A model generated the notes under the pieces. It was not told where the DNA came from. It ran no database searches and worked only from the letters and a program-made list of their open reading frames with translations. This document shows, piece by piece, positions 1-64,000 of a DNA stretch of 64,000 nucleotides. The stretch comes from Candidatus Phelpsiimicrobium noxiivivens. Its GTDB lineage: Bacteria > Omnitrophota > Gorgyraeia > Velamenicoccales > Velamenicoccaceae. The position numbers and the translations under genes are program-made. Numbering within the stretch: position 1 is the stretch's first letter; each line of letters begins with the position of its first letter. The stretch is taken from NCBI GenBank assembly GCA_001873995.1, contig MNVR01000011.1, positions 1-64,000 of the forward strand, given 5' to 3'.

Positions 1-27
1 CCGCCCCACTGCTCGAAGAAAAAGAAA

Positions 28-60
28 TAGGCAGAACCACTGAGACAGCAGTTCTGCCTA
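28..60 (-). terminator. Intrinsic terminator of the tRNA-Asn gene
   Basis: A perfect 10-bp inverted repeat, TAGGCAGAAC (28-37) and GTTCTGCCTA (51-60), lies 11 bases downstream of the tRNA CCA end when read on the minus strand. The minus-strand arm is followed by a T-rich run (TTTCTTTTTCTT), the usual form of a rho-independent terminator. It closes a one-gene tRNA transcription unit. Confidence 0.8.
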
Positions 61-70
61 TGTTACAAAT

Positions 71-460
71 TGGCTCCCCCCGGAAGACTCGAACTTCCGA
101 CCTGGTGGTTACAAGCGACCCGAAATTACTTTCGGACTTGGACTATATCATTGCCTTAGGTTTACACCTTTAGGCAGCAGGTGCATAGTCTCTGAACCTT
201 CCCTGATAGAAGTACCCAAAAAATGAACCTCTGTTTTCAGGGTGCGGCTGCTGATTACCCTCGTCTTTACGTTTGGGCTTCCAGCAATTCTCCTGCTGTT
301 TCAACTCCGGTTTCCCGGAGAAGCTGCCACATTAACTCCGTGTTCTAAGCGGCAGTCGGATTTCTCTCTAATAGTTCGAAATCCTTTGTGCCAGAACTCG
401 GAGTCAATTCGCCTTTGGCGAATTGACAGCCACTCGCTCTACCAGCTGAGCTAGGGGGGA
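71..460 (-). tRNA. tRNA-Asn(GUU), split by a group I intron
   Basis: Read on the minus strand, the 5' exon is 460-426 and the 3' exon is 111-71. Joined, they give a full cloverleaf. The acceptor TCCCCCC pairs with GGGGGGA. The D stem is GCTC/GAGC, and the anticodon loop CTGTTAA carries anticodon GTT. The T arm is GGAAG/CTTCC around TTCGAGT. The discriminator is G73 and CCA is encoded. U1-A72, G73 and the GGCTGTTAACC anticodon arm match bacterial tRNA-Asn as I know it from E. coli and Bacillus. One flaw is an A27-C43 mismatch at the base of the anticodon stem. The exons are interrupted between anticodon positions 35 and 36. Splicing is inferred, not shown. Confidence 0.92.
112..425 (-). other. 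Group I intron in tRNA-Asn, no homing endonuclease gene
   Basis: This 314-nt insert ends in G (position 112) and follows a U in the 5' exon, as group I introns do. On the minus strand the core elements appear in order: P (GAATTGCTGG, about 281-290), Q (TAATCAGCAGCC, 246-257), R (GTTCAGAGACTA, about 186-197) and S (ATATAGTCC, 140-148). R and S can form P7 and P/Q can form P4. Hairpins suited to P2 (GGATTTC/GAAATCC), P8 (TGCCT/AGGCA) and P9 (CCGAAA/TTTCGG) are also present. The size and the R/S consensus suggest the small tRNA-intron class (IC3-like). No LAGLIDADG or other endonuclease reading frame fits inside, so it cannot be self-mobile by homing. Confidence 0.9.
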
Positions 461-494
461 ATGAATTTTTAAAAGAACAGAACCAGATGCGATA

Positions 495-523
495 ATTATA
501 GGTAAAAACACTTTTTTCGTCAA
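495..523 (-). promoter_or_regulatory. Sigma70-type promoter of tRNA-Asn
   Basis: On the minus strand, TTGACG (523-518) is followed by a 17-nt spacer and a perfect TATAAT (500-495). The predicted start is near 488, about 28 nt before the mature tRNA 5' end at 460. Box quality and spacing are near consensus, as expected of a stable-RNA promoter. Confidence 0.85.
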
Positions 524-545
524 GTTAAATGCTATTGTTCAGGTA

Positions 546-574
546 TTGCTTGATTTAAGGCTCTATAGTATAAT
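546..574 (+). promoter_or_regulatory. Promoter of the DUF5674 gene, probably leaderless
   Basis: TTGCTT (546-551), a 17-nt spacer and TATAAT (569-574) precede the ATG at 582 by only 7 nt. Transcription would therefore start at or next to the start codon. No Shine-Dalgarno sequence is present between the -10 box and the ATG, so the mRNA is probably leaderless. Confidence 0.65.
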
Positions 575-581
575 AAATTAG

Positions 582-920
582 ATGAAAATAATAAATGGGG
601 TTTTATCAATAGCTGAACTTAATAAAATGTTAGCTAGGTTCGGTGACTTGGTCAAAGTTGTAGTTGATGTGGATAGAGAGCTCATTGCCATTGATGCTGA
701 ACTTCATTCTGATCTGGAAGCGCTGCTTTTGGAAAATGGTTCAAAACAGGCAAGCCTTTGGGGGATAAATCTTTATCCGGAAATGTCGGGCAAGGAATTT
801 ATTGAATTTGATTCTATGATAAATATGCGTCCATCGGCTGGTAACAGGAGCCGCGGCGTGGAGAGTAAAGAGACGCGCGAGAAGATCATAGCGGTCGTTA
901 CAAAAAGGGTCAAGCGATGA
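582..920 (+). CDS. DUF5674 family protein
   Basis: A 112-residue soluble protein. The segment around residues 38-95 (AELHSDLEALLLENGS, WGINLYP, FIEFDSMINMRPS, GNRSRGVES) matches my memory of the DUF5674 family, which is small, common in candidate phyla and of unknown function. There is no signal peptide or membrane segment. The start follows a TATAAT box with no ribosome site, so translation is probably leaderless. It overlaps the next gene by an ATGA junction, which implies translational coupling. The two-gene arrangement recalls a compact accessory module, possibly toxin-antitoxin-like, but nothing in the sequence proves that. Family assignment is fairly sure; the role is unknown. Confidence 0.8.
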   Translation: MKIINGVLSIAELNKMLARFGDLVKVVVDVDRELIAIDAELHSDLEALLLENGSKQASLWGINLYPEMSGKEFIEFDSMINMRPSAGNRSRGVESKETREKIIAVVTKRVKR

Positions 921-1249
921 GTTATCAACATAAAGAGCTTGCCGCGGGCCGCTGGAAAGGCTTGTCATTAGTAGAGCAAATGGCGAATATAGGAAGTGAA
1001 GTGGAACGCGCGTTAAACTGGCAGGCTAAGAAAAATCCAGGTTATACTCAAAAGGCGTTTGAGCGGGCTATTGAGTTGATAGATTTGAGCTTAGATGATC
1101 CAGGAAGTTTTGCTCGCTTTAAAGAGTTCGCGCGCGTAAGAGAAGCTATTGTGGATTATTTTTTTGGTGTAAACCAGTTTAAGTCTACTGAAAGCTCCTG
1201 GCGGGATTATTTTTCACATTTTACATATGCCGCGCGCAAAGATCATTAA
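917..1249 (+). CDS. Conserved hypothetical partner of DUF5674
   Basis: A 110-residue protein, predicted mostly alpha-helical and soluble. Recognisable stretches are ELAAGRWKGLSLVEQMANIG, VERALNWQAKKN and a C-terminal YFSHFTYAARKDH. I do not assign it a named domain. I recall similar small proteins encoded next to DUF5674 genes, so the pair is probably a conserved unit. The ATG sits in the ATGA overlap with the upstream stop, giving tight coupling and near-equal expression. Function is unknown. A regulator or antitoxin of its neighbour is one possibility, without direct support. Confidence 0.75.
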   Translation: MSYQHKELAAGRWKGLSLVEQMANIGSEVERALNWQAKKNPGYTQKAFERAIELIDLSLDDPGSFARFKEFARVREAIVDYFFGVNQFKSTESSWRDYFSHFTYAARKDH

Positions 1250-1291
1250 TATGCTTAGTCAATCATAGGTAGATTAAAACAAGGGGGATAC

Positions 1292-1681
1292 ATGTTTAGA
1301 AGGATAGGGATTTTGTTTTTTTCGGGGTTGTTCTTGTTGAATATTTGCGGCTGTGTCGCAGTCTTAGCCGGAGCCGCCGGAGGAGCGGGAACGTCGGTCT
1401 GGCTTTCGGGGAAAATGTCTCAGGATATGAACGCGTCTTTTGATAAGACTATCAGGGCCGCCAGGTCGGCTTTAAAGTCAATGAAGCTGGAGGTCTCAAA
1501 GGAGACAGTGGAAAAAGAAGTAGCGCAGATAATGAGCAAATATACTGATGGTAAGACTATATGGATAGATATACGCCCTATTACTGAGAAAAGCTCAAGG
1601 GTTGATGTGCGCGTAGGAGCTGTCAACGGAGACAAAGAAGCCTCTGATGATATTTTAAAGAGGATACAGAAATACCTTTAG
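1292..1681 (+). CDS. Small lipoprotein, DUF3568-like
   Basis: A 129-residue exported lipoprotein. The N terminus has basic residues, a hydrophobic stretch (residues 7-18) and a lipobox-like ICGC with candidate lipid-bearing Cys21. Gly/Ala-rich residues then lead into a small alpha/beta domain. The pattern of helix, ...SKYTDGKTIWIDIRPI... and a closing helix DDILKRIQKYL resembles DUF3568-type envelope lipoproteins. A GGGGG ribosome site lies 8 nt before the ATG. It precedes the PIG-L gene on the same strand. A related small lipoprotein lies at 25481. Attachment to the outer membrane by the Lol system is inferred. Confidence 0.75.
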   Translation: MFRRIGILFFSGLFLLNICGCVAVLAGAAGGAGTSVWLSGKMSQDMNASFDKTIRAARSALKSMKLEVSKETVEKEVAQIMSKYTDGKTIWIDIRPITEKSSRVDVRVGAVNGDKEASDDILKRIQKYL

Positions 1682-1717
1682 AGTCCAGGGACTATTCAGT
1701 TTTTTTAATTGGAATAG

Positions 1718-3019
1718 ATGAAATATTGCAGAGTGATCCCTTTTTTTGCAGCCGCGCTATTTTTTTTATCCTCCACAAGTTTTTCCAAAGAGATAGAGCC
1801 TTTCAGCGGATTCAAAAATAATGACAGGGTCCTTATCTTAGCGCCGCATCCGGATGATGAGGCCATCGGCACGGCAGGCGCTATCCTTGAGGCAATGAAA
1901 TTAAAACTTCCAGTAAGAATAGTTTATTTTACTTACGGAGATAGCAACGAACCTGCTTTTATAGTGTATGAAAAACGGATCGTTTTTAAGAAAAAGGCCT
2001 TTGTTAATTTAGGCGAGGTCCGGCGTAAAGAATCCACAAATGCAATGAAATTTTTAGGGTTAAAGGAAAAGAACCTTATTTTTTTGGGTTATCCTGATTT
2101 TGGAACGATGCAGATATTTACGAAATACTGGGATGCAAAAAAGCCTTACAAAGGTATGTTTACGCGCGTTACAAGAGTGCCTTATCCTGACGCGCTTTCG
2201 CCAGGCGCTCCTTATGTAGGAGAAAGTATCTTAAAGGATATAGAAAAAGTTATTACGGATTTTAAACCCACAAAGATATTTGTTTCGCATCCGGTAGACG
2301 TTAACCGCGACCACCGCGCCCTTAATCTGTTTTTGCGCGTAGCCCTATGGGATCTGGAGGGCAAGATACAGGAGCCTGAGGTTATCCCTTATCTTGTGCA
2401 TGTGGTGCGCTGGCCGATGCCTCGCGGGTTTCATCCCGAAGTTGCGTTAGGCCCGCCTAAAGAATTAAAAGACTCTAGCGCAGCCTGGTGGCGTCTTGAC
2501 TTAAGCGCGGGCCAGATAGCTAAAAAGAAAAAGGCGATATCGTTTTTCAAGAGCCAGATAGAATACGCGCCGTCATATTTGTATACATTCGTAAGGAAAA
2601 ATGAGCTTTATGGCGACTATCCTGTTATAAGTATAAAAAGTAACGATAGTATGGCGGGAATAGACAAGTTAGGCTACGCGCTAAAAGACGGTTTTTTGCT
2701 GATTAAGCTTGACCTGAAGAGAAAGATAGATGAATATTTCGGGGTATCTATTTTTTTGTTTGGTTATAGCAAGGTAAAAGATTTCGCGCTTATGCCGAAA
2801 ATAAATATCACCATAGGCACGAGGGGTTTGAAGGTGGTGGATAAAACAAAGAGGTTACGAATGCAAGACGTGAAAGCCGCTTTTAAAGGCCGTTCTTTGG
2901 TGCTGAAGGTCCCGCTGTATCTTTTAGGCAATCCGGGCCGTATACTCGCGACAGCAAGGACAAGCGCGAAAGATCTGACGCTTGATGATACCGCGTTACG
3001 CGTTATTGAGCTAAACTAA
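1718..3019 (+). CDS. Exported PIG-L/LmbE-family deacetylase
   Basis: A 433-residue protein with a signal peptide (residues 1-23). The zinc-binding motif APHPDDEAIG lies at residues 42-51, and the second metal/catalytic motif HPVDVNRDH near residue 190. These are the hallmarks of the PIG-L (LmbE) fold, whose members remove acetyl groups from GlcNAc-containing substrates. The catalytic domain spans about residues 35-270. The remaining ~160 residues look like a beta-rich accessory domain, as in some secreted PIG-L proteins. The likely substrate is an envelope or extracellular N-acetyl sugar; this is inferred. It converges with the minus-strand pilin operon, with only 10 bp between the stops. Confidence 0.88.
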   Translation: MKYCRVIPFFAAALFFLSSTSFSKEIEPFSGFKNNDRVLILAPHPDDEAIGTAGAILEAMKLKLPVRIVYFTYGDSNEPAFIVYEKRIVFKKKAFVNLGEVRRKESTNAMKFLGLKEKNLIFLGYPDFGTMQIFTKYWDAKKPYKGMFTRVTRVPYPDALSPGAPYVGESILKDIEKVITDFKPTKIFVSHPVDVNRDHRALNLFLRVALWDLEGKIQEPEVIPYLVHVVRWPMPRGFHPEVALGPPKELKDSSAAWWRLDLSAGQIAKKKKAISFFKSQIEYAPSYLYTFVRKNELYGDYPVISIKSNDSMAGIDKLGYALKDGFLLIKLDLKRKIDEYFGVSIFLFGYSKVKDFALMPKINITIGTRGLKVVDKTKRLRMQDVKAAFKGRSLVLKVPLYLLGNPGRILATARTSAKDLTLDDTALRVIELN

Positions 3020-3029
3020 GTTATTTAGT

Positions 3030-4670
3030 TCAGCCCAGATCGCTCCACCAGGCAATGCGTTGGGCTTCCACGGCCCATGGAGTAAAAGGCGGAAGGTTGG
3101 CAGGGTCATTAAAAGCAGTATTATAAGCCCAGATGCGGTTGGGCGCCGTATATTGCGGGTTACCGTATGTCCAGCCGCCGTTCGCCACGGAACTATTCCA
3201 TAAAGCTACAAAAGATCCCTTTATAGTCAGGTTCCTTCCGGTCCAATTTTCATGGAGCCGCGGATAGTTTTCAAGGCCTCCGTTATAATTGCCGGTTGTA
3301 GTGTTGTCTATTCCAGCGACAAAAGCGCTGTTGAACGTTGTAGCAGTGGCCGGCCTTGAACTTAAACTGCTTGTGCTGTTCGTGTCGTTCCAGTTATTTG
3401 AGAGAAGATTGAGAGAATCCGCGATTATGCTTGTAGGTTGTTCGCTGACAGTGTTATAGTCGCCCTTTACATACACAGGGTCATTGGAGACTACTGTTAA
3501 CCCTCCCGCGCGCGCGATCTCGCTGCCGTTAATGAGTTTGATGCCGGGTTCCTGGATGCCGGATATGTCGTTGCGCGTGGCGTATAACAGGCCGTTATCT
3601 GGCATATTATTAGGGCATGAGCCCGCGCCGCATGTTCCGGTTTTGCCTGCCAGCTTGTTTAAGTCCAGCGTTGTCATTTTAATAAATTTGCCTTCGCGGT
3701 TACTATAAAAAGATGATGTGGTTGTGGCTATTGTCCCTGTGGGATAGTCTGTGCCTTCTACCAGAGCTGTGCCGCCTTTATAAATAATATTATTTACGAC
3801 GCTGACATTGGCTTGAGTAGCGTAGTAGCCGCCTGGCTGGATGGAACCGACAGCGGGCGCCGTCAATCGCGTCACTCCGTGAACAGAACTTTGCACTGTT
3901 CCTTTCCAGCGTGTTGTGGAGTCTGTGGGCCACGTTGGCGAGGAGCTGTCCAGGCCGTCCATATTGGCAAATGTGGGTGGGCCTCCTTGATCAATGCGTA
4001 TTGAAACCGTTCCTGCGGGCGGGCCAGACGCGTCTTTTCTTTTGTTAAATATATCGCCAGCGGAATGCAGGTATGTTGAATCAACGGTAAGTGTGTTGCC
4101 TGATGAATCCATGTAGATGTCCTGGTTGGAGTGGATGCGGCCTGTAATTGTCATATTGGGGCCTGGCAGCATCTCAAGGTCTTGATCGTAAAAGACAGCG
4201 TGTTGAAAGGTAGGGATGAGCCGCCTGGCTATTATCTGGTGTACTGTGATGATTATAGAACTATTTTGAGGATGAGTCGCTGTTGAGATAACTTCATAGT
4301 TTGCCGCGTATATATTAGTGCTTCCTTCAACTATGAGCCTGTCAGCTGCTTCTAGGCGTGTTATGGTAGTATCCACTGTGGTGTTCCCAAAAGTAGTGAA
4401 TATGGTAGTTACGTTATAAGTGGCGATGTTTGACGGTATTACAAAATTAGCTACTGCCGAGCTAAAGGCTGATATGGCGTATTCGTTTGCTCCTTCAGCC
4501 ATGTAGAAGGCCTGGGCTGTCAGCTGATCGCGTTCGGTGATACCTTTTTCGGATATGGCCTTGGTCCATAGGCCTGCTGAATAGACCAGGAGGACTAATA
4601 TGACGATGTAGGATAATATCAGGGCCTGGCCTTTTTTATTTGTTTTACGCGCTTGACGTGGTTTACTCAT
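3030..4670 (-). CDS. PilX-like minor pilin / pseudopilin-associated protein
   Basis: A 546-residue protein. Its N terminus has a charged leader, then GQALILSYIVILVLL, a hydrophobic helix at residues 14-33. Next comes a PilX-like LTAQAFYMAEGANEYAI segment, where the AEGA-type motif follows the helix. The large Thr/Ser/Asn-rich remainder is predicted beta-rich and surface-exposed. The classic prepilin cleavage Glu at +5 is missing; a Gln-Ala-Leu pattern replaces it, as in PilX-type proteins. It is the last gene of a three-gene operon with pilW- and pilV-like genes (gap of 2 bp). A probable role is in the tip complex of a type IV pilus or type II secretion pseudopilus. The core pilus genes are not in the window. 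Confidence 0.72.
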   Translation of the reverse strand: MSKPRQARKTNKKGQALILSYIVILVLLVYSAGLWTKAISEKGITERDQLTAQAFYMAEGANEYAISAFSSAVANFVIPSNIATYNVTTIFTTFGNTTVDTTITRLEAADRLIVEGSTNIYAANYEVISTATHPQNSSIIITVHQIIARRLIPTFQHAVFYDQDLEMLPGPNMTITGRIHSNQDIYMDSSGNTLTVDSTYLHSAGDIFNKRKDASGPPAGTVSIRIDQGGPPTFANMDGLDSSSPTWPTDSTTRWKGTVQSSVHGVTRLTAPAVGSIQPGGYYATQANVSVVNNIIYKGGTALVEGTDYPTGTIATTTSSFYSNREGKFIKMTTLDLNKLAGKTGTCGAGSCPNNMPDNGLLYATRNDISGIQEPGIKLINGSEIARAGGLTVVSNDPVYVKGDYNTVSEQPTSIIADSLNLLSNNWNDTNSTSSLSSRPATATTFNSAFVAGIDNTTTGNYNGGLENYPRLHENWTGRNLTIKGSFVALWNSSVANGGWTYGNPQYTAPNRIWAYNTAFNDPANLPPFTPWAVEAQRIAWWSDLG

Positions 4671-4672
4671 TA

Positions 4673-5371
4673 TTAATTCCTTAGTTTAATGACGGATGAA
4701 AGAGTCGTGGAGATATTGCGTTGGCGCGGCGTTGTCTTGGCAAGCGTCAAGAGCACTTTTAGCTCATTAAGATAGAGAGAGCCATTAATGGAATTATCTA
4801 TGAACTGGATGTTTGTCACATCGTTGGCCATTGTCCTGTTGCCTGTTGGGTCTATTATTTCTAAGCGTTTTACCTGTTTTGTAGCAGAGTCAAATACATA
4901 CTGTATTGTGTTATTCATATCCCAGGCTATTGTGTCATTGGCTGCATCCGTGACAACAGAATTGTTTGCTACCTGAGGTAAATAAAAAGTAATATTGTTA
5001 TTGTTAGGGACAGCTGTGATGATGAGGTTAGGTGAAGGCGTTTGAAGGGATGTCCTCGTAGTCTTTCTCAACTCAGAGACTACCGCGGAGATCACCTGGC
5101 GGCCTTGGGCTTTAAGGTCTGTTTGGTAGCGTTTTATTTCCCATATATCGCTCCCGGCCGCGTAGATGGAATATATGATAGCGATGACTACGGTCGTCAG
5201 AACCGAGGCGATCAAGATCTCTATCAAGGTCAGGCCTGAAAGATCTTTTGTACCCCGCGGCCTAAAACCGCACCCTAAAGGGTGCGGATGATTGTGGCCG
5301 CTTGGGTATTCCGCTTTAAAGGAACCCAGGGCTTTAGCCCGGGTGGGCTTCATTTTTCTTAAAGGTTTCAT
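4673..5371 (-). CDS. PilW-like minor pilin with a repeat-derived N-terminal extension
   Basis: A 232-residue protein with a type III prepilin signal, SG/LTLIEILIAS, at residues 45-56. Cleavage would fall after Gly46, putting Glu51 at +5. The hydrophobic helix and length fit PilW/PulJ-type minor pilins. The leader before the cleavage site is 46 residues, far longer than the usual 5-10, because a ~100-bp palindromic repeat (5251-5353) lies in frame between the annotated start and the pilin core. No later ATG precedes the signal. The gene overlaps the pilV-like stop at 5371 by one base. PilD-type peptidases tolerate variable leaders, so the protein may still be processed. Confidence 0.8.
   Translation of the reverse strand: MKPLRKMKPTRAKALGSFKAEYPSGHNHPHPLGCGFRPRGTKDLSGLTLIEILIASVLTTVVIAIIYSIYAAGSDIWEIKRYQTDLKAQGRQVISAVVSELRKTTRTSLQTPSPNLIITAVPNNNNITFYLPQVANNSVVTDAANDTIAWDMNNTIQYVFDSATKQVKRLEIIDPTGNRTMANDVTNIQFIDNSINGSLYLNELKVLLTLAKTTPRQRNISTTLSSVIKLRN
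5251..5353 (+). repeat. Dispersed palindromic repeat, copy 1 (inside pilW-like gene)
   Basis: This ~103-bp element starts TACCCCGCGGCCTAAAACC and ends GGGTGGGCTTCAT. It contains nested palindromes: CCGCACCC/GGGTGCGG, the pair CGGCC/GGCCG, and GGGCTTTAGCCC. A near-identical copy in the same orientation lies at 15842-15943, and a shortened one at 58469-58505. All three touch coding sequence. Confidence 0.85.
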
Positions 5372-5781
5372 TATCTTGTCCTGAAGGTTGATATAGTCGT
5401 ATTAAAAGCACGTCCTTTTTTATCCTGCCAGTTAGCCAAGACCAGTATTTCTAAAGGGTCTGTGTTGGGATTGGCATAGGAGACGATCATGTGTTCATTC
5501 TTTAGATTATAACCGCCTACTATCGCGGTGTATGGGTTTGTGACAGGGCCGTCTGTTGTGCCATTAGTGAACCTTGTTGTTATGGCGTCAAAGGGTGTGG
5601 CACGGATCTTTTCCATCATGTTTTTGAGGTCGCTTGTGGCCTGTGACCTGTCTTGCGCTATGTCTAAGAGGTCTATTATGGCCCCCAGGCTGCTCAGAAG
5701 GACGCCAAGCGCTACGGAAAAGATGAGCGTGGCAATAAGGACTTCAACGAGGGTCATCCCGTTCTTTTTATATGTCTTCAT
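5371..5781 (-). CDS. PilV-like minor pilin (type IV prepilin)
   Basis: A 136-residue protein with a short basic leader, then G/MTLVEVLIATLIFSVALG. This is a canonical prepilin site with Glu at +5 and an N-terminal hydrophobic helix. The remaining domain (~100 residues) is in the size range of PilV/PulI minor pilins. It is first in the minus-strand minor-pilin operon. A TGATATAAT extended -10 box lies about 20 nt upstream on the minus strand. Its product would be inserted in the inner membrane and assembled with the PilW- and PilX-like proteins. Confidence 0.82.
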   Translation of the reverse strand: MKTYKKNGMTLVEVLIATLIFSVALGVLLSSLGAIIDLLDIAQDRSQATSDLKNMMEKIRATPFDAITTRFTNGTTDGPVTNPYTAIVGGYNLKNEHMIVSYANPNTDPLEILVLANWQDKKGRAFNTTISTFRTR

Positions 5782-5799
5782 TTTTTTTACCCATGGGCA

Positions 5800-5808
5800 A
5801 TTATATCA
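5800..5808 (-). promoter_or_regulatory. Extended -10 promoter of the minor-pilin operon
   Basis: On the minus strand the sequence TGATATAAT (5808-5800) is a TGn-extended -10 element. A predicted start near 5793 gives a leader of about 12 nt to the ATG at 5781. No good -35 box is seen at 17 nt, which is common for extended -10 promoters. Confidence 0.5.
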
Positions 5809-5823
5809 TAATGTCCTGATTAT

Positions 5824-6119
5824 ACTAATAAAATCTGTTTGCGCGTTGGGGTTGTCAACGAGATCGCCCTCGCCCCTCCCCGAGGCCCCATTTAAGGAAC
5901 CCTCCCGTGGTTCCCCCGTCACGCCTGCCAAGCTTCGCTTGGCGAAGCGTGACGGTTCCCCTTCCGCTACGGGGGTTTTCAGGCGACCATCGTCGCCGAC
6001 CCTACCAATATTTACCTATGGTAAGGCCTTTGATAAGGCGATGCAAGCCTCTGTTTAAGCAAAAAATTTCGTTTGCGAACAGAGGCTTGCATCGCTACTA
6101 ATAAAATCTGTTTGCGCGT
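5824..6119. repeat. Gene-free insert bounded by 23-bp direct repeats
   Basis: A 23-bp sequence starting ACTAATAAAATC and ending TTTGCGCGT occurs at 5824-5846 and again, identically, at 6097-6119. The 250 bp between hold several strong hairpins: CGTCACGC (5917-5924) with GCGTGACG (5947-5954), and an 18-bp perfect inverted repeat GCGATGCAAGCCTCTGTT (6038-6055) with its complement at 6078-6095. No credible gene is present; the open frames are low-complexity. The whole 5782-6145 spacer between the divergent pilin and addA operons consists of this plus promoters. Confidence 0.85.
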
Positions 6120-6133
6120 GGACTAATTGTGTT

Positions 6134-6139
6134 TATAAT
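6134..6139 (+). promoter_or_regulatory. -10 box of the addAB operon, probably leaderless
   Basis: TATAAT at 6134-6139 ends 6 nt before the ATG at 6146. The sequence 17 nt upstream (TTTGCG, 6111-6116) is a poor -35 and lies in the right-hand 23-bp direct repeat. The predicted transcription start is at or beside the start codon, so the mRNA would be leaderless. Confidence 0.5.
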
Positions 6140-6145
6140 CGTTAA

Positions 6146-9100
6146 ATGAGGCCGCATATGCCACAGCAAAATTCCCCTAAATTTAAATTTCCTCAAGTTT
6201 GCGTAGTAGAAGCTTCTGCCGGTTCGGGCAAGACGTATGCTTTGGCTTCGAGGTATGTTCAGTTATTGATCAATCCCGCGCTGCCGACAAACGAGATACC
6301 CCTGCGCAATATCCTTGCCATCACATTCAGCAACAAGGCTACTATGGAGATGAAGTCGCGTATCCTGGATTTCCTGAAAAAAATAGCATTGGATAAGTTT
6401 TCTGACCCGAAAGAAAAAGAAGAGCTTATCGCGTCCCTTGAAGTTGATCCCGCGGTTGCTGAAAAAAAAGCCCTGGATATAATGGATTATATAATTTTTA
6501 ATTATAATTTCTTTCAGGTCCAGACTATAGACAGCTTTGTTAATGCCATTCTTTCCGGCTGCGCTTTTAAGCTGGGCCTATCCGCTAATTTCAGGATCAA
6601 GACAGATCCATCGGAGCATTTTGCGTATAGCCTTGATAAATTGATAGACGCGGCCGCGACAGATAAAAAAGTGCGCGCCTCTTTTCATGATTTTATTACG
6701 CAATACCTATATCTTGAGAATAAAACAGGATGGTTTCCCAAAGATGATATTTTAAAGATATCAAGCGATCTGTTTTACAAGATCAATAGATTCTCAGGTA
6801 GTTTTTTTCCGAGCCATGCTGATGCCGAAAAGCTTATCTTGGGAAAAAAGAAGCTTCTTTTAAAGATGCGCCAGTTAAGAAAGAATTGGCCTAAAGGGGC
6901 CCACAAAGCCTTTGAAAAAAATTTTACGAGGTTTTTGGAAGAAAATAAAAATAATTTTGATCTTGGTTCGGTCTCCGATTATTTTAAGAGGGCGGAATTC
7001 CCCGTGGTGAAAGGCGAGGAATGTGAAGCCGCGGCAAGAAGGCTTTGGAGCGATATCGTTAAAGAATTATCTACTCTGGCAGGTTTGGAGTCAAGTGTAG
7101 TCCTTGATCCCTATATAGATATATTTAACAAGGTGCTGACGTTTTTTAAGGCCTTATCAAAGAAGGCTGATTGTCTTTTTTTGGATGAGCTTAACCGCGA
7201 GGCAGGCGTTCTATTTGACGCAAAAGTAGTAACTGTGCCGGAACTATACTATAGGCTTGCCACTCGTTTGAGGCATTTTTTGATAGATGAGTTCCAGGAC
7301 ACAAGCTCTTTGCAGTGGCAAAATCTAGTTGGCATGATAGAAGAGGCGCTTGCCACAGGCGGTTCGTTGTTTTACGTTGGTGATAAGAAGCAGGCTATTT
7401 ATAGGTTCCGCGGAGGGGAAGCAGGCCTTTTTGACAGTGTCAAAGAGCGCTTTAAAGATTACAATCTCATCCTTGGATCATTAAATCAGAACCGTCGCAG
7501 TTCTAGCCAGATCGTATCGTTTACCAATGAGGCCTTTTCGCGGGGTAATCTAAAGAATCTTTTCTTAGATCTTAACGCGTCAGAAGAAGAGGCTGTTTTA
7601 GCAGTCTTTGAAGGATGCCAGCAGAGTTTTATTAAAGGTCGCGAGGGTGGCTATGTTAAAGTAGAATATGCTGGCCGAGAAGATACTAAAGAGCGATTGT
7701 TACCGCTTGTCTGCGAGTTATTAAAGAGGTTCAACCCCGCGGATATAGCGATCCTGGCGCGGGAGAATGATGATGTTGAATTATTGACGGAGTGGCTCGT
7801 TGAAAAAGGCTTGGCAGTTGAATCGGAAAAGACCTTAAACATACGCAATAACGCCGCCATAAAAGAGATCGTCTCTTTGCTAAAGTTCCTGGATTCGCCT
7901 ATTGATGATCTTTCGTTCGCCTCTTTTATCATGGGAGATATCTTTCTTAATGCCTCGGGGTTTAAAAAAGACGATGTAGACGATTTCATTTTTGGTTTTA
8001 GAGAAAAAAGCATGCAAAAGAGGCCTATTTACCTTTACAGGGAGTTCCGTAGTAAATACCCTAAGGCCTGGGATGAATTTTTTGAAGAATTTTTCAGGGC
8101 TGTAGGTTTTATACCTCTCTATGAACTGACCGTAAGCATATTCCGCAGATTTGATTGTTTTAATTCATTTCCCGGAGAGCAGGGATTCTTGATGAGGCTG
8201 CTTGAGCTGATCAAGGAGAAAGAGGAGGATAAGAACGGCCTTGCTTTGTTCTTGGAATTTTTTCAAGAAGCAACAGGCGAAGAGCTCTACGTAAGGGCCT
8301 CTAAGACTGATGCCATAAAAGTCCTGACGATCCATAAGGCCAAAGGATTGGGTTTTTCTGTAGTCATACTTCCATTCCTGGATATGAAACCAAAAGTAGG
8401 CTCCATCGTCAGCCGTTTTCAGGATGGCCGATTGTATTTAACGCGCTTGCATAAAAAATACAGGAATTTTTGCCAGGGGGTTGAGGCCATATATAGGGAA
8501 GAGTATCTTAAATCATTTATTGATGAATTGAATGCCTTATATGTCGCATTGACCAGGCCCAGAGAAGAGCTTTATATATTTTTGCCTCAAGGCGCGAAAA
8601 AGCCTAGTTTTTGTAGCCGCTTGTTTAGTTTTAGCGATAAAGTTGAATGGGGCATAATAACGCAGGGCCTTGGCAAATCGGCGAAAAAGAAAGAACCTTT
8701 AGATCTTGAATTGTCGCCCTCTTCCTGCGAAGACTGGGTCAAGTTTTTAAAAGACGAGTTTATTGATGGCCGGCTTCTTGAAAATCGTAAAAATATGCTC
8801 CGCGGCGAGGCCTTCCATTATATCTTATCCTGCTTAGGCGATCTTTCTTCCCAGGCCCAGGGTTTTGTCTTAGAAGACGCTATAAATAAGGCGCGCCATA
8901 AATTTCCGCATTTTGCGTTTCAGAAAGCGGATGAGGGCGTTTTAAGGAGATTTTTAGAAGATGAAAGATTTAAGCCGTTCTTTTTTACAGAAGGAAACAA
9001 TGTTTTTCAGGAACAGGAGATCATAGATAGTAAAGGAAATGCCCGCCGCGTGGACCGATTGATAGTCGGCAGCAGAGAGGCGCGTGTTATTGATTATAAG

Positions 9101-9238
9101 ACGTCTAAGGAGGAACATGAACGCGACGTTGAACAAATGCGTGAGTATGTATCTCTTGTTCGTTCTATCTTTCCGGATAAAGGAGTCAAAGGGTTTTTGA
9201 TCTATCTTGACACACTTGAGTTGAAGGCTATTTTATGA
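6146..9238 (+). CDS. addA: AddA/RecB-like UvrD-family helicase-nuclease
   Basis: A 1030-residue superfamily 1 helicase. The Walker A motif EASAGSGKT is at residues 22-30, the Walker B/motif II LIDEFQDTSS near 379-388, then GDKKQAIYRFRGGE (motif III) and a TIHKAKGLGF/YVALTRPREEL motif V-VI region near 730 and 800. The C terminus (about 970-990) has DRLIVG...ARVIDYKTSKE, the PD-(D/E)XK nuclease signature of RecB-type nucleases. With the next gene it should form an AddAB-type complex for processing double-strand breaks. The start may be 6146 or the in-frame ATG at 6158; the TATAAT placed just upstream favours 6146. It overlaps addB by 4 bp (ATGA). Confidence 0.9.
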   Translation: MRPHMPQQNSPKFKFPQVCVVEASAGSGKTYALASRYVQLLINPALPTNEIPLRNILAITFSNKATMEMKSRILDFLKKIALDKFSDPKEKEELIASLEVDPAVAEKKALDIMDYIIFNYNFFQVQTIDSFVNAILSGCAFKLGLSANFRIKTDPSEHFAYSLDKLIDAAATDKKVRASFHDFITQYLYLENKTGWFPKDDILKISSDLFYKINRFSGSFFPSHADAEKLILGKKKLLLKMRQLRKNWPKGAHKAFEKNFTRFLEENKNNFDLGSVSDYFKRAEFPVVKGEECEAAARRLWSDIVKELSTLAGLESSVVLDPYIDIFNKVLTFFKALSKKADCLFLDELNREAGVLFDAKVVTVPELYYRLATRLRHFLIDEFQDTSSLQWQNLVGMIEEALATGGSLFYVGDKKQAIYRFRGGEAGLFDSVKERFKDYNLILGSLNQNRRSSSQIVSFTNEAFSRGNLKNLFLDLNASEEEAVLAVFEGCQQSFIKGREGGYVKVEYAGREDTKERLLPLVCELLKRFNPADIAILARENDDVELLTEWLVEKGLAVESEKTLNIRNNAAIKEIVSLLKFLDSPIDDLSFASFIMGDIFLNASGFKKDDVDDFIFGFREKSMQKRPIYLYREFRSKYPKAWDEFFEEFFRAVGFIPLYELTVSIFRRFDCFNSFPGEQGFLMRLLELIKEKEEDKNGLALFLEFFQEATGEELYVRASKTDAIKVLTIHKAKGLGFSVVILPFLDMKPKVGSIVSRFQDGRLYLTRLHKKYRNFCQGVEAIYREEYLKSFIDELNALYVALTRPREELYIFLPQGAKKPSFCSRLFSFSDKVEWGIITQGLGKSAKKKEPLDLELSPSSCEDWVKFLKDEFIDGRLLENRKNMLRGEAFHYILSCLGDLSSQAQGFVLEDAINKARHKFPHFAFQKADEGVLRRFLEDERFKPFFFTEGNNVFQEQEIIDSKGNARRVDRLIVGSREARVIDYKTSKEEHERDVEQMREYVSLVRSIFPDKGVKGFLIYLDTLELKAIL

Positions 9239-12102
9239 ATAAAACAGTGACTTACAGCCTTGCCGATGATTTTATTAAAAGCCTGGCAATGTATCTGGAA
9301 GATAATTTTATAGAACAGGGTAAAGAGTTAAACAAGCTGGCTATAGTCTTTGGCGGCGCGAGGCCGCGGTTATTCCTGCAGAAGGAGCTTTCCGCTCGTA
9401 TTAAGGAACCATTTCTTCCACCCAGATTTTTTACCATAGACGAATTTATTGAAGCCATCCTTTTTAAAAGTGAACGAAGCGAACGTAGCGAGCGAAGTGA
9501 ACCCTTTACGAAGATATCTGACTTTGAGGCAAGTTTTAGTATTTATCACTTGGCTAAAAAACACGCGCCTGCGGTTTTAAAAGGCCGCGAGAAGTTTTCG
9601 CAATTCCTGCCTTGGGCGCAGGAAATATTGGGTTTTATAGAACAGCTTGATCTGGAAGCTGTTGAAATAAAGACGTTGGAAGATATTCAGTTCAACGCGG
9701 CGATAGGTTATGATGTTCCGGAAAGTATTAACGCGCTGCTTATCCATATTGTGGCTCTGCGGCGCGCCTTCCATAAATTTTTAAAAGAGGAAAAGTTTTA
9801 CACAAGAGGTTTCGCGTATTTGCGCGCGCACAAGTCAATGAATAAGGCGGATTTCAGCGAATTTGATACGATCCTGTTTTGCAATTTTTTCTATTTGCAT
9901 AAAACCGAAGAGGCCGTTGTAAAAAAACTATATAGCGAAGGCAAGGCCTTGTTATTTTTCCAGGGCGACGCGAAGGAGTGGCCTGTTCTTGAAAGAACAT
10001 CTAAGAATTTAAACTGCGTTATTCAGACTGCCCAAAAAGAAGGATCACACACCGAAATTTCTATGCACGCGGCTTTTGACCTCCACTCCGAGGTCGCTTA
10101 CGTAGCAGAGATCTTAAAGACCATAAAGGATCCTGACAAGACGGTCATTGTTGTGCCCGATCCTGAGAGTGTCATTCCTTTGCTTTCAAGGATAGCGTCA
10201 AGCGTAGGTGAGCTCAACGTATCCATGGGCTATCCTGTTAAGAGGAGTTCTTTGTATCATCTTTTTGAATGTCTTTTTAAAGCCCAGGATACAAAAAAAG
10301 ATGACGCGTATTACGTTAAGGATTATTTGAGGTTATTGAGCCATCCCCTTGTCAAGAACTTGGCTTTATCCGGAGAGGCTGCTATGACACGCGTGCTTTG
10401 TCATAAGGTTGAAGAAGTGCTTATCGGCATGGAAGAGACACCTTTGGGCGGGAGTCTTTTTGTCTCCTTGGATGAAATATCAAAAGAGGGATCTCTTTTT
10501 GAGGCGGCCCTGGAGACATCCCGCGGTATGGATGCCGGCACATCAACGCGCCAGGCTTTGAAAAGTACGCTTGTTACACTTCATAAAGTATTATTCCAGG
10601 ATTGGGAAAAAGTAAAAAACTTTTACGATCTTTCTCTTTGCCTTGACGCTTTGCTTGACGTGCTTCTTCGGTATAGCCTTTTAGAAAAATATCCCCTGAA
10701 TTTGAAAATAGCAGCCAAGGTTTATGAGATAAGCGATGAATTTAAGAATGCGTCTTTTAAAGATGAAATATTCCCAAAAGAGGATATTTTTAAGATATTC
10801 AAAAATAAGTTTGATAGCGAGATGGTATCTTTTTCAGGGTCACCATTGAAGGGCCTGCAGATATTAGGTTTATTTGAGACGCGCTCTTTAAGTTTTGAAA
10901 ATGTCATTATTATGGATGTCAATGAGTCGGTCCTGCCGCGTCTTAAGGTCTATGAGCCGTTGATACCACGCGACGTAATGTTAGCCCTTGGTTTAAACAG
11001 GCTTGAAAAAGAAGAGGAGATCCAACGGTATCAATTCGTCCGGCTCTTGTCTAGCGCTCGTTCGGCGCATATTTTTTATCAGGAGAACGAGAATAAGGAG
11101 AGGAGCCGTTTCATTGAGGAGCTGATTTGGAAGAAACAGAAAGCGCTTCGTGGTCTTGATGCCTACCCCATTCCGCACGCCCGTTTTAAAATAAAAGTGG
11201 CGGCTAAAGATATACAGATACCAAAAAGGCCCGGCCATGTAGCTTTTTTAAAAGGTTTCAGGTTTTCAGCATCAAGCGTTAACACGTACCTGTCTTGTCC
11301 TTTGAGATTTTATTACCAGTATGTTCTTGGGCTGCGGGAAAAGGAGGTCTTGACCGTTGGGCCTGAGGCTTCTGAATTGGGAACGTTCATTCATAGTGTG
11401 TTAGAAGAGGCGTTTGCTTTATGGGTCGGCAAGCGGCCTTGCATAGACGATAAGTTTAAAGATCTTTTTGACAAGATATTAACGAAAAAATTTGAAAATG
11501 AATTCAAAAGAAGGATGAGGTCAGGCGCGTTCCTGGCCAAAGAGGTTATTGATCTCAGGTTGTCGCGTTTTCTAGAATGCGAGAAGACGAGGCCGGTCAG
11601 GGAGGTTGTGTGTTTGGAGAGCGTGTTTGAAGATACATTAACGCTTGATGGAGATACTTTCAGGTTTAAGGCTAAGGTGGACAGGATAGACAGGCTTGAT
11701 GACGACAGCCTGCTTATCATTGATTATAAGACTGGCGTATCTGATAAGATGCCTGTTAATCCCGCGCGTATCGCGGATATTGCTTTAAGCAGGCTTTTGC
11801 TTAAGGATACGGTCAGGTCTTTTCAGCTGCCTATTTATTATTATTTGGTAAAGCAGGCTCAAAAAAGCGAAAATATCAATGCCGCCCTGTATAGCATCAG
11901 GGAGCCTGAGGAAGGTTTTCCAGGGAGCAAGCTTTTTAAGGACACAGAAGAGGCGGATGGTAAAGACAGGATAATGGGGATCTTTATGAGGGCGCTTGAG
12001 TTTCTTCTCAAAGAGATCATTGATCCCGTCAAACCTTTTAAGGCTGACCAGGAAGACAGCCGTTATTGCCGTAATTGCCCATTTTTTTATCTCTGCAGGT
12101 GA
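9235..12102 (+). CDS. addB: AddB-like nuclease subunit
   Basis: A 955-residue partner of AddA. The N-terminal helicase-like region lacks a Walker A motif (VFGGARPRLFLQKE at residues 38-51), so it is probably not an ATPase. The C-terminal nuclease domain carries LIIDYKTG near residue 828. Cys688 together with Cys945, Cys948 and Cys954 (CRNCPFFYLC) match the four-cysteine iron-sulfur staple of AddB-type nucleases. Residues 79-89 are a SER-SER-SER tract encoded by a short repeat (9471-9500) that looks inserted. In most genomes addB precedes addA; here the order is reversed. ATGA overlap with addA. Confidence 0.88.
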   Translation: MNKTVTYSLADDFIKSLAMYLEDNFIEQGKELNKLAIVFGGARPRLFLQKELSARIKEPFLPPRFFTIDEFIEAILFKSERSERSERSEPFTKISDFEASFSIYHLAKKHAPAVLKGREKFSQFLPWAQEILGFIEQLDLEAVEIKTLEDIQFNAAIGYDVPESINALLIHIVALRRAFHKFLKEEKFYTRGFAYLRAHKSMNKADFSEFDTILFCNFFYLHKTEEAVVKKLYSEGKALLFFQGDAKEWPVLERTSKNLNCVIQTAQKEGSHTEISMHAAFDLHSEVAYVAEILKTIKDPDKTVIVVPDPESVIPLLSRIASSVGELNVSMGYPVKRSSLYHLFECLFKAQDTKKDDAYYVKDYLRLLSHPLVKNLALSGEAAMTRVLCHKVEEVLIGMEETPLGGSLFVSLDEISKEGSLFEAALETSRGMDAGTSTRQALKSTLVTLHKVLFQDWEKVKNFYDLSLCLDALLDVLLRYSLLEKYPLNLKIAAKVYEISDEFKNASFKDEIFPKEDIFKIFKNKFDSEMVSFSGSPLKGLQILGLFETRSLSFENVIIMDVNESVLPRLKVYEPLIPRDVMLALGLNRLEKEEEIQRYQFVRLLSSARSAHIFYQENENKERSRFIEELIWKKQKALRGLDAYPIPHARFKIKVAAKDIQIPKRPGHVAFLKGFRFSASSVNTYLSCPLRFYYQYVLGLREKEVLTVGPEASELGTFIHSVLEEAFALWVGKRPCIDDKFKDLFDKILTKKFENEFKRRMRSGAFLAKEVIDLRLSRFLECEKTRPVREVVCLESVFEDTLTLDGDTFRFKAKVDRIDRLDDDSLLIIDYKTGVSDKMPVNPARIADIALSRLLLKDTVRSFQLPIYYYLVKQAQKSENINAALYSIREPEEGFPGSKLFKDTEEADGKDRIMGIFMRALEFLLKEIIDPVKPFKADQEDSRYCRNCPFFYLCR
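9471..9500 (+). repeat. GAACGNAGC tandem tract inside addB
   Basis: Three imperfect 9-bp units (GAACGAAGC, GAACGTAGC, GAGCGAAGT) encode Ser-Glu-Arg repeats at residues 79-89 of AddB. The tract is in frame and interrupts otherwise ordinary sequence after the FIEAILF segment. It resembles an intragenic insertion of a short interspersed repeat. Confidence 0.7.
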
Positions 12103-12103
12103 A

Positions 12104-12155
12104 CCCCGCTAGAGAACTTTGTTCTCTCTAAAGTTGGCGGTTTTCTCTAACGGGG
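12104..12155 (+). terminator. Inverted repeat after addB, possible terminator or REP element
   Basis: CCCCGCTAGAGAA (12104-12116) pairs with TTCTCTAACGGGG (12143-12155) with one mismatch. A competing inner hairpin AGAGAAC-TTT-GTTCTCT lies at 12111-12127. There is no T-run after the outer stem, so it may be a REP-like or processing element rather than a classical terminator. It begins one base after the addB stop. Confidence 0.5.
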
Positions 12156-12183
12156 TGAAACAGGATTATGCTTCCCAAAATAC

Positions 12184-12213
12184 TTGACAATGAAATATAA
12201 TATATGATATATT
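12184..12213 (+). promoter_or_regulatory. Promoter and ArsR operator of the envelope module
   Basis: TTGACA (12184-12189), an 18-nt spacer and TATATT (12208-12213) form a good promoter. A perfect 7+7 dyad, AATATAT-G-ATATATT (12199-12213), covers the spacer and the -10 box. A second perfect dyad, TTAGTTGC (12212-12219) and GCAACTAA (12236-12243), spaces its arms 16 nt apart just downstream. Both positions suit repression by the ArsR-type protein encoded immediately after. Which dyad is the true operator is not settled. Confidence 0.7.
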
Positions 12214-12259
12214 AGTTGCGAAATAAATAAACTATGCAACTAACTAAAGGGAAAGGGCT

Positions 12260-12607
12260 ATGATGGATAAAAATACAGAAGAAAAAATTTTTCAAATGCA
12301 TGCCGAGGTTTGTAAAAGTCTGGCCAATTCAACACGGTTAAAGATCATAAATATATTGCGTGAAGGAGAAAAAAGTGTTGAAGAATTAAGAAAGAGGCTC
12401 AAATTACCAAAAGCGAATCTTTCTCAGCATTTGAGTATATTGCGCCAACGTAGAATTGTTGCTACAAGAAGAGAAGGGCTTAATGTTTATTGTAAGTGCG
12501 CAAATCCAAAAATGCTCAAGGCCTGTGAGATCCTACGGGAAGTGTTGATGGAACAACTCGCAGAAGGAGGACGTTTGAGTAAATGGATCAATAAGGGAGA
12601 GAAATGA
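12260..12607 (+). CDS. ArsR/SmtB-family transcriptional regulator
   Basis: A 115-residue winged-helix regulator. Residues 15-90 show the ArsR pattern: KSLANSTRLKIINIL, VEELRKRLKLPKANLSQHLSILRQRRIVATRREG. The recognition helix is KANLSQHLSIL and the wing is RREGLNVYCK. No ELCVCDL metal site of the ArsR/SmtB type is present, so the inducer may not be a metal. It is first in the operon and overlaps the RND gene by 4 bp, so it most likely autorepresses the whole module through the dyads at 12199-12243. Confidence 0.85.
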   Translation: MMDKNTEEKIFQMHAEVCKSLANSTRLKIINILREGEKSVEELRKRLKLPKANLSQHLSILRQRRIVATRREGLNVYCKCANPKMLKACEILREVLMEQLAEGGRLSKWINKGEK

Positions 12608-14934
12608 AACTTGAACGTTTAACGCAAATTGTCATGGGCCATCCTAAGCTTGTTATTGGAATTGTTGTTGCTATCAGTATTTTCTTTATGGCGCAGTTTC
12701 CAAAGATTACAATAGATACCGATCCCAAGCATATGCTTCCTGCGACTTCGCCTGTCCGCCAGTATAATGACAAGATAGAAAAAGACTTTGTCCTTCATCC
12801 TGATGTGATCGTATTGGGTATAGTCAATACAGACGGGATTTTTAATCCACAAACACTTAAATATATCAAAGACCTGACGGATGCCGTCCGACAGATCCCC
12901 GGTGTGATTGTGCGGGATGTAGATAGCCTGACAAGCGTAGAGAATGTATTTTCTAAAGAGGGCGAACTCGTTGTCAAGCCTGCTTTAGCTGATATTCCAC
13001 AAACTGAAGAAGGGCTATCAGCTTTACGTAAAACCATTTTAGATAATTCGCTCTTTGTGGGCCGTTTTATTTCTTCGGACGGAAAAGCCGTAGCGATCTT
13101 CATTCCTATAGAGCCGACTGCCAACGGCAAGGAAATCGCGGACAATATTCGCGCGATACTGCCAAAAAATCCAGGGCAAAATCATTTTTATCTTGCGGGA
13201 GATCCGGTTGCCCGCGATACATTCGGAACAGAGATGTTTCGCCAGATGGGTTTTTTTTCTCCTATAGCAGGCCTTGTGATGTGTATAGCGCTTATGTGTA
13301 TGTTCCGAAATGTTGTCGTGATTATCGCTTATATGTCTGCCGCCATGATTGGCATCATCTGGAGTATGGGAGGGTTGATTGGTTTAGGGTTTCCTGTTCA
13401 CATCATGAGTTCCATGAGCCCGGTCTTTTTAATGGCGATCGCAACCGATGCGGTTCATATTTTTAATGAGTTTGCATTCCGGCTACGCGAAGGCCAGGAT
13501 AAACGAAAAGCCATATTGGAGACAATGAAAGTCGTTGGTTCTCCAGTTTTTTATTCGGATATTACCACAGCCGTGGGTTTTGCCGCGCTTGCAACAGTCA
13601 CCATCGTTCCAGTCAAGATTTTCGGGTTAGTTGTTGCGTTCGGGACCCTAGTTGTCCTTCTCTTGAGCTTTACATTTATTCCAGCCCTTCTCATGCTTGT
13701 CCCTGAAAAACATATTTTAAAGCTTGCATCTGCGCAAGGAAAAGAGGAAAAATTTTATCCTTTACTTTTACGCCTGGGGCGCTTTTGCGTAGAAAAGACT
13801 AAACCCATTCTACTTGTGGGCATCATGCTATTTATAGTGGCAATGGCGGGCCTTAGCCGTATTCATGTTAATAATAACATGGTTCATTGGTTTAAGTTCA
13901 ACAGTGAAGTCAGGACTGCGGACCGTGTCATGAATAAATATCTTGGCGGAACTTCCACAGGTTATTTGGTTGTTCAGGCGCAAAAAGACAGTGATGCAGG
14001 AGATCCCGCGTTTTTACGTCAAATTGAAGGCCTTCAGCGCGAATTGGAAAAAGACCCGCTTATCGGGAAAACTTTTTCCTTGGTAGACTATATTAAACGC
14101 GTGAATCTGGTTATGCATGATAATGCGCCTTTATTCAATCGCATACCGGATTCTAAGCAAGAGGTAGGGCAATACCTATTTCTTTTACAATCAGCGGCAA
14201 AGCCCCGGCATCTTGATAATGTTGTGGATTTTTCACTTAGAACTGCCAACATCATCGTCCAGTTGAAGATCTGGGATGCAGACGCGATGAAGTCAGTCAT
14301 TGGCCGGGCAAATAGTTTTTTCGCTTCGCATCCCTTGCCGGAAGTAACGAATTTCAAACCAGCAGGGATCGCGTATTTTAATATGGTATGGAACCATGAG
14401 GTGCTTTGGGGGATGGTCAGCAGTTTTCTCTGGGGGCTCGTTTTAGTATTGATACTCCTTGTCTTTGTGACTCGTTCGTTTCTGTGGGGGATTTTGAGTT
14501 TTCTACCGCTTCTTTTTACAATAGCATTGATCTATGGCGTCGTGGGATTGATCGGAAAGGATTTTGATATGCCGGTCGCAGTACTATCCACGCTTTCCTT
14601 GGGTATGGCTATTGATTTTGCCATCCATTTCGTCGGCCGGTTCCAGCAGCGGTATAAAGAAGACCCTCGTAAGCCAGGGGGCGATGGTTGGGCGTCCAAT
14701 AGCCCAAGCCATTTGAAAGAGGCGCTTATTTGGACGGTAGCCCGGCCCGGCAAGGGGATCTTTCTTAATGCTATTCTGTTTGCCCTGGGGTTTGCAGTAA
14801 TGGTTTTTGCGGCCTTAACCCCGTATATCACCGTTGGGGTTTTTATGGCAGCGATCATGGTTCTTTCTTCGGTCATGAGCGTTATTTATCTACCAGCCCT
14901 TATTCAATTATGGCATCGAAAACTAATCAAGTAG
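12604..14934 (+). CDS. RND/MMPL-family exporter
   Basis: A 776-residue inner-membrane transporter with about 12 membrane segments and two periplasmic loops. One TM segment follows the N terminus (residues 13-30), and the MMPL-type five-helix bundles lie near 205-350 and 595-770. Conserved small, polar helices include GLIGLGFPVHIMSSMSPVFL...ATDAVHIFNEF, with a buried Asp for proton coupling. It resembles MMPL/HpnN-type lipid exporters more than AcrB-type drug pumps. The LolA-like protein and barrel that follow support transport of a lipid or hydrophobic compound towards the outer membrane. ATGA overlap with the regulator. Confidence 0.85.
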   Translation: MKLERLTQIVMGHPKLVIGIVVAISIFFMAQFPKITIDTDPKHMLPATSPVRQYNDKIEKDFVLHPDVIVLGIVNTDGIFNPQTLKYIKDLTDAVRQIPGVIVRDVDSLTSVENVFSKEGELVVKPALADIPQTEEGLSALRKTILDNSLFVGRFISSDGKAVAIFIPIEPTANGKEIADNIRAILPKNPGQNHFYLAGDPVARDTFGTEMFRQMGFFSPIAGLVMCIALMCMFRNVVVIIAYMSAAMIGIIWSMGGLIGLGFPVHIMSSMSPVFLMAIATDAVHIFNEFAFRLREGQDKRKAILETMKVVGSPVFYSDITTAVGFAALATVTIVPVKIFGLVVAFGTLVVLLLSFTFIPALLMLVPEKHILKLASAQGKEEKFYPLLLRLGRFCVEKTKPILLVGIMLFIVAMAGLSRIHVNNNMVHWFKFNSEVRTADRVMNKYLGGTSTGYLVVQAQKDSDAGDPAFLRQIEGLQRELEKDPLIGKTFSLVDYIKRVNLVMHDNAPLFNRIPDSKQEVGQYLFLLQSAAKPRHLDNVVDFSLRTANIIVQLKIWDADAMKSVIGRANSFFASHPLPEVTNFKPAGIAYFNMVWNHEVLWGMVSSFLWGLVLVLILLVFVTRSFLWGILSFLPLLFTIALIYGVVGLIGKDFDMPVAVLSTLSLGMAIDFAIHFVGRFQQRYKEDPRKPGGDGWASNSPSHLKEALIWTVARPGKGIFLNAILFALGFAVMVFAALTPYITVGVFMAAIMVLSSVMSVIYLPALIQLWHRKLIK

Positions 14935-14993
14935 ACACCTCACGCTAATCGGTATTGCGCGGGTGTTCTACTTCTGTGGAGGAAAGGTGGCGT

Positions 14994-15815
14994 ATGAAAA
15001 AAATGCTCTCTGTTCCGGTTATTCTTTTTCTGTTATTTGTGAGCGGATCTTTGATTAAAAATACCTATGCTCAAGACACGCAAAGCGGCAAGACAGCGAT
15101 GAATGAAATGCTTTTAGCTTATTACTATCCACAGACAGATGCCAAAAGCGAAATATCTATGCGCATCGTGAATCGTCAAGGCCAAGTCCGTGAACGGCGT
15201 CTAACTATGCTTCGCCTTAATGAGACACCCGGCGGCGGCCAGTTTTATTACATCTATTTTCACGAGCCTGCGGATGTTAAAGGGATGAGTTTTTTAGTCT
15301 TAAAGCATCTCGGCCGCGATGACGACCGCTGGCTGTATCTACCTGCGATTGATCTGGTCAAACGTATTGCTACAAGCAACAGGCGTACAAGCTTTGCGGG
15401 GTCAGATTTCACTTACGAGGATGTTTCCGGACGCGCTCTTGATGAGGATGAACATGTGCTGACAGGTGATGAAAATCTTGGCGCATACTCTTGCCTTGTA
15501 GTTAAAAGCACGCCGAAACGTCCGGGCGAAATAGAATTTAGCTATATGAAATTCTGGATCGATAAAACAACGCATCTTTCGCTTAAAGTGGAGCACTATG
15601 ATCTTAAAGGAAAGCTTTACAAGGTTTATGAGACCCAGGAGATCCAAACTATTCAAGGTACACCGACGATTACGAAAGCGGTGATGAAGGATCTTGAGAA
15701 CGAACGGTATACTGAGATTACTATGAAAAATGTTTCCTATGGCGCGGGAATTACTTCGGATATCTTCCAAGAGAGGCTGTTGCGCAGGCCCCCCAGACAA
15801 TGGATCGGAGAATAA
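14994..15815 (+). CDS. LolA-like outer-membrane lipoprotein-sorting protein
   Basis: A 273-residue periplasmic protein with a signal peptide ending near YAQD (residues 21-24). The start at 14994 is chosen because GGAGG lies upstream and the signal peptide begins here; a TTG at 14955 opens the frame without either. Family features include MRIVNRQGQVRERRLTM, a FHEPADVKGMSFLVL segment and a beta-rich body with FWIDKTTHLSLKVE. This fits the LolA-like (DUF1329-type) fold that shuttles lipid between membranes. It sits between the RND pump and the barrel, an arrangement known for MMPL/DUF1329/DUF1302 trios. Confidence 0.82.
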   Translation: MKKMLSVPVILFLLFVSGSLIKNTYAQDTQSGKTAMNEMLLAYYYPQTDAKSEISMRIVNRQGQVRERRLTMLRLNETPGGGQFYYIYFHEPADVKGMSFLVLKHLGRDDDRWLYLPAIDLVKRIATSNRRTSFAGSDFTYEDVSGRALDEDEHVLTGDENLGAYSCLVVKSTPKRPGEIEFSYMKFWIDKTTHLSLKVEHYDLKGKLYKVYETQEIQTIQGTPTITKAVMKDLENERYTEITMKNVSYGAGITSDIFQERLLRRPPRQWIGE

Positions 15816-15816
15816 T

Positions 15817-17289
15817 TTGCTGGGCAAGGTTTACAGCCTCATACCCCGCGGCCTAAAACCGCGCCTTTTAAGGCGCGGATGGTTGTGGCCGCTTGGGCAT
15901 TCCGCCCTAAAGGAATACCTGGCTTTAGCCTGGGTGGGCTCCATTCTTATAGTTTTTATCCTGGCTATCTCTGGCAGCGAAGTTTTGTTTGCCGAGCCAG
16001 CGACTCCTGATGTCCTAAAAATAGGAAGTATTTCCCAAGACGAAAAAAAACAGGCGGATTCATGGACTCATATTTTTGATTCAGTCCATGGATTCATAGA
16101 AGCTGTTTACGGCCCTAAATTCTCAGGAGATAAACTGACGCAAAAGAACGACTATAACCTCCTAGAACAACGCCTTCAGCTTAAAGTGGCCTATCGGCCG
16201 CAGAAACCCGCATGGCTTGCGTCGTGGAATCCAGAGTTTTTCTACAAAGGAGATCTCTTATCTGATAAATATAAGGAAACACTGCGGTATCAGATCCGCG
16301 AGGCAAATGGGCTTGTTAGCCCTCTCTCATGGATGGATGTTAAACTAGGGAGGCAGATCCTTACCTGGGGAACCGGAGACTATCTTTTTATCAATGACGT
16401 CTTCCCGAAGGATTATGAGTCATTTTTTATCGGCCGGGATGATGAATACCTCAAAGCACCGTCAGATGCGGGAAAGTTCTCAATCTATAACCATCTGGTT
16501 TCAATGGATGTAGTAGTTATCCCTTTCTTTACGTCTGATGTCTCAATTAATGGAGACCGTTTAAGCTTTTATGATAATTTTCTTGGCCGGATCGCGGGTA
16601 AAGAATCCAACCGGATATTTACAGAACCCGCGGTTCAGTTTGAGAATACAGAAATAGCTACTCGTCTATATCGTAATTTCGGAGAGTATGAAACGGCTAT
16701 TTACGCGTTCAAGGGATTTTTTAATCAGCCGGTGGGTATTAAGAATGAGAGCACAAAAGAAGTCTTTTATCCGAAGCTTGCAGTTTTCGGCGCTAGCATT
16801 CGTGGGCCTGCGCCGTCTGTTGGAGGGATCGTTTCCAGTGAAGTCGGTTATTCTGATTCTTTGCAAGATCGTAGCGGTAAAAATAGGCTCATTGAGAATT
16901 CAGCGATGAAATACCTTCTTGGCTATGAGCGGGATTTCCAAAAGGATTTGCGGGCAGGAATTCAGTATTTTTTGGAACAGATGCTAAATTTTGATGAATT
17001 CAAGGCAAATAGCCAGTCCGGGGATATCTCCAGGGACGAGTTTCGGCAACTTTTAACTTTCCGTATCACAAAGTCCTTCTGGCTTCAAACTTTAGAGGCG
17101 TCACTTTTTACTTTTTATAGCCCTACGGATAGTGACGCGTGCATACGGCCGCGTCTTGCGTGGCAGGCAAATGACCGCTGGAGATTTATAGTGGGGGCAA
17201 ATATTTTCTTTGGCAAACATGATTGGACCCAATTTGGCCAGTTGGAAGGTAATGATAACTTCTATATAAGGATTAGATATGGCTTCTAA
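15817..17289 (+). CDS. Outer-membrane beta-barrel protein, DUF1302-like
   Basis: About 490 residues. The start TTG at 15817 is preferred over the frame-opening ATG at 15730, which lies inside the previous gene; GGAG lies 6 nt before the TTG. A long basic n-region precedes a hydrophobic signal ([18 protein letters not shown]) and FA/EP cleavage. The body has alternating beta strands ([19 protein letters not shown]) and ends FYIRIRYGF, with the aromatic C terminus of barrels. The n-region is encoded by repeat copy 2 (15842-15943), so the leader is partly repeat-derived. It probably forms the outer-membrane end of the RND/LolA-like route. Confidence 0.78.
15842..15943 (+). repeat. Dispersed palindromic repeat, copy 2 (start of barrel gene)
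   Basis: Same element as at 5251-5353, same orientation. It starts TACCCCGCGGCCTAAAACC and ends GGGTGGGCTCCAT. Stem segments vary with compensating changes (CCGCGCC/GGCGCGG here, CCGCACCC/GGGTGCGG in copy 1; CCAGGC/GCCTGG here, CCAGGGC/GCCCGG in copy 1). That suggests selection for structure. Here it encodes the n-region of the barrel signal peptide. Confidence 0.85.
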
Positions 17290-17488
17290 GGGAGGTGATA
17301 GAAATGACATTAGAGCGAGCCTGAGGGGTATTGCGCGTTTTTTCGTATTGGGTAGCCTTCTATTAGCTTATTTTGTAAGTCCAAAATGGCTATGGTTTAC
17401 TGGTTTTGTCGGCCTTAGTCTTTTTCAATCCGCATTCACAAATTGGTGCCCGATGATGTGGATACTGAGAAAGTTTGGAGTGGAATGA
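17279..17488 (+). CDS. DUF2892-like membrane protein, possibly frameshifted at its N terminus
   Basis: A 69-residue protein with two membrane segments and the DUF2892 pattern [33 protein letters not shown]. Two starts compete. ATG 17279 overlaps the barrel stop, has a modest AGGA site and gives an intact frame. ATG 17304 follows a strong GGGAGGTGAT and begins MTLERA, the N terminus I expect of this family, but hits TGA at 17322. One extra base there would restore [14 protein letters not shown]. So the gene is either read from 17279 or carries a 1-nt deletion. It probably sits in the inner membrane; function unknown. Confidence 0.7.
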
Positions 17489-18303
17489 ATAAGGGGAAAG
17501 ATAATTGTATGATACCAATACTTGCAAATAAATATTACCGGAAACCGTCAGTTTTTGACCCGGCAAATTTACTGAAGCAGGCTCGGCGTCAGAAGTCGCT
17601 GTCATCTGGCAGTGTGCCGGAGATATGTGTACTCGATCCTGATGGTGATCTATCTTCATATATTCGGGATTCCTCTGTGGGCAAGCGCAACCCTTACTGG
17701 GCTTGTTATCACACAGACCTTTACGATATAGGAATTGAAGGTTTATCTGTAGGTGTGATTGGACGCGCTGTAGGCGCTTCCTTTGCCGTACTCGTGGCAG
17801 AAGAATTATTCGCATCTGGGTGTCGCTTGCTAATTAGCATTACTTCGGCTGGGCAAATTAAGACTGTCCATAAGCCACCTTACTTCATTTTAATTGATCG
17901 TGCCTTAAGAGACGAAGGAACAAGTTATCACTATGTACAGAAATCGGCTTACGCTTTCATTCACCCAGGTATACTTGCTATGTTAAATGGGATTGTTAAA
18001 AAGAAGCCGCTAGTTATACAAGGCTCGGTCTGGACAACAGATGCGCCATTTAGAGAGACAGAAGAGGCTATCTCTTTTGCGCGCTCGGAAAATCTGCTTG
18101 CTGTTGAAATGGAAGCCGCGGCACTCTATGCTTTTGCGCAGGCGCGAAAAAAGAAAGTTGTATGCTTCGCTCATGTCACAAACCAAATGGGCATGATTGA
18201 TAAAGATTTTGAAAAGGGTAAAGATAATGGGAATGCTGTTTTATTTCAGCTTATTTCAAATATTATTCGCGAATGGAAAAGACCACTTAAGGTTTTTGTT
18301 TGA
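17485..18303 (+). CDS. Nucleoside phosphorylase family protein
   Basis: A 272-residue PNP/UDP-type protein. Start chosen at ATG 17485, which overlaps the upstream TGA and follows TTGGAG; the frame opens earlier at 17443. Motifs are [47 protein letters not shown] and [12 protein letters not shown], the last being the purine/ribose-binding signature. Such enzymes cleave nucleosides with phosphate. Substrate choice (uridine, purine or a methylthio-nucleoside) cannot be read here. Its presence with a SAM-dependent methyltransferase could mean it salvages SAM by-products, which is inference. Confidence 0.85.
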
Positions 18304-18314
18304 GGAGTGTGAGT

Positions 18315-18893
18315 ATGAAAATCAGAGAAAGCGGAATGCCGGAACGGGATATGTGGGAGACGTTCTTTGATCCCGTTAATATTCTGGCCGCGCTTGGCAT
18401 AAACACCCAAACGGGTGACGTGGCTGAGTTCGGTTGCGGGTATGGCACATTTACGGTCCCTGCAGCCAAAATTATTAAGGGGAAAATTTATGCGCTTGAT
18501 CTTGAGCCCGATATGGTGCGATCTACTGATGAAGAAGCTAAAAAGAACGGATTGGCCAATGTGAAAACAGTCCTGCGTGATTTTATCGCAGAGGGTTCTG
18601 GTTTGCCGGGTAGCAGTATGGACTACGTAATGTTGTTTAATATCCTTCATCTTGAAAAACCGATGGTTCTTATTAACGAGGCAAAACGTATCTTGAGAGA
18701 AAGTGGAAAACTTGGGATCATTCATTGGAATTACGATCCGAAGACGCCGCGCGGGCCCTCTATGGGCATTCGCCCTAAGCCGGATGATTGTATCAAATGG
18801 GCACAGCAGGCTGGGTTCGTAGATCCAAAACGGTTTGATCTAAAGCCGTATCATTATGGGATCGTTTTGATCAAAAGGGAGGCCATAAAATGA
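18315..18893 (+). CDS. Class I SAM-dependent methyltransferase
   Basis: A 192-residue methyltransferase. The start at ATG 18315 follows GAGGAG at 18302-18307; the frame opens at TTG 18300. SAM-binding motif I is VAEFGCGYGTFTVPAA, motif II lies around ALDLEPDMV, and the FNILHLE region follows. The substrate is not identifiable. The C-terminal PHHYG-like KPYHYGIVLIKRE stretch is typical of its subfamily, which I recall beside RND/LolA-like genes. ATGA overlap with the DsrE gene below suggests shared expression. Confidence 0.85.
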   Translation: MKIRESGMPERDMWETFFDPVNILAALGINTQTGDVAEFGCGYGTFTVPAAKIIKGKIYALDLEPDMVRSTDEEAKKNGLANVKTVLRDFIAEGSGLPGSSMDYVMLFNILHLEKPMVLINEAKRILRESGKLGIIHWNYDPKTPRGPSMGIRPKPDDCIKWAQQAGFVDPKRFDLKPYHYGIVLIKREAIK

Positions 18894-19210
18894 AGATCGG
18901 AGTCATTATTTCAAGCAATGATGCGGAGACTTGCTGGAATGCTTTGCGTTACGCAAACTTTTGTATTGGGCAAAAGGATGAGGTTGAGGTGTTTTTGACC
19001 GGCAAAGGCGTTGAGTATCAAAAGATAAGCATTGATAAATTCAATACGATCGAGCAGGCTGAAAAATTTTTACAGGGTGGCGGCAGAATACTTGCCTGTG
19101 GGATATGTATTAAGTCCCGTGATCAAAAAGGCACCGTAATGTGTCCGATCAATACCATGAAAGATATGTATGAAATAGTCCGTGATAGTGATAGGGTTGT
19201 GACTTTCTGA
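18890..19210 (+). CDS. DsrE-family sulfur-relay-like protein
   Basis: A 106-residue DsrE-fold protein. It has an N-terminal beta strand MKIGVIISSNDAETCWNALR, the VEVFLTGKGVEYQ segment, and LACGICIKSRDQ, where Cys residues sit at the position that carries persulfide in DsrE/TusD proteins. It is last in the ArsR-headed operon and is followed by a strong terminator. Family members move sulfur or act as small redox switches. What it does with an exporter and methyltransferase is unknown. Confidence 0.8.
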   Translation: MKIGVIISSNDAETCWNALRYANFCIGQKDEVEVFLTGKGVEYQKISIDKFNTIEQAEKFLQGGGRILACGICIKSRDQKGTVMCPINTMKDMYEIVRDSDRVVTF

Positions 19211-19242
19211 AAGGAGTTAGTGACTGCGTAATATTTTGGTCA

Positions 19243-19276
19243 AACGGCCAGGCATTCTGCCTGGCCGTTGTCTTTT
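19243..19276 (+). terminator. Intrinsic terminator of the ArsR-RND module
   Basis: A perfect 11-bp stem, AACGGCCAGGC (19243-19253) and GCCTGGCCGTT (19259-19269), with a 5-nt loop, followed by GTCTTTTC. It marks the end of the operon that begins at 12184. Confidence 0.88.
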
Positions 19277-19279
19277 CAA

Positions 19280-19308
19280 TTGACAAACCAGTTGTTTGGC
19301 CTTAAGTT
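19280..19308 (+). promoter_or_regulatory. Promoter of the ZIP-CDF metal transport operon
   Basis: TTGACA (19280-19285), a 17-nt spacer and TAAGTT (19303-19308) form a promoter with a strong -35 and a weak -10. The predicted start near 19315 leaves a ~110-nt leader that begins just before the 14-bp inverted repeat described separately. Confidence 0.55.
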
Positions 19309-19321
19309 AATACCTATATGA

Positions 19322-19428
19322 ATCCCGTTAGGCCTTTCGACTGGCATTTTGGTGATATGATGATGTATATTAGCGTGAACGAAGCTTTTTTTGGTAGAGA
19401 TCCGAATAAGCGGGAGGCCTAACGGGAT
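19322..19428 (+). ncRNA. Structured leader of the ZIP transporter, candidate riboswitch
   Basis: ATCCCGTTAGGCCT (19322-19335) and its exact complement AGGCCTAACGGGAT (19415-19428) would form a 14-bp closing stem around 79 nt. The right arm covers the end of the Shine-Dalgarno (GGGAGG, 19412-19417) and the first two bases of the ATG at 19427. A long closing stem that hides the start, in a leader before metal transporters, is the layout of a translation-off riboswitch. I do not recognise a known class (no yybP-ykoY or NiCo consensus). The arms also resemble the CTAACGGGG repeat at 12148, so a dispersed repeat is the alternative. Confidence 0.5.
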
Positions 19429-20173
19429 GAAGATATGGCTTTATTCTATGGCAAGCGTGGTCATTGTCAGTCTCATCTCCTTGATAGGCATAATAACTAT
19501 TGCCATTGATGAAAGGCGCCTCAAGAAATTGCTTCTTTTCATGGTTAGTTTCGCTGTTGGCGGCCTTTTTGGTGATGTTTTTCTTCATATCTTTCCGGAT
19601 ATCTATAATGATCCTGGGTCAAACCTGTTTGTATCTAGCGGAGTGCTTGCCGGTATATTTCTATTTTTTGTTCTGGAGAAGTTTATTTACTGGAGGCATT
19701 GCCACGCGGGAGACTGTGATACGCATACTAAGCCTGTTGTCCTCTTGAATCTGATAGGCGATGGCCTTCATAATTTTTTAGACGGAGTGATGATCGGGGC
19801 AAGTTATCTTGTCAACATCCCTTTGGGTGTTACAACGACTTTGGCTGTAGTATTCCACGAGATCCCTCAGGAGATAGGTGATTTTGGGATCCTTGTTAAT
19901 GGAGGGCTCAGCAGATGGCAGGCGTTGTTGTTGAATTTTCTTTGCGCGTTGGTAGCTATCGTGGGCACGTTATTAGCGCTTTTTATAGGGCCTCAGATAA
20001 ATGGTTTTTCTTTGATAGCCCTGCCTTTGACAGCAGGCGGTTTTATCTATATAGCGGGTTCTGACCTTATCCCAGAGCTTCATAAGGAAGCTAAATTTTC
20101 ACGTTCTCTTTTGCAATTGTTATCAGTCGTTCTTGGCGTGGGTGTCATGGCGCTCTTACTTCTGTTGGAGTAA
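19427..20173 (+). CDS. ZIP-family metal transporter
   Basis: A 248-residue inner-membrane protein with about 7-8 helices. The start at ATG 19427 follows GGGAGG by 9 nt; the frame opens at 19391. Helix IV has GDGLHNFLDGVMIG and helix V has VVFHEIPQEIGDF. These carry the His, Asn and Glu that bind metal in ZIP proteins. A His/Cys-bearing loop, WRHCHAGDCDTH, lies between helices and could sense or bind metal. ZIP proteins bring Zn2+, Fe2+ or Mn2+ into the cytoplasm. It is followed after 2 bp by a CDF exporter, an uptake/efflux pairing that suggests fine metal control. Confidence 0.9.
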   Translation: MKIWLYSMASVVIVSLISLIGIITIAIDERRLKKLLLFMVSFAVGGLFGDVFLHIFPDIYNDPGSNLFVSSGVLAGIFLFFVLEKFIYWRHCHAGDCDTHTKPVVLLNLIGDGLHNFLDGVMIGASYLVNIPLGVTTTLAVVFHEIPQEIGDFGILVNGGLSRWQALLLNFLCALVAIVGTLLALFIGPQINGFSLIALPLTAGGFIYIAGSDLIPELHKEAKFSRSLLQLLSVVLGVGVMALLLLLE

Positions 20174-20175
20174 GT

Positions 20176-21072
20176 ATGATAAAAATGGATAACGTTGCCT
20201 ATGCTCAGGAGGTCAAAAAGACGCTTGTTGTTGTCCTTGTGTTAAACTGGTTAGTAGCGTTTGCCAAACTTATTGTAGGCTACGCGATCCACAGTATGAG
20301 TATGGTGGCTGACGGCTACCACTCCTTCGCGGACGGCGCTTCAAATATCGTAGGCCTCTTTGGTATGAGGATAGCGGCTCAGCCCAAAGACGCTGACCAT
20401 CCTTATGGGCACAAAAAATATGAGACTTTTACCTCAGTTCTAATAGCGCTTTTGTTGTTTATCCTTTGTTTCCATATTGTCCACGATAGTTTTGAGAAGT
20501 TCCGCACTAAAGAAGCTGCGCAGGTCAATACGTTTAGCTTTGTAGTCCTTTTTGTCACACTTATCGTGAATATAACAGTTATGCTTTATGAATCCCGTAA
20601 AGGAAAACGTATTGGTAGCGACGTCTTGGTTTCTGACGCTTACCATACGCGCGCTGATATATTTACTTCGTGTTCGGTTATTTTCGCTTTCATAGGCATA
20701 AAGCTCGGGTTCAATATTTTAGACTCTATCGCGGCGTTAGGGATCGTTTTCTTCATCGGCAAGGCCGCTGTGAATATTTTACGCGAGAGTTCAAGCACCC
20801 TCTGTGACAGCGCTGTCATTGACCCTCGTGAAATAGAAAAGGCAGTCTTAAGCGTGAATGGCGTATTAAAATGCCATAGGGTCAGGACAAGGGGCAGGAA
20901 AGACGATATCTATATAGATCTGCACGTTCTTATGGATGGCCAGACGCTTTTGGTCAATGCCCACGATGTCTCATCCAGGATTGAGGCAAAGATGAAAGAA
21001 AGCTTTGAAGGAGTTACCGACGTGGTCGTGCATATAGAGCCGTTGAGCAGTGAAGGAGACACGGATGACTGA
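20176..21072 (+). CDS. Cation diffusion facilitator (CDF) metal exporter
   Basis: A 298-residue CDF protein with six TM helices followed by a cytoplasmic C-terminal domain (about residues 205-295). Metal-site motifs are VADGYHSFADGASN (helix II, HxxxD) and VSDAYHTRADIF (helix V, HxxxD), the tetrahedral site for Zn2+/Fe2+/Mn2+ export by proton antiport. The segment QPKDADHPYGHKKYET is the family loop after helix II. A second ATG at 20185 is possible. Its stop overlaps the ATG of the receiver-like gene at 21065. Confidence 0.92.
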   Translation: MIKMDNVAYAQEVKKTLVVVLVLNWLVAFAKLIVGYAIHSMSMVADGYHSFADGASNIVGLFGMRIAAQPKDADHPYGHKKYETFTSVLIALLLFILCFHIVHDSFEKFRTKEAAQVNTFSFVVLFVTLIVNITVMLYESRKGKRIGSDVLVSDAYHTRADIFTSCSVIFAFIGIKLGFNILDSIAALGIVFFIGKAAVNILRESSSTLCDSAVIDPREIEKAVLSVNGVLKCHRVRTRGRKDDIYIDLHVLMDGQTLLVNAHDVSSRIEAKMKESFEGVTDVVVHIEPLSSEGDTDD

Positions 21073-21142
21073 TCAAGCCGCCAACGCGCCAAAATATAAA
21101 GTTTTTGTTTTTTCTGAAAATGAGGATATTAAGATCTTTTGA
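21065..21142 (+). other. N-terminal fragment of receiver-like protein (MTDQAANAPKYKVFVFSENE...)
   Basis: ATG 21065 has a strong AAGGAG site (7-nt spacing) and reads 25 residues that look like the beta1-alpha1 start of a receiver domain, KYKVFVFSENEDIKIF. It ends at a TGA at 21140-21142. Re-reading one base (TTT TTG AAA) joins it to the frame at 21139 and gives a natural LKKALVKRGYD continuation. This is either a real frameshift, a -1 slip, or a base missing from a T-run in the assembly. Confidence 0.65.
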
Positions 21143-21498
21143 AAAAAGCTTTAGTGAAGCGTGGTTATGATATTACTGTTTATGTTAAGCCTGAGCATTG
21201 CACCGTTTATGCCGCTCAAGAGTCTCGGCCCTGTTCGTCTTCTGCGCGTTGCGCTGATATTGTTATCATGGGGAGGCATATTGTTGAGATCAGGTCCCTT
21301 GATCTTATTGAAAGTCAGATGAAGGGTAAGTGCAAAATTCCGCTGGAAAATAAATTAGTCATTGCCAGCGCGTTTGATGAAATAGATGCCAAGAGGGCCA
21401 AGGCATTGGGAGTGAGCATTATGAACATGCCCTTTACGTTAGCGGAGCTGAATAAGTGGTTTGATGGATGCGAAGAACGCCTTGAAAAGATGAAGTGA
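21139..21498 (+). CDS. Receiver-like (pseudo-receiver) protein, main part after frameshift
   Basis: A 119-residue frame opened by TTG 21139, which overlaps the TGA of the upstream fragment (TTGA). Together the two parts make a ~145-residue receiver-fold protein: KKALVKRGYDITVYV, ADIVIMG (beta3), KLVIASAF (beta4 with Ser/Thr-like position) and ALGVSIMNMPFTLAELNKWF, where the usual Lys-Pro of beta5 is Met-Pro. The phospho-acceptor Asp at the end of beta3 is absent, so it is a pseudo-receiver. TTG could allow coupled restart, but the missing beta1 strand argues that the intact protein needs both parts. Confidence 0.65.
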   Translation: MKKALVKRGYDITVYVKPEHCTVYAAQESRPCSSSARCADIVIMGRHIVEIRSLDLIESQMKGKCKIPLENKLVIASAFDEIDAKRAKALGVSIMNMPFTLAELNKWFDGCEERLEKMK

Positions 21499-22613
21499 TG
21501 TCAAAGAACAGGTTTATTCTTTTTTTAGTCATTGCGTTAGTTATTGTTTCTATTTTTTATTTAGAAAAACGTAAAGGAGCAGGCTTGGCCTCGTCGCGAG
21601 ATAAGGCTGCGCCTGGGCTTTTGGCAGCAGCAAAAGAGGCAGTGTTACGGCGAGAACGGGCCGCTGAAAAATCAAATAAATATGAAATGGCTAAAGAATT
21701 GATAGCGCCTGACGGCTATATCAACAGTCAGCCGTTTAAGCTTTCAGATATTATTGGTAAAAAAGTCATTTTATTGGATTTTTGGACATATAGCCGTATT
21801 GATTGTCAGAGGACACTGCCTTATTTAGAAGCTTGGTATGAAAAATATAAGGCAGAAGGGTTTGTAATAGTAGGTGTGCACTCTCCGGAGTTTGAATTTG
21901 AGAAGCAATACGATAATGTCCTTGCGGCTGTCAAAAAATATGGCGTTGCATATCCTGTGGCGCTTGATAACGAGCATAGTAATCTAAAACTATACAATAC
22001 TATTTATTGGCCATCGGAGTTTTTGATAGATATTGATGGTTTTGTCGCCTATAAGAATATAGGCGAGGGCCATCATAAAGAGACGGAATTTAAGATCCAG
22101 GAGTTGTTGGATGAACGCAAGCGTGTTTTGGGTGAGGAGCAGTTTTTGCGCGATAGGATACCTGTCAGCCCGCAAGGGGCTGTGGCAGTTGATCTTCTTA
22201 AAATAGTCACGCCTGAGATATATCTGGGCAGCGTAAAAAATAGAGAGAATTTCGGTAACAAAGAGGCCTATGAGCGGGGTGCTACCGTTGATCATCGCCT
22301 GCCCAAAACTTACGCGCCTAATAAGGTATATTGTGAAGGCACATGGTATAACGGCGTTGACAGCCTTGGATTAATTTCAACCCGAGGCAAGATAGTATTG
22401 ATCTATACGGCCAAATCCGTTAATATCGTGGCAGGCGCTTTAAAAGATGGCGCGCAACTGAGAATAAAATTAGACGGTAAGCCTGTTGCCGGTGTCTTTG
22501 TCAGATCCTTTGATCTATATAATCTCGCCACCACTGATAAGTATGGACAACATCGGCTTGAGATAGATATTGAGGGTGAAGCCCTCGCGGTCTACGCGTT
22601 CACCTTTGGTTAA
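21495..22613 (+). CDS. Thioredoxin-fold (TlpA/DipZ-like) protein with degenerate CXXC
   Basis: A 372-residue envelope protein with an N-terminal membrane anchor (residues 6-22). A TlpA-like thioredoxin domain (about 65-200) contains LLDFWTYSRIDCQRTLPYL and VGVHSPEFEFEK. A beta-rich C-terminal domain (about 240-370) resembles the extra domain of DipZ/NHL-type thioredoxins. The family motif is TYSCINCQ; here the first Cys is Arg (SRIDC), so only one thiol remains and disulfide exchange by a CXXC pair is impossible. It may act as a monothiol or binding protein. ATGA overlap with the receiver-like gene. Confidence 0.8.
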   Translation: MMSKNRFILFLVIALVIVSIFYLEKRKGAGLASSRDKAAPGLLAAAKEAVLRRERAAEKSNKYEMAKELIAPDGYINSQPFKLSDIIGKKVILLDFWTYSRIDCQRTLPYLEAWYEKYKAEGFVIVGVHSPEFEFEKQYDNVLAAVKKYGVAYPVALDNEHSNLKLYNTIYWPSEFLIDIDGFVAYKNIGEGHHKETEFKIQELLDERKRVLGEEQFLRDRIPVSPQGAVAVDLLKIVTPEIYLGSVKNRENFGNKEAYERGATVDHRLPKTYAPNKVYCEGTWYNGVDSLGLISTRGKIVLIYTAKSVNIVAGALKDGAQLRIKLDGKPVAGVFVRSFDLYNLATTDKYGQHRLEIDIEGEALAVYAFTFG

Positions 22614-22626
22614 ATAGGGGCATCCT

Positions 22627-25005
22627 ATGGCCAATAACAGATCAATATACAGGGAGATAATCAAATCTTTCTTTTTAAGTTTTAAGCGGCTCTCTCTTTA
22701 TGCCGTAAACCATCCTCTCTCTCAGGAGATCTTAAATAATTTGTTTAAGATGTTTGACGCATTTCTTAAAGAAAATCAGGAGATCCTGTTTGTCGTAGGT
22801 ATTAATGAGGGTGAGATGCTCGTGAATCAGGAAGCGTTGACTAAGGATGTCATGGGCGTTTCTGCGATCTACGCTAAATTCAAAAGCTTCAAACTTGACG
22901 GCGTGAGTTTTAATCAGGGATTGACCTTTGAAGAGTTGATAGGTTTTATAGTGGCAATTGCTTCATCCCATCTAACAGACAGCGGTAAGGCAGCGCTCAT
23001 ACCTGAATTGCTCAGACAAGGTTCCCAACATGTCAAGATCAAGAAGATACACTATGAAAAGGTGGAAGAAGATCAGAAGGTTGTATCAATAGGCGCGTCG
23101 GATGGCGCAGGCGCGGGCCAGGGCAGCGGGCCCGGTGGCGATGGATCGGGCAGTGGAACAGGCAGCGTATCAGGCAGCGGCATGGGGGCTGGGCCAGGTA
23201 GCGGCGTAGGCGCAGGTGATGGCCCTGGTGGCGGCCCGGGTGTAGGGGGCGGCCGCGCCAATACTTCATTAGATATAAGAAATTTTTTGACAGGCAAGGA
23301 TCAAGAGATGGGCGGCGGCGCGCAGGGGGTATTTGAATTGATGGACAAGGATGTCTCAAGGGTAGCTGAGGCCATTATAGAGAGTGCTAAGGAGTCCGGC
23401 GATTTTGAGGCGGTCATAAAAAAATTCGTGGGGTGGCTTTCTAAAAATGTTACGCCTATTTTGTTTGAGAGAAAGAAAGATCCGGCTAAATTTATACAGA
23501 GGCTTTTTGGTTCTTTTAAAAAAGGAGAAGGGGCCGCGCTTTTCCAAAGCAGTAATGCCGTGATAGAAGAGTGCGCCGAGGAGATTAAGACGGCAATGGT
23601 CCAGGAGGCTTTTTCGTTGTATAAAGCCTCTCCGAAAAAAGCCGTTAATGCCGCTGTCAGGATATTAGGATATGAAGAAGGCCAGGATAAGATCTTTCCG
23701 AGGCTAAAAGAGCGCTTTATGGCCGCGGGCGCTGCTTTGGATGAAATTGATTCTTTCATCCAGAAAACAAAAACAGAACTCGCCAAAGATGAAGAAGTCT
23801 CAATATCCAAAAAGAAATTGGCAAAGCTTACGCGTCTCTCCGAGAGGTTTGATGAAGAAGTGGGCCAGAGAGTTCAGGCAGCTACTGAAGAATTGAGGAG
23901 GCATAATAAGCGGCTTTCCGATGAAAAGGAAAGGTCTGATGGTATAATGCGCCATCTCGCTGACGGTTTAGTCGTTGTTGACCGCGCTGGCAACGTGGTG
24001 ATGATGAACCCCGCGGCAGAAAAGCTTCTTGGCCGGGGCACGAAAGAGGCATTAGGCAGGTCATTGGTGGAGGGCCTTAAGGAAGAACATCTCATGGCTG
24101 TAGCCAAAGGCCCGTTAGACGATAAAGATGAAGCCCACATTACCAAAGAGATAGAGGTTAACGGCAAGGATGATACGACTAAGAGGGTATTGCGAGCGAG
24201 TTCCGCTGTCGTTGAAAACGAAGATGGAAAGACAGTGGGTATGGTTTCGGTCTTAAGCGATATTACCCATGAAAAAGAGGTTGAAGAGATGAAGTCTCAC
24301 TTTGTATCTCTTGTGACCCATGAGCTGCGCACCCCTGTTGTGGCTATACAGAAATCTTTAGAGCTTATTTTGAGTAAGACGACCGGAGCCATCAATGAAG
24401 ATCAGGAAAGGTTTTTGTCTATTTCTAAGTTTAATTTAGAGAGGCTTAACAGGTTGATCAATGACCTTTTAGATATGTCAAAAATTGAGGCCGGTAAATT
24501 GACGCTTAATCACGAATCTTTTGATTTTCGCGATATCGTAAACGAAGTGGCCTCGTCATTTAATAGCTGGGCCAAGGATAAAGAAATAACTATAAATTTG
24601 GATCTCAAAGATGGGCCTATGGCTGTTACTTTAGACCACGATCGCATGACTCAGATATTAGTCAATCTTGTGGGCAACGCGCTGAAATTTACTCCGATAA
24701 AAGGAGAGATTACGGTTATTGTAGACACGTTGGAGCGCAAGGAAGGTATATGCTCCGAGCCGTGCCTGGAGGTGACGATCGTTGACAATGGTATTGGCAT
24801 AGACCCGAAGGATTTTAAGCGTATCTTTAATAAATTTGAACAGGTGAGTTTAGTCGCTCCCTCAGGCGTAGGCGGGACAGGACTGGGTCTATCCATTGCC
24901 AAAGAGATCATAAGCCTTCACGGCGGAGCTATATGGGTTGAAAGCCAGATCGGCAAGGGCAGCAGGTTCATCTTTGTGGTCCCTAAGGTTTTAAAAACAA
25001 AATGA
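22627..25005 (+). CDS. PAS-domain sensor histidine kinase with Gly-rich linker
   Basis: A 792-residue soluble kinase. The N-terminal ~155 residues form a domain I cannot name (SLYAVNHPLSQEILNNLF...FVVGINEGEMLVN). A Gly/Ser/Pro-rich linker follows at about 158-213, then a helical region with a coiled coil up to ~440. A PAS domain (about 440-550, GIMRHLADGLVVVDRAGNVV) leads to a HisKA H-box THELRTP near residue 565 and a HATPase with NALKF, DNGIGI and GGTGLGLSIAKEI. No TM helix is evident, so it senses a cytoplasmic signal. No response regulator with a normal Asp lies nearby; the pseudo-receiver at 21065 is the closest. Confidence 0.88.
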   Translation: MANNRSIYREIIKSFFLSFKRLSLYAVNHPLSQEILNNLFKMFDAFLKENQEILFVVGINEGEMLVNQEALTKDVMGVSAIYAKFKSFKLDGVSFNQGLTFEELIGFIVAIASSHLTDSGKAALIPELLRQGSQHVKIKKIHYEKVEEDQKVVSIGASDGAGAGQGSGPGGDGSGSGTGSVSGSGMGAGPGSGVGAGDGPGGGPGVGGGRANTSLDIRNFLTGKDQEMGGGAQGVFELMDKDVSRVAEAIIESAKESGDFEAVIKKFVGWLSKNVTPILFERKKDPAKFIQRLFGSFKKGEGAALFQSSNAVIEECAEEIKTAMVQEAFSLYKASPKKAVNAAVRILGYEEGQDKIFPRLKERFMAAGAALDEIDSFIQKTKTELAKDEEVSISKKKLAKLTRLSERFDEEVGQRVQAATEELRRHNKRLSDEKERSDGIMRHLADGLVVVDRAGNVVMMNPAAEKLLGRGTKEALGRSLVEGLKEEHLMAVAKGPLDDKDEAHITKEIEVNGKDDTTKRVLRASSAVVENEDGKTVGMVSVLSDITHEKEVEEMKSHFVSLVTHELRTPVVAIQKSLELILSKTTGAINEDQERFLSISKFNLERLNRLINDLLDMSKIEAGKLTLNHESFDFRDIVNEVASSFNSWAKDKEITINLDLKDGPMAVTLDHDRMTQILVNLVGNALKFTPIKGEITVIVDTLERKEGICSEPCLEVTIVDNGIGIDPKDFKRIFNKFEQVSLVAPSGVGGTGLGLSIAKEIISLHGGAIWVESQIGKGSRFIFVVPKVLKTK

Positions 25006-25469
25006 TATCTAAGCGCGTTTCTTTATTTCTTCTGGCTATCATATTAGCGGTCGCTTTGACGCTGTTTTTAAAGGCTTTTGTATTTTCTCCGAGAGTCTGC
25101 GTCAGAGGCAGGTGTTTAAAAGTTGAGTTAGCCTCAACACCTGAGAAAAGGGCTAAAGGATTGATGTTCCGCGAACATCTGAGCTCAGCGCGCGGGATGC
25201 TATTTATATTTTCAAATGATGACTTCTGGCCTTTCTGGATGAAAAATACTCTTATCCCGCTGGATATGATTTGGCTGAATAAGGATAAAAAGATAGTAGA
25301 TGTTGTTGTTAACGCCCAGCCGGCTGTTACAGGCGCGCCTTATAGTTTTAAACCTGTTTCTCTTGCGCGGTATGTCCTGGAAGCGAACGCCGGATTTGTA
25401 GAAAAAAATAAAATTTCAGTTGGGGATGAAGCGAGATTTGATTGGATTTTTTTACCTGATAAGATATAA
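25002..25469 (+). CDS. DUF192 family exported protein
   Basis: A 155-residue protein with an N-terminal signal/anchor (residues 7-27) and a DUF192 domain: LASTPEKRAKGLMFRE, ARGMLFIFSNDDFWPFWMKNTLIPLDMIWL, and YVLEANAGF. These motifs define the family, whose members are small periplasmic or exported beta proteins of unknown function. ATGA overlap with the kinase. Family is certain from the motifs; function remains open. Confidence 0.9.
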   Translation: MISKRVSLFLLAIILAVALTLFLKAFVFSPRVCVRGRCLKVELASTPEKRAKGLMFREHLSSARGMLFIFSNDDFWPFWMKNTLIPLDMIWLNKDKKIVDVVVNAQPAVTGAPYSFKPVSLARYVLEANAGFVEKNKISVGDEARFDWIFLPDKI

Positions 25470-25480
25470 TACCAGAACAT

Positions 25481-25933
25481 ATGAATAGAACGCATAAATT
25501 TAACGCGCGCGAAAATTGCCGTGTATTTTTTGCTTTAAGCCTGGCTGGGTTTTTGATCTTAGGCTGCGCACATGTTAGCGAAACAGCAAAGAAAGTGTGG
25601 GGGTCTTCCATAACGCATTTGGAAGCTGCCAGGGCTACGGGGCAAAAGGGAGAATTTGCCTGCTCTCCCGAGGCGTGTTTTAAGATCGCCGAAGGAGCGC
25701 TTGTTAAAAAAGGCGCCCTTGTTTATTTAAAAGATAAAGATAAGAGGTATCTGGCGGCGATGAATTTTAAGGGATATGTGGATACGACAGAGGCCGGAGT
25801 GTTCTTTACGAAGCTTAATGACGGAAAGACGCAAGTTGAAACCGCTTCCATGAGCCCTAAGCTCGCGCGGGAGGCAGGGGAGTATATATTTTCAGCAATG
25901 AAACAAAAGGAGGAAAAGAGCAATGTCAAATAA
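25481..25933 (+). CDS. Small lipoprotein, DUF3568-like
   Basis: A 150-residue lipoprotein with a long basic n-region, a hydrophobic core and lipobox LILGC (Cys29). The mature part has a conserved CSPEACF pair of Cys and a small alpha/beta domain (ALVKKGALVYLKDKDKRYLAAM...). It is similar in size and layout to the lipoprotein at 1292. It overlaps pagL, just downstream, by 11 bp, which suggests joint expression at the outer membrane. Confidence 0.75.
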   Translation: MNRTHKFNARENCRVFFALSLAGFLILGCAHVSETAKKVWGSSITHLEAARATGQKGEFACSPEACFKIAEGALVKKGALVYLKDKDKRYLAAMNFKGYVDTTEAGVFFTKLNDGKTQVETASMSPKLAREAGEYIFSAMKQKEEKSNVK

Positions 25934-26519
25934 GTTTAAGGTTGTGTTAGCGTTAGTTTTTTGTCTATCATGTTACGCGCCACAGAGTTGTTTTGCGGAA
26001 AGGCCGGCTCAGGGCATAGGGCAGTGGCTGCAGGAATTTGGTGTTTTCACGGGATACATGCAAGGCAGCCTCAAACAACAGGAAGATCTTGAGGCCGTGC
26101 CCGTGGGCTTGCGTTTCGGATTTGACCTAAAGCCATTCACTAAAAAATTTGGGTTTGAGCCTGTTGGTATGCTGGAATTGATATATGAGCCGTTTATATC
26201 AGCAATAACAGAGCCTGACAGCAATATGGAAATGGGCCTTCCGTTCTTCTTTCGTTACTCTTATCCCTTAACATCTAAGATCTATCCTTTTGTTGAGGTA
26301 GGGACTGGCCCTTATTACATGACCCTGCATACCTATGAACAATCCACGCAATTTAATTTCGTCAGCCAGGGCGGCGCTGGCATTTCTTATTTCTTGAAAG
26401 AAAATGTGGCAATAAATATTGAATATCGTAAAAGGCATGTTTCCAACGCGTCTATCAAGTCGCCCAACGGCGGCCTTGAGGCAAACGTGTATCTTTTAGG
26501 TATGTCGTATTACTTTTGA
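25923..26519 (+). CDS. pagL: PagL-like lipid A 3-O-deacylase
   Basis: A 198-residue outer-membrane beta-barrel with a signal peptide ending at CFAE (about residue 26). The C-terminal catalytic region has EYRKRHVSNASIKSPNGG followed by VYLLGMSYYF. The His-Ser pair (HVSN) and the aromatic C terminus match the acyloxyacyl hydrolase/PagL family, which trims an acyl chain from lipid A in the outer leaflet. Fits the LPS transport genes at 62411. Substrate specificity is inferred from the family only. Confidence 0.85.
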   Translation: MSNKFKVVLALVFCLSCYAPQSCFAERPAQGIGQWLQEFGVFTGYMQGSLKQQEDLEAVPVGLRFGFDLKPFTKKFGFEPVGMLELIYEPFISAITEPDSNMEMGLPFFFRYSYPLTSKIYPFVEVGTGPYYMTLHTYEQSTQFNFVSQGGAGISYFLKENVAINIEYRKRHVSNASIKSPNGGLEANVYLLGMSYYF

Positions 26520-26524
26520 GCACT

Positions 26525-26670
26525 ATAATTTGCGCTATGCGGCTATGCCGCTAGGCTATGCCGCCAGGCGCATACAGCGAAATCCCCGCGGGTTTTGCGG
26601 GGTTTGAACAGAATAATGTGCGCTAAAGGCGCGAATTCTAGCGAGATCCCAGCGGGTTTCGCGGGGATCT
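26525..26670 (+). repeat. Hairpin-rich spacer between pagL and the YqeY gene
   Basis: A gene-free 169-bp spacer with three GC-rich hairpins: GCGGC-TAT-GCCGC (about 26539-26551), CCCCGC (26584-26589) with GCGGGG (26597-26602) followed by TTT, and AGATCCC (26644-26650) with GGGATCT (26664-26670). The second could terminate the pagL operon; the third sits 18 nt before the next ATG. No promoter is obvious. Confidence 0.65.
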
Positions 26671-26688
26671 ATAAAGAAAGGTGTAATT

Positions 26689-27141
26689 ATGCTGGAAGAT
26701 AGGATAGCCGCTGATTTTAAAGAGGCGATGAAGGCAAGGGATGTTTTACGCACTCAGACAGTGAGTTTCCTGCGGTCTGAAATGAAATATTATGCCATTG
26801 ATAAAAAGAAAGACGCGATAGACGATAGCGACGTGCTGGTAGTCATAAAGAAATTGATAAAGCAGAGGCAGGATTCCATACAACAGTTTGAAAAAGGCAA
26901 TAGGATGGATCTGGTAAATAAGGAAAAGACTGAGCTGGCGATCCTTAAGGCCTATCTTCCAGCTGAAATGCCGCAGCAGGATATAATCAAGATAGTTGAT
27001 GAAGTTGCCCTGGGTATGGGTATTATTTCGGTCAAAGATATGGGCCGTGTGATGAAAGAAGTGATGGCTAAAACTCAAGGCAGGGCCGACAATAAAATGG
27101 TCAGCGATATTGTCCGTAAGAAACTGGAGAACAAAGTTTAA
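26689..27141 (+). CDS. GatB/YqeY domain-containing protein
   Basis: A 150-residue protein with the YqeY family motifs: IAADFKEAMKARDVLRTQTVSFLRS, a Lys/Arg-rich middle (KKLIKQRQDSIQQFEKG), LAILKAYLPAEMP and the C-terminal DMGRVMKEVMAKTQGRADNK. The fold matches the tRNA-binding tail domain of GatB (amidotransferase). The free-standing protein's role is not settled. Start ATG 26689 with AAAGG upstream. It is first of three genes leading to the Crp/Fnr regulator. Confidence 0.88.
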   Translation: MLEDRIAADFKEAMKARDVLRTQTVSFLRSEMKYYAIDKKKDAIDDSDVLVVIKKLIKQRQDSIQQFEKGNRMDLVNKEKTELAILKAYLPAEMPQQDIIKIVDEVALGMGIISVKDMGRVMKEVMAKTQGRADNKMVSDIVRKKLENKV

Positions 27142-27152
27142 GTGAGCCCACA

Positions 27153-27899
27153 ATGAGATTGATAAGGCTTATACGTAATCTGATATCACTGTCTTTCATC
27201 CTTGTTATATTATTTTTTGTTTTTCGCGAACCCATATTAAAAGTAGTCGCGCGGATGACTGTCAGCCATGTGACCGGATTTGGCGTTGACATAGACAGGC
27301 TTAAGATAGGCATTTTCAGGCCAGTAATTGATATAAAGGGTGTTAAGGTCAACAATCCAGCGGATTATTCAGACAGGGTCATGCTTGACCTGCCACAGCT
27401 CTATGTCCGTTACGCGCCTTCTGAGATATTGAAAGGTAATATTGATATCAGTGAACTTATCGTTACATTGAAAGAGTTTACTGTCATAAAGAATAAAGAT
27501 GGCACAACTAATGTCGGCGAACTTAAGGGTATAGGCGGCGCCAAGGAAGAAGGCCTAAAAAAGAGTGTTTCTCGGCCTAAGAAGACAAATTTACATATCG
27601 GCTTGTTTAGATTAAAACTGGGCAGGGTATTGTATAAGGATAATTCTGTCCAACCGCCTTCAACTAAAGTATATAATTTGAACATTAATAAAGAATTCCG
27701 CGATATTGGTGATATACGCACAATTATTAGATTGATCGTAGCTGAGTCTTTGATGAAAGCTAATCTTGGTAATCTGGCGGACGTTGATGTTAAGAAATTG
27801 GTTACTGATACTACGTCCGCGGCTATAGGCACGACAACAAAAGTCATTAAAAAGACAGCGGTGACATTAGAGAATCTGTTGCCTTTCAATAAAAAATAA
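27153..27899 (+). CDS. AsmA/DUF748-like membrane-anchored protein
   Basis: A 248-residue protein with one N-terminal TM helix (residues 9-26) and a beta-rich periplasmic part: VSHVTGFGVDIDRLKIGIFRPVIDIKGVKVNNP...MLDLPQLYVRY, LKGNIDISELIVTLKEF. This is the start of an AsmA-type repeat, the family linked to envelope lipid traffic. It is shorter than classic AsmA (about 600). The tail ends in helical segments. Location between YqeY and Crp/Fnr genes gives no further clue. Confidence 0.7.
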   Translation: MRLIRLIRNLISLSFILVILFFVFREPILKVVARMTVSHVTGFGVDIDRLKIGIFRPVIDIKGVKVNNPADYSDRVMLDLPQLYVRYAPSEILKGNIDISELIVTLKEFTVIKNKDGTTNVGELKGIGGAKEEGLKKSVSRPKKTNLHIGLFRLKLGRVLYKDNSVQPPSTKVYNLNINKEFRDIGDIRTIIRLIVAESLMKANLGNLADVDVKKLVTDTTSAAIGTTTKVIKKTAVTLENLLPFNKK

Positions 27900-27905
27900 T
27901 AGCCC

Positions 27906-28592
27906 ATGTTTGAAAGCAGGCTCTATGCTTTGCGCCACTCTTTCTTATTTTCCTCTATTGATCCTCAGAATTTATCTAAGATAGCCCGTATTATTTCAGT
28001 CAGGTCGTTTGATAAACGTGAACAAATTTTTCAGGAAGGCGAAGCCGCTTCAGGTTTTTTTGTAGTCGTTAAAGGCAGGGTTAAGATCTATAAACTAGCC
28101 CTTAATGGTAATGAACATATCCTGCATATTGTTAACGAGGGCGGGTCTTTTGCTGAAGCTGTTGTTTTCGAGTTTCTAAAGCAATATCCGGCTTTTGCTG
28201 AGGCTTTAGAAAATACAGAGACCTTATTTATACCAAAAAATGATTTTCTGAGCGCTATGAAGTCTGATTTTACGCTTACAAAGGCCGTCATGGCCTCGTT
28301 AGCCGAGAAACTTAAGTTTTTCAATGAATTAGTTGAAGAGTTGTCTTTGAAAGATGCGCCTGCCCGTATTGCCAAATATCTCCTTGATGTTTCTTTTAAG
28401 AAGAACAGTGATTCTTTTCTTCTAGATATTAAAAAAGTTGAGCTTGCCAGAAAACTTGGTATAGCCCCTGAGACCTTATCCAGGATCTTTAAGAGATTTA
28501 AGAAACAGCGCGTCATTACCTTCCAGAAAGCCCTGTTTACTCTAGTCAGTAAAGACAAATTAGCTAAGATCGCAAGCGGCGAAAAAGCGTAA
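27906..28592 (+). CDS. hcpR: Crp/Fnr-family regulator, probable HcpR
   Basis: A 228-residue regulator with a cyclic-nucleotide-binding-like beta barrel (residues 16-120: EQIFQEGEAASGFFVVVKGRVKIYK), a dimerisation helix and a winged HTH (about 165-220) with recognition helix ELARKLGIAPETLSRIFKRFKK. No N-terminal Cys cluster is seen, so not an Fnr with 4Fe-4S. The gene lies just upstream of a ferredoxin and hybrid cluster protein gene, and a perfect palindrome CTTGAC-N4-GTCAAG lies before them. That context and site fit HcpR, which senses NO/nitrosative stress. The name is inferred. Confidence 0.8.
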   Translation: MFESRLYALRHSFLFSSIDPQNLSKIARIISVRSFDKREQIFQEGEAASGFFVVVKGRVKIYKLALNGNEHILHIVNEGGSFAEAVVFEFLKQYPAFAEALENTETLFIPKNDFLSAMKSDFTLTKAVMASLAEKLKFFNELVEELSLKDAPARIAKYLLDVSFKKNSDSFLLDIKKVELARKLGIAPETLSRIFKRFKKQRVITFQKALFTLVSKDKLAKIASGEKA

Positions 28593-28673
28593 GGACTAAC
28601 GGGGAACAGTTTCCGATCCAATCGGGAAAGTGGGTCGGCTAGGGTAAGCGAATGCCCACTGTCCCGAACAACA

Positions 28674-28711
28674 TGGAAACTGTTTCAGCTTCAGCGTGGA
28701 AACTGTTTCAG
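28674..28711 (+). promoter_or_regulatory. Tandem TGGAAACTGTTTCAG dyads upstream of ferredoxin gene
   Basis: TGGAAACTGTTTCAG occurs at 28674-28688 and 28697-28711, 23 bp apart (about two helix turns). Each is a GAAAC-T-GTTTC dyad. A related copy on the other strand, GGAAACTGTTCC, lies at 28603-28614. Spacing and symmetry suggest a second regulator's operator. Confidence 0.55.
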
Positions 28712-28716
28712 ATTTT

Positions 28717-28732
28717 CTTGACTTGGGTCAAG
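28717..28732 (+). promoter_or_regulatory. HcpR-type operator, CTTGAC-N4-GTCAAG
   Basis: A perfect 6+6 palindrome with a 4-nt centre. The TTGAC-N4-GTCAA form is the shape of sites recognised by Crp/Fnr-type HcpR regulators upstream of hcp genes. It ends 51 bp before the ferredoxin start and could overlap a -35 box (TTGACT). The Crp/Fnr gene is directly upstream. Confidence 0.75.
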
Positions 28733-28783
28733 GCGCGGTTTTATGCCATGGTGTACTCTTTTGTCATGAAAGAGAGGCGTGCC

Positions 28784-29668
28784 ATGAAGAGAAGTATAAT
28801 ACAGATAGACGAAACAAAGTGTAACGGCTGCGGGGAGTGCATACCGAATTGCCCTGAGGGGGCTATACAGGTCATTGATGGTAAGGCGCGGCTTATAAGC
28901 GACTTATTATGTGACGGCCTTGGAGCTTGCCTGGGCCATTGCCCGCAAGGCGCTATAACCATAATAGAGCGTCAGGCCCAGGCATATGACGAAAGAAAAG
29001 TCATGGCTAATATGGTTAAACAGGGGGCTAACGTAATAAAAGCCCATCTTAAACATCTTCGCGATCATGGCCAGATAGAGTTTCTTTTACAGGCATTAAG
29101 TTATCTTAAAGAAAACGGCATTGACAATCCCTTGGCCGCGGAGCATAGGGATAAGGCCGGGGGTTTTCGCGGGCATCATGCCGGCTGCCCTGGCGCGAAG
29201 ATGTTTGATTTTTCCGAAGAAGCCGGATCCGGCCCCGGTAGAGATCTGCGGGAAAAACCTGATGCCGAACAGGCCCCAAAAGCTAAGTCGCAATTAAAGC
29301 AGTGGCCTATTCAGATGCACCTGATATCTCCTCTGGCTCCATATTATCAGGGCGCGGACGTAGTTCTGGCGGCAGATTGTACCGCGTATGCTTTAGGGGA
29401 TTTTCATGCCGAATATTTAAAAGGCAAGGCATTGGCTATAGCTTGTCCGAAGTTAGATGAAGGGCAGGATGAGTACGTTCAAAAAATAAAGGCATGGTTT
29501 GAAGAGGCGAAGATAAATACGCTTACGGTTTTAACAATGCAGGTCCCTTGCTGCGGCGCTCTTTTAGGTTTAGCTCAGCAAGCGCTTGCCTTATCAAAGC
29601 GCAAGGCCCCTATAAAATCCGTTGTCGTAGGCCTTAGAGGAGAGATTTTGGAAGAAAAGTGGCTTTGA
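28784..29668 (+). CDS. Ferredoxin-type iron-sulfur protein of the hcp operon
   Basis: A 294-residue protein (start at ATG 28784 with GAGAGG; the frame opens at 28652 but that part covers the operators). It has two 4Fe-4S-type clusters: C13-x2-C16-x2-C19-x3-C23 (CNGCGECIPNC) and C43...C49...C53 (CDGLGACLGHC). The C-terminal ~150 residues are a Cys-containing alpha/beta domain (LISPLAPYYQGADVVLAADC, VPCCGALLGLA). This is the Hcp-linked ferredoxin family. It probably donates electrons to Hcp for NO or hydroxylamine reduction; the gap to hcp is 26 bp. Confidence 0.85.
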   Translation: MKRSIIQIDETKCNGCGECIPNCPEGAIQVIDGKARLISDLLCDGLGACLGHCPQGAITIIERQAQAYDERKVMANMVKQGANVIKAHLKHLRDHGQIEFLLQALSYLKENGIDNPLAAEHRDKAGGFRGHHAGCPGAKMFDFSEEAGSGPGRDLREKPDAEQAPKAKSQLKQWPIQMHLISPLAPYYQGADVVLAADCTAYALGDFHAEYLKGKALAIACPKLDEGQDEYVQKIKAWFEEAKINTLTVLTMQVPCCGALLGLAQQALALSKRKAPIKSVVVGLRGEILEEKWL

Positions 29669-29694
29669 ATAAAGCCTAAAAAGGAGGATCGGCC

Positions 29695-30984
29695 ATGAGT
29701 ATGTTTTGTTATCAATGTGAACAGACTGCGAAAGGCACTGGATGCACAGTGCAGGGAGTCTGCGGCAAGTCAGAGGATATCGCGTCTTTGCAGGATATCT
29801 TGCTTTTTGGTTTAAAGGGTATCGCGGCTTACGCGTTCCACGCGCGCGAACTGGGCGCTAAAGATGATTTGGTAGACGCGTTTATGCATGAAGGTTTATT
29901 TTCAACTGTGACCAACGTTGATTTTGACCTTGATCGTTTTGTTGGGCTTGTATTAAAATGCGGAGAGATGAACCTTCGCGTGATGGAACTTTTAAACAAT
30001 GCCCATTGCCAGAGGTTTGGCAAGCCAACTCCTGTTGAGGTGCCTACCGGAACAAAGAAGGGCCCTGGCATTTTGGTTACAGGACACGACCTGTTAGACC
30101 TCTATGAGTTGCTTAAGCAGACGGAAGGCAAGGGCATAAATATTTATACGCATGGCGAGATGCTGCCAGCGCATGGATATCCTGAATTAAGGAAATTCAA
30201 GCATTTGGCGGGTAATTATGGCGGCGCCTGGCAGGAGCAAAAAAAGGAGTTCGCGGAATTTCCCGGGGCGATATTGGCTACGACTAATTGCGTGCTTATC
30301 CCTCCTGATACTTACAGAGGCCGCCTTTTTACGGTTGGCATAACCGGCGTAGCTGGCGTTAAGCATATTAAAGCGAGGGATTTCGCGCCATTGATAGAGA
30401 TGGCTAAAAAATTACCTCCCTTAAAAGAACAGCCCGGCAAAAATGCAATGACGGGTTTTCATTATACGGCTGTGTTGGGTATGGCGGATAAGATAATAGC
30501 AGCTGTCAAGGCAGGTAAGATCCGCAGGTTCTTTTTGATAGGCGGATGCGACGGAGCCAAGCCGGGGCGTAATTACTATACGCAATTTGCCGAGATGGTG
30601 CCAAAGGATTGTGTCATAATTACCGTAGCCTGCGGAAAATATCGTTTTAACAAGCTGGATTTCGGGGCTATAGACGGTATACCACGGCTCATTGATGTAG
30701 GTCAGTGCAATGACGCTTATTCGGCTATTCAGATAGCTTTAGCTTTGTCAAAGGCGTTTAATCGCGGCGTCAATGAACTGCCGCTTTCATTTGTACTCTC
30801 GTGGTTTGAGCAGAAGGCTGTGGCTATTTTGCTCACTTTATTATATCTGGGTGTCAAAGGCATACGCATAGGGCCTATGCCGCCGGCTTTTATCACGCCT
30901 GGTGTCTTTAAGGTTTTAGAACAGGCGTTTGACCTTAAGCTTATTACCACGCCGCAGGATGACATGAAAGCGATAATGGGGTAG
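29695..30984 (+). CDS. hcp: Hybrid cluster protein (hydroxylamine/NO reductase), short form
   Basis: A 429-residue Hcp. N-terminal Cys5, Cys8, Cys17 and Cys23 (CYQCEQTAKGTGCTVQGVC) hold the cubane cluster. Hybrid-cluster ligands occur in LIGGCDGAKPGRNYY, VACGKYRFNK and DVGQCNDAYSA. The usual Hcp is ~540-550 residues; this one lacks about 110 residues of the helical domain after the N-terminal cysteines, as in class III Hcps known from archaea and thermophiles. Cytoplasmic. It reduces NO to N2O (or hydroxylamine to ammonia). Probably controlled by HcpR via the palindrome at 28717. A GGAGG site is 7 nt upstream. Confidence 0.93.
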   Translation: MSMFCYQCEQTAKGTGCTVQGVCGKSEDIASLQDILLFGLKGIAAYAFHARELGAKDDLVDAFMHEGLFSTVTNVDFDLDRFVGLVLKCGEMNLRVMELLNNAHCQRFGKPTPVEVPTGTKKGPGILVTGHDLLDLYELLKQTEGKGINIYTHGEMLPAHGYPELRKFKHLAGNYGGAWQEQKKEFAEFPGAILATTNCVLIPPDTYRGRLFTVGITGVAGVKHIKARDFAPLIEMAKKLPPLKEQPGKNAMTGFHYTAVLGMADKIIAAVKAGKIRRFFLIGGCDGAKPGRNYYTQFAEMVPKDCVIITVACGKYRFNKLDFGAIDGIPRLIDVGQCNDAYSAIQIALALSKAFNRGVNELPLSFVLSWFEQKAVAILLTLLYLGVKGIRIGPMPPAFITPGVFKVLEQAFDLKLITTPQDDMKAIMG

Positions 30985-31005
30985 GTATCTCGGTAATTCA
31001 CCGAG

Positions 31006-31044
31006 GTCCGACCTCGTCATTCGGGGCCGAGGTCGGACTTTGAT
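31006..31044 (+). terminator. Terminator of the hcp operon
   Basis: An 11-bp stem, GTCCGACCTCG (31006-31016) and CGAGGTCGGAC (31028-31038), followed by TTTGATATTT. It ends the HcpR-linked operon. Confidence 0.82.
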
Positions 31045-31057
31045 ATTTAGATAGTTA

Positions 31058-31086
31058 TTGACGTAGAAAAATAAATCATATAATAT
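31058..31086 (+). promoter_or_regulatory. Promoter of nspC, one of a matched pair
   Basis: TTGACG (31058-31063), 17-nt spacer, TAATAT (31081-31086). From AGAA in the spacer to CATCCGATA below the -10 box, it is nearly identical to the promoter at 33491-33519 before the AdoMetDC-like gene. The shared part includes AAATCATATA and CATCCGATA at equal spacing. Confidence 0.8.
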
Positions 31087-31134
31087 AACATCCGATAATA
31101 AAATATTCTTTTAACGCTGGGGGGCAAATAGAAG

Positions 31135-32244
31135 TTGACTAATATTTTGGAGACGCCCTATTACTTGATCGACGAGCGCAAGCTATTAAAGAACCTGAAA
31201 ATAGTAAAATATATCAGGGAACGCTCGGGCGCGAGATCCGTATTAGCGCTTAAGTGCTTTAGCGCCTGGAGCGTTTTTGATCTGATGAAAAAATATATGG
31301 ATGGGACAACTGCCAGCTCACCTTATGAAGCCCGCCTGGGATATGAAAAATTTGGCAAAGAAGTTCACGCCTATTCTGTAGCTTATTCGAAAGAAGATAT
31401 AAAAGAAGTCAGCCTTTACGCTGATAAGATAATTTTTAATTCTATATCGCAATTGAAAAGGTTCGCTCCTTCTACCCGCTCTGCTGAATTGGGTTTAAGG
31501 CTTAATCCTCAGGTCAGCTTCTCTTATTTTGACCTGGCAGATCCCGCCCGTAAATTTTCCAGGCTTGGAGTGGTTGGTATCGGCGCCCTTTCAAAAGCGC
31601 TTCCTTTGATCAGCGGCGTTATGTTCCACTTTAATTGTGAAAATGACGACCTGAATAATTTTTCATCCAATCTTGATCATATCAGCCGCGTCTATGGCAG
31701 TGTCCTTGAACGCCTGGATTGGGTAAGCCTGGGAGGAGGCATATATTTCACCAGGACAGGTTTCCCGGTTGAAAAGTTTTGTAAAAAAATAAAAGAATTC
31801 TCAGATCGTTTTAATGTGCAGGTTTATTTAGAACCCGGAGAAAGCGTTATCACCGACTCCGCTGAATTAGTCACCAGAGTCCTTGATATTGTTCATAACC
31901 GGATAAATATCGCTGTTGTTGACGCTTCTACCGAGGCCCACATGCTGGATCTATTGATATATCGTCAGAGCGCGAAAATGAAAAATACCTCTAACGGGAG
32001 GTTTAGATACATGGTCGCCGGGCGTTCTTGTTTAGCCGGTGATATATTTGGCACCTATAATTTCATATCGCGCCTGAAGGTAGGAGGCGTGATCAAATTC
32101 ACGGACGCCGCTGGTTACACGATGGTCAAAAAAAATTGGTTCAACGGGCTTAAAATGCCTTCTATAGTAGTCAAAAGGCTTAATGGGCGCGTTGAGTTGG
32201 CGCGCAGGTTTGCATATAGAGATTTTAAAGGCAGTTTATCATGA
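31135..32244 (+). CDS. nspC: Carboxynorspermidine/carboxyspermidine decarboxylase
   Basis: A 369-residue PLP enzyme of the alanine-racemase-fold decarboxylase group. PLP Lys40 is in LALKCFSAW. Other motifs are TTASSPYEARLGYEKFGKEVHAYSVAYS, VSLGGGIYFT and LEPGESVIT. Start is TTG 31135, since GGGGGG lies 10 nt before and the N terminus ETPYYLIDE matches the family; no ATG is near. It decarboxylates carboxyspermidine or carboxynorspermidine made by the next gene, yielding (nor)spermidine. 4-bp overlap with the dehydrogenase. Confidence 0.92.
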   Translation: MTNILETPYYLIDERKLLKNLKIVKYIRERSGARSVLALKCFSAWSVFDLMKKYMDGTTASSPYEARLGYEKFGKEVHAYSVAYSKEDIKEVSLYADKIIFNSISQLKRFAPSTRSAELGLRLNPQVSFSYFDLADPARKFSRLGVVGIGALSKALPLISGVMFHFNCENDDLNNFSSNLDHISRVYGSVLERLDWVSLGGGIYFTRTGFPVEKFCKKIKEFSDRFNVQVYLEPGESVITDSAELVTRVLDIVHNRINIAVVDASTEAHMLDLLIYRQSAKMKNTSNGRFRYMVAGRSCLAGDIFGTYNFISRLKVGGVIKFTDAAGYTMVKKNWFNGLKMPSIVVKRLNGRVELARRFAYRDFKGSLS

Positions 32245-33482
32245 TCAATATGAAAAAAAATGTATTGATAGTAGGGGCCGGAGGCGTTGCCCACGTAGCT
32301 TTACATAAATGCGCGCAAAATAACGATATCTTGGGAGATATTTGCATAGCCTCCAGGACTCTCTCTAAGTGCGATGCCGCCATTGAGAGCGTTAAAAGAA
32401 AAGGCAGCATCAAAGATAAGACTAAAAAGATATATTCAAGGCAGATCGACTGTTTTGATGTTTCCGCCACCGTAAAACTTATCAAGGAAACAAATTCGCT
32501 TATAGTAGTGAATTTAGCGCAGGCGTATGTAAATATGTCGCTGCTTGAGGCTTGTATCCAGGCAGGTGTTGCTTATTTAGATACTGCTATTCATGAGGAT
32601 CCCGGCAAGGTCTGTGAAGATCCGCCCTGGTACGCGAACTACGAATGGAAGCGCAAAGGCCGTTGCAAAGAGAAGGGTATTACAGCGATTTTAGGAGCTG
32701 GATTTGATCCGGGCGTTGTCAATGCCTATTGCGCGTTAGCCGTAAAACATTATTTTGACAAAATTGATACTATAGACATATTGGACGTTAATGCAGGCAG
32801 CCACGGCAAATATTTTGCCACGAATTTTGACCCTGAAATAAATTTCAGGGAATTTAAGAAGGTGTGGGCCTGGATAGGCCGCAAGTGGGTGATGGAGAAA
32901 ATGCACTCCGTTAAGTTGTCCTATGATTTTCCGGTAGTCGGCCCTATGACTGTGTATTTAAACGGGCATGACGAGCTGCACTCTTTGTCTAAAAATATAG
33001 ATGCTGATAGCATTCGTTTCTGGATGGGTTTCAGCGACCACTATATCAATGTATTTACCGTGCTGACTAACTTAGGCCTGACTTCTGAAAAACCCGTTAA
33101 AACAGCTGAGGGTGTTGAGGTCGTGCCCCTGAAAGTCCTGAAAGCCCTTTTGCCTGATCCTTTGTCGTTAGCGCCTAACTATACAGGAAAGACTTGTATA
33201 GGAAATTTTATCAAAGGGGTCAAAGACGGAAAATATAAAGAGATGTTTATTTACAACATCTGCAATCATAAGGAGTGTTTTAGGGAAGTAGAGTCGCAGG
33301 CTATTTCTTATACAGCAGGCGTCCCGGCCATTGCCGCGGCTATACTTATCGCCAAGGGAGCCTGGGACGTTAAAACCATGGTGAACGTTGAAGAGCTGGA
33401 CCCTGACCCTTTTATTGAATTGCTGGGTTCCATGGGCCTGTCAACAGAGATCCAGGAAAATCCATCGCCTCTGAAATTTTAA
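32241..33482 (+). CDS. Carboxynorspermidine/carboxyspermidine dehydrogenase
   Basis: A 413-residue member of the saccharopine dehydrogenase superfamily with an N-terminal Rossmann GAGGVAHVALHKCAQ (residues 10-24). The catalytic domain has ILGAGFDPGVVNAYCALA and NFDPEINFREF. It reductively condenses putrescine (or diaminopropane) with aspartate semialdehyde using NADPH. Start ATG 32241 or 32250. Coupled to nspC, it completes the AdoMet-independent (nor)spermidine route, so the cell does not need decarboxylated AdoMet for spermidine. Confidence 0.9.
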   Translation: MINMKKNVLIVGAGGVAHVALHKCAQNNDILGDICIASRTLSKCDAAIESVKRKGSIKDKTKKIYSRQIDCFDVSATVKLIKETNSLIVVNLAQAYVNMSLLEACIQAGVAYLDTAIHEDPGKVCEDPPWYANYEWKRKGRCKEKGITAILGAGFDPGVVNAYCALAVKHYFDKIDTIDILDVNAGSHGKYFATNFDPEINFREFKKVWAWIGRKWVMEKMHSVKLSYDFPVVGPMTVYLNGHDELHSLSKNIDADSIRFWMGFSDHYINVFTVLTNLGLTSEKPVKTAEGVEVVPLKVLKALLPDPLSLAPNYTGKTCIGNFIKGVKDGKYKEMFIYNICNHKECFREVESQAISYTAGVPAIAAAILIAKGAWDVKTMVNVEELDPDPFIELLGSMGLSTEIQENPSPLKF

Positions 33483-33490
33483 AAAATTTA

Positions 33491-33519
33491 TTGACTCAGA
33501 ATTTAAAATCATATAGTAT
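33491..33519 (+). promoter_or_regulatory. Promoter of AdoMetDC-like gene, twin of the nspC promoter
   Basis: TTGACT (33491-33496), 17-nt spacer, TAGTAT (33514-33519). Same spacing and near-identical spacer/downstream sequence as 31058-31086 (AGAA-N4-AAATCATATA and CATCCGATA), so the two units are likely co-regulated. Confidence 0.82.
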
Positions 33520-33539
33520 ATCATCCGATATCATAAATA

Positions 33540-33583
33540 GACTCACATAGAGCGGGTTGAAAAGGCCCAAAAATATGTGGGTC
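33540..33583 (+). promoter_or_regulatory. Leader hairpin upstream of AdoMetDC-like gene
   Basis: GACTCACATA (33540-33549) pairs with TATGTGGGTC (33574-33583) with one G-U, enclosing a GGG/CCC mini-stem. It lies in the ~90-nt leader, followed by GGGAGG (33601-33606) and ATG 33617. No known riboswitch consensus recognised. Confidence 0.45.
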
Positions 33584-33616
33584 TTTCGTCTTTAGGCAAA
33601 GGGAGGTAAAAAAAGG

Positions 33617-33988
33617 ATGCAAAGCAAGCTTGATGGAAGTTTTGGTTTGGAAGTGGTCATGGATCTATACGAGTGCGATCCTAAGGTCATCCGTTCCGTA
33701 AAAAAGTTGGCTGAATATGTTACAAAGCTTTGTAAACTTTTAAAGATGAAGAAGTTCGGCAAGACACAGTTGCCGCATTTTGGTTATAATGAAGCTCATA
33801 CCGCTGGTTTTTCTATGCTTCAGTTTATTGAGACGAGTTCTATCACGGGCCATTTTTCGGAGTTGTGGAACTCTGCTTATATCAATGTATTTTCATGCAG
33901 AGATTTTGACACAAAAAAGGCTATTGAATTTACTGTAGGCTTTTTTAAAGCCAAGCGTGTCAACAGGCATGTTTTTGCCAGGAAATAG
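33617..33988 (+). CDS. AdoMet decarboxylase-like pyruvoyl enzyme, possibly an arginine/ornithine decarboxylase
   Basis: A 123-residue SpeD/SpeH-type proenzyme. Family features: the cleavage region FIETSSITGHFSE (residues 70-82) aligns with the ESHxxxHTWPE of AdoMetDC, giving Ser74 or Ser75 as the pyruvoyl donor and His79 as processing base; INVFSCRDFD (89-98) gives catalytic Cys94. The HTWPE and ESH segments are altered, so AdoMet may not be the substrate. In published work AdoMetDC homologues have become pyruvoyl ornithine or arginine decarboxylases. Sitting beside a carboxyspermidine pathway that needs putrescine, this gene is a good candidate for that role. Confidence 0.78.
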   Translation: MQSKLDGSFGLEVVMDLYECDPKVIRSVKKLAEYVTKLCKLLKMKKFGKTQLPHFGYNEAHTAGFSMLQFIETSSITGHFSELWNSAYINVFSCRDFDTKKAIEFTVGFFKAKRVNRHVFARK

Positions 33989-34014
33989 CTCCTTCCCCAT
34001 AGCTGCAATTGCAA

Positions 34015-34043
34015 TTGACACCGTCTGAGCGCTCAGATATAAT
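34015..34043 (+). promoter_or_regulatory. Consensus promoter of lysS with palindromic spacer
   Basis: TTGACA (34015-34020), exactly 17 nt and TATAAT (34038-34043): both boxes are perfect. The spacer contains TCTGAGCGCTCAGA (34024-34037), a 14-bp perfect palindrome abutting the -10 box, placed like a repressor operator. Confidence 0.88.
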
Positions 34044-34045
34044 AA

Positions 34046-34280
34046 GGGCCAATACTTTTCATACCGCTTTGATAGAAACTGTGGGATGCCCGAAGACGAG
34101 TATGGGTTTTTATAGTGTTTTTTTGATTAGCGCCGGGCGCTAGTCTATATCTGGCCCATATCTGAATTTGGCCAGTGTTCGCCCAGCGGCGAAATTGCGC
34201 TGGTGTTGCGCCGCACATAGCGGCGCACTTGCCGATCCAATACGGCAAGGTGTGTCTTCTACACAATGTGAGGTTTTGTC
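34046..34280 (+). ncRNA. Structured ~230-nt leader upstream of lysS
   Basis: Gene-free leader rich in perfect stems: AGCGCC-G-GGCGCT (34129-34141), TTCGCC-CAGC-GGCGAA (34178-34193), TGCGCCGC/GCGGCGCA (34207-34214, 34220-34227) and CTTGCCG/CGGCAAG (34228-34234, 34243-34249). GGGCCA (34046-34051) can pair with TGGCCC (34152-34157), while CTGGCC (34151-34156) can instead pair with GGCCAG (34170-34175), giving two exclusive folds. It may be an attenuating leader or an independent small RNA. It does not fit a lysine riboswitch or T-box as I know them. Confidence 0.5.
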
Positions 34281-35723
34281 ATGGAATTAAATGATATAAT
34301 TCAGCAGAGGATAGATAAACTAAGATCTTTCAAAGAAGCTGGTTTTGATCCTTACGGTAAAAAATTTGATAAGACGAGCTCTATCAAGGAGTTATTGTCT
34401 TTTTTCAAGGAAAATGAAAAAGTGGTCTTGGCAGGCCGCTTAATGGCTAAAAGAAAGCACGGTAAGGTATGTTTTGCTGACCTTCGTGACCAGGAAGCCA
34501 GGCTGCAGCTTTACGTCAGAAAAGATGACCCTTTGACAGAAACGGATTTTGAGCTTTTTAATAAGCTTGATATAGGAGATATCGTAGGCGTTGAGGGTGA
34601 GACTTTTAAGACGCATACCGGAGAACCTACGCTTAAAGTGGCGCGCTTTACGCTTCTTTCTAAATCCCTAAGGCCGTTACCTGAGAAATGGCATGGCTTA
34701 AAAGATATTCAGATACGCTATCGTCAGAGATATATTGACCTCATAGCAAGCCCAGAGGTAAGAGAGATATTTATCGCGCGTTCTAAGATAATCAGCGCGA
34801 TCCGCGATTTTCTTAATAAAAAGGGTTTTCTGGAAGTAGAGACGCCCATGATGCATACGATACCAGGAGGAGCCGCGGGAAGGCCGTTTAAGACGCATCA
34901 CAATGAATATGCTATGCAGCTTTATCTGCGCATAGCGCCTGAGCTGTATCTCAAACGCCTTATAGTAGGCGGTTTTGAAAAGATATATGAGATAAACCGT
35001 AGTTTTAGGAATGAAGGCGTTTCAACAAGGCATAATCCTGAATTCACTATGTTGGAATTGTACGCGGCTTATTGTGACTATGAAGACATGATGAAGATGA
35101 CTGAGGATATTTTTGCTCATGTGGCACAGGCTGTATTAGGCAAACTTGAGATAGAATATCAGGGGCAAAAAATAAACTTAACTCCGCCATGGCCTAGGCG
35201 CTCATTCGCGCGGGCCGTTAAAGAGAACTTCGGTATTGAGCCGCAGGACGAGGCGCGCGTTATGATAGAAAAACTGAAAAAGAAAGGGCGCCCTGTTGAA
35301 GATCGCCTCACAAGGTCTCAGATCGTGAAGTTAGTTGAGGAGATATTGACGCAAGACGCTCCTACGCAGCCTGTGTTTTTCACGGAATACTTTAGCGTCC
35401 TGTGCCCTTTGGCTAAGAACAAGAAAGAAGATCCTCTCATATCCGATAGGTTTGAATTGTATGTGGCAGGTATGGAAGTCGCTAACGCTTATTCTGAGTT
35501 AAATGACCCTATTGAACAAAAGCTCCGGCTTCAAGAAGAGATAAAAGACGATGTCGCGGATGGCAGATGCCTTGATGAAGATTTTGTTGAAGCGTTGGAA
35601 TACGGTATGCCGCCTACAGGCGGCTTAGGCATAGGCATTGACCGCTTATGCATGCTTTTATTAGATCAGGCCTCTATAAGGGATGTTATCCTATTTCCGC
35701 TTCTTCGTCCGGACAAAACATGA
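34281..35723 (+). CDS. lysS: Lysyl-tRNA synthetase, class II
   Basis: A 480-residue class II LysRS. N-terminal OB-fold anticodon domain (about 50-150, VVLAGRLMAKRKHGKVCFADLRD), class II motif 2 FRNEGVSTRHNPEFTMLE (near 245) and motif 3 GLGIGIDRLCMLL (near 455). Lys-specific YLRIAPELYLKRLIVGG is present. It charges tRNA-Lys with lysine. Transcribed from the consensus promoter at 34015 with a long structured leader. Overlaps lolC by 4 bp, so it is joined with a lipoprotein export operon. Confidence 0.95.
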   Translation: MELNDIIQQRIDKLRSFKEAGFDPYGKKFDKTSSIKELLSFFKENEKVVLAGRLMAKRKHGKVCFADLRDQEARLQLYVRKDDPLTETDFELFNKLDIGDIVGVEGETFKTHTGEPTLKVARFTLLSKSLRPLPEKWHGLKDIQIRYRQRYIDLIASPEVREIFIARSKIISAIRDFLNKKGFLEVETPMMHTIPGGAAGRPFKTHHNEYAMQLYLRIAPELYLKRLIVGGFEKIYEINRSFRNEGVSTRHNPEFTMLELYAAYCDYEDMMKMTEDIFAHVAQAVLGKLEIEYQGQKINLTPPWPRRSFARAVKENFGIEPQDEARVMIEKLKKKGRPVEDRLTRSQIVKLVEEILTQDAPTQPVFFTEYFSVLCPLAKNKKEDPLISDRFELYVAGMEVANAYSELNDPIEQKLRLQEEIKDDVADGRCLDEDFVEALEYGMPPTGGLGIGIDRLCMLLLDQASIRDVILFPLLRPDKT

Positions 35724-36901
35724 ATTTTGAGTTTTTTATAGCTAGGCGTTATTTTTTAAATTTGCAGAAAGAGCGGTTTATCTCCATAATCAGTTTGATC
35801 TCATGCCTGGGCGTCTCAATAGGTGTTATGGCGTTGATTATAGTCATAGCAGTTATGACAGGTTTTGATAATGACCTGAAAGACAAGATAATAGGCTCTA
35901 ACCCTCAGGTGATCGTTCATAGCGAAGATGGCATAGCTGATTTCGCGGCTCTTTCACGGAAGATAAAGTCAGTTAAAAAAGTAGAAGTCGTGGCTCCATA
36001 CGTCAGCGGGCAGGCCTTTCTCTATTATAAGGATAAGGTCTTAAACCTTAACATTAAAGGCATAGATCCCTCAATAGAAGAGAGTGTTACAAGAATAAAA
36101 GATTACCTTAAAGAAGGCCATCTTGTATTGCCGAGAGGCAGTGTGGTCTTAGGCCAGGAGCTGGCCTCGGTGCTTGGCATAAAAAAAGGCGATGAATGCG
36201 TCTTGTCGTCGCCTGTGTTAGGGCTTAATACGACTTATAAAGTCAGCGGTGTATTTCATACCGGCATGTATGATTATGACCTGAACTTTGCCTTTTTGAA
36301 TATTAGCGACGCGCAGGAATTTTTCGGGGTCGGGCATCTTATCACTCAGGTAGGTATTAAGCTCAAGGATCCTTATGACGCGCCCCGCGTTAAACAAGAG
36401 CTCCAGAAGATCCTGCCTGTCGGGCTGCATACCAGGACATGGATGGAGATCAACAAAAACTTTTTTGCCGCGTTAGCTCTTGAGAAACTAGCTATGTTCG
36501 TCATTCTGACGCTTATTGTATTAGTCGCCTGTTTTAATATTATCAGTACGCTTATCGTGATGGTAGTGGAAAAGACCAAGGACATAGGTATCTTAAAGGC
36601 CATAGGCACGCCTCAAAAGACTATTGGCAACATTTTTAGGTGGGGCGGTTTAATCATTGGATTAACAGGCACATTTTTTGGTATAATAAGCGGAGTTATT
36701 CTTTGCCTTTTGCTGAAGAAATACCAGTTTATTCAACTGCCCGCGGATATCTATTATATTGATAAGCTGCCGGTATCATTGAGGTGGCAGGATATTGGGC
36801 TTATCGCTGGAAGCGCTTTTTTGATCACTTTTCTAGCGACTATATATCCCGCTTTCAAGGCAGCCAGGCTTAATCCTGTAGATGCCTTAAGGTATGAATA
36901 A
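35720..36901 (+). CDS. lolC: LolC/LolE-family lipoprotein-releasing permease
   Basis: A 393-residue inner-membrane protein with start ATG 35720 (overlapping the lysS stop; the frame opens at 35648). Four TM helices: one at the N terminus (about 22-45) followed by a periplasmic MacB-like domain (45-265), then three near the C terminus with TKDIGILKAIGTPQKTI and YPAFKAARLNPVDALRYE. This is the MacB/FtsX fold of LolC/LolE. With LolD it frees lipoproteins for LolA. Only one permease gene is present here, so it may be a LolF-type homodimer. 1-bp overlap with lolD. Confidence 0.9.
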   Translation: MNFEFFIARRYFLNLQKERFISIISLISCLGVSIGVMALIIVIAVMTGFDNDLKDKIIGSNPQVIVHSEDGIADFAALSRKIKSVKKVEVVAPYVSGQAFLYYKDKVLNLNIKGIDPSIEESVTRIKDYLKEGHLVLPRGSVVLGQELASVLGIKKGDECVLSSPVLGLNTTYKVSGVFHTGMYDYDLNFAFLNISDAQEFFGVGHLITQVGIKLKDPYDAPRVKQELQKILPVGLHTRTWMEINKNFFAALALEKLAMFVILTLIVLVACFNIISTLIVMVVEKTKDIGILKAIGTPQKTIGNIFRWGGLIIGLTGTFFGIISGVILCLLLKKYQFIQLPADIYYIDKLPVSLRWQDIGLIAGSAFLITFLATIYPAFKAARLNPVDALRYE

Positions 36902-37578
36902 TGTTGAGAGCGAATAAGATCACAAAGGTATATTTTAACGGGACAAAAGAACTTTGTGTTTTAAAGGAGTCCAGCCTTCAGATCGCTAAAGGCGAATTTT
37001 TAAGTATAGTAGGGCCTTCGGGGGCCGGTAAATCAACGCTCCTGCATATTTTAAGCGGGTTGGATGATCCGACGCAAGGCAGTGTGTTCCTTGATGATTT
37101 TTGCCTTTCCAATCTTGATGATATGGAGAAGGCGATGATCAGGAATACGCGATTTGGTTTTGTATTTCAATTCTATCATCTTTTGCGCGAATTCAACGCC
37201 CTTGAGAATGTCTTAATGCCGGGGTTGTTAAAAAAAGGCATAGATATAAAGGAACTTAAAAAGAAGGCGCTTGGATTGCTTGGCGATCTGGGGTTATCCG
37301 AGAGGGTCAAGCATAGGCCATCCGAGCTTTCCGGGGGAGAACAGCAAAGGGTGGCTATAGCCAGGGCTCTTATGAATGACCCTGAGATACTTTTTTGCGA
37401 TGAGCCTACGGGCAATTTAGACCATGCATCCGGAAAGCAGATAAGCGAGATGTTGTCGCGTTTGAATCAGACAAAAAAGACGACTGTGGTGATAGTGACT
37501 CATAGCCGTGAGCTCGCTATAGGGTCGCGCCGTATTATAAATATTTTGGACGGCAGTATAACGGAGGGATCATGTTGA
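36901..37578 (+). CDS. lolD: LolD ABC transporter ATPase
   Basis: A 225-residue ABC ATPase. Walker A GPSGAGKST at residues 38-46, signature LSGGEQQRVAIARAL, Walker B ILFCDEPTGNLD and switch His in VTHSRE. The RNTRFGFVFQFYHLLREFNALENV Q-loop region is typical of LolD/MacB ATPases. It powers lipoprotein release by LolC. It overlaps ilvE by 7 bp, so the operon continues. Confidence 0.92.
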   Translation: MLRANKITKVYFNGTKELCVLKESSLQIAKGEFLSIVGPSGAGKSTLLHILSGLDDPTQGSVFLDDFCLSNLDDMEKAMIRNTRFGFVFQFYHLLREFNALENVLMPGLLKKGIDIKELKKKALGLLGDLGLSERVKHRPSELSGGEQQRVAIARALMNDPEILFCDEPTGNLDHASGKQISEMLSRLNQTKKTTVVIVTHSRELAIGSRRIINILDGSITEGSC

Positions 37579-38444
37579 TCTACATTAACAAAAGATTGGT
37601 TAAAAAAGATGAGGCGAAGGTTTCTGTGTTTGACCACGGCTTATTGTATGGCGACGGTGTATTTGAAGGCATCCGTTCTTATAATTGCCTCGTTTTTAAA
37701 TTAAAAGAACATATCAGCCGTTTATACGCCTCAGCTCACGCGATATCCCTGAAGATACCGATGACGCAGCTTGATATGGAGAAAGCCGTCATCAAGACTC
37801 TTCGGGCTAATAAATTAAAGGACGCGTATATCCGTTTGGTAGTTACCAGAGGAGAAGGCGACCTGGGCCTTGACCCAAGGAATTGCCCTCATCCGACAAT
37901 TTTTATTATTACTGACAAGATCGCGCTTTACCCGAGGGAGTTGTATAAAAAGGGCTTAAGGATCGTTACCGTGCCGACGCGCAGGAACATATCCGAGGCG
38001 CTTAATCCGCAGATCAAGTCTTTAAATTATCTCAATAATATCTTAGGTAAGATAGAGGCGATCAACGCTGGCGTGTCTGAGGCTATAATGCTGGACCAGA
38101 ACGGTTTTGTGACCGAGTGCACGGGAGATAACATTTTTATGGTCAGGGATGGGGCCCTTTTAACGCCTGCTGTTCATTCTGGTATTTTAAACGGTATCAC
38201 GCGAAGAGCGGTGTTGGGCATCGCGGGCAAAGCCGGATTGCGTCCTCAGGAGGCATCTATCACGCGCTTTGACCTTTTTAATGCTGATGAGGTTTTCTTG
38301 ACAGGTACCGCGGCTGAGATCATACCTGTTGTTCTTATGGATGGCCGCGAGATCGGCCTTGGCAGAGTGGGAGTTTATACGTTAAAACTGACAGAAGAGT
38401 TTAAAAAGCTGACTAAAAAAGAAGGCACGCGTTATGATCTGTAA
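37572..38444 (+). CDS. ilvE: Branched-chain amino acid aminotransferase (class IV)
   Basis: A 290-residue fold-type IV PLP aminotransferase. Start region GLLYGDGVFEGIRSYN, IRLVVTRGEGDLGLDPRN, then PQIKSLNYLNNILGKIEA with the PLP Lys in KSLNYL, EAIMLDQNGFVTECTGDNIFMV and the closing TGTAAEIIPV. These fit IlvE more than D-amino-acid aminotransferase, as the LNYLNN and ECTGDNIF motifs are those of IlvE. It transfers amino groups from Val, Leu or Ile to 2-oxoglutarate. It overlaps mcsA by 11 bp. Confidence 0.85.
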   Translation: MLIYINKRLVKKDEAKVSVFDHGLLYGDGVFEGIRSYNCLVFKLKEHISRLYASAHAISLKIPMTQLDMEKAVIKTLRANKLKDAYIRLVVTRGEGDLGLDPRNCPHPTIFIITDKIALYPRELYKKGLRIVTVPTRRNISEALNPQIKSLNYLNNILGKIEAINAGVSEAIMLDQNGFVTECTGDNIFMVRDGALLTPAVHSGILNGITRRAVLGIAGKAGLRPQEASITRFDLFNADEVFLTGTAAEIIPVVLMDGREIGLGRVGVYTLKLTEEFKKLTKKEGTRYDL

Positions 38445-39003
38445 TATCTGTAATAAAAATCAGGCAACAGTCCATCTGACTGAGATCGTTGATGATAAGA
38501 TGAGCGAATTGCATCTTTGCGATGATTGCGCCAGAAAAAAAAGTATGCAGATGGAACAGCAGTTTGGTCTATCAGACCTTTTGGCGGGCCTTGTGGATTA
38601 TGGTAAGCAGTTAAGCTCCGTTGATAAAGAGGCTACGGCGGCGATGCATTGCAGCGCTTGCGGCCTGACATATGAGGATTTTAGGAAAATAGGAAGGCTC
38701 GGTTGTGGAGAGTGCTATACCGCGTTTGCTAAATATCTGGGCCCTTTGTTGAAGCGCATTCATGGCGCGAACCAGCATGTCGGCAAATCGCCTAAGGGTA
38801 TTTCCGAAGCCGCCTATTCAGAAGTCCTTAAGACAAAATCCCCAACTGTTAATGAGCTGAAGGTGAGTTTGCAGCAAGCTATTGAGCGGGAAGATTTTGA
38901 AGAGGCCGCTTTGTTGCGTGACGCGATCAAGGAATCTGAATCAAAAATGAAAGAGCCGCAGAATAATAAAGAACCAGAGAAGAAAAAGAGGGCTAAACAA
39001 TGA
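38434..39003 (+). CDS. mcsA: McsA, zinc-binding activator of protein arginine kinase
   Basis: A 189-residue protein. N-terminal zinc fingers CNICNKNQ...HLCDDCARK (residues 2-31) and CSACGLTYEDFRKIGRLGCGECY (72-95) provide four CxxC pairs. The C-terminal UVR domain (about 143-172, LQQAIEREDFEEAALLRDAIK) binds partners. It activates McsB. Coupled downstream to mcsB by ATGA overlap and followed by clpC. The usual ctsR repressor is absent; ilvE occupies its place. Confidence 0.9.
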   Translation: MICNICNKNQATVHLTEIVDDKMSELHLCDDCARKKSMQMEQQFGLSDLLAGLVDYGKQLSSVDKEATAAMHCSACGLTYEDFRKIGRLGCGECYTAFAKYLGPLLKRIHGANQHVGKSPKGISEAAYSEVLKTKSPTVNELKVSLQQAIEREDFEEAALLRDAIKESESKMKEPQNNKEPEKKKRAKQ

Positions 39004-40049
39004 AGTTTGAAGACATGTTGGACCGGACAGCGAGTTGGCTTAAAGGCAGCGGCCCTAATTCGGATATTGTTATCTCTTCACGAATACGCCTGGCGAGGAA
39101 TCTGGAAAAGTTCCCTTTTCCTCATTGGGCTAAGAAGCCTGACAGCGAACAGGTCTTAGCCCTTGCCGCGGCCGCGTTTGAAAAGACGCCGGAGCTTAAA
39201 GATGGTATTTTTTTAAGGCTTGATGATTTTGATAACGTGGACAAACAATTTTTAGTGGAGCGCCATTTAATGTCTAATGAACACGCGATACGCTCCAGCC
39301 AGAAAGCCTTGTTCATAAACCCGGATGAAAATGTCGCTATTATGGTTAACGAAGAAGACCATTTGCGTATTCAGGTCATGGAGTCGGGTTTTGACTTGGA
39401 TACGACGTGGCGCATAATGGATTCTATTGATAATCGCCTTTCAGAGGTGCTTACTTATGCTTTTAAGAAGGAGTGGGGATATCTTACTGCTTGTCCTACT
39501 AATACAGGCACGGGTATGAGGGGGTCTATAATGCTGCATCTGCCTGCTCTGGTTATGACACGTCAGATCAATCGCGTGCTTGAGGCTATCGCGAAATTAA
39601 GTTTCACTACGCGCGGCCTATATGGCGAAGGCACTCAGGCTTCGGGTAATTTCTTTCAGATATCCAATCAGGTCTCTTTAGGTTCAAAGGAAGAAGAGAT
39701 ACTGGGCAATATTAAAGGCGTTATTAAACAGATAATTGAACAGGAGGAAAAGGCCAGGGAATCACTCGTAGCCGAGCATAGAGAGATGCTTGAAGATAGG
39801 ATATGGCGTTCTTATGGCACGCTTAAGAACGCTCACATAATCTCAAGCAACGAGACTGTTGAGCTTTTGTCAATGCTGCGGCTAGGCGCTGACTTAGGCA
39901 TAGTTGTTGATGTTGAACGCAGCCTTATTAACGAATTGTTTATTTTGACGCAGCCTTCTCACTTACAGAAATTTGAAAACAAAAAATTATCGGCGAATGA
40001 ACGCGATGTAAAGCGCGCGCAGATCATCAGGGAAAGGATCGGAGGATAG
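39000..40049 (+). CDS. mcsB: McsB protein arginine kinase
   Basis: A 349-residue phosphagen-kinase-like enzyme. Motifs: SSRIRLARNLEKFPFP (residues 22-37), MVNEEDHLRIQVMESG (near 115), CPTNTGTGMRGSIMLHLPAL (near 160) and GLYGEGTQASGNFFQISNQ (near 205). The C-terminal RDVKRAQIIRERIGG belongs to the phospho-arginine-binding part. Phospho-Arg marks proteins for ClpCP. Complete and intact. Unusual in a diderm; known mainly from Gram-positives and sporadically elsewhere. Confidence 0.93.
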   Translation: MKFEDMLDRTASWLKGSGPNSDIVISSRIRLARNLEKFPFPHWAKKPDSEQVLALAAAAFEKTPELKDGIFLRLDDFDNVDKQFLVERHLMSNEHAIRSSQKALFINPDENVAIMVNEEDHLRIQVMESGFDLDTTWRIMDSIDNRLSEVLTYAFKKEWGYLTACPTNTGTGMRGSIMLHLPALVMTRQINRVLEAIAKLSFTTRGLYGEGTQASGNFFQISNQVSLGSKEEEILGNIKGVIKQIIEQEEKARESLVAEHREMLEDRIWRSYGTLKNAHIISSNETVELLSMLRLGADLGIVVDVERSLINELFILTQPSHLQKFENKKLSANERDVKRAQIIRERIGG

Positions 40050-40052
40050 AGG

Positions 40053-42473
40053 ATGTTTAATAGATTTACTGAGAGAGCGAGAAAAGTCATAGTCCTTGCC
40101 AAAGAAGAGGCAAGGAGGTTTAACCACGATTATATCGGCACAGAACATTTGCTTTTAGGGCTTATACGCGAGGGAGAAGGTGTTGCCGCGGCCGTGCTTC
40201 AAAAACTTGGTTTAAGTTTGGAAAGCATACGCTTAGAAACAGAAAAGCTCGTTCAGCCAGGGCCGGCGACGCAGATCCAGGGAGACGTCCCTTTTACGCC
40301 GCGTTCTAAAAAGTCGCTGGAGCTGGCGGCGGAAGAGGCGCGTTCTTTAGGCCATAATTATATAGGCACAGAGCATTTATTGTTGGGCCTTATTCGCGAG
40401 GGAGAAGGTGTAGCTTCTCAAGTGTTATTGAATCTGGGCCTTGACTTAAACAGGGTCAGGACCGAGATCATGGAGCTTTTGGGATCAGCCACTCCGGGTT
40501 TTGGCTCCCAGCCTGTTTCAAAATCAAAGACGCCCGCTTTGGATGCTTTTGGAAGAGACCTTACGGCTTTGGCTAAAGAGGGTAAGCTGGACCCTGTCAT
40601 CGGGCGCAAGAACGAAATAGAACGCGTCATTCAGATACTCGCCAGAAGGACAAAGAATAATCCTGTGCTTTTGGGTGAAGCAGGCGTAGGCAAGACCGCT
40701 ATAGTGGAAGGTTTAGCTCAGCAGATCATTATGGGCAATATCCCTGAAATTTTAGCCAATAAGAGGATAATTGTATTAGACCTGGCGTTGATGATCGCCG
40801 GCACAAAATACAGGGGGCAGTTTGAAGAACGCATAAAGGCCGTTATGGATGAGATCAAGCGTTCTCGTGACGTAATGATATTTATTGACGAGTTGCATAT
40901 GCTGGTGGGAGCTGGCGCGGCTGAGGGGGCTATTGACGCCTCAAATATATTAAAGCCCGCTTTATCGCGCGGCGAGATCCAATGTATCGGAGCTACGACG
41001 CCGGATGAATATAGGAAGCATATTGAAAAAGACGCGGCGCTCGAGCGGCGCTTTCAGACTATCATGGTGGATCCGCCGTCCGTGGATGAGGCGGTAGAGA
41101 TATTAAAAGGCCTGCGTGATAAGTATGAGCAGCACCATAACGTGGAATATTTAGACGAGGCAGTTGTGGCGGCTGTTAAATATTCAGACAGGTATGTGAG
41201 CGGACGTTTTCTGCCGGATAAAGCCATTGATCTTATCGATGAGTCCGGCTCCAGGGCGAGGCTCGCGATATTGACCGCGCCACCGCATATCAAACAGATG
41301 GAGATAAACGTAGAGGAGCTAAGAAAAGAAAAAGAGATCTTTATAAAAAATCAGGATTTTGAAAAGGCCGCGACCCTGCGCGACCAGGAGCGCCAGTCCA
41401 GGCAAAAGCTGGATGAGGAAAAAAAGAAGTGGCAGGAAGAGCGGTCAAAAGCAAGGCCAAAGATAACCGAAGAGGATATTGCGGCCATCGTATCAAAGAT
41501 CACAGGCATTCCTATTATCAGGCTTGAACAGAAAGAAGGCGAGAAATTATTAAAGATAGAACAAGAGATCTCAGGCAGGGTCGTAGGCCAGAGTGAAGCC
41601 ATAAAAGCGATCGCCCATTCTGTGAGGCGTTCGCGCGCAGGCATCAAGGATCCGCGCAGGCCTATAGGGTCGTTTATTTTTTTAGGGCCTACAGGTGTAG
41701 GCAAAACTTTATTGGGCAGGGCTTTGGCTGAATTCATGTTCGGGGATGAGAATGCTTTGGTGCAGTTGGATATGTCGGAATACATGGAGAAGTTTAATGT
41801 CTCAAGGCTCGTGGGAGCGCCTCCCGGATACGTAGGATATGAAGAGGGCGGCCAGCTGACGGAAAAGATACGCCGCAGGCCTTACGCTGTGATACTTTTG
41901 GATGAGATTGAAAAGGCGCATCCCGATGTATTCAATCTCTTGCTTCAGGTCTTGGAAGATGGAAGGCTCACAGACAGTTTCGGCAGAAAAGTTGATTTTA
42001 GGAATTGCATCATCATCATGACTTCAAACGTGGGAGCTGAGATATTGCGTAAACAAGGTTCTCTCGGGTTCAAAGCACAGTCAACTGACATGAACTATCA
42101 GCAGATGAAGGAGAAGCTTCTTGAAGAGGTTAAAAGGACTTTTAAGCCTGAGTTCTTGAACAGGATAGACGACGTGATCGTTTTTCGCCCGCTTGAAAAG
42201 GAAGATCTCTTTAATATAGTTGAGTTAGAAATAAAAGAAGTGCAGGACAGGCTTGGGGAACAGAAGGTGACACTGGAGTTAGACCAGGCGGCCAAAGGTT
42301 TTCTTATTGAAAAAGGTTTTGACCCAATTTTCGGAGCCAGGCCCCTTAAGCGGACTATTCAGCGTTATGTGGAAGACCCTTTGGCAGAAGAGATCATAGC
42401 CGGCAGGACCAAAGAAGGTTTGCACATTAAGGTCACGCATCTGAATGATAAGCAAGAGCTTACGTTTCAATAG
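40053..42473 (+). CDS. clpC: ClpC AAA+ unfoldase
   Basis: An 806-residue Hsp100. Clp-N repeats (1-145, two IGTEHLLLGLIREGEGVA units), first AAA+ with Walker A GEAGVGKT (about 209-216), a middle domain with UVR-like KNQDFEKAATLRDQE, and the second AAA+ with GPTGVGKT (about 548-555). The tail is a ClpB/C C-terminal domain. It unfolds substrates, including phospho-Arg-tagged ones, for ClpP. GGAGG lies upstream of ATG 40053; 3 bp after mcsB. It is the likely receiver of McsB-marked proteins. Confidence 0.95.
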   Translation: MFNRFTERARKVIVLAKEEARRFNHDYIGTEHLLLGLIREGEGVAAAVLQKLGLSLESIRLETEKLVQPGPATQIQGDVPFTPRSKKSLELAAEEARSLGHNYIGTEHLLLGLIREGEGVASQVLLNLGLDLNRVRTEIMELLGSATPGFGSQPVSKSKTPALDAFGRDLTALAKEGKLDPVIGRKNEIERVIQILARRTKNNPVLLGEAGVGKTAIVEGLAQQIIMGNIPEILANKRIIVLDLALMIAGTKYRGQFEERIKAVMDEIKRSRDVMIFIDELHMLVGAGAAEGAIDASNILKPALSRGEIQCIGATTPDEYRKHIEKDAALERRFQTIMVDPPSVDEAVEILKGLRDKYEQHHNVEYLDEAVVAAVKYSDRYVSGRFLPDKAIDLIDESGSRARLAILTAPPHIKQMEINVEELRKEKEIFIKNQDFEKAATLRDQERQSRQKLDEEKKKWQEERSKARPKITEEDIAAIVSKITGIPIIRLEQKEGEKLLKIEQEISGRVVGQSEAIKAIAHSVRRSRAGIKDPRRPIGSFIFLGPTGVGKTLLGRALAEFMFGDENALVQLDMSEYMEKFNVSRLVGAPPGYVGYEEGGQLTEKIRRRPYAVILLDEIEKAHPDVFNLLLQVLEDGRLTDSFGRKVDFRNCIIIMTSNVGAEILRKQGSLGFKAQSTDMNYQQMKEKLLEEVKRTFKPEFLNRIDDVIVFRPLEKEDLFNIVELEIKEVQDRLGEQKVTLELDQAAKGFLIEKGFDPIFGARPLKRTIQRYVEDPLAEEIIAGRTKEGLHIKVTHLNDKQELTFQ

Positions 42474-42494
42474 ATCCGCATAACTGAGTTATTA

Positions 42495-43289
42495 ATGATA
42501 TTATTCAAAAAAAATTATTATATCTCGCTCGGCGAAAAGGTGATGGTGTCCGTCTATTTTTTCGGTGGATTATTCAACCTTACTTTTCAAACGCTTTCCT
42601 TTATCCATGGGAAACCGCTGGGTGTCAGGCGCATTTTTGAACAAGCCAAGAAGATAGGCGTGGACTCACTGCCGATCGTTTCGCTCGTATCATTCTTTAT
42701 AGGCATGATCTTAGCCCTTCAGACCGCTTATATCATGCAGAAGATGTCTTCTGAGATATATATTGCCAGCATTGTTGCTGTGTCGCTGACGCGTGAATTA
42801 GGCCCTGTCATTACGGCGCTTATAGTAGCCGGCCGCTGCGGCGCGGGCATCACCGCTGAATTGGGCACTATGACGGTCACTGAACAGGTTGACGCGCTTG
42901 CCACCTTGGGCTCTAATCCAATAAAATATCTGGTCGTGCCTCGTTATTTAAGCCTGACTATAATGATGCCTATATTGACGCTTTTTGCAAATGCCATAGG
43001 TATCTTCGGAGGGTATCTTATCGGCGTATATCGCTTAAGCATTCGCTCAAGTTTATATATGAATATGACGTTTCAGACGTTGGTCTATAAAGATATTTTT
43101 ACAGGCCTTATCAAGACCATATTTTTCGGTATGATCATAGCTATTATCGCCTGTTATGAGGGCTTAAACGTTAGGGGCGGGGCTGAAGGCGTTGGAAAAG
43201 CTACTACAAGGTCGGTCGTCAATACTTTCATTATGATCATTGCCGCGGATTGTTTCTTTACGGCGTTATTTTATATTTTTTGGAGTTGA
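42495..43289 (+). CDS. mlaE: MlaE-type lipid ABC permease
   Basis: A 264-residue inner-membrane permease with 5-6 helices. Family motifs: LPIVSLVSFFIGMILALQTAY, ELGPVITALIVAGRCGAGITAELGTM and MTVTEQVDALATLGSNP. The YrbE/MlaE family moves phospholipids between inner and outer membranes. First of mlaE-mlaF-mlaD. Confidence 0.92.
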   Translation: MILFKKNYYISLGEKVMVSVYFFGGLFNLTFQTLSFIHGKPLGVRRIFEQAKKIGVDSLPIVSLVSFFIGMILALQTAYIMQKMSSEIYIASIVAVSLTRELGPVITALIVAGRCGAGITAELGTMTVTEQVDALATLGSNPIKYLVVPRYLSLTIMMPILTLFANAIGIFGGYLIGVYRLSIRSSLYMNMTFQTLVYKDIFTGLIKTIFFGMIIAIIACYEGLNVRGGAEGVGKATTRSVVNTFIMIIAADCFFTALFYIFWS

Positions 43290-43295
43290 TAGAAT

Positions 43296-44075
43296 ATGGC
43301 AATGATCGAGTTGGTGGATGTCTCAAAAAATCTTGGTGGAAAACAGGTTTTGGACCGTATGTCGCTGAGTGTTGAGGAAGGCGAGACAAAGGTCATAATC
43401 GGCAGGTCAGGCGTAGGAAAGAGCGTTACTTTGAAACATATAGTCCGTCTTTTAGAACCTGACGCGGGCGAGGTCCGCGTAGACGGCAAAGATGTCCTTT
43501 CAATAAAAGGAAAAGAACTTAATGAACTGCATATGCAGATAGGCCTGGTTTTTCAGGGAGGCGCTTTATTTGATTCTTTGACGGTTGGTGAAAATGTCGG
43601 ATTTATTTTATATGAGCATATGAGCATTTCTCAGGATGAGATAGGCAGGCGTGTCAGGGAATCGCTGGCGCTTGTGGGGCTTTATGGTATTGAGAATTAT
43701 ATGCCCGCTGATCTTAGCGGCGGTATGAAAAAACGCGTGGCGCTCGCGCGCGCCATCTGCACGCGGCCCAAGATCATCCTCTACGATGAACCGACGACCG
43801 GCGTTGACCCCATAACCGCTGACGCTATCAATCTTTTGATAGATGAGCTTCACGACAAGCTGAAAGTCACCTCTATTGTTGTCACGCATGATATGCGCAG
43901 CGCCTATAAAGTGGCAGACCGGATAGCCATGCTTTATGATGGCAAGATAATCGCTGAAGGTACGCCTGATGAGATCAGGTATTCTCATAATCCATATGTG
44001 CACCAATTTATCACGGGCGCCGCGCACGGCCCCATTACTGAGGGACAGAGTTCTATTATAAAGAATATAGACTAA
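43296..44075 (+). CDS. mlaF: MlaF-type ABC ATPase
   Basis: A 259-residue ATPase with Walker A IGRSGVGKSVT (about 35-45), signature DLSGGMKKRVALARAI, Walker B ILYDEPTTGVDP and the switch VVTHDM. The GMKKRVALARA signature is typical of MlaF/Ttg2A. It couples ATP hydrolysis to lipid transport with MlaE and MlaD. 6 bp after mlaE and 15 bp before mlaD. Confidence 0.93.
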   Translation: MAMIELVDVSKNLGGKQVLDRMSLSVEEGETKVIIGRSGVGKSVTLKHIVRLLEPDAGEVRVDGKDVLSIKGKELNELHMQIGLVFQGGALFDSLTVGENVGFILYEHMSISQDEIGRRVRESLALVGLYGIENYMPADLSGGMKKRVALARAICTRPKIILYDEPTTGVDPITADAINLLIDELHDKLKVTSIVVTHDMRSAYKVADRIAMLYDGKIIAEGTPDEIRYSHNPYVHQFITGAAHGPITEGQSSIIKNID

Positions 44076-44090
44076 ACAAAGAGAGGTTCT

Positions 44091-44744
44091 ATGGCTGAGA
44101 AGTCAAAAGCTTTGGAATTGAAAGTTGGCATATTTATTTTTATGGGCATTGTTATTCTGGCCTGGTTTGTGCTTTTAATAGGCGGTTCTAAACTGATGAG
44201 GGTGGGATATAACATTAAAGTGATCTTTGGTTTTGCTAACGGCATCAAGGTTGGAGCCCCGGTGCGCGTGGCCGGAGTTGACAAAGGAGAGGTCAAAGAG
44301 ATCAAGCTGACCTATGACAGCAAGGGCCGCTCGAAGGTAATCATTAAGGCCTATATGGATGTTGATGCAGTGATACCCAGGGATTCCCGAGCTTGGGTCA
44401 ACACGCTTGGCCTCATGGGAGAAAAATACCTGGAGGTTATTCCAGGCACAGATTACAAATACGTTTTATCCGAGGAAGGCTGTCTTTTGGGTGAAGACCC
44501 TACTTCCGTCCAGGAGGTTACGGACTTGGCGAAGGATATGGCCTTGCAGGCAAAGTCTATGATGGGCAGCTTAAAGGAGACCATAGATACATTAAATCCA
44601 ATATTAAAGAACATAAATGAAGGTAAAGGCACAGTAGGCAAACTGTTCACAGATGATAGGCTTTATACGGATATTGAAGAGATGTTTGCTGATCTAAAGA
44701 AACATCCCTGGAAGTTATTGTTTAGGCCCAGAGAGGCGCAGTAA
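44091..44744 (+). CDS. mlaD: MlaD/MCE-domain protein
   Basis: A 217-residue protein: a TM helix (residues 12-30), then an MCE domain (about 35-125) with YNIKVIFGFANGIKVGAPVRVAG and AWVNTLGLMGEKYLEVIPG. The C-terminal helical tail is short. It forms a hexameric ring bridging MlaE and the periplasm. Third gene of the Mla operon; no MlaB/MlaC genes appear in the window. Confidence 0.9.
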   Translation: MAEKSKALELKVGIFIFMGIVILAWFVLLIGGSKLMRVGYNIKVIFGFANGIKVGAPVRVAGVDKGEVKEIKLTYDSKGRSKVIIKAYMDVDAVIPRDSRAWVNTLGLMGEKYLEVIPGTDYKYVLSEEGCLLGEDPTSVQEVTDLAKDMALQAKSMMGSLKETIDTLNPILKNINEGKGTVGKLFTDDRLYTDIEEMFADLKKHPWKLLFRPREAQ

Positions 44745-44804
44745 TAAGAAAATGGATAAGTTTTTGCTTATGTTATTAATATTGAAGTTGATCACGAAAG
44801 AATA

Positions 44805-44835
44805 AAATTTTGCCAGCGCAAAATTTGGTTTTATC
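44805..44835 (+). terminator. Possible terminator between mlaD and radA
   Basis: AAATTTTGC (44805-44813) pairs with GCAAAATTT (44818-44826) with a 4-nt loop, then GGTTTTATC. AT-rich stem with a short T-tract, so weak evidence. Confidence 0.45.
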
Positions 44836-44851
44836 AGATCTCTGAAATTTA

Positions 44852-46231
44852 ATGGCGAAAATCATTCAAAAGTTCAAAATAGTGTTTATATGCCAGAATT
44901 GCGGTTTTAGCTCACCGAGGTGGTTAGGCAAGTGTCCGGATTGCTCAAATTGGAATACTTTTGTTGAAGAGGAAGTGAGCGCTAAGCCGCGTTCCGCGGC
45001 GATAGGGCATTGCCAGGAACCCGTGCTTCTTTCCAGCGTTAAGTTTTTGAAAGAAGACAGGACGACTATTGATATAGCTGAGCTTGATAGGGTGTTAGGT
45101 TCAGGTATTGTCAAGGGTTGTGTGGTTTTGATAGGCGGAGACCCTGGCATCGGCAAGTCCACCATATCTTTGCAGCTCGGCCATAGGTTAGCTCAAAAAG
45201 GTAAAAAAATACTTTATGTATCAGGGGAGGAATCTGTTCAACAGACTAAGTTGCGCGCTGACAGGCTTGGCGCGAGATCTACGGGATCGCTATACATAGT
45301 TAACGCGACTGATATAGATGTCGTTATAGGGTTTATAAAAAAACTCCTTCCGGATGTGGTGGTAATTGATTCCATTCAAGTGGTGTATGCCCCGTCACTT
45401 TCTTCAAGCGCCGGCTCGATTAGCCAGGTGAGAGAATGCGCCAATATATTGACGCAGTTAGCAAAACAGAGCGGTATTTCCATATTTCTAATAGGGCATG
45501 TGACTAAAGAAGGGCAGTTGGCAGGCCCAAGGGTATTGGAGCATATTGTTGACACGGTCCTTTATTTTGAGGGTGAGAGGTTTTCAAATTACAGGGTTCT
45601 TAGGGCTATCAAGAATAGGTTTGGCTCAACGAACGAAATAGGTGTTTTTGAGATGACTCAGGAAGGGCTTATAGAGGTAAAAAATCCTTCAAATATATTT
45701 TTAGCCCAGCGTCCCTGTGAGGCATCAGGCAGCGTAGTAGTACCTATACTTGAGGGCAGCAGGCCCATACTTGTTGAGGTTCAGGCGCTCGTTACTAAGG
45801 CGAATTTCGGAGTGACGCGGCGCAAGGCCCAGGGTATTGATTATAATCGTCTTAGCCTGTTAGTGGCTGTGTTAGAGAAGAGGCTTTCTTTAAAATTATT
45901 TGATAAGGACGTCTTTGTTAATGTGGTAGGAGGCATGAAAATAGAAGATCCCGCAGTTGATATGGCCGTCTGCTTAGCGGTTGCTTCAAGTTGTCTGGAT
46001 AAGATAATTGATTTTGATACAGTGGCTTTAGGCGAGATCGGCCTGGCCTCTGAGGCCAGGAGTGTCGCGAATATTACGATGCGCGTCAACGAATCCAAGA
46101 AGTTGGGTTTTAAAAAATGTATTTTGCCGAGATCAAACTATGAGACTGTCAAAGCTATGGAGCTTGGCGGGATGAAGCTCGTGCCAGTAGACGATCTTAA
46201 AGGCGCTATTAATAACTTATGGAGGGAATGA
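44852..46231 (+). CDS. radA: DNA repair protein RadA
   Basis: A 459-residue RadA (Sms). N-terminal zinc finger CQNCGFSSPRWLGKCPDC (residues 11-28), RecA-like Walker A GGDPGIGKST (about 91-100), the RadA motif KNRFG, and a Lon-like C-terminal domain with VVPILEGSRPILVEVQALV and FDKDVFVNVVGGMKIEDPAVDMAV. It helps branch migration in homologous recombination. Begins after a spacer with no clear promoter; followed by a terminator. Confidence 0.94.
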   Translation: MAKIIQKFKIVFICQNCGFSSPRWLGKCPDCSNWNTFVEEEVSAKPRSAAIGHCQEPVLLSSVKFLKEDRTTIDIAELDRVLGSGIVKGCVVLIGGDPGIGKSTISLQLGHRLAQKGKKILYVSGEESVQQTKLRADRLGARSTGSLYIVNATDIDVVIGFIKKLLPDVVVIDSIQVVYAPSLSSSAGSISQVRECANILTQLAKQSGISIFLIGHVTKEGQLAGPRVLEHIVDTVLYFEGERFSNYRVLRAIKNRFGSTNEIGVFEMTQEGLIEVKNPSNIFLAQRPCEASGSVVVPILEGSRPILVEVQALVTKANFGVTRRKAQGIDYNRLSLLVAVLEKRLSLKLFDKDVFVNVVGGMKIEDPAVDMAVCLAVASSCLDKIIDFDTVALGEIGLASEARSVANITMRVNESKKLGFKKCILPRSNYETVKAMELGGMKLVPVDDLKGAINNLWRE

Positions 46232-46288
46232 TCAATTCCTTGCCTAAGCGCCGGGAAAATTGCCTACGGATATTTTCCTTGGCAGGCT

Positions 46289-46325
46289 GCACCCCGGCTG
46301 ATAAGGAGTGCCGGGTGCGTTTTTT
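46289..46325 (+). terminator. Terminator after radA, preceded by a second hairpin
   Basis: GCACCCCGGC (46289-46298) pairs with GCCGGGTGC (46310-46318), one bulge, followed by GTTTTTTC. Just upstream, GGAAAAT (46254-46260) pairs with ATTTTCC (46272-46278), closed by TTGCC/GGCA. The GCGCCGGG stretch (46248-46255) could also pair with the terminator arm, so attenuation of the next gene is possible. Confidence 0.78.
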
Positions 46326-46369
46326 CTGGGCTGCGGAATAATTTATTAACAGAAAGCTGAGGGTAAATT

Positions 46370-47374
46370 ATGAACATGACGATGTTATTTATTCGGATAC
46401 TTTTTCTTATTTGTTGCACGTTGGTTGGTTACCAGGTAGGTGATGTTAATAATCTTAACGTTTTGTGGGCTTCTTCGGGCGGTTTTATTTTTGGGTTTTT
46501 GATAATTATCCTTGAAGCCGGCATGCGGGGGATCTCTGTGCGTGGTTTATCCAGCGCCGTATTTGGGCTTTTGTTAGGGTTGGTCATAGCCAAGATGATG
46601 ACAGCGGCCCTTTTTTCAGTTTTCCCACTTGATAGGTCTATGAAGGATATTACGGCATATTTGCTGACACTTTCTTTTTCATATCTCGGCATGGCTATAG
46701 CGCTGCGCGGGCGTGATGAATTCAATCTGATCATACCTTATGTAAAGTTCCGCAGGCAGGATGAAAAGACCGATACGGTGATCTTGGACACGAGCGCTAT
46801 CATTGATGGCAGGGTTATTGATATTTTAAAGACGTCGTTCATTGAGGCGCGCCTGGTGGTCCCGCGGTTTGTATTAAAAGAACTGCAGGGTATCGCGGAT
46901 TCTTCAGATAGCATCAAACGCCAGCGTGGAAGGCGGGGGCTTGATATATTGCATATCATACAAGCAGACCCGCGTTTTAACCTTGTTGTCCACGAAGAGG
47001 ATTTTCCTGAAACGCGCGACGTTGACGCGAAACTTATTTTGTTGGCTAAGCTCCTTGAGGCAAAGGTATTTACTGTTGATTTTAATCTTAATCGTATCTC
47101 AGAGCTTCAGGGCGTCAAGGTGCTCAACATAAATGAATTGGCTAATGCCTTGAGATCCGTCGTATTGCCGGGAGAGACTATCGAAGTCAGGCCCATGAAG
47201 GAAGGCAAGGAGCATAATCAGGCTATAGCTTATTTTGAAGATGGTACTATGATCGTGGTGGAAGACGCGCGTCGTTACATCAATCAATCTATTCGCGTGG
47301 TAATTACGTCAGTGCTTCAGACACAGGCTGGCAGGATGGTCTTTGCCAAGCCGGAGAACCATACAAGCAAATGA
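46370..47374 (+). CDS. PIN-TRAM domain membrane protein (YacL-like)
   Basis: A 334-residue protein: four N-terminal TM helices (about residues 1-120), a PIN nuclease domain (about 135-260) with LDTSAIIDGRVIDI and RDVDAKLILLAK..FTVDFNLN, whose Asp residues bind metal, and a C-terminal TRAM domain (about 265-330, VLPGETIEVRPMKEG). This is the YacL layout known from Firmicutes next to ispD. It overlaps ispD by 4 bp. A role as a membrane RNase is inferred. Confidence 0.9.
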   Translation: MNMTMLFIRILFLICCTLVGYQVGDVNNLNVLWASSGGFIFGFLIIILEAGMRGISVRGLSSAVFGLLLGLVIAKMMTAALFSVFPLDRSMKDITAYLLTLSFSYLGMAIALRGRDEFNLIIPYVKFRRQDEKTDTVILDTSAIIDGRVIDILKTSFIEARLVVPRFVLKELQGIADSSDSIKRQRGRRGLDILHIIQADPRFNLVVHEEDFPETRDVDAKLILLAKLLEAKVFTVDFNLNRISELQGVKVLNINELANALRSVVLPGETIEVRPMKEGKEHNQAIAYFEDGTMIVVEDARRYINQSIRVVITSVLQTQAGRMVFAKPENHTSK

Positions 47375-48069
47375 TCCAGGGCGCGAAGATCACAGCTATT
47401 GTGCCGGCAGCAGGGTTGGGCGTCAGGATGAACCTGGGCCAAGCGAAACCCCTCGTTGAAATAAGAAGTAAACCCGTTATCATCTATACTCTGGAAGTTT
47501 TGCAGGCTCATCCCTTGATAGATAAGATCATCCTCGTATTTAATAAAGAAGGCTTCCAAAAGGCGTGTCAATTTGTTAAGAAATACAGGATCTCTAAAGT
47601 AGCGCGCGTTATCGCGGGCGGGGCCACCAGGAAAGAGTCTGTGCGCAACGGCCTTGAAGCTATAGATCCAAAGACAAAGATCGTTGTTATACACGACGGT
47701 GTGCGTCCTTTTGTGGACGAGGGTTCTATCAGTCGCGTTATTGAGGAGGCTTTCGTGTCAGGGGCGGCTGTTTTGGGCGTGCCTGTAAAATCTACCATAA
47801 AAAAAGTTAATACAGGATACGTGGTTGAAGAGACTTTAAAGCGCGAGCGCCTGTGGGAGATACAGACGCCTCAGGCTTTTGACCGCGAGTTGATACAGAA
47901 GGCTTATCTCAGAGCGAGTTCGTACTCCGCGCCGGATGATGCCGCGCTCGTTGAGCTTATGGGCAAGAAAGTTCGCGTGGTCAGAGGGTCTTATTTTAAT
48001 ATTAAGATAACTACTCAGGAAGATCTAGTTTTCGCGGAAGCTATAGCAAGCATAAAGGCGATAGAATAG
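47371..48069 (+). CDS. ispD: IspD, MEP cytidylyltransferase
   Basis: A 232-residue nucleotidyltransferase. N-terminal PAAGLGVRMNLGQAKPLVEI replaces the usual GxGxRMxxxxPKQ loop but keeps Arg and Lys. VIHDGVRPFV, QTPQAF and ITTQEDLVFAEAI are family motifs. It makes CDP-ME from MEP and CTP for isoprenoid synthesis. ATGA coupled to the PIN-TRAM gene; ispF follows after a 281-bp hairpin-bearing gap. Confidence 0.92.
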   Translation: MIQGAKITAIVPAAGLGVRMNLGQAKPLVEIRSKPVIIYTLEVLQAHPLIDKIILVFNKEGFQKACQFVKKYRISKVARVIAGGATRKESVRNGLEAIDPKTKIVVIHDGVRPFVDEGSISRVIEEAFVSGAAVLGVPVKSTIKKVNTGYVVEETLKRERLWEIQTPQAFDRELIQKAYLRASSYSAPDDAALVELMGKKVRVVRGSYFNIKITTQEDLVFAEAIASIKAIE

Positions 48070-48160
48070 TCCACGGTTGAAAATTTTACGATCCAAAGAA
48101 AGATCAGTATTTAAACAAATGTGTAAGTTTTTGATTATGTTTTTTATCCGCTCGGCATTC

Positions 48161-48261
48161 GCGAGAAGTTTTTCGAAAAAGGCAAAAACAACTCGCTCGT
48201 CGGTTATCGCCATGACGAGCTCAAACAGTTTTTGCCAAATATTTTTCGAAAAACTCTTCGC
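48161..48261 (+). repeat. Long hairpin element upstream of ispF
   Basis: An inverted repeat in the 281-bp gap: left arm GCGAGAAGTTTTTCG...GGCAAAAAC (48161-48189) pairs with GTTTTTGCC (48228-48236) and ATTTTTCGAAAAACTCTTCGC region (48241-48261). Each arm holds the palindrome TTTTTCGAAAAA. The centre has CAACTCGC (48189-48196) and GCTCAAACAG (48219-48228), and a GCTCGTC/GACGAGC stem. The same core occurs in the element after ispF. The rest of 48070-48350 has no gene. Confidence 0.82.
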
Positions 48262-48350
48262 TTATAACATGCCTCTTTATACTACTGAACAACACGATCA
48301 AAATCTTATAACTATACACAATAATTACGGAAGAACATAAAAATTTTATT

Positions 48351-48833
48351 ATGGCGTACCGTATTGGCATTGGATATGATATTCATAGGTTCGCGCCCAA
48401 TAGAAAACTTATTCTGGGAGGCGTTCATATTCCTTTTTCCAGGGGCCTTCTGGGGCACTCGGACGCGGATGTTATTCTTCACGCTGTTTGCGACGCTCTT
48501 TTGGGCGCGATGGGTGAGGATGATATCGGAAAATATTTTCCTGACTCTAACCGCAGGTATAAAGATATTTCAAGCTCTGTAATATTGAAAAAAGTCGCGA
48601 GTATCTTACGGGGTAAGTCTTATAAGGTAGTCAATGTTGACGTGATGCTGCTTTTGGAACGCCCTAAGATATCGTTTTTTAAGCCAGAGATGAAAGTCAA
48701 TATCGCGAAGATATTGAAAATAACTCAAGATGCGGTTTCTGTAAAGGCTACATCGCACGAAGGTGTTGGCGCTATCGGCAAAGGCCAGGCGGCGGCAGCG
48801 TATGCCGTTGTTTTGATCGAAAAGATTAAATAA
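48351..48833 (+). CDS. ispF: IspF, MEcPP synthase
   Basis: A 160-residue trimeric enzyme. GIGYDIHRF (residues 7-15) and LGHSDADVILHAVCDALLGA hold the metal-binding Asp/His; SYKVVNVDVMLLLERPKI and TSHEGVGAIGKGQAAAAYAVVLI close the family pattern. It cyclises CDP-MEP to MEcPP. The ispD-ispF pair is split by a hairpin element, and a second element follows. Confidence 0.94.
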   Translation: MAYRIGIGYDIHRFAPNRKLILGGVHIPFSRGLLGHSDADVILHAVCDALLGAMGEDDIGKYFPDSNRRYKDISSSVILKKVASILRGKSYKVVNVDVMLLLERPKISFFKPEMKVNIAKILKITQDAVSVKATSHEGVGAIGKGQAAAAYAVVLIEKIK

Positions 48834-48850
48834 GCATTCTTGTGTTCTTT

Positions 48851-49039
48851 GAAAAAATTGCTTAGTCTCCGGCTTCAGTCAAAGGAGTGCTTACGCACCG
48901 CACAAAATTCGCCTAAAAATGCACAACTCGCCCTGGATAAAACATTAAGGAAACGGCTCAAACAGTGCATTTTTGCGCTATTAGCGCCGCCGAATTTTGC
49001 GCTCTCCTTTGAAGTCGCCATAGCTCAACCAATTTTTTC
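48851..49039 (+). repeat. Long hairpin element between ispF and cysE
   Basis: A 189-nt inverted repeat of four paired blocks, outer to inner: GAAAAAATTG (48851-48860)/CAATTTTTTC (49030-49039); CAAAGGAG (48880-48887)/CTCCTTTG (49004-49011); CAAAATTCG (48903-48911)/CGAATTTTG (48991-48999); AAAAATGCAC (48915-48924)/GTGCATTTTT (48965-48974). Core: CAACTCGC (48924-48931)...GCTCAAACAG (48956-48965), as in 48161-48261. No gene; the open frame here is a by-product of the repeat. Confidence 0.85.
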
Positions 49040-49114
49040 TTTTAAGAAGTCACCAACTTTGTATATGGTAATTCATTCGCAGATAGGTGAGATAAAAGTG
49101 ATTAGGAGGCTATT

Positions 49115-49801
49115 ATGATCTGTTTATTTGATGTATTCCTGTTTTTTATTATAGCTATTCTCGCCTGGATCATTCTTTTGCTAACGGCTTTCAGAAGAGA
49201 GATAGATGCTATATTTGACAGGGATCCCGCTGCCAGGAGTTATTTGGAAGTTGTCCTTTTGTATTCGGGGCTCCATGCTATTGTGCTGCATAAAATATCC
49301 CGCCTGTTATTCCAATTAAGGATCCCGATCTTGCCTAGATTTTTCTCGCAGTTGGCTAGGTTTTTGACGGGTATAGAGATCCATCCTGGGGCGCAGATCA
49401 ACGAAGGGCTTTTTATTGACCACGGCATGGGCGTTGTAATAGGCGAAACAGCTGTTGTGGGCAAGAATGTGACTCTTTATCAGGGCGTGACCTTAGGCGG
49501 AACCGGCAAAGAGAAGGGCAAAAGGCATCCCAATATAGGTGATAACGTGGTCATAGGAACGGGCGCAAAGATATTGGGCAACATAACAATAGGTAATAAT
49601 TCTTATATAGGCGCTAATGCCGTAGTTGTCAAAGACGTCCCTGCTAATTCTACGGTAGTGGGCGTGCCAGGGCGGATCACCAAACAGGATGGTAAAAAAA
49701 TTGAAACGGAACTAGACCATATCCACGTTCTTGATCCGTTAAAACAGTCTTTAGAGGAGTTAGAAGAGCGTATCGCGAAACTTGAAAGAAAAGGGCAATG
49801 A
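49115..49801 (+). CDS. cysE: Serine O-acetyltransferase
   Basis: A 228-residue acyltransferase. An N-terminal TM-like helix (5-25) is followed by a left-handed beta-helix with [57 protein letters not shown] and VVGVPGRI. Acetylates serine with acetyl-CoA, the first step to cysteine. AGGAGG lies 6 nt before ATG. Overlaps cysS by 4 bp, linking cysteine synthesis with its charging. Confidence 0.93.
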
Positions 49802-51219
49802 TGATATTTATTCAGAATACACTGTCAAAGAAAAAGGAAGAGTTCATACCCGCCGCGCCTCAGGAAGTAAAAATGTATACCTGTGGTGTCACGGTTTATG
49901 ACGATTGCCACGTAGGCCACGCGCGCAGCCTTTTTATTTTTGACTGTCTTAAGAAATACATGGAATACAGAGGTTTTAATGTCAAACTTGTCAGGAATAT
50001 TACTGACGTGGATGATAAGATAATCAACCGCGCCAGGCAAGATGGCGTCAGTTTTAACGATACCAGGGAGCGTTATATCAAGAATTATTACCGTGACTTA
50101 GCCGCGCTTGAGATAGATAAGGCTGATTTTGAGCCGCTGGCAACTGAGAATGTCCATTATATGGTAGACCATATTAAACAATTAGTAGACAAGGGGAACG
50201 CTTATGATGTGGATGGCGATGTCTATTTTTCAGTGCGTTCCTTTTCTGATTACGGCCGGCTATCAGGGCAGGGTTTGGATGAAATGCAGACAGCCGTGCG
50301 TATAGAGAATGACGATAAAAAGAAGGATCCCCTGGACTTCGCGCTTTGGAAAAAGTCCAAGGAGGGAGAACCTTCCTGGAGGAGTCCCTGGGGTATGGGG
50401 CGGCCTGGCTGGCATATTGAATGTTCTACAATGAGCATGAGATATCTAAGGACGCAGACCATGGATATCCACGCGGGCGGAAGGGACCTTATCTTTCCTC
50501 ACCATGAGAACGAAATAGCTCAGGCTGAGGCGTTGACCGGTAAGAAATTCGCCAAGTATTGGATACACCACGGCCTTCTGACCATAGACGGCAAGAAGAT
50601 GTCTAAGTCGCTGGGGAATTTTGTTACTATTCAGGATATCTTAAAAAAATATGAGCCCAATGTCTTAAAGTTGTTTTTCTTAAGCGCCCACTACGGTTCT
50701 CCGATGGATTTTACCTATAGCGGCCTTGATCATACGAAAAAGGCTTATGAGAAAATAGAAGAGTTTTTATACAAAACAGATATTTTAAAAAAGGGCACGG
50801 CACCTGTCGCGCAGAAAGAAACTGACGCCCTCAGGCAGAAATTTGAGTCTGCTATGGATGATGATTTTAATACAGCTAAAGCCCTGGCGGCCATTTTTGA
50901 ATTGCTCGCCTTAGGTAATAAATATCTTCTCAGCAGTGATACCTATCCGGCGGCAGTATATACATCTAAAGTTTTAATAGGATTGGCTAAGGTTTTAGGG
51001 TTACGCCTGAAGACATTTGATAACGCAAGGGATATATCTTCCGCGGTGCGGATAAAATTCATTGGTCCTTCAACAACCGGTTTTGACGCCGCCGATATTG
51101 AGAATTTGTTAGAGGAACGCAGAAAGGCCAGATATAAAAAAGATTTTAAAAAAGCCGATGAGATACGCGATCTTCTTCTGCGGCAGGGCATAAAAGTTGA
51201 AGATAAGGAAAAGTCTTAG
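49798..51219 (+). CDS. cysS: Cysteinyl-tRNA synthetase
   Basis: A 473-residue class I synthetase. Zinc Cys in [17 protein letters not shown] (HIGH variant CHVGHAR), [13 protein letters not shown] and [11 protein letters not shown] supply further zinc ligands, and KMSKSLGNF is the KMSKS loop. The helical DALR-type domain (390-470) contains [21 protein letters not shown]. Charges tRNA-Cys. The stop shares one base with the tmk GTG start. Confidence 0.95.
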
Positions 51220-51854
51220 TGACAAAAAAACTGTCTGGCAGATTGATCACTTTTGAAGGGCCTGAAAAAAGCGGTAAGTCAACACAGGTCAAACTTCTGA
51301 GCGCTTATTTAGAGAGCAGAGGCTATAATACCATATTTATCCGGGAGCCGGGTTCTACCAAGATCGGCGAGAAGATACGCAAACTGCTTTTAGATAAGAG
51401 GTCTACGGATATGTCTTCCATGGCTGAGATGCTGCTGTACGCGGCGGCGCGGGCGCAATTGGTAGAGGAGCGGATAAGGCCGGCGTTAAAAAATGGGTGT
51501 ATCGTGCTCTGCGACCGATTCAGCGATTCTACGATGGCTTATCAGGGTTTTGGCTGCGGTTTAGAGATAGAAACTATTAAAAAAATATGCAGCCTGGCTA
51601 CGGGTGGCATAAAACCTGATATGACCTTTCTTCTGGATTCCAGGACGAGCTATGAAAATTTGAAACACAATAAAACACCTGATAGGATAGAGTTGCGGCC
51701 GGACGCGTTCCATAGCCGCGTCAGGCAAGGGTATTTTGTGTTGGCCAGGCTCGAGCCTCGGAGGATAAAGATCATACAAGTAGCGGATGATATAAGCGTG
51801 ACTCAGGCAAAGATCAGAAAGATGGTGGAAAAGTGTCTTTCAAAGACGTCATAG
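51219..51854 (+). CDS. tmk: Thymidylate kinase
   Basis: A 211-residue kinase. P-loop GPEKSGKST (residues 14-22), IREPGSTKIGEKIR with the Arg/Glu for dTMP, and CDRFSDSTMAYQGFG for the DR(Y/F) motif. GTG start at 51219 overlaps the cysS stop; AAGGAA upstream. Phosphorylates dTMP to dTDP. Overlaps holB by 22 bp. Confidence 0.93.
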   Translation: MTKKLSGRLITFEGPEKSGKSTQVKLLSAYLESRGYNTIFIREPGSTKIGEKIRKLLLDKRSTDMSSMAEMLLYAAARAQLVEERIRPALKNGCIVLCDRFSDSTMAYQGFGCGLEIETIKKICSLATGGIKPDMTFLLDSRTSYENLKHNKTPDRIELRPDAFHSRVRQGYFVLARLEPRRIKIIQVADDISVTQAKIRKMVEKCLSKTS

Positions 51855-52828
51855 GCCAAGCTGGCGCTATAACTTTTTTAAAAGCGGCTTTTAGTTCAGG
51901 CCGCATCGCGCACGCGTACGTATTTGTCGGCCCTGAGGGTATAGGCAAGAGAAAGGCAGCTTTGAATTTTGCCAAGCTCCTTCTCTGCGAAAAACCTTTA
52001 GGCTCAGAGCCGTGCGATAGCTGCGTTTCCTGCCTTAAGGCAGGCGCTACGGCAGCCGCTGCGTCAGGCGCGTCTAATCATCCGGATATACAGGAAGTTT
52101 CACCGGAGGGTCAGGTTATAAAAATTGATGCCATCAGAGAGGCTTGCCGGCGGCTTAGTTTAAGAGGGTTTGAGTCGTTGTTCAAGATCCTTATTGTTAC
52201 AAAAGCAGGGGCTTTAAACGATGAATCTTCAAACGCGCTTTTAAAAACCCTTGAAGAACCCACGGCAAATACAGTCATTATACTTTTAGCCGATACCCTG
52301 AAGTCTGTGTTGCCTACTATTGCTTCTCGCTGTCAGAGAGTAGTTTTTTCATCTTTAAAACAGGAAGTGATAGAATCTATACTTATAAAACAATGGGGGG
52401 CGTCTCCCGAGGCAGCAACGTATTTGTCTTTGATATCTGAGGGCAGCCTGGGGTCGGCTTTAAAATTCCATGAAGACGGTTTGTTTTTAAGAAAGAATGA
52501 GATGATCAAGAACGCGTTAGACAGGAACTGCGGTTTAGATGTATTTTTGGACCTGTCTTCAAAAGAAAGGCAAGACAGGCAGGAGAATATCAAAGAGGTC
52601 CTGTTTGTCCTTTCTTCATGGTTTAGGGACCTGCTTTTGGCAAAGATCGAGTCAAGAAGTTTCATCAATGTAGATAAAGAAGACGATATAATGCGCGATG
52701 CGCATTCTTTCTCTTTCGCTGAGATAGAGGATCGGCTTGTCAGCATAGCTGACGCGGCGCGGGATCTTAAGCGGAACTCAAACGCGCGCATCGCGCTGAC
52801 AAAAATGAGGGTTGAATTATGGAAGTAA
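51833..52828 (+). CDS. holB: DNA polymerase III delta' subunit
   Basis: A 331-residue AAA+ clamp-loader subunit. GTG start at 51833. GPEGIGKRKAAL (Walker A variant lacking the usual Thr), a zinc module with CEKPLGSEPCDSCVSCL, SNALLKTLEEPTANTVIILL (motif with SRC-like ASRCQRVVF). These fit delta' (HolB). Part of the clamp loader. The tmk-holB-PSP1-metG-tatD order is conserved in Firmicutes. Confidence 0.9.
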   Translation: MSFKDVIGQAGAITFLKAAFSSGRIAHAYVFVGPEGIGKRKAALNFAKLLLCEKPLGSEPCDSCVSCLKAGATAAAASGASNHPDIQEVSPEGQVIKIDAIREACRRLSLRGFESLFKILIVTKAGALNDESSNALLKTLEEPTANTVIILLADTLKSVLPTIASRCQRVVFSSLKQEVIESILIKQWGASPEAATYLSLISEGSLGSALKFHEDGLFLRKNEMIKNALDRNCGLDVFLDLSSKERQDRQENIKEVLFVLSSWFRDLLLAKIESRSFINVDKEDDIMRDAHSFSFAEIEDRLVSIADAARDLKRNSNARIALTKMRVELWK

Positions 52829-53598
52829 TAGTTCATGTAAGATTGAGGGATATGGGCAGCGCTTTGTGTTACCGTGCTTCAGGCTTGACTTTGAAAAGCG
52901 GCGATTTCGTGATCCTTGAGGTGGAGCGCGGTATAGATTACGGCCAGGTGTTGGCTGAACCTGTGCTGACGGAAAAGATGGACGATTCAATAAAGAAGGT
53001 CCTGCGCTTGGCTTCCGATGCCGACCTTAAACAGATAGATGATAATCGAAAAAAAGCGCATGAGGCTTCTGTCACGTGTTCGCAGAAGATACGCGACCAT
53101 AAGCTTGATATGAAATTGGTGGGTTCTGAATATGCCTTTGACCGTTCTAAGATACTTTTTTATTTTACCGCTGAAGGACGCGTTGACTTCAGGGAATTGG
53201 TAAAGGACTTAGCTAAAATATTCAAGGCGCGTATAGAGTTGCGTCAGATAGGCGTGCGGGATGAGGCTAAGATGCTCGGAGGTTTTGGGCCGTGTGGCCG
53301 CGAATTATGCTGCTGCAGGTTTTTAAAAGATTTTGAACCCGTGACAATAAAGATGGCGAAGGACCAGAACCTCTCTTTGAATCCTCCTAAAATATCCGGT
53401 TTGTGCGGGAGGCTTATGTGCTGCCTTTCCTATGAACATAAATGTTATAAAGAGATGACGCGCGGCTTGCCGCGAGAGGGCGAGCGCGTGGAAACGCCAG
53501 AAGGCCGCGGCAAGGTCATTTCCATTAATGTATTTAAAAGGATCGCTACTGTTGTTCTAGATGACGGAAAATTCGTAGAAATGAGTTTTAAGAAGTAA
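52819..53598 (+). CDS. ricT: PSP1-domain protein (RicT/YaaT-like)
   Basis: A 259-residue protein. The PSP1 C-terminal domain (about 60-150) has KIRDHKLDMKLVGSEYAFDRSKILFYF; a Cys-rich segment GFGPCGRELCCCRF and SGLCGRLMCCLSYEH (about 155-215) can bind an iron-sulfur or zinc centre. In B. subtilis RicT forms a complex that affects RNA maturation by RNase Y. Overlaps holB by 10 bp. Family is clear; role here inferred. Confidence 0.88.
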   Translation: MEVIVHVRLRDMGSALCYRASGLTLKSGDFVILEVERGIDYGQVLAEPVLTEKMDDSIKKVLRLASDADLKQIDDNRKKAHEASVTCSQKIRDHKLDMKLVGSEYAFDRSKILFYFTAEGRVDFRELVKDLAKIFKARIELRQIGVRDEAKMLGGFGPCGRELCCCRFLKDFEPVTIKMAKDQNLSLNPPKISGLCGRLMCCLSYEHKCYKEMTRGLPREGERVETPEGRGKVISINVFKRIATVVLDDGKFVEMSFKK

Positions 53599-53603
53599 GC
53601 TAA

Positions 53604-55091
53604 ATGAATAAGACTTTTTATATTACAACGCCTATATATTACGTGAACGGCCTTCCTCATATCGGGCATTCGTATACGACTATAGCCGCGGATTGCCTAT
53701 CCCGTCACAAGAGAGCGCGCGGTTATGATGTCTTTTTTCTGACTGGTACCGATGAGCATGGCCAGAAGGTCTTAAAAGCAGCCGAAGATAAAGGATTGTC
53801 TCCGATCGAGTTCGTGGATGGGATTATCCCGCGTTTTAAAGAGATGTGGGATAAACTTGATATAACCTACGATGATTTTATACGTACTACTGAGGAGCGG
53901 CATATTAAGGCCGTGCAGTATTTTCTGCAGGTGCTTTATGATAAAGGTGACATTTATCAGGGTGAATATGAGGGGCTTTATTGCGTGCCATGCGAGGTGT
54001 TTTGGACACAGAAGCAGGCCCCGGATGGTATTTGCCCTGATTGCAAGCGGTCGGTTGAGAAGATAAAAGAATCCAATTACTTTTTTAAGATCTCGGCCTA
54101 TCAGGATTGGCTGTTGCGGTATATTAAGGGTCACCCTGATTTTATATATCCGGGTTCAAGGCGCAATGAGGTCTTGGCTTTTTTAGAAGAGAATAAGCTG
54201 AACGATCTTTGTATCTCGCGGCCTCGCGCTAGGATGAGCTGGGGCATTTCTTTGCCTTTTAGCCCTGACCATGTTACGTACGTATGGTTTGACGCGCTTA
54301 TCAATTATGTCAGCGCGTTAGGATTTCCGCAAGATAAAACTAAATTTGAAAAATTCTGGCCTGTTGTAATACATCTTATAGGCAAGGATATCCTGCGTCA
54401 ACACGCTGTTTTTTGGCCGATCATGCTTAAGGCTGTAGGCCTAGAGCCTCCCAAGATGGTTTTTGCCCACGGGTGGTGGCAGGTAGGCAACGAGAAGATG
54501 TCTAAGAGCCTTGGCAATGCGATAAACCCCTTAGATGTCATTGATGAATTTGGCATAGATGTATATCGGTATTTTTTGCTTAGGGAGGTACCGTTTGGGC
54601 TTGACGGGGTTTTTTCAAAAGAAGCCCTGATCAGGCGTTTTAACGGTGACCTTGCAAATGATCTAGGCAACCTAATATACAGGACATTGACTATGGCGGA
54701 AAAGTATTTTTCAGGTAAGATACCAGATTTTGTTGACGCGTCTTGCGACGCGTTAGCCAAAGATAATGTCTTGCCTAAAATAGAGGCATTGCCCGATAGT
54801 GTGGATGAGTCTTTGGGCCGGCTTGATTTTATCTCGGCCCTTTCGTCTATCTGGGAATTGGTTGGTATATGCAATAAATATATTGAAGAGACAAAGCCAT
54901 GGGCTTTAAAAAAGGAAAATAAGATAAGAGAAATAGAGAATTTCATCGCTGTCCTTATAAAGGCGATCCGTGTTGTTGCTTTAGAATTAACACCTTTTAT
55001 GCCCGCGACCGCCGCAAAGATCATGTCCCAGATAAAATCTGACCGCGTAGAGAAGGGCGAGCCATTGTTTCCGAGGATCATTCCCGTTTAA
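53604..55091 (+). CDS. metG: Methionyl-tRNA synthetase
   Basis: A 495-residue class I synthetase. HIGH variant NGLPHIGHSYTTIAADCLSRH (13-21), zinc knuckle CVPCEVFWTQKQAPDGICPDC and KMSKSLGN (near 299). No C-terminal tRNA-binding domain of the EMAP type, as in short bacterial MetRS. Charges tRNA-Met. 5 bp after PSP1. Confidence 0.95.
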   Translation: MNKTFYITTPIYYVNGLPHIGHSYTTIAADCLSRHKRARGYDVFFLTGTDEHGQKVLKAAEDKGLSPIEFVDGIIPRFKEMWDKLDITYDDFIRTTEERHIKAVQYFLQVLYDKGDIYQGEYEGLYCVPCEVFWTQKQAPDGICPDCKRSVEKIKESNYFFKISAYQDWLLRYIKGHPDFIYPGSRRNEVLAFLEENKLNDLCISRPRARMSWGISLPFSPDHVTYVWFDALINYVSALGFPQDKTKFEKFWPVVIHLIGKDILRQHAVFWPIMLKAVGLEPPKMVFAHGWWQVGNEKMSKSLGNAINPLDVIDEFGIDVYRYFLLREVPFGLDGVFSKEALIRRFNGDLANDLGNLIYRTLTMAEKYFSGKIPDFVDASCDALAKDNVLPKIEALPDSVDESLGRLDFISALSSIWELVGICNKYIEETKPWALKKENKIREIENFIAVLIKAIRVVALELTPFMPATAAKIMSQIKSDRVEKGEPLFPRIIPV

Positions 55092-55107
55092 TACAGGTTA
55101 TGTTTTT

Positions 55108-55875
55108 ATGCTTATAGATACACATTGCCATCTTGATCTTCCGGATTTTAATTCAGATCGCGAACTTGTTGTCAAGTCTGCCCTGGATGCTGGGGTAGAG
55201 GCGATCATCAATGTATCATCCAGCCTGAAAGCAGCGCAGGATGCCACGGCGCTGGCAAGAAAATACCCAGAAGTCTATGCAACCGTGGGTATACATCCGC
55301 ACTACGCCAAGGAGTGCAGCGATGAGGATTGGCCGGTTTTAAAGGGTCTGCTGAAGGAGAAAAAAGTCGTTGCTATAGGTGAAGTTGGCCTTGATTTTTA
55401 TAGGAACTTATCTGAACCAAAAAAGCAGGAAGAGGTTTTTCGTAAGTTTATCGCTATTGCGATCGAGGCCAGGCTGCCGCTTATAGTGCATTCGCGCCTC
55501 GCGCAGGAAAAAACCTTGAGTATTTTAAAAGATTTCCCGGTTTTAAGCGTATCAGGCGTTGTCATCCATTGTTTTACAGGTGATGTGGATTTTTTAAAAG
55601 AATGCCTAGGGCGCGGGTATTTTGTTTCTTTTACCTGTAACGCCACTTACAAGAAGGCTGACGCGATAAGAGAGGCGATGCGGCAAACACCAATGGACAA
55701 GATGTTTTTGGAGACTGACGCGCCGTTTTTGCCTCCTGAAGGCAGGCGCGGCAAACGCAACGAGCCTGCGAACATCGTTGAACTGGCGCATGCTGCAGCT
55801 ATGATCAAGCGGGTAGATTTTGAAAAGGCCTGTATTGAAACTACCAAGAACGCCAGGCAGTTTTTTAGGCTTTAA
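55108..55875 (+). CDS. tatD: TatD-family metal-dependent DNase
   Basis: A 255-residue TIM-barrel hydrolase. Metal ligands in DTHCHLDL (3-10), VGIHPHYA, GEVGLDFYR, IVHSRLAQE, VVIHCFTGD and LETDAPFLPP. Cleaves DNA 3' ends or acts on tRNA. Last gene of the tmk-to-tatD string; a GC-rich palindrome spacer follows. Confidence 0.93.
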   Translation: MLIDTHCHLDLPDFNSDRELVVKSALDAGVEAIINVSSSLKAAQDATALARKYPEVYATVGIHPHYAKECSDEDWPVLKGLLKEKKVVAIGEVGLDFYRNLSEPKKQEEVFRKFIAIAIEARLPLIVHSRLAQEKTLSILKDFPVLSVSGVVIHCFTGDVDFLKECLGRGYFVSFTCNATYKKADAIREAMRQTPMDKMFLETDAPFLPPEGRRGKRNEPANIVELAHAAAMIKRVDFEKACIETTKNARQFFRL

Positions 55876-56295
55876 TTTGTAAGTTTAAATTTTAAAGTAG
55901 CGCCTTGTTCTTTCGTAACGCGACATTTTTGTCGCAGACAATATTTTAAAGTATGGGCCTATCTTGGTTCGTCTCGCGCAGGCACGCTCGTCTCGCTCAG
56001 CGGCTCGCCTTTGCTCTGTTTTCGGCCTCGCTCTCCCACTTTTGGAGGGGACCATGCCCGCCTGCCGGCAGGCGGGCTCGGCCTCAAAACGGCCTGCTTC
56101 AAGCCAAACCAAGCCATGCCCCATCTTGATCGTCTGCTTCGCAGGAACCAGTACTGCGTTAAAATATGTTTAAAAGGCTATTTTAGTGACCTTTTGTGGT
56201 TTAAAAAACAAATCTTATAATGAAGTTACATACATATAGAAAAACATAAATTGCATTCCTGCTTTTGAAAATGGCAAAGACAGAGTGCAAAAATT
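55876..56295. repeat. Gene-free repeat-rich spacer after tatD
   Basis: A 420-bp region with no credible gene. It holds GCGACA-TTTT-TGTCGC (55920-55935), a 22-bp perfect palindrome whose left half is GCCCGCCTGCC (56056-56077), a far-apart pair ATATTTTAA (55941-55949)/TTAAAATAT (56159-56167) and a loose direct repeat of ATCTTG-TCGTCT...CGCAGG (about 55962 and 56122). The frames in it are low-complexity products of these repeats. It separates tatD from the DUF362 gene. Confidence 0.75.
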
Positions 56296-57420
56296 ATGGC
56301 TATGAATAAACAGCAGGTTTCCTTGGTAAAATGTAAGAGTTATGATACCGCGCGGGTTGAAGATGCGGTAAAGCGCGCTGTTGATCTCTTGGGCGGGATA
56401 GAGCGGTTTGTCAAGCCTGGTGAAAAGGTCCTTTTGAAGCCGAACCTTTTGACGGACGCGGAGCCTGATAAGGGTATAACGACGCATCCCGAAGTCTTGC
56501 GCGCTGTGATCCGTCTGGTAAGGCCTATAACAAAAAATATTTTTTGCGGGGACGCGCCGAGCGTTTGGGGAGAGAAAAGGGATGTTGACCGGGTTTATGA
56601 GAAGACAGGTATAAAAAAAGTCTGTAATGAAGAGGGTGCAGAGCTTGTTTATTTTACTGATCCTGTTTTAAAAAACGGATATCCTTTGACAGGCTGGGTT
56701 TTCAAGTGTGACCGCTTTATTAATATACCGAAGTTTAAGACCCACGGCCTTACGGTTCTGACCGCTGGGATAAAGAATCTTTTTGGGCTTATGATCGGTA
56801 TGTCTAAAATGAAGGCCCATCGTGATAATCCTAAACCCGCTGACTTGAGTAAGGTGTTAGTGGATATTTACGAAATAAAGAAGCCTGACTTGAATATTTT
56901 AGACGGTGTTGTGGCGATGGAAGGCCAGGGCCCAGGTTCAGCCGGAACTCTAAGAAATATGGACCTTATAGCATCAAGCCCTGACGCGCTATGCCTTGAT
57001 ATGGCCTTGTCTAGCCTGATGGAAGTGGATTTTTGGGATGTCCCCACTAATAAAGAGGCTTTAAGGAGAGGTTTGGGCCCGCAAGGCATGGCGTCAATTA
57101 AGATATTAGGCGGAGATATCGGAGGTTTTGTGGCAAAAGGATTTGTCTTGCCTAAAACGAGTGTTATTTCAAAGGTACCATCGTGGGCTCTAGGCGCGCT
57201 TATGTCTTTTTTTGTAATGCGGACAGTTGTTTCGCGATCGCGTTGTAAATTTTGCGGGGCATGCAGGAAGATCTGTCCGACAGGGGCAATGCGCGACGAT
57301 AATGGCAAGATGGTAATAGAGCGCGAAAAATGTATCCTTTGTTTATGTTGTCAGGAAGTGTGCCCGCGCAACGCCATAGAAATTAAAAAAAGCCTATTGT
57401 TGAGGGTATTGGCAAAATAA
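56296..57420 (+). CDS. DUF362 protein with two 4Fe-4S sites
   Basis: A 374-residue protein. The DUF362 domain (1-300) has VLLKPNLLTDAEPDKGITTHPEVL, IPKFKTHGLTVLTAGIKNLFG and VAMEGQGPGSAGT. The C terminus (about 315-365) has ferredoxin motifs CKFCGACRKICP and CILCLCCQEVCP. Such proteins are redox enzymes of unknown substrate in anaerobes. It fits an anaerobic lifestyle with hcp. Starts 56296 (ATG after AAATT). Confidence 0.88.
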   Translation: MAMNKQQVSLVKCKSYDTARVEDAVKRAVDLLGGIERFVKPGEKVLLKPNLLTDAEPDKGITTHPEVLRAVIRLVRPITKNIFCGDAPSVWGEKRDVDRVYEKTGIKKVCNEEGAELVYFTDPVLKNGYPLTGWVFKCDRFINIPKFKTHGLTVLTAGIKNLFGLMIGMSKMKAHRDNPKPADLSKVLVDIYEIKKPDLNILDGVVAMEGQGPGSAGTLRNMDLIASSPDALCLDMALSSLMEVDFWDVPTNKEALRRGLGPQGMASIKILGGDIGGFVAKGFVLPKTSVISKVPSWALGALMSFFVMRTVVSRSRCKFCGACRKICPTGAMRDDNGKMVIEREKCILCLCCQEVCPRNAIEIKKSLLLRVLAK

Positions 57421-57432
57421 AGTGAGGCTGAT

Positions 57433-58482
57433 ATGGAACAAAAATTATTCGTAAAACCTATAGCGTGGCATAATGGCGCTATCAGGTTGATTGATCAGAC
57501 GCGGCTGCCGGCAGCGTTGAAATATGAAGAATGCCGGCGTGTCTCGGATGTTTGGCGCGCTATAAAAAAATTAAAAGTTCGCGGCGCGCCGCTTATAGGT
57601 ATCGCTGGCGCGCTTGGTTTTTTTTTAGGTATGCGCAAGGCAAAGGCCAAGGATTTGTTTAAAGAAGCCAAGAAGCTGAATCGGTATCTTGCCTCAAGCC
57701 GGCCTACAGCTATTAATCTTTCTTGGGCGCTTAATATGATGCAGGCTATTGTGGAAACGCATCAAGGGGCATCAAAGAAAAATATTTTAGGGCTTTTAAA
57801 AACAGAGGTGGAGCGCCTGATCTATGAAGATACACAGATGTGTTTTAAGATGAGTGAATTTGGCTCGAGGCTTATTAAGCCGCGAGACAGCCTTATGACG
57901 GTTTGTAATGCCGGAGGCCTTGCTACCAGTGGTTATGGTACTGCCCTTGGAGTTTTTTACCGCGCGCGCGAAAAAGGAAAGATGATAAAGGTTTACGCCT
58001 GCGAGACGAGGCCCTTGCTGCAAGGGGCGCGCCTGACTACATGGGAGTTAAAGCGCAACGGTATTGATGTGACGCTTATATGCGATGATATGGCTGCTGA
58101 TGTCATGCGCAAAGGCAAGGTCAATGCTGTATTTGTAGGAGCTGATAGGATAGCCGCTAACGGAGATTTTGCCAATAAGATAGGTACTTATGGCCTGGCA
58201 GTCTTGGCGCGTTACCATAAGATACCTTTTTATTGCGTAGCGCCATTTTCAACTTTTGACCTGTCTTTGTCCACCGGAGCTGATATTCCAATTGAGGAAA
58301 GGGATAAAAAAGAAGTGACGGCCCTTTATTTTAAAAGGCCTATAGCGCCTGAAGGCATTAAAGTCTTTAATCCGGCTTTTGATGTGACGCCGGCAAATTT
58401 AATAACGGCGATCATAACGGAAAAAGGCATAATCAAAAAACCATTCTATGAAAGCATAAAGGCCTTGTATCCCGCGGCCTAA
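57433..58482 (+). CDS. mtnA: Methylthioribose-1-phosphate isomerase
   Basis: A 349-residue eIF2B-like enzyme. GAPLIGIAGALG, CNAGGLATSGYGTALG, ETRPLLQGARLT and GADRIAANGDFANKIGTYGLA contain the catalytic Cys and Asp of MtnA. It converts methylthioribose-1-P to methylthioribulose-1-P in methionine salvage. Its last codons and stop fall in the third copy of the dispersed repeat (58469-58505). Confidence 0.9.
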   Translation: MEQKLFVKPIAWHNGAIRLIDQTRLPAALKYEECRRVSDVWRAIKKLKVRGAPLIGIAGALGFFLGMRKAKAKDLFKEAKKLNRYLASSRPTAINLSWALNMMQAIVETHQGASKKNILGLLKTEVERLIYEDTQMCFKMSEFGSRLIKPRDSLMTVCNAGGLATSGYGTALGVFYRAREKGKMIKVYACETRPLLQGARLTTWELKRNGIDVTLICDDMAADVMRKGKVNAVFVGADRIAANGDFANKIGTYGLAVLARYHKIPFYCVAPFSTFDLSLSTGADIPIEERDKKEVTALYFKRPIAPEGIKVFNPAFDVTPANLITAIITEKGIIKKPFYESIKALYPAA

Positions 58483-58505
58483 AGGAATTTCAAGGTGGGC
58501 TCCAT
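58469..58505 (+). repeat. Dispersed palindromic repeat, copy 3 (truncated, mtnA/thiL junction)
   Basis: A shortened copy: ATCCCGCGGCCTAAAGG is followed by GGTGGGCTCCAT. It retains the CCGCGGCC and GGTGGGCTCCAT ends of the element at 5251 and 15842, lacking the middle. It supplies the mtnA stop codon TAA and ends right before the thiL ATG. Confidence 0.75.
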
Positions 58506-59426
58506 ATGGTAATGCCTTTAAAAAAGATCACGGAAGTTGGTTTAATAGAGCGGTTCGCCAAGGCGCTTAAACCATGCGATCCGTCTGTTGTTGTTTCTAT
58601 AGGTGATGACGCGGCTGTAGTGCGCGGGGCTAAAGGCTGCTATCGGCTTTATACGGTTGACATGTTGGTTGAGGGGACACATTTTAAGAAAGGTGAAAGT
58701 TACAAGAAAGTAGGTTATAAGGCAATGGCTGTCTCTATCAGCGATATCGCAGCCATGGGCGGTGAGCCTCAATACGCGTTGATAAGCGTGGGCCTGCCTA
58801 AAAAGAACGCGCAAACCGAGGCCCAGAAATTATTTAAGGGAGCGGCGTCATGCGCGCGGAAGTTCAATGTAGACGTGATCGGCGGAGACACGAACTGTTC
58901 CAGTAAACTGGTCATTGATTGTTTTGTCGCGGGCAAAGTTGAAGAGAAGAATTTGGCCTTGCGCAGCGGAGCAAAGCCAGGAGACCACATTTTTGTTTCA
59001 GGCTTGCTGGGTGGTTCCATTTTAGGCAAGCATCTGACGTTTGAACCTCGTTTAAAAGAAGCCCGTTTTTTGGTCAAGAATTTTAAGGTCACGTCTATGA
59101 TAGATTTGTCTGACGGGCTTGGAGTTGATCTTAACCGTTTAAGTTATGCCAGCGCTTTGGGGGCCATTATATTTGAGGATAGGATACCTATGGCGCGTGG
59201 CGTCAAAAAAATAAAGAATGCCCTTTTTGACGGTGAGGATTTTGAACTATTGTTTACGTTATCGCCTGAAGATTCTTTTAGGCTATTACGAATGATGAAA
59301 AAAAATAAGTTCGCGATGTCTTTCTATCAGATCGGAAGGATGACGGACTTTTTTAGCGGCGTGCGCATGATGACACGCGAAAACAAGGTAGAAGAGGTGG
59401 GCTGCGATGGTTTCAAGCATTTCTAA
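58506..59426 (+). CDS. thiL: Thiamine-monophosphate kinase
   Basis: A 306-residue ATP-binding kinase of the AIR-synthase fold. SIGDDAAVV, TVDMLVEGTHFKK, VSISDIAAMGGEPQYALISVGLP, DVIGGDTN and MIDLSDGLGVDLNRL hold metal and nucleotide residues. Phosphorylates thiamine monophosphate to TPP. Starts right after repeat copy 3. Overlaps tsaE by 20 bp. Confidence 0.92.
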   Translation: MVMPLKKITEVGLIERFAKALKPCDPSVVVSIGDDAAVVRGAKGCYRLYTVDMLVEGTHFKKGESYKKVGYKAMAVSISDIAAMGGEPQYALISVGLPKKNAQTEAQKLFKGAASCARKFNVDVIGGDTNCSSKLVIDCFVAGKVEEKNLALRSGAKPGDHIFVSGLLGGSILGKHLTFEPRLKEARFLVKNFKVTSMIDLSDGLGVDLNRLSYASALGAIIFEDRIPMARGVKKIKNALFDGEDFELLFTLSPEDSFRLLRMMKKNKFAMSFYQIGRMTDFFSGVRMMTRENKVEEVGCDGFKHF

Positions 59427-59994
59427 TGGGCAAAAGGCCGCGACATTTGTTTCCTGCGTTCAAGACCCTGCAGCTTGCTGCGGGGGTAAAGACGCAGGGA
59501 ATGAAGTAAGGAAGAAAAACTTTAAGGATACTCAGCGGTTTGCCGCAGTGAGCTTCATTTCAAACAGCGAAAAGGAGACTTTAGGGCTGGCCTCAAGAAT
59601 AGCCGCGAATATTAAAAAGAATGATTGTCTGGCGCTTGTGGGCGATTTTGGCAGTGGTAAAACGGTCTTTGTAAAAGGGTTGGCTCAAGGCCTGGGCACT
59701 TTTAAAAAAACCTATGTTTGCAGCCCTTCGTTTGTTATACTTAAAATATATCCAGGCCGCTTGCCTATTTATCATTTTGATCTTTATCGTTTGAACCACG
59801 CGCGAGATCTACAAAATATAGGGTTATTCGAGTTTATGTCAGCTGGCGGCGTGTCGGTCATTGAGTGGGCTGATAAGATAAAGAAACTCTTGCCGAAAGG
59901 ATGCTTAAGGATAGAGTTTCTTGTTCTCGGGCCTGGCAGGCGATCTATCAAGTTTCGCGCGAGAGCTACGGATCTAACGCGGTTCTTGAAATGA
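59407..59994 (+). CDS. tsaE: TsaE, tRNA t6A synthesis ATPase
   Basis: A 195-residue P-loop protein. VGDFGSGKT at residues 78-86, then SPSFVILKIYPGRLPIYHFDLYRL and VIEWADKI. These fit TsaE, which drives t6A37 formation with TsaB/TsaD/TsaC. Residues 1-45 are an unusual extension, partly encoded by a palindromic repeat at 59453-59498. An ancestral GTG start at 59547 (VSFISNSEKE) is possible. The gene overlaps thiL; ATGA overlap with the next gene. Confidence 0.9.
   Translation: MVSSISNGQKAATFVSCVQDPAACCGGKDAGNEVRKKNFKDTQRFAAVSFISNSEKETLGLASRIAANIKKNDCLALVGDFGSGKTVFVKGLAQGLGTFKKTYVCSPSFVILKIYPGRLPIYHFDLYRLNHARDLQNIGLFEFMSAGGVSVIEWADKIKKLLPKGCLRIEFLVLGPGRRSIKFRARATDLTRFLK
59453..59498 (+). repeat. 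Palindromic element inside the tsaE N terminus
   Basis: CCTGCGT (59453-59459) pairs with ACGCAGG (59492-59498); inside it CCCTGCAGC (59466-59474) pairs with GCTGCGGGG (59477-59485) with one G-T. The element is in frame and encodes residues ~16-31 (SCVQDPAACCGGKDAG) of the extended TsaE. Confidence 0.75.
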
Positions 59995-60503
59995 GTCAAG
60001 TTATGGACATATATACAAAATATATAATAACAACCATAGCTGCTATTTTTGTGGCTTTGGTCGTCTGGTGGTTTTACCGCGTTAATACGCTTATTGATAA
60101 TTTTTTGAAAATGGGCTCCGGGATACTGGAAGGAAAGGCTATAGCCAATATAAGGATCCCATTCTTTTATGAGAAAGAAGTGCTCAAGGGCAGTTACAAG
60201 GGGCGCGATGTTATACTCGGTGTTGTCTATTCCGGGTTACAGGGGGAATTTTTGCCGTTACCTTGTATTCAAATGCGCTTAAGTGAGTCAATGGGGTATA
60301 ATACGAACAGGTTGCCTAATTATGCCGATATTTCAAAAAATTTTCTTGTCTATAAAATAAAACTTTCAGTTCCCTGGGGTATCTTTGATAAGAGTTATGC
60401 CCAGGCCTTCAGCAAGAGCTATCTTGTCATCGCTTTAGAAAAACTTCTTGCCATCTCAGAGGATGTGGAGCGCGGCAGGAGGATGAAAGATATTCTTAAA
60501 TGA
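59991..60503 (+). CDS. Conserved hypothetical membrane-anchored protein
   Basis: A 170-residue protein: one N-terminal TM helix (about residues 7-32, IITTIAAIFVALVVWWFY) and a ~130-residue globular domain (YKGRDVILGVVYSGLQGEFL...). Not recognised. ATGA overlap with tsaE, 4-bp overlap with tsaB; a frame extension upstream (59901) is ignored. It is located between two t6A genes but need not be related to them. Confidence 0.75.
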   Translation: MSQVMDIYTKYIITTIAAIFVALVVWWFYRVNTLIDNFLKMGSGILEGKAIANIRIPFFYEKEVLKGSYKGRDVILGVVYSGLQGEFLPLPCIQMRLSESMGYNTNRLPNYADISKNFLVYKIKLSVPWGIFDKSYAQAFSKSYLVIALEKLLAISEDVERGRRMKDILK

Positions 60504-61207
60504 ATTTCCTTTCCATAGATACTTCTACTAAATATTCAGTTGTCGCCATTAGGGGTAAACACGGCAAGGTTTATGGATGCAGGCGCCTTTTTGAAAACGG
60601 CCGCGCCGATAGGCTATCACTTCTTATAGCTGAATGTTTGAAAAGATCAGGTCTGGCAATAGGCGCGGTGGATTATTTTGGCGTAGGCGTAGGCCCAGGT
60701 TCTTTCACTGGTTTACGTATCGGGTTAAGTATTATTAAGGGCTTGAGCTACGCCTTAAAGAAACCCTGCCTTATTTTTTCAAGCTTAGACGCTATAGCTT
60801 TTAATAAAGCTCCATATAAGAAGGGGCGCTTGTGCGTTATGGTGGATGCTAAGAGGTCAAATGTCTATAGCCGTTTTTATGATATAACAGAGCCATCTGC
60901 CAATAGTTTTTGCGTAAAGGCAGTGTCTTCTAAAGATGCAATTTTGTCATTGTCTGTCTTATTGCAAAGAGCGGGCAGTCCTACGGTGTTCAGCGGTGAT
61001 GCTATTGATATCTATAGAGGAGATATTTTAGCTAAGGTAAAAGATCCTCAGTTACTTGCTCAGAGGTTCTGGTATCCAACTCCGGAAAGTATTATTTTGC
61101 TTGCGCTTGAGAGCCTTAGATTGAAAAAGGTTGTAGATTGTTTTAAGTTGTCAGCCAATTATCTTTACGCGCAGGACTGTCAGGTTAGGCCTGTATTAAA
61201 CCGTTAA
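60500..61207 (+). CDS. tsaB: TsaB, t6A synthesis partner
   Basis: A 235-residue ASKHA-fold protein. N-terminal FLSIDTSTKYSVVAIRG, then VGVGPGSFTGLRIGLSIIKGLSYAL, the defining TsaB motif. It binds TsaD for t6A37 formation. tsaE and tsaB lie near each other; tsaD and tsaC do not occur in the window. 4-bp overlap with the upstream gene. Confidence 0.9.
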   Translation: MNFLSIDTSTKYSVVAIRGKHGKVYGCRRLFENGRADRLSLLIAECLKRSGLAIGAVDYFGVGVGPGSFTGLRIGLSIIKGLSYALKKPCLIFSSLDAIAFNKAPYKKGRLCVMVDAKRSNVYSRFYDITEPSANSFCVKAVSSKDAILSLSVLLQRAGSPTVFSGDAIDIYRGDILAKVKDPQLLAQRFWYPTPESIILLALESLRLKKVVDCFKLSANYLYAQDCQVRPVLNR

Positions 61208-61214
61208 TTTTCCC

Positions 61215-62342
61215 ATGCATAAACCATCTTTTTTTCGTCAGACTTGGGTTGAAGTAGACCTTCAGGCGCTTGCCTCAAATTACAGGTTTTTAAAGAGTAT
61301 GCTGCCTAAAGGTACTAAGGTGATGGCCGCTGTGAAAGCCAATGCCTACGGCCACGGTATTGTGGAAGTCTCGCGGAAATTGATAGAATGCGGAATAGAC
61401 TATCTTGGGGTAGCTTGTATTGATGAAGCGCTGGCCTTAAGGAAACACTTCGCGCGCGAGCCTATTCTTAATCTCGGAGTTTTCTTAAGGCAGGACATAG
61501 GAACCGTCTTGAAAAATAACATTACGGTTACTGTAGCTAATCTTAACGCGGCCAAGATTTTGAACGCGGCAGCCCGGAGTTTGAAGAAGAAGGCTAACGT
61601 CCATGTTAAGATAGATACGGGCATGGGCCGGTTGGGTGTGTGGCACGAGGAAGCTGAAGAGTTCATCATTGCGCTATGTTCTTTGCGTAATTTAACAATA
61701 GAAGGCCTTTATACGCATTTTCCAAGCGCTGACAGCGATGAGGCGTTCACAAAGTCGCAGATCACCGCTTTTTGTGTTCTGGTAAACAGGCTTCAGATAA
61801 GAGGTATAGATATTCCTATAAAACACGCCGCTAATTCAATGGCTGTCATAGGATTTAAAGATGCCCATTTTAATTTAGTCCGGCCGGGCTTGGCGCTTTA
61901 CGGACTGCATCCTAAGGATGATCTCTTAGGCAAGATAGGCCTAAAGCCTATTTTAAGTTTTAAAACTAAGGTGGTTTACCTAAAAAAAGTAGCTTCTGGA
62001 AGGTCTATAAGCTATGGCAGGACATATGTTACAGATAAAGAAGCGGTCATAGCGACCTTGCCTGTGGGCTATGGTGACGGTTATAATCGTCACCTTTCCA
62101 ATAAAGGCCACGTTATTATAAGAGGCGTGAGTTGTCCTGTGGTAGGTGTAGTCTGTATGGACCAGACTATGGTTGACGTGAGCCGCGTTAAGGGTGTTAA
62201 GATAGAGGATAAGGTAGTTCTAATTGGTTCTCAGGGCGCCCACAAGATACGTGTTGAAGAAATAGCTACTCTATGCCATACCATTCCTTATGAAGTGGTC
62301 TGTTGGATCTCTCCCCGCGTTCCCCGCGTGTATATCAATTAA
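61215..62342 (+). CDS. alr: Alanine racemase
   Basis: A 375-residue PLP enzyme. PLP Lys in AAVKANAYGHG (about 35-45), FNLVRPGLALYG and a catalytic Tyr in SYGRTYVTDKEAV; CMDQTMVDVS is the C-terminal family motif. Makes D-alanine for peptidoglycan. Converges with lptG. Confidence 0.94.
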   Translation: MHKPSFFRQTWVEVDLQALASNYRFLKSMLPKGTKVMAAVKANAYGHGIVEVSRKLIECGIDYLGVACIDEALALRKHFAREPILNLGVFLRQDIGTVLKNNITVTVANLNAAKILNAAARSLKKKANVHVKIDTGMGRLGVWHEEAEEFIIALCSLRNLTIEGLYTHFPSADSDEAFTKSQITAFCVLVNRLQIRGIDIPIKHAANSMAVIGFKDAHFNLVRPGLALYGLHPKDDLLGKIGLKPILSFKTKVVYLKKVASGRSISYGRTYVTDKEAVIATLPVGYGDGYNRHLSNKGHVIIRGVSCPVVGVVCMDQTMVDVSRVKGVKIEDKVVLIGSQGAHKIRVEEIATLCHTIPYEVVCWISPRVPRVYIN

Positions 62343-62410
62343 TGAATAACGCAAAACCAATGTAAGCTTCTTTGCCCATGGAACTTTTTGCGTAATCCAA
62401 TAATTATTTT

Positions 62411-63505
62411 TTACGGTATCCTGGATATGAAGTAAAGCGCAGCGCTCGCGAATATGACGTGGCTTTGCCACGCGGCCATGAATGGAGGTATGGCGCCTGC
62501 TTTGCCTAGGGCGAGGCTGACTGAAAAGCAAACATAAAATATAAAGCTGATGCCGATGCATAGGCCTATGGAAGAAAAAGCAACGGTCCTGCGCTGGATG
62601 ACGATGGAAGATGGTATGCCTAAAAGTATTATGATAAGGCTTGTGAACGGAAAAGAGGTCTTTTGAAAAAGGTCTACTTTCAGCCTTTTTACTACGCTTG
62701 AGTTTTCACTCTCGGACAGCCTGGCTATATAACTGCTTAATTCTTTAGCGTTCATGTTCTCAACTGGGATGTTTTGCCGCATAAAATCTTGCGGAGTCTC
62801 TTCAATTTTAATAGTGGTATCTGAAAAGTATAGTGGTTCGCTCTTTATCTGTTTTTCGTCACTCATATGGTATATAAAACACTGGTATAGGACCCACCGA
62901 TTGTTCCTCCATACGGCTTTTTCCGCGTAGACCTTTGCCGTAACGTTCTGATCTTTGTCGTGTTCTAATATTGTCAGACCTTCTATCGTATTGGATTTGG
63001 GATAGAGTTTGTTGATGAAAAAAAGCTTATTTCCGAAGCCGTATACAGCGACATTTTTTATAGGCCTATCAACCAAATTGTCAGGCGATCTGTCAATGTA
63101 GTTTGACCTGATATATTTGCTCATCTTTTGTGTCTGAGGCGTTATATTTTCATTGATCATGAATATGCTCAGGCTCAAAAGGAATCCGAATAAAATTATG
63201 GGCCGCACGATAGCGTAAATACTTAAGCCGCTTGCGCGCATGGCGATGATCTCGTTGTTTTGGTTGAAGTGGCCCAGGGTAAAGAGTGTGGCCAGAAGCG
63301 TTGCTATAGGAGAAGTCTGAGTAAATATCAGGGGGATGGAATAGGCATAATATTCAAATACTTTGACGAGCGGTGGATGGTTCTTTAAGAGTTCCGAGAT
63401 CGCTGAAAATACGTCAATGATAATATATAATGAGATAAAGAAAATAAGGCAGGATAGGAAAGATTTTATAAAGTTTCTGATTATGTATTTATCTAGGATG
63501 AGCAT
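62411..63505 (-). CDS. lptG: LptG-type LPS export permease (YjgQ family)
   Basis: A 364-residue permease with six TM helices (three each end) around a periplasmic beta domain. N-terminal DKYIIRNFIKSFLSCLIFFISLY, YSIPLIFTQTSPIATLLATLFTLG and MRASGLSIYAIVRPIILFG are LptF/G motifs. With LptF and LptB it extracts LPS from the inner membrane. The gene overlaps the upstream lptF by 13 bp. Whether it is LptG or LptF by sequence alone is less sure. Confidence 0.88.
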   Translation of the reverse strand: MLILDKYIIRNFIKSFLSCLIFFISLYIIIDVFSAISELLKNHPPLVKVFEYYAYSIPLIFTQTSPIATLLATLFTLGHFNQNNEIIAMRASGLSIYAIVRPIILFGFLLSLSIFMINENITPQTQKMSKYIRSNYIDRSPDNLVDRPIKNVAVYGFGNKLFFINKLYPKSNTIEGLTILEHDKDQNVTAKVYAEKAVWRNNRWVLYQCFIYHMSDEKQIKSEPLYFSDTTIKIEETPQDFMRQNIPVENMNAKELSSYIARLSESENSSVVKRLKVDLFQKTSFPFTSLIIILLGIPSSIVIQRRTVAFSSIGLCIGISFIFYVCFSVSLALGKAGAIPPFMAAWQSHVIFASAALYFISRIP

Positions 63506-64000
63506 GTTTTATAGAGTAAGACGGCCCCTAAGGCGCCAAATATAATGTCAGGGGCGCTCATGGCTATTAAGGGCGGCACAACTCCTTCAATGCTGAGGGC
63601 CTCAAAGCCTATTAAGGCTAGATAATAGACGGCGACTATCAAAAAAGCGAAGCCGAAGTTTAGAGATTTCTCGCGGCGCCGCGTGATCATAGCAAAGGGC
63701 GCGCCGAGAATGACGAAGACTAAACACGAGAAGGCTAACGATGAGCGTTTGTATATCTCTGTCAGGATTGGGTTGGTGTCTATGCCGTCTTTTTTAAATC
63801 GTGTCATTTGAGCGCGCAGTTCTTCAAGCGTCATGTCTTTGGCTTTTTTATCTGTTTTTTTGTTTTGTTGTTTTTTAAAATCTATGTTCATGAAATACGT
63901 TTTAAAATTAAGTTTATAGAAATTCTCAGGGGACGCGGGGTTGATCTCATCAGAGGTGCCGTCCACGAGTTTTAATTTAAGTATTTTTTTATCCGGAAGG
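63493..64000 (-). CDS. lptF: LptF-type LPS export permease (C-terminal part, cut by window)
   Basis: The frame stays open to the window edge at 64000 (LPDKKILKLKLVDGTSDE upstream of the GTG at 63966), so it is the C-terminal part of a gene starting outside. Residues include LTEIYKRSSLAFSCLVFVILGAPFAM and three TM helices at the end, as in LptF/YjgP. It is the partner of lptG directly downstream. Confidence 0.85.
   Translation of the reverse strand, partial: LPDKKILKLKLVDGTSDEINPASPENFYKLNFKTYFMNIDFKKQQNKKTDKKAKDMTLEELRAQMTRFKKDGIDTNPILTEIYKRSSLAFSCLVFVILGAPFAMITRRREKSLNFGFAFLIVAVYYLALIGFEALSIEGVVPPLIAMSAPDIIFGALGAVLLYKTCSS

Follow-up and report, generated by a model that had tools for sequence, protein, structure and literature searches.

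The window analyzed here is a 64,000-nucleotide stretch, positions 1 to 64,000 of contig MNVR01000011.1 of Candidatus Phelpsiimicrobium noxiivivens (Omnitrophota; class Gorgyraeia). Near its start, read on the minus strand from position 460 to 71, TCCCCCCTAGCTCAGCTGGTAGAGCGAGTGGCTGT is followed by 314 nt and then by TAACCACCAGGTCGGAAGTTCGAGTCTTCCGGGGGGAGCCA, together forming a split tRNA-Asn(GUU) gene. The 5' exon (426 to 460, minus strand) comprises the acceptor 5' strand, the D arm, the anticodon 5' stem, and C32, U33, G34, and U35; the 3' exon (71 to 111, minus strand) supplies U36, A37, A38, the anticodon 3' stem, the variable loop, the T arm, the acceptor 3' strand, G73, and an encoded CCA. 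When the exons are joined, ARAGORN reports tRNA-Asn(gtt) of the standard 76 nt, with perfect acceptor, D, and T arms. The initial annotation had placed a minus-strand tRNA-Asn(GUU) at these coordinates and predicted a spliced 76-nt product, in agreement with the ARAGORN result; its insertion point between anticodon positions 35 and 36 is exact, as the cut follows U35. Insertion in the anticodon loop and restoration of a standard tRNA upon joining are both features of bacterial tRNA group I introns. The 5' half of tRNA-Asn, intact or split, is the same in 76 of 147 genomes of the class.

In standard mode, ARAGORN calls no tRNA from the unjoined gene or anywhere else in the window. Its intron mode proposes a tRNA-Pro(cgg) with a 306-nt intron, a call that we rejected because it breaks both the terminal-G rule and the guide rule of group I introns. 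The split gene lies 70 nt from the contig end. Within the class, 16/40 split tRNA-Asn introns are found no more than 700 nt from a contig end versus 3.5 expected if positions were uniform; for tRNA-fMet introns, the corresponding figures are 2/27 and 2.0. Integrated elements or other strain-variable DNA beside tRNA-Asn might break assemblies at split loci.

The insert (112 to 425, minus strand) is a group I intron of 314 nt, the length originally given, with U35 just before it and the conserved omega-G at position 112. The Rfam covariance model RF00028 matches positions 343 to 119 over its full length (model positions 1 to 253) with 75.4 bits (E = 2.4e-17), above the gathering score of 50 bits; the covariance search thus bears out the group I assignment made from the sequence alone. 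All core elements lie on the minus strand. The internal guide sequence GCAGC (323 to 327) pairs with GCUGU of the 5' exon and places the canonical U.G pair of P1 at the splice site; indeed, a local fold of the exon tail, P1 loop, and guide forms P1. The P2 hairpin (CUCCGG-GAAA-CCGGAG, 305 to 320) covaries across 94 introns, as do the pairs between the P3 5' strand (CAGCAGG, 292 to 298) and its 3' partner (CCUGCUG, 175 to 181). Covariation also supports the P4-P5 domain (248 to 287; P4 UUGCUG/CAGCAG, P5 GCCC...GGGU) and, together with the RF00028 match, the P6 domain (199 to 247) and the P9 hairpin (CCGAAA-GUAA-UUUCGG, 120 to 135). In the P8 hairpin (154 to 174), four pairs are formed in 93/93 introns, with compensatory changes at three of them. 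The guanosine-binding helix P7 joins GACUA (186 to 190) to UAGUC (141 to 145), and P7 and P3 form the pseudoknot characteristic of group I introns. The P, Q, R, and S elements listed in the initial annotation correspond to the P4-P5 domain (P and Q) and the 5' and 3' strands of P7 (R and S).

Across the 94-sequence alignment, 94% of cells in P2, P3, P4, P5, P6, P8, and P9 are paired, and compensatory changes occur at 31 of the 37 helix pairs from P2 to P9 without P7. When partner strands were slid by one to three columns as a control, 32 to 45% of cells were paired and only 4 to 10 pairs had compensatory changes. P7 itself is nearly invariant (469/470 cells paired). The splice sites are conserved: all 100 distinct tRNA-Asn introns compared have U at position -1, a 3' exon starting with UAA, and G at the intron 3' end, the last having been a requirement of the intron finder for the named-genome set. 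Nearly every homologous intron has a GCAGC-type guide, hardly varying in sequence, just before P2. In 27 of 99 introns, a candidate P10 sequence, GUUA, with the potential to pair with the 3' exon, lies flush against the guide; that of the window intron is displaced by a few bases and may be tied up in a hairpin of the P1 loop. With the same site, the GCAGC guide, and a homologous core, the window intron belongs to a family of introns inserted between positions 35 and 36 of tRNA-Asn.

The P1 loop (L1) of tRNA-Asn introns is modular. In the window intron (328 to 425, minus strand), it holds an insert of about 91 nt, composed of a short hairpin beside the 5' splice site and a long hairpin, which by local folding leaves P1 undisturbed. 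This insert is 71 to 77% identical to the L1 of three Omnitrophota introns (G111, G133, and L220). The core of the intron in G003, a genome of the same family, is 93% identical to that of the window intron, yet its L1 measures 8 nt versus 98 nt. A further core (G004) is 83% identical, and these cores fall into one clade (SH-aLRT 99). The whole insert was considered as a dispersed repeat and rejected, being single copy in its own genome; only a 21-nt piece of its hairpin matches elsewhere (G018:C8:2910 and G004:C6:429863). Because this piece recurs, palindromic repeats may insert in the L1 of tRNA-Asn introns. GC-rich palindromes (GCGAGC...GCGAGC) also lie beside the 5' splice site in several ORF-less introns (e.g., G005, L257, and G099).

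Larger introns of the family carry a gene in the same loop. Every intron longer than 450 nt (31/31, among 100 distinct members) contains an HNH ORF in L1, all of one predicted endonuclease family. These ORFs are conserved and mostly open, and their hosts comprise Omnitrophota, Nitrospirota, Patescibacteria, Margulisbacteria, and deltaproteobacterial genomes. They match HNH families of PHROGs (E = 2.9e-29); the match to Pfam HNH falls below threshold. The window intron contains no long ORF, and the HNH ORF that sits at this position in its homologues is absent from its L1. A possible HNH remnant there was dismissed, as most of the tblastn match falls within the ribozyme core, into which the C-terminal end of the ORF extends in G004. 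The statement in the initial annotation that the insert lacks an endonuclease gene is thus correct for the window copy but does not extend to the family; given the ORF in all of the longer introns, the window copy appears to be a member without an ORF in a possibly mobile family. In a 347-nt tRNA-Asn intron from a Nitrospirales chromosome (L258), the end of L1 resembles an HNH C-terminus (YCADCHRRL) and appears coding-like, likely a remnant left after deletion of the endonuclease gene.

The genome assembly consists of 39 contigs (1.56 Mb) and is 90.86% complete. No second tRNA-Asn is present among its 41 other tRNAs (RF00005), and pattern searches retrieved none either. An intact tRNA-Asn(GUU) elsewhere in the genome had been named at the outset as the observation that would count against the intron; none was found among these tRNAs, with the reservation that, at 91% completeness, a second tRNA-Asn could be missing from the assembly. 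Of the 147 genomes of the class, 40 contain a complete tRNA-Asn split at this very position and 47 an intact tRNA-Asn (by pattern searches). The two forms occur together in one genome versus 12.8 expected by chance (P = 2.5e-7), and that genome (G045) is 4% contaminated. Four intact-pattern matches were set aside by hand: the G120 match comes from that genome's own intron, whose first bases are TAA, and the matches to the second pattern in G004, G106, and G111 are unlike tRNA-Asn. Three further genomes have the tRNA-Asn 5' half at a truncated contig. A relative assembled as a single contig of 1.55 Mb (G034) has the split tRNA-Asn and 39 other tRNA hits, none of them Asn according to ARAGORN. 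In the same relative, tRNA-Ile(GAU) was not called and ARAGORN rejected a 49-bit tRNA hit at position 1376257; a further tRNA that is interrupted or otherwise unusual may be hidden there. Taken together, a genome that is about 91% complete, the mutual exclusivity of split and intact genes, and a single-contig relative with only the split form argue strongly that asparagine decoding in this organism would depend on splicing of the intron.

Beyond the class, GTDB r220 genomes were scanned for the tRNA-Asn 5' half not followed by U36, which yielded at least 117 stretches. About 70 of the 80 matches listed represent a complete split gene with a terminal G. Among the matches listed are Omnitrophota, Nitrospirota, Betaproteobacteria (Pseudomonadota), Deltaproteobacteria (several of them Myxococcota per NCBI), Clostridia/Lachnospiraceae (Bacillota), several Patescibacteria, Margulisbacteria, and one cyanobacterial bin; tRNA-Asn thus appears to be split at the same site in roughly nine phyla among these matches. 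RF00028 reached its gathering score in 16 of 20 loci tested. The Clostridia and cyanobacterial introns gave no RF00028 hit even at E = 0.01 and are therefore counted with caution, although they align with the family and visual inspection reveals an omega-G, a guide, and the P7 motif. Two short gammaproteobacterial hits (L211 and L234) were discarded; the 140-nt insert of L234 ends in T and has no group I match. Nearly all loci come from metagenome bins, and calls for a single phylum may therefore reflect binning errors; L265 and L258 derive from chromosome-level assemblies. As a possible example of such an error, L226, titled Planctomycetales, has the tRNA of G077 of the Omnitrophota class. 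One Nitrospira locus (L196, CG24E) has two tRNA-Asn 5' halves on the same strand, separated by 1.6 kb and both leading into intron-like sequence, possibly a tandem duplication of the split gene.

Other RNAs of the class also host group I introns. An intron between U33 and C34 of initiator tRNA-fMet is present in 27 genomes (e.g., L109 and L125), and many of these introns contain an ORF matching PDDEXK_5 and PDB entry 2OST (I-Ssp6803I; E = 2.7e-50). Group I introns were additionally found in tRNA-Lys(UUU) (n = 7; L053, L061, L075, L082, L104, L127, and L131), tRNA-Tyr(GUA) (n = 6; L051, L052, L057, L058, L071, and L087), tRNA-Arg(UCU) (n = 2; L134 and L145), and 23S rRNA. A second group I intron in the genome of the window intron (G000:C11:5892-6038; L048, about 2700 to 3100) scores a sub-threshold 35.5 bits; it lies upstream of the sarcin-ricin-loop sequence of 23S rRNA and has an apparent intron ORF. 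In a tree of 136 cores, introns cluster by host tRNA, with many weak branches. Because a minimum of only five host changes is needed for five hosts, the introns seem to stay with their own site.

Several other readings of the locus can be weighed against these data. The insert could be a decayed intron in a tRNA-Asn pseudogene, with a functional intact copy in sequence missing from the assembly; the incomplete assembly, the nearby contig end, and the lack of an ORF in the intron would all fit. Such decay is hard to square with a catalytic core in which every helix is intact and P7 is canonical, with exons that form perfect arms and encode CCA, or with a sole-copy status that recurs in about 40 relatives, and we consider it highly improbable. 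An alternative splice register is further from plausible: a loop CUUGUAA, and hence tRNA-Thr(UGU) rather than tRNA-Asn, would result from a 5' exon that stops at G31 or U33, but the U33 end breaks the terminal-G rule, the G31 end breaks the rule of U before the splice site, and both leave the conserved guide unused. Moreover, the genome already contains an intact tRNA-Thr(UGU), the exons and G73 are as expected for Asn, and UAA opens the 3' exon in 100 of 100 introns compared. Just as little weight falls on removal of the insert by protein machinery of the archaeal bulge-helix-bulge type, or on an insert that is spanned rather than removed. Bulge-helix-bulge introns of tRNAs are typically short and are spliced by an archaeal or eukaryotic endonuclease, an enzyme that is not expected in bacteria. 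Nothing was found in favor of this route, and a full-length group I core with covariation speaks against it.

A separate question concerns how the family spread, as opposed to what the intron is. Its distribution could stem from old vertical inheritance followed by many losses, with the HNH ORF as a late passenger, and the tendency of introns of one bacterial group to cluster in the tree (Clostridia, Nitrospirota, and the order of the window genome) agrees with this history. Presence is patchy within single families, however, introns of different phyla interleave (albeit on weak branches), and HNH ORFs have stayed conserved and mostly open across five groups of hosts. We therefore regard purely vertical descent as unlikely, while granting it appreciably more weight than the alternatives for the locus itself.

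Our preferred reading, to which we assign a probability of roughly 93%, is that the window intron belongs to a widespread family of group I introns specific to this site of tRNA-Asn, has no ORF, and has to be spliced out before asparagine can be decoded. From the sequence, we infer two-step, guanosine-initiated splicing. In the precursor tRNA, the guide GCAGC would pair with the GCUGU that closes the 5' exon (U35.G), and an external guanosine bound in P7 would attack after U35. The freed 5' exon would in turn attack behind the intron's terminal G and be joined to U36, yielding mature tRNA-Asn; on this basis, the split gene is predicted to be essential for asparagine decoding. The family, confined to one position of tRNA-Asn, is proposed to spread by homing, with the P1-loop ORF supplying the HNH endonuclease, and to shed or swap what that loop contains. 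Because the window copy has a folded 91-nt insert and no ORF, its history was probably one of vertical inheritance, or else of movement that required a trans-acting endonuclease or recombination at the tRNA locus.

Reviews and tool papers mention tRNA-Leu, fMet, Ile, and similar hosts (PMC3984707, PMC4033280, and PMC8450103); tRNAscan-SE 2.0 names fMet and Ile2 (PMC8450103), and the intron-bearing groups given in reviews are cyanobacteria, alpha- and betaproteobacteria, and plastids (PMC4033280). tRNA-Asn receives no discussion in a database paper on group I introns from 2025 (PMC11835236). Circularized CPR genomes have been described as containing tRNAs with hard-to-detect group I introns, the passage giving no tRNA identities, sites, or endonucleases (PMC8172020). 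A 2017 study claimed "group I introns" of 22 to 49 nt in cyanobacterial tRNAs (PMC5733544); these inserts are far too short for a group I core. Our search of the open-access literature retrieved no report of a group I intron in tRNA-Asn, nor in tRNA-Tyr or the Lys(UUU) and Arg(UCU) isoacceptors. The initial annotation's description of the intron as unusual or new thus stands, provisionally, for novelty but not for rarity, as it occurs in about 30% of the sampled class. Group I introns in tRNAs are known and typically belong to subclass IC3; the host tRNA, the breadth of the family, and the HNH pairing are apparently undescribed.

Together with tRNA-Tyr(GUA), tRNA-Lys(UUU), and tRNA-Arg(UCU), tRNA-Asn extends the short list of bacterial tRNA hosts of group I introns, and the HNH association offers a new intron/endonuclease pairing that is open to testing. 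In such bacteria, an essential tRNA would rely on ribozyme catalysis, and splicing could therefore limit or regulate translation. A practical consequence is that a standard tRNA finder misses tRNA-Asn here, which can distort analyses of completeness and codon usage.

Like the known bacterial and plastid introns in tRNA-Leu(UAA), fMet, Ile(CAU), and Arg(CCU), the window intron is a small group I ribozyme in the anticodon loop, with U.G at the 5' splice site, a terminal G, and P1-P9 architecture; unlike them, it resides in tRNA-Asn(GUU), with the cut between positions 35 and 36. The tRNA-fMet intron with the PD-(D/E)XK enzyme I-Ssp6803I (PDB entry 2OST; PF11645) likewise pairs an anticodon-loop site with its own endonuclease, whereas the tRNA-Asn family has an unrelated HNH ORF in its P1 loop and the window copy has none. 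The introns of tmRNA (PMC11915505) offer a further parallel, with a structural-RNA host, few subsites, U at position -1, a terminal G, occurrence in many phyla, and, as in the tRNA-Asn family, mostly no ORF. They differ in their T-loop site and in that their rare ORFs encode LAGLIDADG proteins.
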